Part shown: piece by piece, positions 1 through 36,008 of the stretch
Layout: every line of letters begins with the position of its first letter
How positions within the stretch are numbered: position 1 is the stretch's first letter
Assembly: GCA_001920415.1 (NCBI GenBank)
Contig: MNJR01000080.1
Coordinates: 11,731-47,738 of the forward strand
Source of the DNA: Acidobacteria bacterium 13_1_20CM_3_53_8
GTDB lineage: Bacteria > Acidobacteriota > Blastocatellia > Pyrinomonadales > Pyrinomonadaceae
DNA length: 36,008 nt
Direction: 5' to 3'
Made by a program: the position numbers and the translations under genes
Notes under the pieces: model-generated
What the model saw: only the letters and a program-made list of their open reading frames with translations
Database searches by the model: none
What the model was told of the DNA's origin: nothing

Positions 1-360
1 GGATTGGGCGGGAAGATTGGAAGCGGCGAGCAATATATGAGTTGGGTCGCTCTGGACGACGTGGTAGGGGCAATCGAGTTCGCGCTTGAGAACGAGAATT
101 TGAGCGGGCCTGTCAACCTTGTCTCTACGAATCCTGCCACCAATCTGGAATTCACAAAAGCGCTCGGGCGTGTATTATCGCGCCCCACATTCCTCTTCGT
201 CCCTGCATTTGCCGCTCGCCTGGCATTCGGCGAGATGGCCGATGCCCTACTGCTTTCGAGCGCACGCGTTGAACCTCTACGGTTGAAAGAGTCAGGCTAC
301 GATTTTCAATTCACCGATTTGAAAAGCGCTCTCAAACACGCGATTGAAAAGAAGGAATGA
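1..360 (+). CDS. TIGR01777-type SDR / epimerase-like protein, C-terminal part (5' truncated by window)
   Basis: The reading frame is open from the first base, so only the last 119 residues of a longer protein are visible. They match the C-terminal half of TIGR01777-family NAD(P)-binding epimerase-like proteins (YfcH/SulA-inhibitor-like, DUF1731 tail): a Gly-rich GSGEQYMSWVALDDVV segment, where family members have GxGxQxxSWIHxDD, then a block with VNLVSTNPATNLEF and a final Leu-rich helix before the stop. The substrate of this family is generally unknown, though a nucleotide-sugar or sulfolipid-like epimerisation has been suggested. The stop is followed at once by a purine-rich inverted repeat that separates it from a convergent gene. 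Family assignment is fairly secure; the reaction is not. Confidence 0.8.
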   Translation, partial: GLGGKIGSGEQYMSWVALDDVVGAIEFALENENLSGPVNLVSTNPATNLEFTKALGRVLSRPTFLFVPAFAARLAFGEMADALLLSSARVEPLRLKESGYDFQFTDLKSALKHAIEKKE

Positions 361-473
361 AAGAAGAAGGGGGAAGAGGGGAAATGGGTAAAAGGGAAAA
401 AGGAGAAAGCAGTTAGCCTTTCCCTTTTCCCCTCTTTCCCTCTTCCCCTTTTCACCCTTTCTTCTTCCTGTTC
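361..473. repeat. Heptamer-phased inverted repeat between convergent genes
   Basis: A purine-only left arm (about 361-410) is complementary to a pyrimidine-only right arm (about 418-470) around a short AGTTAGC-containing spacer. The left arm reads as drifting 7-nt units (GGGAAGA, GGGGAAA, TGGGTAA, AAGGGAA, AAAGGAG). It begins directly after one stop codon and ends directly before the stop of the opposite gene, so it may serve as a two-way terminator. It belongs to the repeat population described in the findings. Confidence 0.8.
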
Positions 474-2291
474 TCACCTGCCAACTACAAACATATGTCC
501 GGCGTTCTGCGTGTAGATTCTTCCGTCGCCGCCGATTGAAGCTGGCGTGTAGGCCGCTCCAAGGGCGAGTTGCTGGAAGATGTTTTGTCTTTGAGTTCCA
601 CCCTGATTAATGGAGTAAAGATTCCCGTCTTCGCTGTTGGCGTAAACAATGCCGCGCGAGTCAACGGCAGGCGCGTTGACGCACCACTCGAAGCCTCGCG
701 GATGATCTGAGACGCAAGAGATCGAGCCGTTAGAGAGGCGTGTGCAACTCTGCGTGTTCGTGCTCTTGAAAGTCCACTCGATGTGCATGTAGCCAGCATT
801 CGGCGTAAGCTGCGTAATGAAATACTCTTCAGGGTATGCAGCATTTGTCGCCGTGCGATCCGGCGGACAGAAAGCGTCAACACCGCAGTACGAGCCTGTG
901 TCGCTATAGTGATTGTTCTTCGTGATGACCGAATACGTCCCGTCGTGCTGGTAAATAGCAGGCGTGTCGTCCCAGCCAAAGCCGAAGTATCCTATGAACT
1001 GACCAGTCGAACTAAAATGCATCAACTCGCCTTGCAGATAGTCGTAGCCCTGCCACGCTCCGTAGAAGACGCTTCCATCGGGCGCTATGATAGGCGTTGA
1101 CGAAGAATCGTCCAGAACTCGTCCGCCGCCGTAACGGTTGGTGTCCGGGCCAATGCCTGCGCGTGCGCCAACACGGCAACCACCGGGCTGACCATTAGCG
1201 GGAAGTTGACTGTCGGAGCTTGCGGCTGTGCCGTCATTGCAACCGTCGTGGAAGTAACCGCCGTTCAAATACGATTGGGGAAAAGGCCCCGGCGCATCCG
1301 GCCCGCGCAAAGATGTATCCCACTTCGGCGTAAGATTGGGATTGACCGCGACGAGAAAGCCGTAGCGTGTAAAGAATTGAGCGCGCGTGATGCTGTAAAT
1401 GGTTCCGTCCGGCGCAATCGCTGGCGCGATGTTGAGCGCTACGCGCTGCAATCCGCAGGTTGATTGCGGAGGAACGGCATCCGGCGCTGGCGGCCAGGGC
1501 AGTTGGCTGCCGCTGAAGGCCGAGTAGCAGAGGTCTGTCGCTGCTGGCGCGTCCGGGACGAGCACGGAGTAGCTGACCTTCTGAATCGTATCGTTGGGGC
1601 TGACTTTCACTAGCCACGAATCAACCGCATCGTGCGAGTAGAAGCCTGAGTTGCTCTGCAATCTCAGCACGTTGAAATAAACGTTGCCAGCGCTGTCGGC
1701 GCTGAGTGGGCTGACTGTGAAAGTGTTCGAATCAATCATCGTTCCGAACGGGTTAAGGCGCGTGACGACGCTGCCATCGGCTTTGTTGATCTTGAATATC
1801 GTGCCGCCCTGTCCGGGGTCGTAAAGAAACCCGTTGGCTAGCACAGCGTGATAGACAGGCTCCCAGAAATCACCCTGCGATCCGGGCGGATCCCAGTCGC
1901 TGTCGAACGTCCAGATTTTCGTGAGCACGCCGTTCACCCATGAAAACTTGTTCTGGTGCCATGCCTGCGAGGAATACGTGCCCTTGTTGTAGTTGCCGGT
2001 TTTCGACTCCATGTAAACGTCGTTGCCGTCAACGAGCGGAACTTGATAATGAGCCAGAAGGTCTCCGCCGTTGAGCGCTTGCTCCTGCGGAACGAGCGGG
2101 TCGTAGACAATGTCTGCGAGAATGTTATTCAGCCTTTGGCCTGCGACGTTGGTTGAGCCAGTGTGCTGAGGGTCGTGCGCCCACTGAGGCCATGCCTGGC
2201 CGAAAGCTGAGGCGAGTCCGAGCGTCATATTGCAGATGGCGAAAGCCATAACGCACACGAATACTCGTAGAGATAGGGTGTTGAATTTCAT
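474..2291 (-). CDS. Secreted PQQ-type beta-propeller repeat protein
   Basis: 605 residues. The N-terminus is a clear Sec signal peptide: KFNTLSLR, then a hydrophobic core VFVCVMAFAICNMTLGLA, with probable cleavage near SAFGQA. The mature protein opens with WPQWAHDPQHTG, typical of PQQ-like/quinoprotein propellers. Repeated blade-like segments follow, with patterns such as DGSVVTRLNPFG, APDGTIYSITRA, APDGSVFYGAW, DSRGIVYANSEDGNLYSI and GGDGRIYTQNAG. This suggests an exported propeller binding protein or polysaccharide ligands, or an outer-surface structural role. No catalytic PQQ dehydrogenase motif or haem site (CxxCH) is evident, so an enzymatic role is not claimed. An AAGGAGA Shine-Dalgarno 7 nt upstream of the ATG fixes the start. 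The gene appears monocistronic, convergent with the upstream SDR gene. Confidence 0.8.
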   Translation of the reverse strand: MKFNTLSLRVFVCVMAFAICNMTLGLASAFGQAWPQWAHDPQHTGSTNVAGQRLNNILADIVYDPLVPQEQALNGGDLLAHYQVPLVDGNDVYMESKTGNYNKGTYSSQAWHQNKFSWVNGVLTKIWTFDSDWDPPGSQGDFWEPVYHAVLANGFLYDPGQGGTIFKINKADGSVVTRLNPFGTMIDSNTFTVSPLSADSAGNVYFNVLRLQSNSGFYSHDAVDSWLVKVSPNDTIQKVSYSVLVPDAPAATDLCYSAFSGSQLPWPPAPDAVPPQSTCGLQRVALNIAPAIAPDGTIYSITRAQFFTRYGFLVAVNPNLTPKWDTSLRGPDAPGPFPQSYLNGGYFHDGCNDGTAASSDSQLPANGQPGGCRVGARAGIGPDTNRYGGGRVLDDSSSTPIIAPDGSVFYGAWQGYDYLQGELMHFSSTGQFIGYFGFGWDDTPAIYQHDGTYSVITKNNHYSDTGSYCGVDAFCPPDRTATNAAYPEEYFITQLTPNAGYMHIEWTFKSTNTQSCTRLSNGSISCVSDHPRGFEWCVNAPAVDSRGIVYANSEDGNLYSINQGGTQRQNIFQQLALGAAYTPASIGGDGRIYTQNAGHMFVVGR

Positions 2292-2716
2292 CTAGATTCT
2301 CCTTTGTGAGACATGAAACTTGCGTTTGCGCGAAGGAACACAATCCTCCGCAAGTGTGGCGTTCTCTACGTGCAACTCGTCAGGAGCGGAGTTGTCGCGT
2401 AAAGAGCAAGCTGAAACTTTTCGAGCGATGGACTTTCGAGTTTCAGTTTATGTTGATTGAATTCCATCTGACTCTCAAGATAGCAGCCAGCTTTCAAACG
2501 TCAGAGCCTTTCTCCCACTAAGGCTTGACCGCCAGGCTCTATCTAAATTGTCAGACTTACAGTTGAAGCTTAAAGCATGAGGAAATTGCGAACTAGGATT
2601 TTCGCTTGCGAAATGAGAAGCGGAAAGCCGAGGAGCTGCCCGAAATTTCCCGAAACGGTCGCAGCCTAATTCCATCGCGGCTAGCTGTCAAGGAAAAAGT
2701 TTGGGCTAAACCGGCT
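2292..2716. other. Non-coding gap upstream of the propeller gene
   Basis: About 425 bases lie between the propeller start and the repeat at the end of the metF-type gene. It contains the propeller gene's ribosome binding site (AAGGAGA, minus strand, about 2299-2305). I see no convincing gene, no clear paired -35/-10 and no intrinsic terminator. Open frames here are short and lack recognisable protein character. Confidence 0.6.
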
Positions 2717-2868
2717 AAAGAAGGAAAAAGAAAGTCAAAAGTAAAAAGGTAAAAGGCAAAAGTGAGGCCGCAAGCCGCTTTTACAGATTTAGAGCGAAGC
2801 AGTAATAGCACTCTCTTCATCCTTATCCCTTTTGCCTTTTACCTTTTTACTTTCTCCTTCTTTTTGTC
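2717..2868. repeat. Heptamer-phased inverted repeat overlapping the metF-type 3' end
   Basis: The left arm (about 2718-2764) reads as 7-nt units AAAGTCA, AAAGTAA, AAAGGTA, AAAGGCA, AAAGTGA. The right arm (about 2825-2866) is the complement (CTTTTGCCTTTTACC...), with a spacer of roughly 60 nt. The right arm lies inside the last 25 codons of the minus-strand gene ending at 2789. The same unit family recurs at 22257-22372. Confidence 0.85.
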
Positions 2869-4732
2869 CGGCGAACTCATCCAGAGCGCTGAAGACATCC
2901 AGAGCGTAGCGTACGTTGTTGAATGGCGCGGAGACCTGCACGCCCTGAATCAGATCGCGTACGTCTATTAACAGTTCGCGCGCAATCTGCAAGCCTTCTT
3001 CGCGCCCGGCTTCTTTGCCCTGCTCCGATGCCTTTCGCATTCGCTCCATGATTGAAGGAGTCACACGAACGCCCGGCACTTCGTTGTGCAGAAATTCAGC
3101 ATTGCGATAAGAGACTAGCGGCCAGATTCCTGCAACAATGGGAATCTTCACGTGCTCTATTCGATGAAGAAAATCGCGTAGCTGCTCAGTGTCGAAAACC
3201 GGTTGAGTGATAGCGTACTGCGCGCCAGCTTCAACCTTATACTCAAATCGCTTTATCTCTTCATCCATGTTGATAGCGCCGGGATTGACGCCAACGCCAA
3301 TGCAGAACGAAGTCGGTTTTCCGATTGGGTTGTTGCCCAGGTCAAGCCCGTGATTGAGCTTGTTGACCATGTTGGTTAGACCGATTGAGTCAATGTCGAA
3401 CACTGCGGTTGATTCCGGGTACGGCCCCATCTTCGGCGGATCGCCTGTGATAAGCAGTAGGTTGCGAAGACCAAGCGCCGCAGCGCCCAACAGGTCTGAC
3501 ATCATCCCAAGAAGATTACGGTCGCGGCAGCAGTAGTGCAGCACGGATTCAATTCCAATCTCGCGCTCGACCAATACGGCAGTAGCCTGCGCGCTCATGC
3601 GCGACTGCGCGCGCGGCCCGTCCGGGATGTTCACGCCGTCAACGCCAGCTTCTTTAAGAAGTCTTATAGCATCCAGAGTCTTCGCAGCATCGCAACCTTT
3701 CGGCGGCAGAACTTCAACCGTAGTTACAAACTCGCCGCGTGTGATCTTGCGCGACCAGTTCGAGCGCTCTTCGGGCGGAACAACCTGAATGTCTGACGGG
3801 GCAAGCTCTCCTGTTCGCGCCGCCGTCGAAGTGGGAAATATGTTTTTCTGCTTTCGCGGAGAGGAGGCGCGCACGGCGTCCGAGAGCAATTTGATGTGAG
3901 CGGGCGTGGTGCCGCAGCAGCCGCCTATGAATTTCGCGCCCGACTGAATCAGACGTTTCGCATACTTCGCCATATACTCAGGCGAGCACATGTAGAACTG
4001 TCGCCCCTGAACATCGCGCGGCAATCCCGCGTTGGGCTGAGCGGAAAGTTTTTTGCGCGTTGCGTTGCGCATCTTCTCAATCGCGGAGAGCACAATGGCA
4101 GGGCCAACGCCGCAGTTTAGTCCTATAACGTCCGCGCCCCATTCATCCAGACGCGCTGTGAAAACTTCAGGCGTAGTGCCAAACGAAGTGTTGCCGTCCG
4201 TATGAATAGTCATCTGCGCGATGATGGGCAGGTCGCAAAGTTCCTGAACGGCGCGAATGGCCTGACGCATTTGAGAGATGTCGGAAAAAGTTTCCAGTAT
4301 GAAGAGGTCAACGCCGCCCTCCAGAAGCGCCCCAGCCTGCTCCTTGAACATCTCTTTCGCCTCTTCAAACGAAGTGGGGCCGTAAGGCTCTATTCTAAGT
4401 CCGAGTGGGCCAATTGCGCCCGCAACATACGCATGTTCGCCAGCAGCCTCGCGCGCCAGTCTTGCTGCCGCTACGTTTATGAGTCGCAGACTTCCTTCCA
4501 AACCATACTGCTGCAATTTATGGGCGGATGCGCCGTAAGTATTGGTCTCAAGAATGTCAGCGCCCGCGCGAACGTACTCGCTGTGAACCTCGCGCACCAG
4601 ATCAGGGCTGGTTAAATTAAGCTCGTCATAAGAGCGATTGATGTAAACGCCCTTCGAGTAGAGCATAGTGCCCATAGCGCCGTCGAAAACCAGCACCTCG
4701 TCGCTCTCGATTATGTTTCTGATGTCTTCCAT
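2789..4732 (-). CDS. Bifunctional homocysteine S-methyltransferase / 5,10-methylenetetrahydrofolate reductase
   Basis: 647 residues, the two-domain architecture of Bacillus YitJ. Residues 1 to about 290 form a cobalamin-independent homocysteine methyltransferase barrel, with the zinc ligands C207 (GLNCGVG) and C272-C273 (GGCCGTTP). Residues about 330-620 are a MetF-type FAD barrel with VEVLPPKG, NIPDGPRAQSRMS, LLLITGDPPKMG and QPVFDTEQL. Together they would make methyl-THF and supply or use methyl groups for methionine synthesis in the cytoplasm. Control: the 5' leader holds a SAM-II-like aptamer and terminator, fitting methionine feedback. Oddity: the last 25 residues (623-647; QKEGESKKVKGKRDKDEES and a short tail) are encoded by an arm of a dispersed repeat and are unlike MetF ends. 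No clear Shine-Dalgarno precedes the ATG; a repeat sits there instead. Confidence 0.93.
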   Translation of the reverse strand: MEDIRNIIESDEVLVFDGAMGTMLYSKGVYINRSYDELNLTSPDLVREVHSEYVRAGADILETNTYGASAHKLQQYGLEGSLRLINVAAARLAREAAGEHAYVAGAIGPLGLRIEPYGPTSFEEAKEMFKEQAGALLEGGVDLFILETFSDISQMRQAIRAVQELCDLPIIAQMTIHTDGNTSFGTTPEVFTARLDEWGADVIGLNCGVGPAIVLSAIEKMRNATRKKLSAQPNAGLPRDVQGRQFYMCSPEYMAKYAKRLIQSGAKFIGGCCGTTPAHIKLLSDAVRASSPRKQKNIFPTSTAARTGELAPSDIQVVPPEERSNWSRKITRGEFVTTVEVLPPKGCDAAKTLDAIRLLKEAGVDGVNIPDGPRAQSRMSAQATAVLVEREIGIESVLHYCCRDRNLLGMMSDLLGAAALGLRNLLLITGDPPKMGPYPESTAVFDIDSIGLTNMVNKLNHGLDLGNNPIGKPTSFCIGVGVNPGAINMDEEIKRFEYKVEAGAQYAITQPVFDTEQLRDFLHRIEHVKIPIVAGIWPLVSYRNAEFLHNEVPGVRVTPSIMERMRKASEQGKEAGREEGLQIARELLIDVRDLIQGVQVSAPFNNVRYALDVFSALDEFAGQKEGESKKVKGKRDKDEESAITASL

Positions 4733-4741
4733 AACTTTATT

Positions 4742-4858
4742 CTGGATTTTAGATTTTGGATTTTCGATTGGAATAATGGATGGAGCATGAGCAATGAAAT
4801 CTACTGACTAGAACTGCTCAACCTCAATCCAAAATCGGCAATCTAAAATCCAAAATAA
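4742..4858. repeat. Heptamer-phased inverted repeat inside the metF leader
   Basis: Left arm about 4744-4770 (units GATTTTA, GATTTTG, GATTTTC) and right arm about 4826-4856 (ATCCAAA, ATCTAAA type). They lie between the leader terminator and the start codon at 4732, so they displace the usual ribosome binding site. Same unit family as 16110-16189 and 34513-34616. Confidence 0.85.
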
Positions 4859-4888
4859 AAAAGTCTCGCGCTAAACAACGCGGGACTT
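4857..4888 (-). terminator. Intrinsic terminator (attenuator) in the metF leader
   Basis: On the minus strand AAGTCCCGCG pairs with CGCGAGACTT (one mismatch) around the loop TTGTTTAG, followed by a run of six T. The TGTTTAGC stretch spanning the loop and first stem base (plus-strand 4870-4877) is the exact complement of GCTAAACA in the upstream aptamer (4945-4952), so the two structures compete. This is the arrangement expected of a riboswitch expression platform. Confidence 0.85.
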
Positions 4889-4940
4889 TCGGCAAAGCCT
4901 GAAGTTTGCGGGTCTTGTTTCCTGCGGGGGAAACGCTACC

Positions 4941-4995
4941 GAGCTGTTTAGCTGCTTGTTTTGCGTGGCCGCAAGTCGCCTTAACTCACCACGTT
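4941..4995 (-). promoter_or_regulatory. SAM-II-like riboswitch aptamer
   Basis: Minus-strand RNA. P1 is CGTGG (4989-4993) pairing with CCACG (4964-4968). It encloses a 20-nt loop starting TGAGTTAA and ending CTTGCGG. An 11-nt A-rich linker (CAAAACAAGCA) then leads to GCTAAA (4947-4952), which can form a pseudoknot with the CTTGC loop. Known SAM-II RNAs have the same order and spacing: GTGGTGATTTG, GGCTTGCAGCCACG, AAACAA, GCTAAA. The match to family consensus is from memory. Transcription would start about 5 nt upstream of P1. The downstream gene makes methyl-THF and methionine, the expected target for SAM feedback. Confidence 0.82.
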
Positions 4996-5006
4996 TTTCA
5001 ATCCTG

Positions 5007-5035
5007 CTTATACGCCGCAGTTTCAAGTCTGTCAA
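5007..5035 (-). promoter_or_regulatory. Sigma-70-type promoter of the metF leader
   Basis: On the minus strand a perfect -35 TTGACA (5030-5035) is followed after 17 nt by TATAAG (5007-5012). The predicted transcription start, near 5000, falls just before the riboswitch aptamer, so promoter, aptamer and terminator form one compact control unit. Confidence 0.85.
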
Positions 5036-5040
5036 GCATT

Positions 5041-5386
5041 CTGCCCCATCTATCCCCTCGGTAACGGGTCAATCTGTATTTGTGCCCTATCTAAAATCTT
5101 TTTGTTTATCGAGAGGCGCAATGAAATGTTTTGGCCTATTTTTTCATATAGGTTAAAGCAAGGCAGCAAGGGATTTGTCTCTGATCTACTAAAATTTGAC
5201 TTCTCAGGGTGTCAACATGATTTATTACTCAAGACACAATTCTATTGATATCTTACTTGAGTGAGATTATAAATTCCGCTCATTCTCGCATTCATCCGGT
5301 TTCCGGTTTTCTTCACCGGTCTTTCAGGCGTTGCCTCTAGCAATTCGACGACGCCGTTTCAAATCTCAAGCAGCAAGAGAAACCAT
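5041..5386. other. AT-richer gap with the promoter of the orphan gene pair
   Basis: This divergent gap separates the metF promoter from the orphan gene starting at 5387. Apart from the promoter at 5245-5273 and a leader of about 105 nt containing CCGGTTTCCGG, I see no gene. The open frame covering 4956-5156 overlaps the riboswitch and looks non-coding. Confidence 0.6.
5245..5273 (+). promoter_or_regulatory. Sigma-70-type promoter for the orphan pair
   Basis: TTGATA (5245-5250), a 17-nt spacer and TATAAA (5268-5273). This is the best promoter in the gap and would start a leader of about 105 nt before the ATG at 5387. Confidence 0.65.
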
Positions 5387-6388
5387 ATGAATATACAAAC
5401 CCTAAAACCCTCTATACACCACACTCGCCACCTGACAATAGTTATTCTGTTAATCTTTCTCTGCCTGTGTAACAGTCCGGCTACGCGGGCACAAGACCTT
5501 CCCATAGCTCTCAGGTCTAACACTGAGTTATCGCCAATCAGCCCGGATGCTTTCAAGGCCTTGGCGGTTGACTATCATCAAGCATATATAAACAGAAACG
5601 GCAGTAAAAGTAATATGCGCGCAGCGATACAGGCACGCAACAGGATGATCTTCGCAACAGTGGATCAGATGGACCTGAATTTCTACAATTATCAGAAGAA
5701 AACCCGGCATCGCCGCGCGTTCTTTGATACGTTATTGGATATTCTGGAAATCGGCGCATCTACCGCGATCAGTATTACAAACGGGGAAAGAGCCAGGTCG
5801 TTGATAGCCGAAGGGTTGGGTTTCGGACAACTATCTCGCGCCGCCATCAACAAGAATTTCTCTCTAGGGGAGACACAAATTCTATTCAACAAGATGGTTT
5901 CCAAGCGCGCTCAAATATTGAGTAATGTCTTGCCTAAGACTGTGCAGAACGTAAATCAGTACCCTTGGGAGTCAGCCCTCATTGATCTGCTTAGCTATTA
6001 TCATGCGGGCACAATTGACGGAGCCTTGGAGAATCTGAACATAGATACGGGCGCTGAAGCAGCCCAAGCTACCAGACATGTGACTCAGCTAAAAATCGCT
6101 TCTGCTGAAGATCTTGGGACAGCCCTTACCCTCGATGATTTGGTAGCGAATCTATTTACCAATGCAAGGAATGCGGATACTGCCATAAGCACCCCTGCAA
6201 TCAATAAGCTTAAATCAGCTTTGAAGAGCCTTATTGATCAGGGCATTAACATTGGCGTCAGTCCGACGGACATTGACAGGCTTACTGTAGACGAATTGGA
6301 TGAGCTATACACCACGGTCAGGATTCAATTTGTTACAGATGAGACCCAACGAGGGAATCTAAAGAAGCTGGCCGACGCCCTGAAGTAA
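5387..6388 (+). CDS. Secreted protein of unknown function (333 aa)
   Basis: I do not recognise the family. The N-terminus has a signal peptide: a basic start, the core LTIVILLIFLCLCNSPATRA, and likely cleavage near TRAQDLP. The mature part (about 300 residues) appears mainly helical and polar, with one short amphipathic or hydrophobic stretch (DTLLDILEIGASTAISITNG) near residues 115-135 and an Ala/Leu/Asp-rich C-terminus. It has no Cys-based motif, no catalytic signature and no repeat. Base composition is visibly AT-richer than that of the flanking genes, suggesting recent acquisition or weak selection. It has a plausible promoter upstream. A second small gene follows after 24 nt, and a terminator then closes the unit, so the two genes probably form a two-gene operon. 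A weak AAGAGA precedes the ATG. Confidence 0.75.
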   Translation: MNIQTLKPSIHHTRHLTIVILLIFLCLCNSPATRAQDLPIALRSNTELSPISPDAFKALAVDYHQAYINRNGSKSNMRAAIQARNRMIFATVDQMDLNFYNYQKKTRHRRAFFDTLLDILEIGASTAISITNGERARSLIAEGLGFGQLSRAAINKNFSLGETQILFNKMVSKRAQILSNVLPKTVQNVNQYPWESALIDLLSYYHAGTIDGALENLNIDTGAEAAQATRHVTQLKIASAEDLGTALTLDDLVANLFTNARNADTAISTPAINKLKSALKSLIDQGINIGVSPTDIDRLTVDELDELYTTVRIQFVTDETQRGNLKKLADALK

Positions 6389-6412
6389 TTTTCTGGCTAA
6401 TAAGGAGAGCTT

Positions 6413-6763
6413 ATGCAATTCACTATAGATGGGAACGCGAATCTGAAAGATCAGGAGAACACTCTGAATTTCGCCGAGAAAGGCGCTCCGCTCAAATTGA
6501 TCTCTTATATCAGGGGATTGCCTGCGCCTGCCTCGCCGCCTCAACCGGGATCCACGGCAGCGCAGCCGGGTAATACTCATATCAACCTAGCTAGTTTCGA
6601 TCTTAGAGATCAAACGCTCAAGCTTCCCCTTCTCGCGCTTGTCGAATTAGCTGCCGGGCAGAGCACTGATGATGTATTAAAACAGAATCCCGGTAAGCAG
6701 TTGGTGTTCGTCTCCGATATTTGGGTCTCAGGTAAAATAGAGAAAGTTGCTGGCCTTAGGTGA
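6413..6763 (+). CDS. Small protein of unknown function (116 aa), second gene of orphan pair
   Basis: I do not recognise the family. A good Shine-Dalgarno AAGGAG (6402-6407) lies 5 nt before the ATG, and the gene starts 24 nt after the secreted orphan protein, so co-expression is likely. The product has no signal peptide. It opens with MQFTIDGNANLKDQENTLNF, has a central Pro/Ala/Gln linker (LPAPASPPQPGSTAAQPG, about residues 42-60) and ends with a beta-prone part (KQLVFVSDIWVSGKIEKVAG). The layout of two short ordered parts joined by a Pro-rich linker suggests a small structural or carrier protein. No enzymatic motif is seen. A strong intrinsic terminator lies about 60 nt downstream. Confidence 0.7.
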   Translation: MQFTIDGNANLKDQENTLNFAEKGAPLKLISYIRGLPAPASPPQPGSTAAQPGNTHINLASFDLRDQTLKLPLLALVELAAGQSTDDVLKQNPGKQLVFVSDIWVSGKIEKVAGLR

Positions 6764-6820
6764 GGCTTACGCTCTGAGGCCCGCACATCAACCTGCGTCC
6801 TGAATCGAAGTGATAATGGC

Positions 6821-6856
6821 AGAGGCAAAGTAGCCACCTCTTTGCCTCTTTATATT
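6821..6856 (+). terminator. Intrinsic terminator of the orphan operon
   Basis: AGAGGCAAAG (6821-6830) pairs perfectly with CTTTGCCTCT (6840-6849) around a 9-nt loop, followed by the T-rich tail TTATATTATT. It sits 58 nt after the second orphan gene. The convergent small gene ends at 6880. Confidence 0.85.
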
Positions 6857-6879
6857 ATTAGCTGCACCTGCCTGTACGC

Positions 6880-7032
6880 TCAAATTACTCTAAGCAGAAG
6901 CAGAATCAGCACGATAATTAGAATAAGCCCTAGAGTCCCGCTAGGGTAATAACCCCAACCACGGCTGTACGGCCAAGCCGGAAAAGCGCCCAGAAGCAAG
7001 ATAACCAGAATGATTATGAGAATCAGTCCCAT
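6880..7032 (-). CDS. DUF3309-type small membrane peptide (50 aa)
   Basis: Translating the minus strand from ATG at 7032 gives MGLILIIILVILLLGAFPAW, then PYSRGWGYYPSGTLG, a second hydrophobic stretch and the ending LLLLRVI. This is the DUF3309 pattern: two short membrane helices flanking a conserved W-P-x-S-x-G-W-G-Y-x-P-S-G turn. Such peptides are widespread and often stress-linked, with no assigned function. An AGAGGAGAG ribosome site lies about 8 nt before the ATG. The gene stands alone in the gap between the orphan operon terminator and the next repeat. Confidence 0.88.
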   Translation of the reverse strand: MGLILIIILVILLLGAFPAWPYSRGWGYYPSGTLGLILIIVLILLLLRVI

Positions 7033-7162
7033 AATGCTCTCCTCTCAAATTCAATAAGCATGAAGGGAGGAACTTTTCGGGGGACTCTTAATGTGGGAAG
7101 CTTATTTCCTGTGACATGCCGAATCAATATTTGAACTCAAACATTTCTGTCACGAAACTTAA

Positions 7163-7251
7163 GAGCAGTTTTCAGTTTTTAGTTTTCAGTTTTAAGTAAA
7201 AGCATTTCTCTTCTTGCTGTAAACTGAAAACTAAAAACTGAAAACTGCTCT
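7163..7251. repeat. AGTTTTC-family heptamer inverted repeat (copy 1)
   Basis: Left arm 7165-7196 (CAGTTTT, CAGTTTT, TAGTTTT, CAGTTTT units) and right arm 7221-7250, the complement (ACTGAAA, ACTAAAA). The spacer includes AAGTAAAAGCATTTCTCTTC, nearly identical to the copy at 21153-21244. The right arm contains the last five codons and the stop of the minus-strand phosphohexomutase. Confidence 0.9.
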
Positions 7252-8688
7252 CCGCCCTTCGTCTAGAAGCGCGTTCATCTTTTCGATGGAAGTGGCTTCA
7301 GCGTAGATTCTGAGCGCAGGCTCAGTGCCGGATTGACGGAACAGCAGCCACGATTCATCTTTGAATAGAAGCTTTGTGCCGTCCAGAGTCTCAACTTCTG
7401 AAACATCGTAGCCGGCAATTTGAGAAGGCGGTTTTGCTGCCAGCAATCGAACGAACTCCTGCCCGCGCTCAACCTCCAGCGAAAGATCGCGTCTTCCGAA
7501 ATAGAACTCGCCAAACTCTCGGTGTATGTCGCGCACTATCTCGGACGGCGGCTTGCTTGCCATAGCGACAGCTTCAAGCAGCAGCAGGGAATTGAGAATG
7601 CCGTCGCGCTCAGGGATGTGGCCTGCGACGCCTATGCCGCCTGATTCTTCCGCGCCGAGCAGAATATTTTCTCTGAGCATAAGGTCTGCAACGTACTTGA
7701 AGCCAATCGGTGTTTCGTAAAGAGGAAGATTGTGCGCCGCAGCAATTCGCTTGGTTAGCACTGATTGAGAGAAAGTGCGAACGACGCCGCCAGTCATATG
7801 GCGTCTGCGCGCAAGGTGAAGAAGCAGAAGCGGCACGACCTCGTGCATAGTCATCGTCTCGCCCAGTTCGTTACAAGCGCCGACGCGATCCGCGTCGCCA
7901 TCTGTGGCAAGTCCTATGAGAGCTTTCTTCGCAGAAACGCGATTCTTCAATGGAGCGAGATTGCGGTCAATCGGTTCAGGCGAGATGCCGCCGAAAAGCG
8001 GGTCGCGCGCCGAGCGTATGGTCTCGACTCTCAAGCGCCCGCCGCTCAGAAAGCTCTCGACCCAGTTGCCGCCTGAGCCGTGCATTGGATCAACTATAAT
8101 TTGAGCGTTAATGCCCCGAATCATTTCTAGATCAACAAAGGAAGAGACCTGATGCCTGTAGCTTTCTATGCTTGATGAGAGAACCGCTTCTAGTTCCGTT
8201 GCATCAAAGGATGCCTTGCGAGGTTGCGTTGCATCAACAAGCGTTTCGACCTCTTTAGTTATTTCCGGCGGCGCGCTTCCGCCGAATGGAGCTTTGATTT
8301 TGAAGCCGTTAAATTCCGCAGGATTATGCGAAGCCGTTATCATCACGCCGCCCCTTGCGCCACTCTCGCGCACAGCCCACGAGACGAGCGGCGTCGGAAC
8401 AGCTTCATCGAACAAGGCAAGACGAAAATTGTTTCCGGCCAAAACTTCCGAAGCGCGCACGGCAAATTTTTCGGAGAGAAACCTGCGGTCGTAACCTACT
8501 ATGACGAGCCGCGAAGCTTCCGCTTTCGTTCCAACTTCAATTTGTGAATCTAGAATCCGGCGGGAAAGATAATCTGCGTAAGCTTGAGAGACGCGCTCGA
8601 CGTTTGCGAATGTGAACTCTTCTGCAATGACTGCGCGCCAGCCATCGGTGCCGAATCGAATTTCCGCAAGCTTTCCATGACTGCTCAC
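7231..8688 (-). CDS. Phosphoglucomutase/phosphomannomutase family protein
   Basis: 485 residues, alpha-D-phosphohexomutase family, interconverting sugar 1- and 6-phosphates in the cytoplasm. All four landmark loops are present: phosphoserine loop TASHNPAEFNGFK with S120; metal loop DGDADR with D263, D265 and D267; sugar-binding loop GAEESGGIG (345-353); phosphate-binding loop RQSGTEPALRIYAEA (451-465). The start overlaps the stop of the upstream nucleotidyltransferase by 4 nt (ATGA), so the pair is translationally coupled and probably serves nucleotide-sugar supply for surface polysaccharide. Glucose versus mannose preference cannot be settled here. The C-terminal AVFSF and its TAG stop are read from a dispersed repeat arm, replacing whatever ended the gene originally. 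Confidence 0.92.
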   Translation of the reverse strand: MSSHGKLAEIRFGTDGWRAVIAEEFTFANVERVSQAYADYLSRRILDSQIEVGTKAEASRLVIVGYDRRFLSEKFAVRASEVLAGNNFRLALFDEAVPTPLVSWAVRESGARGGVMITASHNPAEFNGFKIKAPFGGSAPPEITKEVETLVDATQPRKASFDATELEAVLSSSIESYRHQVSSFVDLEMIRGINAQIIVDPMHGSGGNWVESFLSGGRLRVETIRSARDPLFGGISPEPIDRNLAPLKNRVSAKKALIGLATDGDADRVGACNELGETMTMHEVVPLLLLHLARRRHMTGGVVRTFSQSVLTKRIAAAHNLPLYETPIGFKYVADLMLRENILLGAEESGGIGVAGHIPERDGILNSLLLLEAVAMASKPPSEIVRDIHREFGEFYFGRRDLSLEVERGQEFVRLLAAKPPSQIAGYDVSEVETLDGTKLLFKDESWLLFRQSGTEPALRIYAEATSIEKMNALLDEGRRAVFSF

Positions 8689-9734
8689 TGCGCTTGCTCT
8701 CCGGTTTGTGAGTAGTCTGTGAGCGAAGCTTTATCGCCAAGCACGGTGTTTGGCCCAACGAAAGCAGAGCGACCTATGTGACAACCACGGCCCACGATTG
8801 CGCCTTTCAGTTGAGCGCCAGCCCCTATGCGCGTGTGCGACCAGATGACAGAGTTCTCAACAACGGCCTTCTCCTCAACGTAGCAACCCTGCCCTAACAC
8901 GGAATTGATAACCTGCGCGCCCGGCTTAATCATGCAATCGTCAGCGACTACGGACATTTCGTCAACCTCTGCGACCGTAGCCATATCGAAATTGCCCAGA
9001 CGCTTTTTTACATGAATGCGCGCGATGCGGTTCGCCAGCAGATCATGATGAGCTTGCAGGTAGCGCGCGGGCGTGCCTATGTCCAGCCAGTAGGTTCGCT
9101 GCGGCGTTTGGGCGAAAAACGGCTCGTTCATCATTAGAAGTTTTGGGAAAAGGCCGTACTCAAAAGAATAGTTCTCGCCTTCTGGAATGAGGTCTAGCAC
9201 GCGCGGCTCAAGAATATAAGTGCCAGCATTGATGGTGTTGACAGTAATCTCATCAGCCTTGGGCTTTTCAAGAAAGCGGCGTATGCGCCCGTCAGGTTCT
9301 GTTTCCACAAGACCATATGCGGAAGGGTTTTCGACCGGAGTGAGCACGATTGTCGCAACAGCCTTACGATCTTTGTGCTCGCGTATCACGGATTTCAAAT
9401 CAAGGTCTGTGAGTATGTCGCCGTTGAAGACAACCGTAGGTTCTCGAATTAAATTTTCTGCATACTTGTATGCGCCCGCCGTTCCCATAGGCTGCGGCTC
9501 TACAGTGTATTTCAGATGAACGCCGTAGTCTGAGCCGTCGCCCATCAATTGCTCAATCTTGTGCGGCTGGTAGGAGAGCGAAAGAGTTATGTCCGTGATG
9601 CCTGCGCGCTTGAGAGTATCAATCTGGTAGAGCAGAAACGGGCGATTGCATATAGGTACGATTGGCTTCGGCGTGTAGAGTGTCAAAGGTCTAAGCCTTG
9701 TGCCCTTACCGCCCGCGAGAATGAGAGCTTGCAT
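8685..9734 (-). CDS. Sugar-1-phosphate nucleotidyltransferase with left-handed beta-helix tail
   Basis: 349 residues from the ATG at 9734. A longer frame begins at 9803, but its first 23 residues lack conserved character, whereas MQALILAGGKGTRLRPLT is the canonical start. The N-terminal domain is a Rossmann-like pyrophosphorylase: GGKGTRLRP nucleotide loop, TPKPIVPICNRP, VFNGDILTDLD metal site, FLEKP, and NAGTYILEP. The C-terminal third has hexapeptide repeats (VINSVLGQGCYVEEKAVV, VENSVIWSHTRIGAGAQL) forming a left-handed helix. It would make an NDP-sugar (GDP-mannose, ADP/UDP-glucose or similar) from a hexose-1-phosphate produced by the adjacent mutase. Base specificity is not readable from sequence alone. 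First gene of a two-gene operon. Confidence 0.9.
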   Translation of the reverse strand: MQALILAGGKGTRLRPLTLYTPKPIVPICNRPFLLYQIDTLKRAGITDITLSLSYQPHKIEQLMGDGSDYGVHLKYTVEPQPMGTAGAYKYAENLIREPTVVFNGDILTDLDLKSVIREHKDRKAVATIVLTPVENPSAYGLVETEPDGRIRRFLEKPKADEITVNTINAGTYILEPRVLDLIPEGENYSFEYGLFPKLLMMNEPFFAQTPQRTYWLDIGTPARYLQAHHDLLANRIARIHVKKRLGNFDMATVAEVDEMSVVADDCMIKPGAQVINSVLGQGCYVEEKAVVENSVIWSHTRIGAGAQLKGAIVGRGCHIGRSAFVGPNTVLGDKASLTDYSQTGEQAQ

Positions 9735-9839
9735 TAAACTTTCACCGGCATGATCTTTTGATGAATAAAATCGAATTAAGTCTAGCACCCGCGTGCCAAC
9801 CATTTCAATTATGCTGATTCCTACGAAGAGAGCGATTGC

Positions 9840-9868
9840 TTGACACCCTCTGGGGCGAATAGTAAAAA
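9840..9868 (+). promoter_or_regulatory. Probable promoter upstream of the thiolase gene
   Basis: Perfect -35 TTGACA (9840-9845), 17-nt spacer and a weaker -10 TAAAAA (9863-9868). The heptamer inverted repeat begins within a few bases, so it would lie in the 5' untranslated region of the transcript. Confidence 0.55.
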
Positions 9869-9871
9869 GAC

Positions 9872-10000
9872 AGTGATAAGTGATGAGCGATAAGTGATAA
9901 GAGAGAAGGAAGCTTATAGCTGTTAGCTTATAGCTATTAGCTTTTATTTCTCTGCTTCTGTATCCTTCTTCTTATCACTTATCACTCATCACTTATCACC
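9872..10000. repeat. GATAAGT-family heptamer inverted repeat with a second heptamer track inside
   Basis: Left arm about 9872-9901 (GTGATAA, GTGATGA, GCGATAA units) and right arm about 9968-10000 (CTTATCA, CTTATCA, CTCATCA). The spacer holds another 7-nt track (AGCTTAT, AGCTGTT, AGCTTAT, AGCTATT, AGCTTTT). The repeat lies between the promoter and the GAGGTG ribosome site of the thiolase gene. Confidence 0.88.
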
Positions 10001-10021
10001 GGATTTTGAGGTGCAAATGTT

Positions 10022-11209
10022 ATGGCAGACAGAAGAGAAGCTGTAATCATCAGCGCGGTGCGCACGCCTACGGGGAAATTTCTTGGCGCGTTAAAAGGAT
10101 TCAAGGCGACTGAGCTTGGCGCGATGGTTGTGCGCGAGAGCGTGCGACGCGCAGGCGTTGCTGTGGAAGATGTTGACGAAGTGATAATGGGCTGCGTGAT
10201 TCAGGCTGGCCTTGGACAAAACCCTGCGCGACAGGCAGCGCTTCGTGGCGCCATTCCGTTCGGCGTCTCTGCTGTGACAATCAACAAGGTCTGCGGCTCA
10301 GGTCTAAAGTCTGTGATGATGGCGGCGCAGGGCGTTCAGCTTGGTGATTCCGAAATGGTAGTCGCAGGGGGAATGGAGTCAATGAGCAACGCTCCTTATC
10401 TGCTGCCGCAGGCGCGCGAAGGTTATAGAATGGGAAACGGTGTTTTGGTTGACTCTATGATTCACGATGGTCTGTGGTGCGCTTTTGAGAACTATCATAT
10501 GGGCAACACGGGCGAGGTAGTGGCCGAGCGCTACAACGTGACAAGGCAGGAGCAGGACGAATACGCGCTCAACTCTCATAGAAAGGCTGCGGCGGCTATT
10601 AAAGCTGGAAAGTTCAAGGACGAAATTCTGCCTGTTGAAATTCCGCAGAAGAAGGGCGCTTCTGTAATTTTCGATACTGACGAGACAGTGCGCGAAGATA
10701 GTTCGATTGAAGCGCTAGGAAAACTGAGACCTGCTTTCAAGGAGGGTGGAACCGTAACGGCTGGTAATGCGCCGGGCGTCAACGACGGCGCATCTGCCGT
10801 CGTCGTTACTTCGTTGGAACGCGCGCAGCAAATGAACATAGAACCAATGGCGCGCATCGCTGCGCAGGCAACATCAGGCATTCAGCCTGAGCTTGTAATG
10901 ATGGCTCCGGTTGAAGCGATTCGTAAGGTTCTGAAAAAAGCCGGGTGGTCGCTCAACGAAGTTGACTTGATAGAGTTGAATGAAGCATTCGCAGTGCAGG
11001 CTGTGGCGATTATCAGAGAGTTGGAATTAGACCCGCAGAAGGTGAACGTAAACGGCGGCGCGGTCGCCTTGGGGCATGCAATCGGACAATCAGGCTCGCG
11101 CCTTCTGACCACAATGCTCTACGAAATGAAGCGGCGTAATGCGCGCAGGGGATTGGCTGCGCTCTGCCTGGGCGGCGGCAACGCCGTTGCTATGGCCGTC
11201 GAAAGATAG
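10022..11209 (+). CDS. Acetyl-CoA C-acetyltransferase (thiolase)
   Basis: 395 residues, the usual length for biosynthetic/degradative thiolases (AtoB/PhaA type). The nucleophile is C91 in [11 protein letters not shown]. The catalytic His lies in [15 protein letters not shown] (about H352), and the second Cys in [13 protein letters not shown] (about C382). It condenses two acetyl-CoA, or cleaves acetoacetyl-CoA and longer 3-ketoacyl-CoA. It is followed after a small membrane protein by a 3-hydroxyacyl-CoA dehydrogenase, with ETF genes further down, indicating a C4/fatty-acyl-CoA pathway. A GAGGTG site precedes the ATG. Confidence 0.95.
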
Positions 11210-11231
11210 TTAAGAAAGAGGATTTTCCTAG

Positions 11232-11750
11232 ATGACTGCTGAAGACCACAACAAGGTGCTTGGCATCTGTCACTTAATTTACGGCGGGATGCACTTGATA
11301 GGCACATTCTTTATAGGCATCTGGTTTCTATTTGTGGTGGGTGTGATGGGCGCATCCGCCAGCAGAGGAGGAGCAAACGCCGCCGCTCCCATAGCCATCA
11401 TCGGAGTGATTGCCGTTGTCTTCGGCTTCTTCATGCTTCTTCTTACTCTCCCGCCGCTGCTTGCTGGCTACAATCTGCTCAAACGCAAACAGTCCGCGAG
11501 GATGTTCGGCATAATCGCCGCATGCGTTGAAGCTCTAAGCTTTCCTATGGGCACGGCGCTCTGCGTTTACACTTTCTGGTTCCTGATGGGCGACATGGGC
11601 AAGCAGTTCTATGACAGGTCGAACCCGAACTGGTGGGCAGAGCGTCCAGCGCTTTCGCCTGAGCCAGCCAGCACGGATTGGGCCAATACGGCGCGAAGAG
11701 GCAGCGAGCGCGATTACGTTCCGCCGACGCAGCCGCCCAATTGGCGCTAA
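11232..11750 (+). CDS. Small membrane protein of unknown function (172 aa)
   Basis: Hydropathy by eye shows three or four membrane segments: around 12-38 (LIYGGMHLIGTFFIGIWFLF), 53-75 (IAIIGVIAVVFGFFMLLLTL), 77-84 plus 92-112 (IIAACVEALSFPMGTALCVY) and possibly a short one after it. A polar Pro/Trp-rich tail follows (about 125-172; NPNWWAERP and TQPPNWR). No named family is recognised. It is sandwiched between the thiolase (22 nt upstream) and the dehydrogenase (9 nt downstream), so it is very likely co-transcribed with them. Whether it takes part in acyl-CoA metabolism is not indicated by its sequence. Confidence 0.75.
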   Translation: MTAEDHNKVLGICHLIYGGMHLIGTFFIGIWFLFVVGVMGASASRGGANAAAPIAIIGVIAVVFGFFMLLLTLPPLLAGYNLLKRKQSARMFGIIAACVEALSFPMGTALCVYTFWFLMGDMGKQFYDRSNPNWWAERPALSPEPASTDWANTARRGSERDYVPPTQPPNWR

Positions 11751-11759
11751 AGAAGAGTT

Positions 11760-12626
11760 TTGGGGTTTTCCGAAGTGATTGAGAAGATTGGCGTCATTGG
11801 CGCAGGGACTATGGGCAACGGCATAGCGCAGGTGGCAGCGCGCTCCGGCCACACGGTCATACTGCGCGATGTCAGGGATGAGTTCATAGCGCGCGGGATG
11901 GCGGCGATTGATAAGAGCCTTCAGCGAGACGTTGACAAAGAGCGTCTGTCGAAAGAAGAGAAGCAGACAATCATCTCGCGCATAGGGGCGACGACCGATT
12001 GGCAGCCGCTAGCAGACGCAGACCTTGTTGTTGAAGCCGTCACGGAAGACGTGAGGGTGAAGACAGAGGTCTTTCGCATGCTGGATGAGATTGTAAAGCC
12101 GGACGCCATCCTTGCCTCGAACACTTCATCAATCTCTATAACAAAACTGGGCGCAGCCACACGTCGCCCCGGTAATGTCATTGGCATGCATTTTATGAAT
12201 CCAGTGCCCGTGATGAAGCTCATTGAAATCATACGCGGCATGGCAACTTCGGACGAGACTTACGAGCGTGTTCGCGCGCTCTCCGAAAAGATGGGCAAGA
12301 CGCCAATGGAATGCAACGACATGCCCGGCTTCGTCTCGAACCGCGTGCTGATGCCAATGATTAACGAAGCAATCTTCGCTCTCTACGAAGGAGTCGCCAC
12401 GCGCGAGAGCATTGACGGCATCATGCGTTTGGGAATGAATCATCCGATGGGGCCGCTCACGCTCGCAGACTTCATAGGCCTGGACGTTTGCCTGGCAATC
12501 CTGAACGTGCTGCACGATGGCCTGGGCGACCCGAAATATAGACCCTGCCCGCTTCTCAAACGCTACGTTGACGCGGGCTGGCTCGGCAAAAAAACCGGAC
12601 GCGGATTCTATGAATACGGCGATTAA
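11760..12626 (+). CDS. hbd: 3-hydroxybutyryl-CoA / 3-hydroxyacyl-CoA dehydrogenase
   Basis: 288 residues, single-function 3-hydroxyacyl-CoA dehydrogenase of the Hbd/PaaH type. The N-terminal NAD loop is [27 protein letters not shown] and [14 protein letters not shown] carry the catalytic region (His in HFMNP, partner Glu in the following strand). The C-terminal helical domain has [31 protein letters not shown] and the closing [14 protein letters not shown]. It reduces acetoacetyl-CoA to 3-hydroxybutyryl-CoA or runs the reverse step in beta-oxidation, directly next to the thiolase step. The start is a TTG at 11760 after AAGAAGAG; a GTG five codons in (11775) is the alternative. No crotonase is in the window. 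Confidence 0.92.
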
Positions 12627-12629
12627 AAT

Positions 12630-12722
12630 AGTTTTCAGTTTTCAGTTTTTAGTTTTCAGTTTTCAGAAGAAGAGCGAAATGCTTTTACTGAAAACTGAAA
12701 ACTAAAAACTGAAAACTGCTCT
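12630..12722. repeat. AGTTTTC-family heptamer inverted repeat (copy 2, reversed)
   Basis: Left arm about 12630-12667 and right arm about 12687-12720 with the same AGTTTTC/AGTTTTT units as 7163-7251. The spacer GAAATGCTTTTACT is the reverse complement of the AGTAAAAGCATTTC spacer in the copies at 7163 and 21153, so the whole element is present in the opposite orientation. The right arm ends only a few bases before the next ATG. Confidence 0.9.
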
Positions 12723-12727
12723 TATCT

Positions 12728-13969
12728 ATGCTATCAAACGACATCTGTTTTTATTGCCAAAAGTGTCTGGCGGCTAATCCGTTCGGGCAGGAGTTGTGTG
12801 TGCAGTGTGGGACGCGGCTCATGCTGGTGGTCGAGCCTGCCGCGTCTCGTTATGAGGACGGCGGGTTGCAGGCTACGCACGAAGAGCATCTGCTTGAGCG
12901 TGTGTCTGCGCTTGAAAACATGCTCGGTCGCATCACGGACAAGCTCGGACAGGTGCTGGATCTGCTGCTGCGTCAGGCGCACAATTCGTACATGGATCAT
13001 GTGCTGCTTGAAACTCTCATCGGTCTGCTGAACGAGGCCGGAGCGATTGATGAACATAAACTGGACAAACTGTGGCGCGAACAGTGCAATTCGGAAGCAG
13101 CGAAGCAGGAGGAGTTCAATCGCAGGGAGATTCTTAAAACAAAGATTCTTGCGGCCTATGCGGGAGAGGGAAAGGCTGAGTTCGAGGAGCTTGTATTGAA
13201 AGGGCTGAATCCATCGGATTGCGATGAAGAGGAGGCCATAGAATTTTTAGAGCGCGCATGGCTGCTTTCAAGTTCAAACGGGCCTCTTCTTTCGCTGCTA
13301 GGGGAAAAGTTTTTTGAATTCGGCGATTACAATCAAGCTAACTTCTATATTGCGCTGGCGAGAATGGAGTCATTACCGGACGCTCGCCTCTGTTTATTGC
13401 AAGGCATTTGCTGGGGAGTGGAAGAACAGGGCGAGCGAGCTTTCAAGTTGCTGCGCGACTCAATCGAGTATGGCGGCTCATCCTACGCCGCGCATTACGC
13501 GCTCGGCAGGCTGTTAGCTTCAAAACGGCAGTGGCGCGAGGCGCTCTCAGAGTTCAGTATTGCTGCTGAAATCTCTCCTACAGTTGAAGCCCATTTCGTC
13601 ATGGGCTGCGTTTACTTTCAACTGGACACTTGCCATCTGGCTGAGCGCCATCTGCGCAGCGCTTTGAAACTGGACGGAAAATATGCTGCGGTTCATTTCA
13701 TGCTAGGGCTTATTCATCTAAGCGGAAAAAAGATCGAACAGGCGAAAAGAGCTATTCAAAAGGCTGCTGATTTAGAGCCGAAGAACCCGCTTTATAGCAG
13801 AATCTTGCGCAGAATCATGAAGGGACAACGTGTTAATAGCTCTGTTCCCATCTTCGACTTCGGGCGTTCGGGGACAAAGAATCTAATCTTCTGCTGCGAC
13901 GAACGATTGAACCGCGCGCTTCGCAAGAGCGCTTTAGAGTTCGGCGTAAAAACGGACACCGAGCAGTAA
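12728..13969 (+). CDS. Zinc-ribbon and TPR-repeat protein
   Basis: 413 residues. An N-terminal zinc ribbon has two Cys pairs (CFYCQKC, then CVQCG, residues about 7-31). A coiled-coil-prone segment follows (about 55-85, ERVSALENMLGRITDKLGQV). From about 170 there are at least four tetratricopeptide units (SLLGEKFFEFGDYNQANFYI, AHYALGRLLASKRQWREALS, AHFVMGCVYFQLDTCHLAER, VHFMLGLIHLSGKKIEQAKR). It is probably a cytoplasmic scaffold; partners and role are unknown. A repeat element ends just before the start codon and no standard ribosome site is visible. The gene lies between the acyl-CoA genes and the strong promoter of the L32/fatty-acid cluster. Confidence 0.85.
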   Translation: MLSNDICFYCQKCLAANPFGQELCVQCGTRLMLVVEPAASRYEDGGLQATHEEHLLERVSALENMLGRITDKLGQVLDLLLRQAHNSYMDHVLLETLIGLLNEAGAIDEHKLDKLWREQCNSEAAKQEEFNRREILKTKILAAYAGEGKAEFEELVLKGLNPSDCDEEEAIEFLERAWLLSSSNGPLLSLLGEKFFEFGDYNQANFYIALARMESLPDARLCLLQGICWGVEEQGERAFKLLRDSIEYGGSSYAAHYALGRLLASKRQWREALSEFSIAAEISPTVEAHFVMGCVYFQLDTCHLAERHLRSALKLDGKYAAVHFMLGLIHLSGKKIEQAKRAIQKAADLEPKNPLYSRILRRIMKGQRVNSSVPIFDFGRSGTKNLIFCCDERLNRALRKSALEFGVKTDTEQ

Positions 13970-13981
13970 ACTTTTCGCGCG

Positions 13982-14009
13982 TTGACACTAGCCGTGAGGT
14001 CGCTATAAT
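13982..14009 (+). promoter_or_regulatory. Consensus sigma-70-type promoter of the L32/fatty-acid cluster
   Basis: Perfect TTGACA (13982-13987), 16-nt spacer, perfect TATAAT (14004-14009). Transcription should start near 14016, about 48 nt before the yceD-type start. It is the best-matching promoter in the window, fitting high-level expression of ribosomal protein and lipid-synthesis genes. Confidence 0.9.
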
Positions 14010-14063
14010 AACCCTTTTGCTCGTGTGCGGGATTTTCGGGCTGTTCCTGACAGGGGGTTGGCA

Positions 14064-14588
14064 ATGCGAATCGAACTAGACAAGCTTCAGGGCGATGGCC
14101 TTAGATTCGCACACAATTACGAAGCGGACGAGATTGTTCTTGACGAAGAGCACGCGCGTATTGTGAAGCCTACGCAGATAGAAGGAAGGATAGAGCGAAA
14201 GGCTTCGGAGTACATCTTGCGCGGAAAAATCACGGCGGGCGCGCAGGTTGATTGCGACCGATGCCTGAAGGCTGTTGACGTTCCTGTAGAACAGAATTTC
14301 GAGGTCGCTTACGTCCCCCAATCAGAGTATGCTTCGAGCGAAACGGCAGAGCTTCACGCGGAAGACATGGATCAGTCTGTCTTCAGCGAAAACTCGATTG
14401 ATCTGGACGAACTCGTGCGCGAGCAGATTATGTTGAGCATGCCTCTGCGCGCGCTTTGCAATGAAGAATGCAAGGGGCTGTGCCCTGTGTGCGGCGCGGA
14501 CAGAAACGTGGAAGATTGCGGGTGTGAGTCGAAAGAGATTGACCCGCGCTGGGCAGCGCTCGCCGCGTTGAAAGAAGATCAGGACTAA
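14064..14588 (+). CDS. yceD: YceD/DUF177 family protein
   Basis: 174 residues from the ATG at 14064, preceded by AGGGGG; an upstream in-frame extension is not needed. DUF177 proteins sit immediately upstream of rpmF in most bacteria and are linked to 23S rRNA metabolism and ribosome assembly. Visible landmarks are VDCDRCLKAVDVPVEQ (first Cys pair, about residues 67-70), an acidic central stretch, and the C-terminal Cys cluster LCNEECKGLCPVCGADRN followed by CGC, which probably binds zinc. It is the first gene behind the consensus promoter and is followed by rpmF, the canonical order. Confidence 0.93.
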   Translation: MRIELDKLQGDGLRFAHNYEADEIVLDEEHARIVKPTQIEGRIERKASEYILRGKITAGAQVDCDRCLKAVDVPVEQNFEVAYVPQSEYASSETAELHAEDMDQSVFSENSIDLDELVREQIMLSMPLRALCNEECKGLCPVCGADRNVEDCGCESKEIDPRWAALAALKEDQD

Positions 14589-14661
14589 ATTTTCACCGAA
14601 GCCGTGGCCGCACATTTCTGACGGCTTCCGCCTTGACTTTGAGATAGAAGGAATAATAGTT

Positions 14662-14847
14662 ATGCCAAATCCGAAACGACGACATTCAAAAGCCCGTACG
14701 CGAAAGCGCCGCGCGCACGACGCATTGCGCGCGCCGCAAACATCGCTCTGCCCCAACTGCCAGGAGCCGCGCATGTCACATCGCGCGTGTCCGAAGTGCG
14801 GCTTTTACAAAGGGCGCGAAGTGATTCACGTAGAGCAGAACACTTAA
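14662..14847 (+). CDS. rpmF: 50S ribosomal protein L32
   Basis: 61 residues, the normal length for L32. The basic N-terminus (MPNPKRRHSKARTRKRRAH) is diagnostic. The C-terminal half has the zinc-binding form of the protein with CPNC and CPKC pairs. It is a structural protein of the large ribosomal subunit. Location between yceD and plsX is the standard one, which couples ribosome and lipid synthesis at the transcript level. An AGAAGGAA ribosome site lies about 10 nt upstream. Confidence 0.97.
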   Translation: MPNPKRRHSKARTRKRRAHDALRAPQTSLCPNCQEPRMSHRACPKCGFYKGREVIHVEQNT

Positions 14848-14853
14848 GATGAT

Positions 14854-15016
14854 ATTTCAAAACCTTTGGCAATTGCTCAACTCTTAGCGAGCTTAAGCAT
14901 TTCCCTTTGCGCCTTTGCGTGAACCTGCAATTCTCTTGATGCTCAAGATAGAGAGAGTTGAGGGTTCTCGCAAAGGCGCAAAGAAAAGAGCAAAGACCGC
15001 AAAGGGTTTTGAAAAT
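14854..15016. repeat. Nested inverted repeat with CTTTGCG units in the rpmF-plsX gap
   Basis: The inner arms CTTTGCGCCTTTGCG (14905-14919) and CGCAAAGGCGCAAAG (14969-14983) are a perfect 15-bp inverted repeat, extended imperfectly to about 23 bp. Outer, weaker arms start TTTCAAAACC (about 14856) and end GGGTTTTGAAAA (about 15016). The internal unit is 8 nt (CTTTGCGC, CTTTGCGT) instead of 7. Similar CTTTGCG tracks are familiar dispersed repeats in several bacterial phyla. Confidence 0.8.
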
Positions 15017-15055
15017 CGTTCTTGAGGCCGAAGAAAGTTTTTCAGCCTTCCCCCG

Positions 15056-16111
15056 ATGAAGCAACAGCTAACGGGCAAAGTCGTCGTTGACGCGATGGGT
15101 TCGGATAACGCTCCGCACCCAGAGATTGACGGCGCACTCGCTGCGGCGCGCGACCTGGATGTGAGCGTGATTCTGGTTGGTCAGCCTGATCTAGTGTTGC
15201 CGGAACTTAAACGCTGCGGCTGGCGCGGACAGGGCGACCGTCGAATAGAGTTCGCAGAAGCCGCAGAAGTCATTGGCATGGACGAGCCTGTCGCTGCAAG
15301 CGTCCGTCGCAAGAAGAAAAGCTCTTTGAGAGTTGGCTGCAAGTTGGTCACGGAAGGACGAGCCGATGGCTTCTTCTCTGCTGGAAATACTGGCGCGGCT
15401 ATGGCTACTGCAAAGATGGTCATAGGAATGCTTCCGGGAGTTGATCGCCCGGCGCTCGCCGCTATGATTCCAACGAAGAGCGGGAAGCCTACGCTTCTCT
15501 TGGACGTGGGCGCGAACGCCGAATGCAAGGCGCATCATCTGGTGCAGTTCGCAATCATGGGCGAGGCTTACGCACGTGCTGTCTTGGGAAGGTCAAGGCC
15601 GTCCGTTGGCTTGATGAGCATTGGCGAAGAAGAGGCCAAGGGGAACGATTTGACGAAAGAGGCGTTCCCGCTGTTGCGTGATCTGTCTAGCCTTAATTTC
15701 GTAGGCAACGTAGAAGGCCGCGATGTTTTCACGGGCACAATTGACGTGATAGTTACAGACGGCTTCACTGGAAACGTGATGCTAAAGCTTTCCGAAGGCT
15801 TGACCGAGGCTATGCTTTCAATGATAAAGCGCGAGCTAACGGCTTCGGCTGTGTCTAAGGCAGGAGCGATGCTGGCTCGCCCTGCGTTCAAGAACATAAA
15901 GAAGCGGCTAGATTATTCAGAGTACGGCGGCGCGCCTCTTCTAGGTGTTCGCCAGATAGTTGTCATAGGGCACGGCAGTTCAAACGCTCGCGCGATTCGC
16001 AACGCCATTCGCAGTTGCAAAGAGTTCACTGAAAACCGCGCCAGCGAACGCATCGAGCGCGGAGTGGCAGAAACGAATGAGATGGTGATAAGAAGTCTGG
16101 AGCCAGATTGA
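15056..16111 (+). CDS. plsX: Phosphate acyltransferase PlsX
   Basis: 351 residues. PlsX makes acyl-phosphate from acyl-ACP, feeding PlsY in glycerophospholipid synthesis; it is a peripheral cytoplasmic enzyme. Recognisable segments are VVVDAMGSDNAPHPEIDGA at the N-terminus, SAGNTGAAMATA, RPALAAMIPT, LLDVGANAECKAHHLVQFA, LMSIGEEEAKGND, VTDGFTGNVMLKLSEG and the terminal GGAPLLGVRQIVVIGHGSSN. Length and order match the family throughout. It follows rpmF after a repeat-filled gap of about 200 nt and precedes fabH, as in Escherichia coli. No strong Shine-Dalgarno is visible before the ATG. Confidence 0.97.
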   Translation: MKQQLTGKVVVDAMGSDNAPHPEIDGALAAARDLDVSVILVGQPDLVLPELKRCGWRGQGDRRIEFAEAAEVIGMDEPVAASVRRKKKSSLRVGCKLVTEGRADGFFSAGNTGAAMATAKMVIGMLPGVDRPALAAMIPTKSGKPTLLLDVGANAECKAHHLVQFAIMGEAYARAVLGRSRPSVGLMSIGEEEAKGNDLTKEAFPLLRDLSSLNFVGNVEGRDVFTGTIDVIVTDGFTGNVMLKLSEGLTEAMLSMIKRELTASAVSKAGAMLARPAFKNIKKRLDYSEYGGAPLLGVRQIVVIGHGSSNARAIRNAIRSCKEFTENRASERIERGVAETNEMVIRSLEPD

Positions 16112-16189
16112 TTTTCGATTTTAGATTTGCGATTTTCGATTTGAAAAACTTTCCGCTTCTTCCAATCGAAAATCTAAAATCGAAAATCC
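16110..16189. repeat. GATTTTC/GATTTTA heptamer inverted repeat in the plsX-fabH gap
   Basis: The left arm starts directly at the plsX stop codon (about 16110-16145, ATTTTCG, ATTTTAG, ATTTGCG, ATTTTCG) and the right arm spans about 16163-16189 (ATCGAAA, ATCTAAA, ATCGAAA). Spacer about 17 nt. Confidence 0.88.
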
Positions 16190-16219
16190 CCAGACTCTTT
16201 CTTGTCACGAGGTTTCCAA

Positions 16220-17206
16220 ATGGCAAATGTAAACGCAGGCGTTCTGGGCACGGGGCACGCTTATCCCGAAGGCATCCTGACCAACGCTGATCTTGAGAAG
16301 ATGGTGGACACTTCGGACGAGTGGATCACGAAGCGGGTCGGTATCAAGCAGAGACGCAAAGCCGCGCCCGGCGAATACACTTCACTCTTTGCCGTGCGTG
16401 CCGCGCGACAGGCGATTGAACGCGCACGCATTGATCCATCGGAAATTGATCTGCTTCTTTGCGCGACCGTTACGCCGGATCAGATTCTTCCTTCGACCGG
16501 CTGTTTAATTCAGGCCGAACTCGGCGCGAACAACGCAGCCGCGATGGATATTGTCGCCGCCTGCTCTGGATTTCTCTACGGACTCACTTTAGCAGACACT
16601 ATGATACGCACAGGCCAATCGCGCTGCGCGCTAGTCATAGGCGCTGAGATACTGACGCAGTATGTTGATTATACTGATCGTTCTACGTGCGTGATTTTCG
16701 GAGACGGAGCGGGCGCGGCAATTCTTGGCCCGGTCGAAGCTGAGCGCGGCATTCTGGCAGCGCGTATTAAATCGGACGGACGATTCGCGGAACAACTCTA
16801 TTCGCCGGGAGGCGGAACGCGCGTGCCGCCGACTGCTGAAACGATTGCGACGGGGCAACATTTTTTCAAGATGAAGGGTAACGAGCTTTTCAAAGTCGCC
16901 GTGCGCTCTATGACGGAAATTTCGCGCGATGTGTTGGAAGAAGCAGGTGTGACGGCTGACGACGTGAGCCTCTTTATACCGCATCAGGCGAACCAGAGAA
17001 TCACAGATGCAGTTGCCAGCAAGCTTGGTGTTGACGACGCGCGCGTCTACTCGAACATAGCTATGCACGGCAACACCTCTTCAGCTTCGATTCCGATTGC
17101 GCTGGACGAATGCGTCGAAGCGGGTCGTATAAAGCCGAACGATCTTGTGCTGCTGGCATCTTTCGGCGGTGGCGCAACGTGGGGCGGAGTTCTGCTGCGC
17201 TGGTAG
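16220..17206 (+). CDS. fabH: 3-oxoacyl-ACP synthase III (KAS III)
   Basis: 328 residues from the ATG at 16220, which has GAGG 8-9 nt upstream; an in-frame TTG at 16202 is less likely. FabH starts fatty-acid synthesis by condensing an acyl-CoA with malonyl-ACP. The catalytic triad is visible: C115 in DIVAACSGFLYGL, His in IPHQANQRI and Asn in MHGNTSSASIP. The C-terminal LLASFGGGATWGG is characteristic. It follows plsX in canonical order. Primer specificity (straight or branched) cannot be inferred. Confidence 0.97.
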   Translation: MANVNAGVLGTGHAYPEGILTNADLEKMVDTSDEWITKRVGIKQRRKAAPGEYTSLFAVRAARQAIERARIDPSEIDLLLCATVTPDQILPSTGCLIQAELGANNAAAMDIVAACSGFLYGLTLADTMIRTGQSRCALVIGAEILTQYVDYTDRSTCVIFGDGAGAAILGPVEAERGILAARIKSDGRFAEQLYSPGGGTRVPPTAETIATGQHFFKMKGNELFKVAVRSMTEISRDVLEEAGVTADDVSLFIPHQANQRITDAVASKLGVDDARVYSNIAMHGNTSSASIPIALDECVEAGRIKPNDLVLLASFGGGATWGGVLLRW

Positions 17207-17218
17207 TTCGCAAGGCGG

Positions 17219-17293
17219 TTATAAGTGATAAGTGATGAGTGATGAGATAAAGGCTTTTTCTTATCACTTATCACTTATCACTCATCACTTATT
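17219..17293. repeat. GATAAGT-family heptamer inverted repeat in the fabH-downstream gap
   Basis: Left arm about 17219-17250 (ATAAGTG, ATAAGTG, ATGAGTG, ATGAGAT) and right arm about 17259-17293 (TTATCAC, TTATCAC, TTATCAC, TCATCAC). It fills the gap completely: the next ATG at 17294 follows the arm directly. Confidence 0.88.
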
Positions 17294-17647
17294 ATGAGAC
17301 ATATCTCTGCGACGATTATTGTTCTGCTCATCTCAGCGAGTGCCATCTTTGCGCAAGACAGGCAGCACTCGTTGACGGTTGATGTCAGAGACGCGCAGTC
17401 TCGTCCCGTGAAGCGTGCCTGCGTGACCGTCATCCCGCGTAGCGGCGACATTATCTTCGGGCAGACGGACGCGCACGGGCGTTTCAAAGTTAAGAATCTT
17501 GAGGAAGGCGCTTATCGCGTGGTCGTGAAATCAAGCGGCTTTTCAATGCAGAAGCGTAACGTGGAAATTGGCGCAGAGGTGAATCATCTGACTTTCACTT
17601 TGCAGGAAAGAAGCGACTGGCCTGTTGCGCGGGGCGAGCAGAGATGA
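17294..17647 (+). CDS. Secreted carboxypeptidase-regulatory-like (CarboxypepD_reg) domain protein
   Basis: 117 residues. It has a signal peptide (RHISATIIVLLISASAIFA, cleavage near FAQDR) and then a single beta-sandwich domain of the carboxypeptidase regulatory-like type: LTVDVRDAQSRPVKRACVTV, a turn with GQTDAHGRFKVKNLEEGAYRV, and a final strand block. This fold is common in exported and TonB-linked proteins and usually has a structural or ligand-binding role. Its stop overlaps the fabD start (ATGA), so it is translationally coupled to an essential fatty-acid gene. That is an odd partner, because the protein itself should be exported. The gene is not part of the standard cluster and is likely an insertion. 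Confidence 0.82.
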   Translation: MRHISATIIVLLISASAIFAQDRQHSLTVDVRDAQSRPVKRACVTVIPRSGDIIFGQTDAHGRFKVKNLEEGAYRVVVKSSGFSMQKRNVEIGAEVNHLTFTLQERSDWPVARGEQR

Positions 17648-18588
17648 GCGCAGGGCTTGCTTACATTTTTCCAGGGCAAGGCTCGCAACATACGGGAATG
17701 GGAAAAAGTCTTTCGGAAAACTTCCCGGCTGCCAAAAAGGTCTTTGAAGAAGCAGATGACGCGCTAGGGTTCGCGCTCTCTGGGATGTGCTTCACGGGCA
17801 CAGCCGAGCAGCTCGCGCTTACAGAGAACACGCAGCCAGCGATTCTGACGGTCTCAGTTGCAGCGCTGCGCGCTATGGAATCGGAAGGTTTTCCGCAGCC
17901 CGAATACGTAGCGGGTCACAGTCTCGGTGAGTATTCGGCGCTGGTCGCATCGGGAGCTATTTCGTTGACGGATGCTGTGCGAACGGTTCGCGCGCGCGGG
18001 CGTTACATGCAGGAGGCTGTGCCCGTCGGCTTGGGCGCGATGGCGGCGATTCTTGGCGCGGAATTGGAGATCATAAAGGAAGCGTGCGCAGAGGCCGAGC
18101 AGGACGAGATTTGCAGCCCCGCTAATATTAATTCGCCGGGGCAGGTCGTCATAGCAGGGCACGCGGCGGCTGTTGATCGCGCCATCGCGCTTCTGAAAGA
18201 ACGCGGAGCGAAGCGCGCTGTGAAACTGAATGTGAGCGCCCCGTTTCATTGCGCGCTTATGATGCCCGCCGAGGTGCGCCTTTCTGAAGATTTGGAGAAG
18301 ATAGAATTTCAAGACTTGCGCGTGCCCGTTGTCACGAACGTTGACGCGGCGCCAATTCAAAACGGGACGGACGCGCGCTCTTCGCTTGTAAAGCAGGTTT
18401 CGTCGCCTGTACGCTGGCTTGAAACGGTCGAGTTTCTAATCAGCAACGGAGTCGAGCGATTTGTTGAAGTCGGCCCGGGAAAAGTTTTAAGCGGGCTTGT
18501 CAGGCAAACGAAGCGCGACGCGAGCCTTCTGAATGTTGAAGACGAGGCGACATTGCGCTCGGCTCATGAAGCATTGAAAGCAGTTTAG
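17644..18588 (+). CDS. fabD: Malonyl-CoA:ACP transacylase
   Basis: 314 residues. FabD moves malonyl from CoA to ACP. Active-site serine S93 sits in GHSLGEYSAL, the oxyanion region in FPGQGSQHTGMG (9-20), and the catalytic His in VSAPFHCALM (about 201). Length matches the family. It overlaps the upstream CarboxypepD_reg gene by 4 nt and precedes acpP by about 50 nt; fabG, usually placed between them, is absent. The last codons and stop (GCAGTTTAGTTTTCAG) look like a remnant of the AGTTTTC heptamer repeat. Confidence 0.97.
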   Translation: MSAGLAYIFPGQGSQHTGMGKSLSENFPAAKKVFEEADDALGFALSGMCFTGTAEQLALTENTQPAILTVSVAALRAMESEGFPQPEYVAGHSLGEYSALVASGAISLTDAVRTVRARGRYMQEAVPVGLGAMAAILGAELEIIKEACAEAEQDEICSPANINSPGQVVIAGHAAAVDRAIALLKERGAKRAVKLNVSAPFHCALMMPAEVRLSEDLEKIEFQDLRVPVVTNVDAAPIQNGTDARSSLVKQVSSPVRWLETVEFLISNGVERFVEVGPGKVLSGLVRQTKRDASLLNVEDEATLRSAHEALKAV

Positions 18589-18636
18589 TTTTCAGTTGAA
18601 AAAGTTCTACGACAAATCACGGAGGAGTTGACTCTC

Positions 18637-18882
18637 ATGCCCGATCAAGAGATCGAGAATAAAGTGAAGCAGATAATCGTTGACGAACTCGGCGTTGACG
18701 AAAACGAAGTAACACCGAACGCGCGGTTCATTGACGACCTGGGCGCTGACTCGCTCGATACAGTCGAACTGGTCATGCGCTTTGAAGAGGAATTCGGCAT
18801 AGAGATTCCCGACGAGGATGCCGAAAAAATTCAATCCGTGCGCGACGCCTACAACTACATAGACCAGCATATGAATAAATAG
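18637..18882 (+). CDS. acpP: Acyl carrier protein
   Basis: 81 residues from the ATG at 18637. An in-frame TTG at 18628 lies too close to the GGAGGAG ribosome site to be used. It is acidic and helical with the phosphopantetheine attachment serine S39 in [13 protein letters not shown]. It carries acyl intermediates between FabD, FabH, FabF and PlsX products. Canonical position before fabF; the gap to fabF is filled by a nested repeat. Confidence 0.97.
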
Positions 18883-19025
18883 TGATAAGTGATGAGTGAT
18901 AAGTGATAAGAGGAAGAGTTTCAGGTTTAAGGTTTCAAGTTTCAGGTTCTTTGCTTTTAACTTGAAACCTTAAACCTGAAACTTGAAACCCGTCTTATCA
19001 CTTATCACCGCTTCTCTTATCACTT
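18883..19025. repeat. Two-layer nested heptamer inverted repeat in the acpP-fabF gap
   Basis: The outer arms are GATAAGT-type (about 18885-18911 and 18991-19024). Inside them lies a second inverted repeat of a different heptamer family: GGTTTAA, GGTTTCA, AGTTTCA, GGTTCTT (about 18919-18951) against AACTTGA, AACCTTA, AACCTGA, AACTTGA (about 18959-18988). Two unrelated unit sequences share one architecture, with one element inserted in the other. Confidence 0.88.
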
Positions 19026-19042
19026 TAATTAAGGAGTGCGTC

Positions 19043-20302
19043 TTGAATCGTCGTGTAGTGGTCACGGGTCTGGGCTTGGTGACTCCGGTGGGGAACACGC
19101 TGGAGGAAACGTGGTCTGCGCTGCTGGCTGGCAAAAGCGGTGTGGACTACATCAAGAAGTTCGACACCGAAAAATTTTCCGTGAAATTCGCGGCTGAAGT
19201 CAAAGAGTTCGACCCGCTGAAGTTCATTCCCAAGAAAGAGGCGCGCAAGATGGGAGCGTTCATACACTACGCCATCGCCGCCTCAATCGAAGCAATGGCC
19301 GACAGCGGGTACACGCTTACCGAAGCGGGGAAGTTTCCGGCTGATATTGCCGAGAACGTAGGCACGTACATCAGCAGCGGCATCGGCGATTTCTGGGCAA
19401 TAGAACGCGAGCACTCTAAGCTGCTAGACGAAGGCCCTGACCGAGTCTCGCCCTTTTTCATTGTTTCGGCGATTGTGAATCTGGCTGCGGGTCAGGTCTC
19501 GATTCGCTTCGGCGCGAAAGGGCCAAACTCTGCGACTGCAACCGCGTGCTCGGCTGGCGCGCATGCAATTGGCGACAGCTTCAAGATAATTCAACGCAAC
19601 GACGCTGACGTGATGATTTGCGGCGGCGCGGAATCTGCAATCACGCCTATGAGCGTCGCTGGGTTCGCCTCTATGCGCGCACTCTCTACGCGCAACGATG
19701 ACCCACTGCACGCATCGCGCCCGTTTGATCGTGACCGCGATGGCTTCGTCATTGGCGAGGGCGCAGGCATTATGATCCTCGAAGAGCTAGAACATGCAAA
19801 GCGTCGAGGCGCAAAAATCTACGCTGAGATTGTAGGTTACGGCATGACCGCAGACGCTTTCCATCTGACTATGCCGGATGAGACAGGCTCAGGCGCAATC
19901 CGCGTGATGCAGCGAGCGCTCAGCGATGCGGGCGTGGAGCCACAGGAAGTCGCTTACATCAACGCGCACGGAACAAGCACGCCTTACAACGACAAGTTCG
20001 AGACGTTCGCAATCAAGCAGGCGTTTGGCGAGCACGCTTACCGTCTGGCCGTGAGTTCTACAAAATCAATGACGGGGCACTTGCTGGGCGCGGCTGGTGG
20101 GATTGAAGCCGTCTTCTCTGTGCTTGCAATTAACCGAAACATTTTGCCGCCAACCATCAATTACGAAAACCCTGATCCCGAATGCGATCTCGACTACGTG
20201 CCGAACGAGCCGCGCGAAGCTCACGTTCGCTACGCACTATCAAACAGCTTCGGCTTCGGCGGCACGAACGCGGCGCTGCTGTTCAAAAGATACGAGGAAT
20301 AG
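19043..20302 (+). CDS. fabF: 3-oxoacyl-ACP synthase II (KAS II)
   Basis: 419 residues from TTG at 19043, which has AAGGAG six bases upstream; this matches the family start (MNRRVVVTGLGLVTPVG). An in-frame ATG at 18983 lies in the repeat and would add 20 residues without homology. FabF elongates acyl-ACP. The triad is C169 in TATACSAGAHA, His in INAHGTSTPYND and His in SMTGHLLGAAGG. The last block (NSFGFGGTNAALLF) is typical. It closes the fab cluster, and a repeat separates it from etfB. Confidence 0.96.
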   Translation: MNRRVVVTGLGLVTPVGNTLEETWSALLAGKSGVDYIKKFDTEKFSVKFAAEVKEFDPLKFIPKKEARKMGAFIHYAIAASIEAMADSGYTLTEAGKFPADIAENVGTYISSGIGDFWAIEREHSKLLDEGPDRVSPFFIVSAIVNLAAGQVSIRFGAKGPNSATATACSAGAHAIGDSFKIIQRNDADVMICGGAESAITPMSVAGFASMRALSTRNDDPLHASRPFDRDRDGFVIGEGAGIMILEELEHAKRRGAKIYAEIVGYGMTADAFHLTMPDETGSGAIRVMQRALSDAGVEPQEVAYINAHGTSTPYNDKFETFAIKQAFGEHAYRLAVSSTKSMTGHLLGAAGGIEAVFSVLAINRNILPPTINYENPDPECDLDYVPNEPREAHVRYALSNSFGFGGTNAALLFKRYEE

Positions 20303-20376
20303 TTTTCAGTTTTTAGTTTTCAGTTTTAAGAAAAGTCCAGGCTGAAAACTTAAAACTGAGAACTGAAAACTGCTCT
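20303..20376. repeat. AGTTTTC-family heptamer inverted repeat in the fabF-etfB gap
   Basis: Left arm about 20303-20329, beginning directly after the fabF stop, and right arm about 20341-20372 (ACTTAAA, ACTGAGA, ACTGAAA). The spacer is short (AAAAGTCCAGGC) and differs from the longer copies, so this one is a relative, not an identical copy. It ends just before the etfB ATG. Confidence 0.88.
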
Positions 20377-20377
20377 T

Positions 20378-21151
20378 ATGAAGATTATCGTGATGATGAA
20401 GCAGGTGGCGAACAAGGACGCCATACTGCGTGTTAATAAAGCTTCGACGTGGATTGAAGAAGCAGACCTTTCGTGGGAAGTGAACGAGTCGGATGGCTAC
20501 GCGCTTGAAGAATCTCTGCGTTTGAAAGAGAAGCATGGAGGCGAGGTCATAGTCTGCTCTATGGGGCCGCAGCGTGTGAAGGGCGTAATCAAAGATGCTC
20601 TTGCGCGCGGCGCAGACCGTGCGATTCACGTTGTCGTTGACGATCTTAACCAGTTCTCGCCTTATGCGTCCGCAAGCGTTTTGGCCGAAGCCGTTCGCAA
20701 TGAGCAGCCTGACTTGATAATGACAGGCTTGCAGTCGGACGATTACGGCTATGCGCAGACGGGCGTAATCATGGCGGAGATTCTTGGACTGCCGCATGCG
20801 ACCATAGTTATAGAGATTGACGCTTCTGCCGAAAAACTTCGCGTCAAGCGCGAGCTTGAGAGCGGCTGGTATCAATGGTACACGATGCCGCGCCCTGCGC
20901 TTCTCACAATTCAATCCGGCATCAGCCAGATTCGCTACGCCACCTTGAAAGGCATCATGGCCGCGAAGAAGAAAGAGATTAAAGAGATTATGCCTTCGGG
21001 CGAAGCCGCGACTCTTCAGCCTCATCAACGAATCGAGAGAATCTATCTGCCAGAGAAACAGAAGCAGACGCAATTCCTGGGCAACGGCGACGCGAAAGCC
21101 GGGGCAGTCGCGCTTGCAGAGAAACTTCGCAACGAGGCGAGAGTAATTTAA
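20378..21151 (+). CDS. etfB: Electron transfer flavoprotein, beta subunit
   Basis: 257 residues, the usual length. EtfB binds AMP and, with EtfA, passes electrons from acyl-CoA dehydrogenases to the quinone pool. Landmarks are MKIIVMMKQVANKD, the conserved YALEESLRLKEKHGGEVIV block, LARGADRAIHV and the signature VKRELESGWYQWYTMPRPAL. The gene starts immediately after a repeat with no standard ribosome site. EtfA follows after another repeat. Together with the thiolase and hydroxyacyl-CoA dehydrogenase upstream, it points to fatty-acid or C4-acid oxidation, but no acyl-CoA dehydrogenase is visible here. Confidence 0.95.
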   Translation: MKIIVMMKQVANKDAILRVNKASTWIEEADLSWEVNESDGYALEESLRLKEKHGGEVIVCSMGPQRVKGVIKDALARGADRAIHVVVDDLNQFSPYASASVLAEAVRNEQPDLIMTGLQSDDYGYAQTGVIMAEILGLPHATIVIEIDASAEKLRVKRELESGWYQWYTMPRPALLTIQSGISQIRYATLKGIMAAKKKEIKEIMPSGEAATLQPHQRIERIYLPEKQKQTQFLGNGDAKAGAVALAEKLRNEARVI

Positions 21152-21152
21152 G

Positions 21153-21244
21153 AACAGTTTTCAGTTTTTAGTTTTCAGTTTTAAGTAAAAGCATTTCTCT
21201 CTTCATTTCTGAAAACTGAAAACTAAAAACTGAAAACTGTTCTT
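21153..21244. repeat. AGTTTTC-family heptamer inverted repeat (copy 3)
   Basis: Left arm about 21156-21184 and right arm about 21210-21240, with the spacer AGTAAAAGCATTTCTCTCTT. Arms and spacer nearly match the copy at 7163-7251, showing that the two are copies of one about 90-bp element. Confidence 0.9.
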
Positions 21245-21260
21245 TTCGCTGAGGTAATTA

Positions 21261-22241
21261 ATGAGCAACGGCATACTGGTTTTCATAGAGCATCGCGACG
21301 GGCGGTTCAATAAAACTTCTTTCGAGGCAGTTGCGGCGGCGCAGAATCTTGGGCGCGAGTTGCAGCAGAGTGTTGCGGCTGTTCTTCTAGGCTCAGGTGT
21401 GGGCAATCTTGCAGAGATGCTCGCGGGCTATGAGGTTGCGAAAGTCGTTTATGCAGAGAATGAGAAATTAAAAGAGTACACGCCGGATGGTTACACGGAT
21501 GCAATGGAGCGTGTGGTTCGGCAGCTTGACCCGCAGTATGTCGTTATGCCGCACACCTATCTTGTGCGTGATTATGCGCCGAAACTTGCGGCTCGTTTCA
21601 AGAAGGGATTAATCAGCGATTGCATTCGCATGAAGGTCACGGACGGGAACGTCCGTTTCACGCGCAGAATTTTTCTAGGCAAGATGGACGCGGATGTTGT
21701 GTCTGAGGGCGAGCCTCCAACGTTCGTTACGTTCCAATCCGGCGCTTATCGCGCGGATCAGGCTGCGAAGGGAGCGGGCGCGCAGGTCGAAACTCTTCAG
21801 GTAGAAGTAGGCGATGTTCGCATGAGGCCGGAAGCGCCGTTTCAGGAGGTCAAGCAGGCTGTTGATCTGACTAAAGCTGACGTTATCGTAGCTGTCGGGC
21901 GCGGAATCAAGAGCAAGGAGAACATAGCGCTCGCGGAAAAACTTGCAGAAGTTTTGGGCGGAGACCTCGCTGCGTCACGTCCAATCTGCGATGCCGAGTG
22001 GCTGCCGATTGATCGTCAGATTGGTTCTTCCGGCCAGACGGTCGCGCCGAAACTTTACATAGCGCTAGGCATCTCAGGCGCGATTCAGCATCTCGTCGGC
22101 ATGAAAAATTCCGGCACGATTGTGGCAATCAACAAAGACGCGGAAGCGCCTATCTTTGACATTGCAGACTACGGAATCGTCGGCGATCTGTTTGAAGCCG
22201 TACCTGTTTTGACCGAAGAGATCAGAAAGTTAAAAGCTTAA
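21261..22241 (+). CDS. etfA: Electron transfer flavoprotein, alpha subunit
   Basis: 326 residues. The C-terminal FAD domain is intact: VAVGRGIKSKENIALAEKLA, ASRPICDAEWLPIDRQIGSSG, LYIALGISGAIQHLVGM and INKDAEAPIFDIADYGIVGD, in the standard order. The N-terminal half pairs with EtfB. A GAGGT site lies 6-8 nt before the ATG. It forms a two-gene unit with etfB; the stop is followed by a repeat, and then convergent copper-protein genes begin. Confidence 0.96.
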   Translation: MSNGILVFIEHRDGRFNKTSFEAVAAAQNLGRELQQSVAAVLLGSGVGNLAEMLAGYEVAKVVYAENEKLKEYTPDGYTDAMERVVRQLDPQYVVMPHTYLVRDYAPKLAARFKKGLISDCIRMKVTDGNVRFTRRIFLGKMDADVVSEGEPPTFVTFQSGAYRADQAAKGAGAQVETLQVEVGDVRMRPEAPFQEVKQAVDLTKADVIVAVGRGIKSKENIALAEKLAEVLGGDLAASRPICDAEWLPIDRQIGSSGQTVAPKLYIALGISGAIQHLVGMKNSGTIVAINKDAEAPIFDIADYGIVGDLFEAVPVLTEEIRKLKA

Positions 22242-22256
22242 AGTCAGCACCGCTGA

Positions 22257-22372
22257 AGAAGGCAAAAGGTAAAAGTAAAAAGGCAAAAGTGAGGATGAAA
22301 CCAATTTTAAATTTTTAATTAAATGCTTTTGTCCTTATCACTTTTTCCTTTTACCTTTTGACTTTTTTCACA
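22257..22372. repeat. AAAGGTA-family heptamer inverted repeat between convergent genes
   Basis: Left arm about 22258-22293 (AAAAGGT, AAAAGTA, AAAAGGC, AAAAGTG) and right arm about 22329-22368 (CTTTTAC, CTTTTGA). Same family as 2717-2868, including the shared stretch GGCAAAAGTGAGG. The right arm reaches the stop codon of the minus-strand CusF-like gene. Confidence 0.86.
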
Positions 22373-22682
22373 GTTTCTTAATCGCTGTAATCATCTCGAC
22401 GCCGTTATTTTCTTCAAGAGTAAACTCGACCTTGTCGCCCGCTTTCAGAGATTCAAGTTGTGTAGCGTCGCGAACGTGATATTCCATCTGCATGGCTGGC
22501 ATGTAGTTGGGAATCTCCTCGTGGTTTAACTCAATTATCTTTTTCTGAGGCTCTACGCGCACGACCACTCCAACGCCGCGATGTGTATTGCGCGGCTGGC
22601 TCGTCCGATTGCTCTGACAGGAGAAGACAAAGATGAGTAAGAGAAGAGAGCAGGCGCGCAAGTTTCTTCTGTAAAATCTCAA
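22368..22682 (-). CDS. CusF-like copper-binding lipoprotein
   Basis: 104 residues from a TTG at 22682, chosen because GGAGG lies 8 nt upstream and the upstream gene stops at 22687. The short n-region RFYRRN, a hydrophobic core and FVFSC form a lipoprotein signal. The mature part is a small beta-barrel of the CusF/copper-binding type: GVVVRVEPQKKIIELNHEEI, then PNYMPAMQMEYHV. The latter gives the His and Met ligands of Cu(I)-binding proteins (MPAMxM). It probably delivers or buffers copper in the periplasm. It follows a SCO-family gene and sits downstream of a second CusF-like domain, so two similar domains flank one SCO domain. Confidence 0.82.
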   Translation of the reverse strand: MRFYRRNLRACSLLLLIFVFSCQSNRTSQPRNTHRGVGVVVRVEPQKKIIELNHEEIPNYMPAMQMEYHVRDATQLESLKAGDKVEFTLEENNGVEMITAIKKL

Positions 22683-22686
22683 TTCA

Positions 22687-23226
22687 TTAGCCTCCTTGCG
22701 GCGATTGCTGTCCTTGCGAGAGATTGCGAACATCGTTGACGACATCTTCGGGCTTCCACTCGTTTCCGCGATAAATCTTCACAACCTTGCCATCCGTGCC
22801 AATCAGAGCGGTACGCAGAGAGTGGACTATCTGATTTTCGTCGGGGAAGTATGTGAGGCCGAAGAATTGCGCGATTGATTTAATCTCATCCGGCTTGCCC
22901 GTCAAAAATTCCCAGTGCTTGAAAGTCTCGTTCTGGTATTGCTCAGTATGCGACGAGCCGTAGCTGTGCAAGACCTGCGGCGTATCGTAGTCAGGGTCGA
23001 AGCTTATGCTGAGCAAGTGCGTGCGTTCGTAAAGCTTGGCGTCACGCTGTAGCTCCTGGTCAACTGCGTGAAAATTCGTGGTCATCCGTGTGCAGTAGTC
23101 TGGCAAGGGGCAGCGCGTGTAGGTGAATGTCAGCAGAAGAATTTTGCCGTGATATTGATGAAGGTGAACGGGCTTGCCGTCTTGATTGGCAAGCTTGAAG
23201 TCCGGCACAACATCGCCGGGCAACAT
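22687..23226 (-). CDS. SCO1/SenC-family copper protein (probably the 3' part of a frameshifted fusion gene)
   Basis: 179 residues with a thioredoxin-like fold. It has PDFKLANQDGKPVHLHQYHG, the copper-binding C-P-L-P-D-Y-C motif (C39, C45) and the third ligand H135 in IVHSLRTALIG. SCO proteins insert copper into cytochrome oxidase and act outside the cytoplasmic membrane. This frame has no signal peptide, and an in-frame TAG lies two codons before its ATG. An upstream overlapping frame ends a CusF-like domain with its own signal and ...SWLEDV, just where SCO begins. That strongly suggests one CusF-SCO lipoprotein broken by a frameshift or small deletion at about 23225. Confidence 0.8.
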   Translation of the reverse strand: MLPGDVVPDFKLANQDGKPVHLHQYHGKILLLTFTYTRCPLPDYCTRMTTNFHAVDQELQRDAKLYERTHLLSISFDPDYDTPQVLHSYGSSHTEQYQNETFKHWEFLTGKPDEIKSIAQFFGLTYFPDENQIVHSLRTALIGTDGKVVKIYRGNEWKPEDVVNDVRNLSQGQQSPQGG

Positions 23227-23638
23227 CTTCTAACCATGATGAATCATTGCTCACAACCAGCGTTGCGGAGATTTGGTCGTTGGGCTGAATGATGTTCAGC
23301 ATCTCGTCGTCTCTAAGTTTGTAAGGCATCACCATAGCTGGCATGTAGCCCTTTATCTCATCATGAGCAATCGTAATCTCATGATGAGGTTTGTCCACAG
23401 AAACCACTTTGCCTTTTAACTCGTAGCGCTGCTGCGCGCCAGTGGTTTTAAGTTTACAAGATAAAGATAGCGTGAGAGCAAAACACAATAAGACGAAAGC
23501 TGTTGCGCGAAATTTTAAGTCAGTACCGCCTGCGGTAGCGGGCGGGTGATGCAGCGATGACGACCCGCCCGCTACCGCAGGCGGTACTGACAAAACACAA
23601 TCTTTGCGCAGTCCATTATCTTTTCCGTTAATACTCAT
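23060..23638 (-). CDS. CusF-like domain lipoprotein, 5' part of a probable frameshifted CusF-SCO gene
   Basis: The start is ATG 23638 (a TTG at 23650 is also in frame). After a lipoprotein-type signal (FVLLCFALTLSLSC) comes a CusF-like domain: YELKGKVVSVDKPHHEITIA, then HDEIKGYMPAMVMPYKLRDD, with MPAMVM copper ligands. Meaningful sequence ends at ISATLVVSNDSSWLEDV. The remaining Arg/Ser/Cys-rich residues are the SCO gene read out of frame. The N-terminus is odd: residues about 18-40 (LSVPPAVAGG and HHPPATAGG) are encoded by a perfect 29-bp inverted repeat inserted in frame before the signal core. No ATG, GTG or TTG lies between that repeat and the core. The gene follows the transglycosylase gene by 8 nt. 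Confidence 0.7.
   Translation of the reverse strand: MSINGKDNGLRKDCVLSVPPAVAGGSSSLHHPPATAGGTDLKFRATAFVLLCFALTLSLSCKLKTTGAQQRYELKGKVVSVDKPHHEITIAHDEIKGYMPAMVMPYKLRDDEMLNIIQPNDQISATLVVSNDSSWLEDVARRCCAGLQACQSRRQARSPSSISRQNSSADIHLHALPLARLLHTDDHEFSRS
23519..23591. repeat. Perfect 29-bp inverted repeat inside a coding region
   Basis: Arms 23519-23547 and 23563-23591 (starting GTCAGTACCGCCTGCGGTAG) are perfectly complementary around a 15-nt spacer. The outer 12 bases (GTCAGTACCGCC) recur as an inverted pair at 26183-26194 and 26300-26311, so this is a dispersed element. It is open in the reading frame of the CusF-like gene. Confidence 0.93.
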
Positions 23639-23646
23639 TTTCAAAC

Positions 23647-26277
23647 TCAACGCCTTTGCAATTGTTCTGTGTAGAGCGATTGATAGACTCTATAATTACT
23701 CAAAACTTTGTAGATGTAATCTTTCGACTGAGTGAATCCAATCTCTGCCACGTACCTGTCTGGATCAACGGAGCGCGCACGCGCAACCCATCGGGCTACG
23801 TTCTCTTCGCCGCCGTTGTAAGAAGCCGCTACGGCCTGTGGCATCTGCGGAAATTTTTGGAAGAGATTGCCCATGTACTGCGCGCCGAAAAGTATGGAGA
23901 TGCGCGGGTCGTATAGATCATCCTGCTGAAAATTTTTGAAGTTAAGTTGTCGTGCGATGTCGTTAGCAGTAGAAGGGATGAATTGAAGCAGTCCGCGCGC
24001 GGCGGCTGCGGATTTTATGTCCGGGCGAAATCTGGATTCCTGTCGCGCGATTGAAAGTATGAAGCGCGGGTCAACGCCTCGCTGCGGCGCGGAAGCTAAT
24101 AGTGCGTCGCTGTAAGGCGCTGGATAAAGCAGCTCTACCGATTCGCGCGGCGCAAGCTCAGGCAGATAGTCGCCGGGCACTTTTTTCCATAATGGCTCGG
24201 CGTAGGCTGTGGCCTCAAAAGCCCTATCGCCGCGTTTGTAAAGAACGGCGAGCGTGTATGCCTGATCCGGCGTGAGCGGCGGATGCGAAGAAGACTGAGT
24301 TCTGTTATTGGCTGCTTGTGATGCTGTGTTGGAATTTGAGGGGCTTGCTGGTCTGGCATCAGTCCCCGCACTCGTTCCGGCTCTCCATGCGAACGCAAGC
24401 TCAGGAGCGCCTTCGTCGTAAAGTCCAAGGAAAATAAGCTCATACGCAATCGCTTCATGCGTAGGATTATTTGTCTGAGTGGAATTGGTCGTGACCAGAT
24501 GACTTCTTCCCGTTGACAAAATTTCGCCGCCGGGAGCTTGTTTGTAAGAGGGAAGCGCTTGATAAGCTCTGCGAGCCACGTCAAGAAGTTCGCCTCTGAT
24601 TGTCGCGTCTTCAGTCAAACGCAAGCCGCTCTGTGCTGCGTGCCGCGCATTCTCGGCTTGATTAGCTGAAAGAGAATCGCGCGCTTCTTTACGAAAATTT
24701 TCGAGATGAGTAAGCAGAATCGGGCGCGCTCGTTCGTTCGAGTTCAAAGCTTGAAGACGAGAGGTTGCGCGACCGCCGTAATACTCGTTACGACCTTCGG
24801 GAATTGCTAAATATCCATTAACAGCTTCGTCGAAACGCTCCGACTGTTCCAGCGCGAAAGCGCGCATGAAGGCAACCTCTGTCTGCGTTGTTCCGCCGGG
24901 CACGCGCACGCCGCCCAGGTCGCGCTGATTGCGTAACTCGTCCAAATCTATAATGGCCGCAGCCCATCCATTTTTTGCAAAATGTAATCTTGCCTCTGAA
25001 AAAATTGCCAGCGCTTCACCCAGTTGCCCTTTGAATCTGGCACGAGTCTGCGCGATCCATTCGAGCGCTTCGTCGTCGCGTCCTGCGTCGCGTAGCGCAT
25101 CAACTATGTTTAGATAGCTGCGCTCAGGGTTAGGCGCGTCCGTGTAAAGATCAATGAAACGTTTGAGCGTTGCGATGGCCTCGTCCGTGCGCTTCAAACG
25201 AGCGAAGCAGGATGCCAGAGAGCCGAGCGCATCACGCGCCGAAGAGTTTTGCGGGAACTGTTCGGTCACGCGTTTGAAATATGGAATAGCTTCCTCGTAA
25301 TGGCTTTCTTGAAAAAGGCTACGACCTGTTTGATAGAGAGCATCAGGAACGCTTGCGCTCTGCGCATAGTGCTCTATGATTGCTGTGTAGTGGCGGCGAG
25401 CGCCTGCGAAATCACGATTGAAGTGGTAGATTGTGGCTCGCCGCATGTGCTCGCTCTCTGCTAGCTGTGGTGCGTTGCGCTCGGCGTTCTCTTCGCTTCC
25501 GCTGTCCAGAAGATCAAGACCTCTGACCGCCGCCAGCGCGAAATCGTCTGGCTGCGAAGCATTGGGCATCTGCGTGATGAGTGAGTTGAAAATTGCGCGC
25601 GCGGCCTCTTTCTGCCCGGTGCGGAGATAAGCCTGTCCTATGAGGGAGAGAGCTTCGCGCGATGATGTGTTGCCGTTGGCTGAGGCGCGAGGTTTAAGAA
25701 GTGAGATGGCCGAAGCGTAGTCACCGCTTTCGTAAAAACTTTCGGCCAAGCGAGCTTGCACCGCTTCACGTAAAAGGCTAGTCGGCGCGAGCATCATTAG
25801 CTGGTTCAGGTACTGACGTTCAAGAACTAAATTGCCAGTCGTGCGCAGAAGTTGCGCTAGATGCCAGAGAGCGTACTGAGAAAGGATTGAGTGGCGCTCT
25901 ACGATTGTCTGGTAATTTGCGAGAGCATTCGCTGAATCGCCGTTGCGCTCGGAGAGATGAGCCAGCAAGTAATCGTAGTTGTTCAGCGCGAAGAGCGATG
26001 CGTCTGCTCGGCGGAATTCTTCTAGAGACGCAAGAGCGCCGTTTACATCATTCTGCTCTACCTGAGCGCGAATTTTCTGCTGTCTCTCGGCTGGCGTTTG
26101 TCCTAGCGCAGCGTGCGAGAAAAAGAACAGGAGAAAAAATAAAGGATAGGAGTTACGCAGTTGACAGAAAAGCGCAAGCCTTGTCAGTACCGCCTGTGAA
26201 GGGATGAGGGATGAGGGCGGAGGGATGAGTAAGATAAAGTCAATTGCATGTTGACGCTTCCACTCCTTCTTATTCAT
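23647..26277 (-). CDS. slt: Soluble lytic murein transglycosylase with TPR-like repeats
   Basis: 876 residues. The C-terminal SLT domain carries the catalytic E747 in ILSIARQESRF, followed by AARGLLQFIPSTA, YDPRISILFGAQYMGNL and AASYNGGEENVARW. The central region has many TPR-like helical hairpins forming a superhelix (AALRGLDLL-type, YQTGRSLFQESHYEEAIPYF, ASCFARLKRTDEAIATLKRF). It cleaves peptidoglycan glycan strands in the periplasm. Export signal: FFLLFFFSHAALGQ, residues about 48-61. The annotated start at 26277 lies inside a composite repeat, so the first 30 or so residues (to SQAVLT) are repeat-derived and the true start is uncertain; no ordinary start codon lies between the repeat and the signal core. 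Confidence 0.9.
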   Translation of the reverse strand: MNKKEWKRQHAIDFILLIPPPSSLIPSQAVLTRLALFCQLRNSYPLFFLLFFFSHAALGQTPAERQQKIRAQVEQNDVNGALASLEEFRRADASLFALNNYDYLLAHLSERNGDSANALANYQTIVERHSILSQYALWHLAQLLRTTGNLVLERQYLNQLMMLAPTSLLREAVQARLAESFYESGDYASAISLLKPRASANGNTSSREALSLIGQAYLRTGQKEAARAIFNSLITQMPNASQPDDFALAAVRGLDLLDSGSEENAERNAPQLAESEHMRRATIYHFNRDFAGARRHYTAIIEHYAQSASVPDALYQTGRSLFQESHYEEAIPYFKRVTEQFPQNSSARDALGSLASCFARLKRTDEAIATLKRFIDLYTDAPNPERSYLNIVDALRDAGRDDEALEWIAQTRARFKGQLGEALAIFSEARLHFAKNGWAAAIIDLDELRNQRDLGGVRVPGGTTQTEVAFMRAFALEQSERFDEAVNGYLAIPEGRNEYYGGRATSRLQALNSNERARPILLTHLENFRKEARDSLSANQAENARHAAQSGLRLTEDATIRGELLDVARRAYQALPSYKQAPGGEILSTGRSHLVTTNSTQTNNPTHEAIAYELIFLGLYDEGAPELAFAWRAGTSAGTDARPASPSNSNTASQAANNRTQSSSHPPLTPDQAYTLAVLYKRGDRAFEATAYAEPLWKKVPGDYLPELAPRESVELLYPAPYSDALLASAPQRGVDPRFILSIARQESRFRPDIKSAAAARGLLQFIPSTANDIARQLNFKNFQQDDLYDPRISILFGAQYMGNLFQKFPQMPQAVAASYNGGEENVARWVARARSVDPDRYVAEIGFTQSKDYIYKVLSNYRVYQSLYTEQLQRR

Positions 26278-26336
26278 CCCTCATCCCTCATCCCTTCACG
26301 GCGGTACTGACCTGTTCGTTCAACTGCGTAACTCCT
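26148..26336. repeat. Three-layer composite inverted repeat at the transglycosylase start
   Basis: Outer arms AGGAGTTACGCAGTTGA (26148-26164) and its complement (26320-26336). Middle arms GTCAGTACCGCC (26183-26194) and complement (26300-26311). Inner arms of the heptamer GGGATGA (about 26200-26230) and complement (about 26270-26298). The spacer is AAGTCAATTGCATGTTGACG. The middle layer is the same unit as the palindrome at 23519-23591. Confidence 0.9.
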
Positions 26337-26501
26337 AAAGGGATTAAATTTTTGTAAAAATGAGTCCTCATAAAAATGCTAGCTATCAACTTGAGCGCGA
26401 ATCGGTGTAACCTTAAGCCGAACGCTGCCAGCGCTTGATTGTTTATGAAATCATCGCTCTTGAAATTTATGAAAAGCTGATAAGAGTTCGCAATCAATAT
26501 A

Positions 26502-27476
26502 ATGCCAGAAAGCATTGAGTTGACCAAAGAAGAAACGGGGCTGGCGCGCACTTTGGACGGAGCGCGCGTTGCCGAAGAGATAAAGCGCGAGGTTAGAGAA
26601 AAGGTCGCGCTGCTTGCGGAAAGAAGCGGCGTTCGTCCTTGTCTTGCGGCTGTTCGTGTCGGAGACGATCCGGCATCGGCTGTCTATGTTGGAAATAAAG
26701 TTAGAACTTCGGAAGAGTTGGGAATACGCTCGGAGCATCATGCGCTTCCGGCTGAAATTTCAGGCGAAGAACTTCTCGCTCTGGTTGAAAGTCTAAATAT
26801 TCGGGACGATGTTGACGGGATTCTAGTGCAGCTTCCTCTGCCAGCGCAGATTGACGAAAGACAGGTGCTCTGGGCTATAGACCCTGCTAAAGATGTTGAC
26901 GGTTTTCATCCTGTGAACGTTGGAAAGCTGTCGCTCTGTCAGAAGACGCTCGTTCCATGCACTCCGGCTGGCATCATTAAGCTCCTGGAGAGAAACAAGA
27001 TTGCAATCGGCGGCGCGTATGCCTGCGTTGTCGGGCGCAGCCACATAGTTGGCCGCCCCCTCGCGCAGCTTCTTCTTCAAAGAGACGCTACCGTGACTAT
27101 CTGTCATTCGCGCACGCGCGACCTTGCCTCCGTCACGCGCGAGGCAGACATACTAATCGCCGCAATCGGGCGCACCGGCTTCATACGAGGCGAGCACATC
27201 AAGCGCGGAGCAGCGGTCGTTGATGTGGGTATCAACAAAGTTGCTGACGAAGCAGAGGCGCGAGAGCTTTTCGGTTCGGAGGCAGAGAAACGAATTGAGA
27301 CCATAAGGCGGCGCGGGTACACTTTAGTTGGCGACGTGCATCCAGTGGAAGCAGACCGCGTTGCAGCGTGGCGAACGCCTGTGCCCGGCGGCGTTGGCTT
27401 GTTGACAGTCGCAATGCTTATGAAGAACACGCTACAGGCAGCGATTGAGCGGCGCGGGATAGAGATTAATTTTTGA
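26502..27476 (+). CDS. folD: Bifunctional methylenetetrahydrofolate dehydrogenase / methenyltetrahydrofolate cyclohydrolase
   Basis: 324 residues, slightly longer than the usual 280-300 because of an N-terminal extension and a short insert near the end (about residues 245-270). FolD interconverts methylene-, methenyl- and formyl-THF in the cytoplasm. Visible are the catalytic Y62-x3-K66 (AVYVGNKVRTSEELGI), DGILVQLPLP, DVDGFHPVNVGKL, PCTPAGIIKLL, the NADP loop VVGRSHIVGRPLAQLL, and PGGVGLLTVAMLM. It links functionally to the methylenetetrahydrofolate reductase at 2789-4732. The stop overlaps the coaE start. Confidence 0.95.
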   Translation: MPESIELTKEETGLARTLDGARVAEEIKREVREKVALLAERSGVRPCLAAVRVGDDPASAVYVGNKVRTSEELGIRSEHHALPAEISGEELLALVESLNIRDDVDGILVQLPLPAQIDERQVLWAIDPAKDVDGFHPVNVGKLSLCQKTLVPCTPAGIIKLLERNKIAIGGAYACVVGRSHIVGRPLAQLLLQRDATVTICHSRTRDLASVTREADILIAAIGRTGFIRGEHIKRGAAVVDVGINKVADEAEARELFGSEAEKRIETIRRRGYTLVGDVHPVEADRVAAWRTPVPGGVGLLTVAMLMKNTLQAAIERRGIEINF

Positions 27477-28108
27477 AAAAGATGCTGAGAGTGGGGCTGA
27501 CAGGCTCAATCGCCGTTGGTAAATCTTTCGTGGCGGACACGCTCTTAGAGCTTGGTTGTCATGTTCTGGATGCGGACGAGACGGCGCGCGAAGTGGTTGC
27601 GCCCGGCTCCGAAGGTTTGAAAAGAATTTTTGGGGAATTCGGTTCGGATGTTATCAGAGAAGATGGGACGCTTGATCGAGGGAAACTCGGCGCGATTGTT
27701 TTTGGTGATGAAGAGAAGCGCCTGAAACTTAATTCCATTCTACATCCTCTGGTCATCGCTGCGCAGGACGAGCAGTTGCGCAGGTGGGAGGTGAAAGACC
27801 CGCATGGCATAGCCGTTGTTGACGCTGCGTTGATGATCGAGTCTGGCGGATACAAAAGATTTGATAAAATGATCGTGGTGCATTGCCGCCCGGAAGTTCA
27901 ACTTCAGAGATTGACGACGCGCAACAATTTGACGCCGGAAGAGGCGCGTAGGAGAATCGCAGCGCAGATGCCGCAGGAAGAGAAGATGCGTTACGCCGAT
28001 TTTTTGATAGATACTTCCGAAGGTTTTGAAGACGCGAAGCTTCAGACTGAAAAAGTTTTCGAGCGATTACTGGAGTTGAGCGAAAATTTTAGTCGTAAAA
28101 GCTTATAA
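27473..28108 (+). CDS. coaE: Dephospho-CoA kinase
   Basis: 211 residues from a TTG overlapping the folD stop; an ATG three codons on (27482) is the alternative and gives MLRVGLTG, closer to the family start. CoaE phosphorylates dephospho-CoA, the last step of coenzyme A synthesis. The P-loop is GLTGSIAVGKS (a variant of GGIGSGKS), followed by LDADETAREV, ILHPLVI, VVDAALMIESGGYKRFD, VHCRPEVQLQRLTTRN and DFLIDTSEG. It is co-transcribed with folD. Downstream begins a large nested palindrome. Confidence 0.94.
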   Translation: MKKMLRVGLTGSIAVGKSFVADTLLELGCHVLDADETAREVVAPGSEGLKRIFGEFGSDVIREDGTLDRGKLGAIVFGDEEKRLKLNSILHPLVIAAQDEQLRRWEVKDPHGIAVVDAALMIESGGYKRFDKMIVVHCRPEVQLQRLTTRNNLTPEEARRRIAAQMPQEEKMRYADFLIDTSEGFEDAKLQTEKVFERLLELSENFSRKSL

Positions 28109-28150
28109 TCTCGTGACACGCAGTTGAAATGTTTGAAAGAAAACGACAAC

Positions 28151-28400
28151 GAGTCTGCGCGAGCAGACGATTAGAGTAAAGCCCCAGACGAAGCCGCAGG
28201 CGTAGTCTGTGGTAAGGATAAGAATATTAAAGGAGTCTGCGCAAGCAGACGGCAGAAGCAAAGGTGAAAAATAGCCGCGTACAGCACAATCATCTGTCGT
28301 CTGCTCACGCAGACTCTATTTATCTTCTCAACCCATACCCCCAGACTACGCCTTCGGCTTCGTCAGGGGCTACACTCTCGCCGTCTGCTAGCGCAGACTC
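28151..28400. repeat. Three-layer nested palindromic element
   Basis: The arms are nested in the order A, B, C, C', B', A'. A is GTCTGCGCGAGCAGAC with flank (28151-28168) and A' is 28383-28400. B is CCCCAGACGAAGCCGCAGG with flank (28180-28212) and B' is 28338-28371. C is GTCTGCGCAAGCAGAC with flank (28233-28250) and C' is 28299-28316. Each A or C unit is itself a 6-bp hairpin with a 4-nt loop, two of them GNRA-type (GCGA, GCAA). It occupies most of the gap before the binding-protein gene. Confidence 0.88.
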
Positions 28401-28420
28401 ATTGAAGTGACTTCGACAAA

Positions 28421-28448
28421 GTTACTGATGCGTAACATTAGTTATAAT
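28421..28448 (+). promoter_or_regulatory. Possible promoter of the ABC transporter region
   Basis: A perfect -10 TATAAT (28443-28448) is preceded after 16 nt by a weak -35 GTTACT (28421-28426). Transcription would start near 28455, only 13 nt before the first ATG, which favours the internal GTG start at 28492. Confidence 0.5.
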
Positions 28449-28467
28449 CTCCTCGCATGTTTGTGAG

Positions 28468-30282
28468 ATGAGTGAAGGACGCAGAGTTAATGTGAAGCGT
28501 AGAGCGACTCTGGCGCTCGCAATGCTTCTGATCGTGTCGCTTCTTGGCGGCGGCTGCTTTCTGGATAGCGATGTCGAGCAGTATTACGGTCGCGTAGTGG
28601 TTCCGCGTGCGCAGGAGTTTCGTTGGAGCGATGGGGGCTTGCCGCAGACTTTCGATCCGGCTCTGGCCGCTGCGCCGCCCGATACGGACGCCGTGCGCGC
28701 AATCTTTGAAGGGCTGACGGAATACGACTCGCAGACGCTTCAGGCCGTGCCGGGCGTGGCAGAGCGTTGGGAATCATCGCCGGACGCGCGCGAGTGGACG
28801 TTCTATCTTCGACGAGATGCGCGCTGGTCGAATGGCGATACGGTCAAGGCGCAAGACTTCGTCTCTTCATGGGAACGCACGCTTCACTTGGGCGAGCGCG
28901 CCCCGCATGCTCGTTTGATGGAGAATATCGCTGGCGTTGAGTTTCCACACGTAGCCCAAGCTCAACCCTTGGCCGAACCTAGCGCTTCACCGGCGCAAAG
29001 CCCGCAACCGACAGCGACGCCGAACAGGGAAACGGCCATACAGCAGCCAAGACATGAAGCGAAGCCTGAGCCATTCGGAGCCGAAGCGCTCGGCGATTAT
29101 GTGCTACGCGTGCGGCTGCAACGCCCGGACAGAAGTTTCCCTTCACTCGTTGCGCATCCTGTCTTCCGGCCAGTTCATAATTCCGAAGACGAAGCGCAAT
29201 CTCAACAGGACGCAACGAATTTCATAACGAACGGCGCGTTTCATTTGACTAAAACAGGACGCGATACAGTCATCTTAGAGCGCGCGGGAAATTACTGGGA
29301 CGCGCGAGGCGTAAGCCTCGAACGCGTTCAATTCGTGAACACGCGAGACGCCGAAGATGCGCTCTACGCTTATCGCGCTGGCGAAGTTGATGCTGTGACG
29401 AACGCCGTGTTCGAGCCGCTTGCGCTGAAACTGCTCGCGCCGTACAAAGATTTCCGACGCGCGACCTACGGCGCTCTGACCTACTACAGCTTCAATCAAT
29501 CGCACGCGCCTTTCAATGATCGCCGCGTGCGCGAAGCTCTTGCCATTGTGATTGACCGCGACCGCATCAGCGAAGATTTGATGGGCGGGGCGACCGAGCC
29601 TGCGAAAAAATTTCTGCCCGTTCAGGTCAATTCGACAGAGCAGACTGGAGTTCCACTGCTTGAGCGTGACCCTGATCGCGCAAGACGATTGCTGGTGGAC
29701 GCAGGCTTTCCCGGAGGCAAGAATTTTCCGCGTGTGAAGCTCTTGATTAATCGCAACGAGCAGCAGCGTCAACTCGCGCGCGCCGTCGCAGACCTATGGC
29801 ACAGTGCTCTTGGCATTGAGACCGATATAGTTATAAAAAACTGGGACGATTACGAAGCGGCTGTGCGCGACGGCGACTACGACGTTGTGCGCAGAGGTAT
29901 GGTGATGCAGACGGTTGACGAGACTACGAACATGCGCGTGATGTTCGAGCCGGACGCTTTGGAAGAGCCTGTTGCCGTAGCTTCGCCCGAATCCGCAACC
30001 ACGTCGAATGCAAATTCGCAAGTCGCGCCTTCGCCCGGCAGTCAAACGGCTGCGGAAACAGTTCATGCGCCTTTACGTTTGCCGCCGCCCGTTTACACAG
30101 AAGCCGAAGCTATGCAGGAACTGCCAGCCATTCCTATCTACTTCGCTTCGTCCTACTCGCTTGTGAAGCCATACGTCACAGGGTTCGATACGAATTTGCT
30201 GGACGCGCCGACCTTGAAGCGCGTTAAGATAAACACGGCGTGGCAGGCTCAGCCATCACCGAGCACATCATGGCTAAGATAG
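28468..30282 (+). CDS. Peptide ABC transporter substrate-binding lipoprotein (divergent)
   Basis: Up to 604 residues, SBP_bac_5 family. A lipoprotein signal ends in LLGGGC (C30). The GTG at 28492 would give a more typical signal (VKRRATLALAMLL) and is a real alternative start. Family motifs are QTFDPALAA, EGLTEYDS, ERWESSPDAREWTFYLRRDARWSNGD, FNQSHAPFNDRRVREALAIV and the closing LPAIPIYFASSY. Two low-complexity Pro/Ala/Ser/Thr/Gln stretches are unusual: one after VEFPHVAQAQ (about residues 170-205) and one near the C-terminus (about 512-540). The second replaces the helical segment that usually precedes the IPIYF strand. It probably binds oligopeptides outside the cytoplasmic membrane and feeds the permease genes downstream. 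Confidence 0.87.
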   Translation: MSEGRRVNVKRRATLALAMLLIVSLLGGGCFLDSDVEQYYGRVVVPRAQEFRWSDGGLPQTFDPALAAAPPDTDAVRAIFEGLTEYDSQTLQAVPGVAERWESSPDAREWTFYLRRDARWSNGDTVKAQDFVSSWERTLHLGERAPHARLMENIAGVEFPHVAQAQPLAEPSASPAQSPQPTATPNRETAIQQPRHEAKPEPFGAEALGDYVLRVRLQRPDRSFPSLVAHPVFRPVHNSEDEAQSQQDATNFITNGAFHLTKTGRDTVILERAGNYWDARGVSLERVQFVNTRDAEDALYAYRAGEVDAVTNAVFEPLALKLLAPYKDFRRATYGALTYYSFNQSHAPFNDRRVREALAIVIDRDRISEDLMGGATEPAKKFLPVQVNSTEQTGVPLLERDPDRARRLLVDAGFPGGKNFPRVKLLINRNEQQRQLARAVADLWHSALGIETDIVIKNWDDYEAAVRDGDYDVVRRGMVMQTVDETTNMRVMFEPDALEEPVAVASPESATTSNANSQVAPSPGSQTAAETVHAPLRLPPPVYTEAEAMQELPAIPIYFASSYSLVKPYVTGFDTNLLDAPTLKRVKINTAWQAQPSPSTSWLR

Positions 30283-30601
30283 CGCGTACGAAAATTTGTA
30301 CGTCGAGCGGCAAAGCAACTCTGCCCAAGAGTGAGCGCATCAATTTAAGAAGTTCACGCGCGCGGCGCTTGGCATCTTGAAAAGATGCGCGCTAGCGTGT
30401 TACGTTGGCTTGCACCTAGATTACCCTGAAGCTTAAGTTTTCCCCTCTCCTGCCCAGTGTGGCATCTATATGAGGCTCTCTCTAACCGGTGCGGCATTGG
30501 TTTATAAAATTTCGTCTTTGAAAACGGAACGCTTGCTCGAAAATTTTTGAGCGGTCTCGGTGCATCTCTGACCGTACAGGACTCAAGCGGGAGGTTAGCA
30601 A
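30283..30601. other. Gap between the two binding-protein genes
   Basis: No gene is seen. It holds small hairpins: CGTACGAAAATTTGTACG near 30284; GCATCTT/AAGATGC at 30372-30388 without a T-run, so not a clear terminator; and GCTC/GAGC around GAAAATTTTT at 30535-30552. A TTTATAAAAT near 30501 could be a -10, but no matching -35 was found. A strong GGGAGG ribosome site lies at the end, before 30602. Confidence 0.55.
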
Positions 30602-32572
30602 ATGCTGTTCATCTTCAAATCCGTGCAAATTCGTTTGGCCGTCGCGCTTATTGCGATGGCGCTCGTCGTCATTGCCTGCACAGCTTCGGCAAAGAATGAA
30701 CCTTATTTTGGTAAGACGAAGCCGCCCGAAGGGCAAGTTCTTCGCTACGTCTCAGGCTCCGAGCCGGAATCGCTTGATCCGCAGATAGGCACAGGCCAAC
30801 CTGAAGCGCGAATCTACATGGCGCTTTACGACGGCCTTTGCGAGTACGACCCTAAGACTGCCGGGCCGATTCCCTCTATAGCTGAAAGCTGGGAACCGAA
30901 TCAGGACAATTCAGAGTTCGTCTTCCATCTAAGGAAGAACGCGCGCTTTTCTAACGGCGACCCCATCACTGCGCAAGATTTTCTTTACAGCTTCCGGCGC
31001 GCTCTTTCGCCAGAATTAGCTGCGCGCTACGCCTACATAGCCTATTACATTAAATACGCAGAGGCATACAACAACGGCAGCGTCTTCGTGCGCGACCCGC
31101 GCACAGGAGAGTTTTTGCTCGAAAGAGATTTTAGCGAGCCTGCGGATAATTCTTCAAACAATGAGACGGTTTCGACTCCGAGCGGTGCCGCGCTCGCCAC
31201 GGAATCTTCTGCGCAGAACACTCCCTTTCACGAATACATTCATTCGCCTACGCGCGTAACTTTGCCCGGAGACCAGGCAGGTCGCGCCAAAGCTCTGGCA
31301 AAGAATGCGAAACTTAAAGCCGCCGTAGAGGGCAAAGAGTTTGTGCCTGTGAAGGCGGAAGACATAGGTGTAGAGGCTGTTGATGACTACACCTTGCGCG
31401 TGACCTTGGGCCAGCGCGCCCCATTTTTCATAAGCCTCATGCCGCACCAACTCTTCCGCGCAGTCCATCGAAAAACTATAGAAAGATTTCATGAGGCGTG
31501 GACTCAGCCGGGCAACATTGTGACTTCGGGAGCCTTCAAGGTCGAGGCGTGGGTTCCCTACGACCGTCTAGTAGTCGTGCGCGACCCTATGTTCTGGGAC
31601 GCCGCACGCGTCCAACTCAGCAAGATTATCTTCTACCCGCTTCAGGATAATACGACGATCATGAACCTTTACAAGGCGGGCGCGGTTGACGCAGTGCAGA
31701 ATCACAGCGTGCCTGCAAGCTGGCTTGACCATGTCAGAAGTTTAAGGGATTACATGGGCGCGCCCGAAGTGACAACAGAGTATTATCAGTTCAATACGAC
31801 TAAGAAGCCTATGGACGACGTTCGCGTGCGCAGGGCTTTTAACATGTCGATTAATAAAGTGGCGTTGGCGGAATGGCGTAAGGTGGCTATCCCCTGGGCT
31901 GGTCTGACGCCAAAGGGAATCTTTCCGGGCTATCCGCAACCTGCGGGCGAAGGCTACGACCCGCAGAAAGCGAAACAGCTTTTGGCAGAGGCCGGATACA
32001 GGGATGCTTCTGGCAACTACGACCCGAAGAAATTTCCTGTTGATCAGGTGGAGTTGACTACTAACTCCGAAGGCTCAAACGTTCAGATCGCAGAGTTCAT
32101 ACAGGCGCAGTGGAAGCAGAACCTTGGCATCACGATTCCCATCAAATCTATGGAGTTCAAAACTTTTCTGGTCTATCGTGCCAACCTTGAATACAAAGGA
32201 ATAGCGCGCAGCGGCTGGGTAGGTGATTACATGGACCCGAACACTTTCTTGAACATCTTCACGACGCGGACAGGTGATAACGGCACGGGCTGGTACGACC
32301 CGAAGTATGTGGCGATGATTAACGAAGCGAACTCGATGCTGGATTCGCAGAAGCGCCTGCAACTGCTTGCTCAGGCCGAAGCCTACTTGCTAGATGCGCA
32401 GCCTATCATCCCGCTCTTCTCGGCCTCGACCAACTGGACGAAGAAGCCTTATGTGAAGGGGATGTACCCGAACCCGCAGACGCTTCATCCCTGGAAGTAC
32501 GTTTATATTGAATACGACACGTCGAAGTGGGATCAGGGCGTGCCCGACATGACTCCGGGCGGAGCCGATTAA
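30602..32572 (+). CDS. oppA: Oligopeptide ABC transporter substrate-binding lipoprotein
   Basis: 656 residues, SBP_bac_5/OppA type. A lipoprotein signal (IRLAVALIAMALVVIACTAS) has Cys near residue 26. Typical segments are SEPESLDPQIGTGQPEARI, YDGLCEYDPKTAGPIPSIAE, FHLRKNARFSNGDPITAQDF, NTTKKPMDDVRVRRAFNMSI, RSGWVGDYMDPNTFLNIF and the C-terminal QAEAYLLDAQPIIPLFSAS. An insert of about 60 polar residues lies around residues 150-230, so it is longer than the usual 540. It captures peptides outside the membrane and is followed immediately by the permease genes. GGGAGG precedes the ATG. Confidence 0.93.
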   Translation: MLFIFKSVQIRLAVALIAMALVVIACTASAKNEPYFGKTKPPEGQVLRYVSGSEPESLDPQIGTGQPEARIYMALYDGLCEYDPKTAGPIPSIAESWEPNQDNSEFVFHLRKNARFSNGDPITAQDFLYSFRRALSPELAARYAYIAYYIKYAEAYNNGSVFVRDPRTGEFLLERDFSEPADNSSNNETVSTPSGAALATESSAQNTPFHEYIHSPTRVTLPGDQAGRAKALAKNAKLKAAVEGKEFVPVKAEDIGVEAVDDYTLRVTLGQRAPFFISLMPHQLFRAVHRKTIERFHEAWTQPGNIVTSGAFKVEAWVPYDRLVVVRDPMFWDAARVQLSKIIFYPLQDNTTIMNLYKAGAVDAVQNHSVPASWLDHVRSLRDYMGAPEVTTEYYQFNTTKKPMDDVRVRRAFNMSINKVALAEWRKVAIPWAGLTPKGIFPGYPQPAGEGYDPQKAKQLLAEAGYRDASGNYDPKKFPVDQVELTTNSEGSNVQIAEFIQAQWKQNLGITIPIKSMEFKTFLVYRANLEYKGIARSGWVGDYMDPNTFLNIFTTRTGDNGTGWYDPKYVAMINEANSMLDSQKRLQLLAQAEAYLLDAQPIIPLFSASTNWTKKPYVKGMYPNPQTLHPWKYVYIEYDTSKWDQGVPDMTPGGAD

Positions 32573-32586
32573 TGTAGGAGAGGCAT

Positions 32587-33507
32587 ATGCTGAGTTTTGT
32601 AATCCGCCGCGTAATCATCATAGTGCCCATGCTGCTGATAATCGTGACAGTGACGTGGGCGCTAATCAGACTTGCTCCCGGCAACTTTTATACAGGGGAA
32701 AAAAAGCTTCCCGCCGCGATTGAGCAGAACCTGAAGCAGAAGTACGGTCTGGACAAGCCCTGGTATGTGCAGTATGGGAGGATGATTAAGAATTTTGCGC
32801 GCGGCGACTTTGGCTCGTCGCTCAAGTATGAAGGTCAGACCGTCAACGCGATTCTCGCACGCACCCTTCCCGTCTCTGTCACACTGGGACTGCTCGCTTA
32901 TCTATTAGCGCTGATTGTAGGCATAACTTCCGGGACGCTCGCGGCGCTGAAACAAAACTCTTGGTCGGATTACTCGTCAATGGCGCTTGCTATGCTGGGC
33001 ATCTCTGTGCCCAATTTCGTCCTTGGCCCGCTTCTGGTGCTGGTCTTCTCGCTCACGTTCTACTGGCTACCGCCCGCTCTCTGGGGCGGCTTTCCCAGCA
33101 TTCATCTTATCTTGCCCGTCATCACTCTTTCGGCTATCTACATGGCCTACATTGCCCGACTGACTCGTTCGGGCATGCTGGAAGTTTTGCGTTCGGACTA
33201 TATTCGCACGGCGCGCGCAAAGGGCTTGAGCGAGCGCGACGTGATTGTTAAGCACGCGCTCAGAGGCGGGCTGCTGCCGGTCGTCTCCTTTTCCGGCCCT
33301 GCGCTCGCTTTCCTAATCACAGGCACGGTTGTCGTCGAAAAGGTTTTCGCATTGCCCGGCCTGGGAAACTATTTCATCAACGCTTGTTTCAACCGGGACG
33401 AGCCTTTGATAATCGGCGTTGTGGCTTTCATAGCCATAGCCGTTCTGGTATTCAACCTGCTGGTTGACATCTCTTACGCATTCTTTGACCCGCGCATCAG
33501 GTACTAA
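32587..33507 (+). CDS. oppB: Peptide ABC transporter permease, OppB type
   Basis: 306 residues, normal length. The first helix (LSFVIRRVIIIVPMLLIIVTVTWALIRLAPG) is the classic OppB/DppB start, with RLAPGNFY after it. Five further membrane segments follow. The EAA loop that contacts the ATPase is DYIRTARAKGLSERDVIVKHALRGG, and the end DISYAFFDPRIRY is typical. It is part of the inner-membrane channel with OppC. A strong AGGAGAGG lies before the ATG, 14 nt after oppA. Confidence 0.96.
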   Translation: MLSFVIRRVIIIVPMLLIIVTVTWALIRLAPGNFYTGEKKLPAAIEQNLKQKYGLDKPWYVQYGRMIKNFARGDFGSSLKYEGQTVNAILARTLPVSVTLGLLAYLLALIVGITSGTLAALKQNSWSDYSSMALAMLGISVPNFVLGPLLVLVFSLTFYWLPPALWGGFPSIHLILPVITLSAIYMAYIARLTRSGMLEVLRSDYIRTARAKGLSERDVIVKHALRGGLLPVVSFSGPALAFLITGTVVVEKVFALPGLGNYFINACFNRDEPLIIGVVAFIAIAVLVFNLLVDISYAFFDPRIRY

Positions 33508-33511
33508 AGTC

Positions 33512-34510
33512 ATGAAAGACGAGAGATCTCTGAACACAAATGAGCCTGCGGCGCCTAGAGAGCCTGCGCTTACGCCACTCGGTACGCCGCCCGCTCCGCC
33601 CGTTCGCGCGCGCCATGGCGACATCATTCATCCAACCGCCGAGTTGGCCGTAGGAGAAGGCGATGTTCGCTCTGCTGAAATCGGGGGCGAAATTCTTTCC
33701 GGCACATCTTTATGGAAAGACGCATGGCGCAGACTTTTGCGGAACAAGCTGGCTGTATTCGGCCTTGTTGTTGTGGTGATAGTAATACTTGCCTCGATCA
33801 TCGGCCCGTACATCATCAGGTGGACGACAGGCTTCTCGTATGACAGCATTCCGCCGGACGTGAATCTGGACAAATCTTTTCCGCCTTTCACAGCGCCGAA
33901 CGGCTCTTTCTCGTGGACGCATCCGATGGGAACGGACGACGCCGGGCGCGACATTCTAGCGCGCGTGCTGATTGGCGGGGATAACGTGATGATGCGAATT
34001 GTGGATGTGCTCTACTCGCTCCCCTACATCATCATCGTCATAGTGCTGCTCTCGCTTTTCGGAAACCGTTCTCCGCTAGGCCAACTCGCACTACTCTTCA
34101 TAGCTTTGGGAGCGGTGTCTTGGCTGACTATGGCGCGCATAGTACGCGGTCAGATAATTTCCCTGAAAAATCAGGAGTTCGTGCTGGCCGCTAAAGCTAC
34201 TGGAGTTTCAACGACCAAGATTATTTTTCGACACCTGGTGCCGAACACGCTGGGGCCTGTGATCGTGTACGCGACTTTGACTATACCTTCTGTGATGCTG
34301 ACGGAAGCTTTTCTCTCTTTCTTAGGGCTGGGGGTTCAAGCGCCGCTTGCTTCTTGGGGCAGCCTTTCTTCCGACGGGATTAAAAATATTGCAATCTTCC
34401 CCTGGCAACTGATCTTCCCCGGCGTCACTATGGCACTAACGCTATTCTCCCTTAATTTCTTAGGCGACGGCTTGCGCGACGCCCTTGACCCGCAGATGCG
34501 AAAGGTGTAG
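33512..34510 (+). CDS. oppC: Peptide ABC transporter permease, OppC type, apparently missing an internal segment
   Basis: 332 residues from the ATG at 33512. A Pro-rich cytoplasmic extension of about 65 residues precedes the first helix (LAVFGLVVVVIVILASIIGPY). The motif HPMGTDDAGRDILARVLIGG is followed directly by DNVMMRIVDVLYSLPYI. In OppC relatives, these two blocks are separated by about 35-45 residues (ISL...GYFGGxxDN) that include one membrane helix and the start of the transmembrane core. The rest is normal, including the EAA loop EFVLAAKATGVSTTKIIFRH and the LGDGLRDALDPQ end. Either a real in-frame deletion or a divergent permease. The start has no strong ribosome site and begins 4 nt after oppB. 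Confidence 0.88.
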   Translation: MKDERSLNTNEPAAPREPALTPLGTPPAPPVRARHGDIIHPTAELAVGEGDVRSAEIGGEILSGTSLWKDAWRRLLRNKLAVFGLVVVVIVILASIIGPYIIRWTTGFSYDSIPPDVNLDKSFPPFTAPNGSFSWTHPMGTDDAGRDILARVLIGGDNVMMRIVDVLYSLPYIIIVIVLLSLFGNRSPLGQLALLFIALGAVSWLTMARIVRGQIISLKNQEFVLAAKATGVSTTKIIFRHLVPNTLGPVIVYATLTIPSVMLTEAFLSFLGLGVQAPLASWGSLSSDGIKNIAIFPWQLIFPGVTMALTLFSLNFLGDGLRDALDPQMRKV

Positions 34511-34512
34511 CG

Positions 34513-34616
34513 ATTTTGGATTTTGGATTTTAGATTTTGGATTACAAGCTCAGAGAAATCTCGGCCTAAATCCAGAATGAAACCAATCCAAAATCCAAAA
34601 TCTAAAATCCAAAATG
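34513..34616. repeat. GATTTTG/GATTTTA heptamer inverted repeat in the oppC-oppD gap
   Basis: Left arm about 34513-34545 (GATTTTG, GATTTTG, GATTTTA, GATTTTG) and right arm about 34584-34613 (ATCCAAA, ATCCAAA, ATCTAAA, ATCCAAA). The right arm runs straight into the ATG of oppD at 34614, so the repeat supplies the start-codon context and no Shine-Dalgarno remains. Confidence 0.9.
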
Positions 34617-35678
34617 GAACGTAACGGAAATCTACTTGAGGTCAAAGACCTGCGGACTTATTTCGAGACCGAGGACGGGACGGTCAAGGCCGTTGACGGA
34701 ATCACTTTCGATCTAAAGCGCGGCGAAACCCTTGGCATTGTCGGCGAGAGCGGTTCGGGAAAGTCCGTCACGAACCTTTCGATCATACGTCTGATTCCAG
34801 AGCCGCCAGGCAAGATTGTTTCAGGAGAAATCCTCTTAAACGGTCAGGACATAATGGCTCTGTCCGCAGAAGAGGTGCGAAAGATTCGCGGCAAGCGCAT
34901 AGCGATGATCTTTCAAGACCCTATGACTTCGCTCAATCCTTTCATGCGCATCTCGCGTCAGTTGATGGAGATAACGGAACTTCATCTGGGGCATTCCAGA
35001 GAGCAGGCATACGAGCACGCCATCAAGATGTTGGAAACCGTCGGTATACCTGACGCGCGAGCGCGTGTGGGCAGCTACCCGCATGAGTTTTCGGGCGGCA
35101 TGCGACAGCGCGTGATGATTGCCATGGCGCTCGCGTGCGAGCCTGAGCTTTTGATTGCGGACGAGCCAACGACGGCGCTGGACGTGACCATTCAGGCGCA
35201 GATTCTTGAGTTGATAAAGAAGCTGAAAGAGGATACAGGCACGAGCGTCATTCTCATCACGCACGATCTTGGCGTCGTAGCAGGAATGACGGATCACATC
35301 ATAGTCATGTACGCGGGAAAAGTTTTCGAGCAATCGCCCACGCGCGAGCTATTTGCGCTGCCCGGCAATCCGTACACTAAGGGGTTGCTGCGCTCCGTGC
35401 CAGACCCTGCGCATGAAGAGGGAACAGAGCTTTATCAAATCCCCGGTTTGCCGCCGGACGTTGCGCGTCTTGGGCCGGGCTGCCCCTTCGCGCCGCGTTG
35501 CTATCGCGCCGAAGAGATTTGTAAACAAGAGTTTCCCCCGTTCGTTCAACTGACAAGCGAGCACTTTTCGCTCTGCCATTTCGCCGAAGAGGTTTACGCA
35601 CATTCGCATGAAGATCGAAGCGAGCGCGATCGGCTGAAAGCTGAGTCCTCAACCGCTCGAAGTGAGTCAAGAGGTTAA
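34614..35678 (+). CDS. oppD: Peptide ABC transporter ATP-binding protein, OppD type
   Basis: 354 residues. Walker A GESGSGKS (44-51), signature FSGGMRQRV, Walker [13 protein letters not shown] and the switch His in LITHDLGVV are all present. The C-terminal oligopeptide-transporter extension has [14 protein letters not shown] plus a later Cys (SLCHF), the four-Cys iron-sulfur-type motif of OppD/DppD. It couples ATP hydrolysis to peptide import at the cytoplasmic face. The start is fixed by homology ([20 protein letters not shown]). An OppF-like gene follows 8 nt on. Confidence 0.96.
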
Positions 35679-35686
35679 AATTTCTG

Positions 35687-36008
35687 ATGAGCATGGAAGC
35701 AGCATTCGCATCGCCTGACAGCAACATGCCTCCTCCAATCGAGCGCGGGCGTGATGAAGAGTTAATCGCCATACGCGATCTCAAAGTCCATTTCGACCTG
35801 GGCTTCGATATGAAACTTGGTCTCAGTAAAGCGCCAAAATGGGTCTGGCAATTGAGCTTGATTTTGGGCATTGTGCTTGGATTTGTTTTAGGCTGGCCGC
35901 TTGGTTCAATCATTGGCTCTGGCATTGGAAGCAGAATAGGCGGCCTTCTAGGCACAATCGTCGCGCGTACTGTTCTCCTGCTCGTTGCATTGCTTATAGG
36001 CTTCATCA
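35687..36008 (+). CDS. oppF: OppF-like ABC ATP-binding protein with inserted hydrophobic segments (3' truncated by window)
   Basis: 107 residues are visible from ATG 35687, 8 nt after oppD. The first conserved strand of a peptide-transporter ATPase is present (LIAIRDLKVHFDLGF), after a 26-residue polar leader. In place of the expected AVDGVSF and Walker A region comes a short polar link (KLGLSKAPKW), then a hydrophobic helix (QLSLILGIVLGFVLGWPLGS), a Gly-rich stretch (IIGSGIGSRIGGLLG) and a second hydrophobic helix (VLLLVALLIGF). This would insert two membrane spans near the start of a normally soluble ATPase. Position says OppF; the rest of the gene is needed to confirm it. Confidence 0.65.
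   Translation, partial: MSMEAAFASPDSNMPPPIERGRDEELIAIRDLKVHFDLGFDMKLGLSKAPKWVWQLSLILGIVLGFVLGWPLGSIIGSGIGSRIGGLLGTIVARTVLLLVALLIGFI

Follow-up and report, generated by a model that had tools for sequence, protein, structure and literature searches.

The ATPases of ABC importers are peripheral subunits held by coupling helices, and in the OppF and DppF proteins known to us the loop between strands beta-1 and beta-2 is short and contains no membrane-spanning segment. The genome of Acidobacteria bacterium 13_1_20CM_3_53_8 raises the question of whether such an ATPase can itself be a membrane protein, as one stretch of it (36,008 nucleotides, hereafter the window) ends in a frame that begins like OppF and continues with two hydrophobic segments. 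We conclude that the frame most likely represents a genuine variant, in which an ABC importer ATPase has been made a membrane protein by the growth of a loop.

An open frame at the end of the opp operon

The frame lies at the end of an operon on the forward strand that encodes two peptide-binding proteins (28468..30282 and 30602..32572, both PF00496), the permeases OppB (32587..33507, PF00528 and PF19300) and OppC (33512..34510), and OppD (34614..35678), an ordinary ABC ATPase (PF00005) with a C-terminal oligo_HPY domain (PF08352). The order binding protein, oppB, oppC, oppD, oppF is common to the window and to a relative discussed below (G029), in which one binding protein was seen. The operon context of the OppF/DppF subfamily (oppB, oppC, oppD and a binding protein) is therefore found in both genomes, and in both the operon is preceded by genes that we take to be folD and coaE.

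The 5' part of oppF (107 codons, 35687..36008, forward strand) adjoins oppD, and its frame (35687..36007+, 107 amino acids) stays open to the contig end. The window ends where the contig ends (G000:C148, base 47738), and any Walker A of this oppF would lie beyond it. The first OppF strand (LIAIRDLKVHFDLG) belongs to a beta-1 and A-loop region (LIAIRDLKVHFDLGF, residues 26-40, about 35762-35806, forward strand) of a kind common to hairpin-bearing and ordinary OppF proteins. It is followed by two strongly hydrophobic segments, predicted transmembrane helices on the basis of a scan with 19-residue windows and a Kyte-Doolittle threshold of 1.6: LILGIVLGFVLGWPLGSII (about 35858-35914, forward strand, hydrophobicity 2.28) and GLLGTIVARTVLLLVALLI (about 35942-35998, forward strand, 2.37), joined by the Gly-rich turn GSGIGSRIG. 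The preliminary description, which reported two hydrophobic helices with a Gly-rich linker after the first strand, is confirmed in this respect. Lysine and arginine number three before the window hairpin and one in its turn; the downstream flank lies beyond the contig end. A single-sequence AlphaFold2 model of the frame lends weak support, with helices at residues 51-76 and 81-106 at low confidence (pLDDT 69, pTM 0.31); the same model turns residues 20-44, including beta-1, into helix.

Is this frame OppF at all? An unrelated membrane protein with a chance beta-1-like motif would be consistent with the result of a Pfam scan, in which the 107 residues had no match, but the frame adjoins oppD and its N-terminus matches those of ordinary OppF proteins in this family (E as low as 1.9e-9), which makes such a coincidence very improbable. 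We infer that the truncated oppF continues into an ATPase. A search for its remaining part elsewhere in the assembly did not find it; contig 69 carries the best OppF core of this genome, which belongs to a paralog of 60% identity, and short, weak matches elsewhere in the assembly are all that the last 129 bases of the window give (best E 0.008).

Hairpins in the OppF proteins of relatives

We searched 119 genomes of the order, probably the Pyrinomonadales, and the listing gave an OppF ortholog for each of 99 of them (E <=7.7e-131); the remaining 20 genomes, including that of the window, have no row among the 99. Six of the 99 listed orthologs have a two-helix hairpin between beta-1 and beta-2, five in genus g10 (G157, G158, G159, G160 and G061) and one in g3 (G029). 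Its site is bounded by the motifs V(H/Y)FD(L/A)G and (T/V)VKAVDGVS, and the loop that bears it comprises about 70-90 residues with two predicted transmembrane helices. In all six proteins the hairpin is followed by Walker A, the Q-loop, FSGGQRQR, Walker B, the D-loop and the H-switch. The suggestion that an OppF-type ATPase may have a pair of hydrophobic helices following its first strand, made from the window alone, is thus borne out by six relatives in which the hairpin stands at the same place and the ATPase is intact. The six come from separate genome assemblies, each with the ATPase downstream, and the G029 gene sits inside a 447 kb contig (G029:C1). Four C-terminal Fe-S-type cysteines are present in these six proteins and in G006, a further OppF with an insertion (7/7); G006 also has the complete set of ATPase motifs (Walker A, Q-loop, signature, Walker B, D-loop and H-switch). 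Such cysteines are reported to bind [4Fe-4S] in E. coli DppF (PMC12136057).

The other orthologs mostly have ordinary loops. In 88 of the 99 the alignment spans the beta-1/beta-2 loop without an insertion, the net change in length being -13 to +4 residues. The 11 alignments that start late are those of the six hairpin proteins, G006, G022 and G056, and the contig-cut G012 and G140; the N-terminus of the G012 protein is found on another contig and has an ordinary loop. In G022 (L156) and G056 (L157) the same loop is enlarged to 45-46 hydrophilic residues, which indicates that it tolerates inserts. The hairpin is patchily distributed and is missing in close siblings of its bearers, and is therefore dispensable.

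Hydrophobicity, charge and selection

Hydrophobic peaks of this kind are rare in comparable proteins. Among 250 non-identical NBD-type open reading frames from the collected loci, 29 have any 19-residue window above 1.6. For 19 of these 29 frames this amounts to one marginal peak (1.62-1.95) in ordinary core sequence downstream of Walker A, and a pair of strong peaks ahead of Walker A is found in the six hairpin OppFs alone. The G006 protein has three peaks, all after Walker A, and a single strong peak lies ahead of beta-1 in two frames (L090 and L138), where it perhaps precedes the true start. The window frame and the six relatives, each with two strong hydrophobic segments, do not fit the description of a soluble peripheral subunit without transmembrane segments.

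In all six relatives the two hairpin flanks together contain 8-16 lysines and arginines versus 1-2 in the turn, so the hairpins fit the positive-inside rule. Hydrophobicity and charge bias together predict a two-pass integral membrane protein with both ends in the cytoplasm. Within one group of four genomes (G158, G159, G160 and G061), pairwise NG86 estimates, given here as values without a significance test, place the dN/dS of the insert at 0.28-0.60 and that of the ATPase at 0.10-0.19 in six of six pairs; the G158 insert includes three unresolved residues. The inserts of this group have diverged to 42-62% identity while remaining in frame and hydrophobic, and the four hairpins look to be under purifying selection.

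A proposed membrane anchor for the motor and its alternatives

The arrangement is probably that of an Opp/Dpp-type importer in which the beta-1/beta-2 loop of OppF has grown into a two-pass transmembrane hairpin that anchors the motor beside OppC/OppB. Beta-1 and the A-loop, at the start of the chain, would be cytoplasmic; the chain would then cross the membrane twice, re-enter the cytoplasm at beta-2 (VKAVDGVS) and form the normal ATPase fold; because both hairpin ends would stay cytoplasmic, neither the fold nor its partners need change. In E. coli DppBCDF each contact between a membrane domain and an NBD is described as made via a coupling helix, and the contacts between DppC and DppF as mainly hydrogen bonds (PMC12136057). 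For a type IV transporter, the neighbour of the A-loop tyrosine is reported to be touched by a residue next to the contact of coupling helix 1 (PMC11267003). This points to a membrane-facing position for the stretch that directly follows the A-loop, which may by extension hold for OppF. A hairpin grown from the loop after the A-loop would then sit beside OppC, where it would most likely serve as a permanent membrane anchor for OppF alongside OppC/OppB and prevent dissociation of the motor. Membrane insertion, packing beside OppC and the anchoring function are all inferred from these features.

Two other explanations were weighed. The insertion could be neutral or decaying, tolerated by the loop without benefit in a few lineages. 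Its patchiness (6/99), the faster evolution of the insert relative to the ATPase and the hydrophilic expansions of the same loop in G022 and G056 all fit this account, but dN/dS is below 1 in every pair of the four-genome group despite the divergence of the inserts, the positive-inside pattern is kept in six of six, and homologous hairpins occur in two genera. We consider neutrality unlikely. An assembly or binning artefact, in which unrelated membrane-protein DNA has been joined to oppF at the contig end and the window hairpin is no part of OppF, is less probable still. It is suggested by the position of the window hairpin within the last 190 bases of the contig, by its dissimilarity to the hairpins of the relatives and by a suspicious in-frame loss of 96 bases from oppC in the same operon, and the order search yielded no other genome of the window's genus. 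Against it, the frame is open across the join with steady G+C (0.49-0.52, without a jump), and the six separate assemblies, one with the gene inside a long contig, have a hairpin at this very place together with the ATPase.

The shortened OppC

The preliminary description had also linked the hydrophobic segments to a shortened OppC next door, and the shortening itself is real in the window sequence. Relative to 13 relatives the window OppC has a 32-residue gap that corresponds to the second transmembrane helix (TM2), an in-frame loss of 32 codons (96 bases) with its junction at 33979/33980, and the BPD_transp_1 profile is entered at position 17. The loss is confined to the window, at one of the 14 OppCs in an alignment whose pattern missed others, or one of 16 when G157 and G055, read afterwards, are included. 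Losing one pass would put the EAA loop on the wrong side, which suggests that the window OppC is broken or misassembled. In the oppC genes of relatives, GGCGG-like sequence stands at both ends of the stretch that is missing in the window; such ends would be consistent with a deletion by slippage or with a collapse in the assembly.

The link between the two changes, that the OppF hairpin replaces the helix lost from OppC, does not hold. TM2 is retained in the OppC of all five hairpin bearers in which it can be read (G157, G159, G160, G061 and G029; the fetched contig of G158 stops before OppC), so relatives with full-length OppC share the hairpin and compensation fails. The idea had in its favour that both changes occur within one operon, and a first pairwise comparison of hairpin and TM2 was weakly similar (z up to 2.7). 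Against two TM2 profiles, with a background of 242 membrane windows of which some come from related permeases, the window hairpin ranks 110/243 and 162/237, and its DNA similarity to the TM2 of seven relatives is equalled by 32 to 200 of 200 shuffles. Moreover, a two-pass hairpin should be unable to restore topology after the loss of one pass. Compensation is thus hardly credible, and a transfer of the helix from OppC to OppF was rejected on the same profile and DNA comparisons.

Origin and spread of the hairpins

The hairpins of G029 and G157, which belong to different genera, are homologous (score 91; among 300 other membrane-rich windows the highest score is 61). One family is formed by the hairpins of G160, G061 and G159 (z >=19 in three pairs), and that of G158 can be aligned with it. 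Between the window hairpin and those of the relatives we detected no homology (z <=1.6). A similarity of the window hairpin to the G006 insertion (z 5.5 versus shuffles) was discarded, as an unrelated membrane-rich window among 300 scored 71 versus 69. A Pfam search for the origin of the hairpins gave sub-threshold matches only, and two matches restricted to the hydrophobic part (G030:C437, peptidase-like by eye, and G016:C17, transporter-like by eye) look like chance.

In a tree of 48 OppF sequences, from which G027 was dropped (missed by the pattern) and the window left out (no core), the hairpin rows are scattered in an 18-row clade that comprises genomes of g10 and g3 plus one of g29; siblings without the hairpin stand among them, and many of the forks are unresolved. 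In the OppC tree the five g10/g3 rows exclude the window (support 95/91), and the fork that leads to G012 is unresolved. The history may comprise one old gain followed by several losses, or several separate gains.

To cover other groups, we examined 80 further loci chosen by nearness to the G029 protein, mostly from outside the Acidobacteriota (the best match is Acidobacteriota, and four are Pyrinomonadaceae). A pattern search recovered 51 beta-1/beta-2 loops, all of 6-14 residues; loops missed by the pattern were covered by the hydrophobicity scan only. Of 15 six-residue loops, 14 belong to the OppD-like type, in which this is the usual length. In proteins of the FSGGQ (OppF-like) type, 27 of 36 loops have a length of 13-14 residues, and by eye many of them end in a small hydrophobic tip (GILFQR, for example), which suggests that the hairpin expands a loop that already tends to be long and hydrophobic; some OppF-like loops of Clostridia have just seven residues. 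A search of 396 genomes of the phylum gave matches at 1e-108 in 90 genomes. Of the rows that start late we inspected 20, among them second copies of OppF; 18 came from this search and two from the order search. In this set, 19 have ordinary loops without a strong peak before Walker A (highest 1.52), and the twentieth, G002, was missed by the pattern. Eight phylum-wide matches that extend into the hairpin region proved on inspection to have ordinary loops. Across the 80 loci (by pattern or scan), the 19 rows with readable loops and these eight matches, no second case of the hairpin was found outside the order.

Known systems and a second insertion site

The hairpin proteins share the operon context, ATPase motifs, oligo_HPY domain and Fe-S cysteine pattern of OppF/DppF (NCBIfam NF011659 OppF and NF008453; PDB 8z21 and 8z1v), and differ from them by the loop of about 70-90 residues with its two predicted transmembrane helices. 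PF08352 was found in both proteins scanned, those of G157 and G006. The G157 protein, the only hairpin OppF scanned against the NCBIfam OppF equivalog, scores 402.8 bits, below the cut-off of 540, and is therefore filed as an OppF-type ATPase and not as an equivalog of the E. coli protein; Pfam and NCBIfam describe it just as an oligopeptide-type ABC ATPase. Seven PDB sequences are matched at 1e-60 by the G160 protein, with alignments that begin at residue 89 or later, that is, at the hairpin end or beyond. In titles and the beginnings of abstracts, mainly from the open-access literature, we recognised no report of a transmembrane insertion in OppF or another importer NBD. ABC exporters and MacB-type proteins have a membrane domain and an NBD fused in one chain. 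The hairpin OppFs resemble them in that the NBD is tied to the membrane within its own chain; in the fused proteins, however, the membrane domain stands before or after the NBD and builds the pathway, whereas the hairpin breaks into the NBD fold and separate OppB and OppC subunits supply the pathway.

The G006 protein (L005/L039, G006:C243) carries a mostly hydrophobic in-frame insertion of about 150 residues in the helical subdomain (residues about 150-300), which follows GQIIGEPIETF and has three helices by the scan and a fourth by eye; its beta-1/beta-2 loop is ordinary. It is the same gene from the same order and is likewise predicted to be integral to the membrane, with a different insertion site. 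A search of the 119 genomes for this insertion returned itself and two chance matches.

More speculatively, peptide-importer NBDs of this order may have turned repeatedly into integral membrane subunits at two sites of the fold, with helices that join OppB/OppC and tune coupling, giving a type I importer with at least 14 membrane helices versus 12 and a motor unable to dissociate. If so, the beta-1/beta-2 loop and the helical subdomain would be the two NBD sites of membrane insertion. Membrane helices inside an ATPase fold that has lost no motif would show that an NBD can be anchored directly, and same-genus pairs with and without the hairpin would offer a natural test of whether NBD dissociation or position limits transport.

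Two further observations concern other loci. In G120 (L160) and G122 (L166), cysteine-pair motifs that appear zinc-ribbon-like by eye stand in frame before the OppF ATPase. In Tissierella pigra (L140), a frame of 420 codons from about 5680 passes, by eye, from an OppC-like N-terminus with the first membrane helix to an OppD-type ATPase, and looks like a fusion or a deletion between oppC and oppD.
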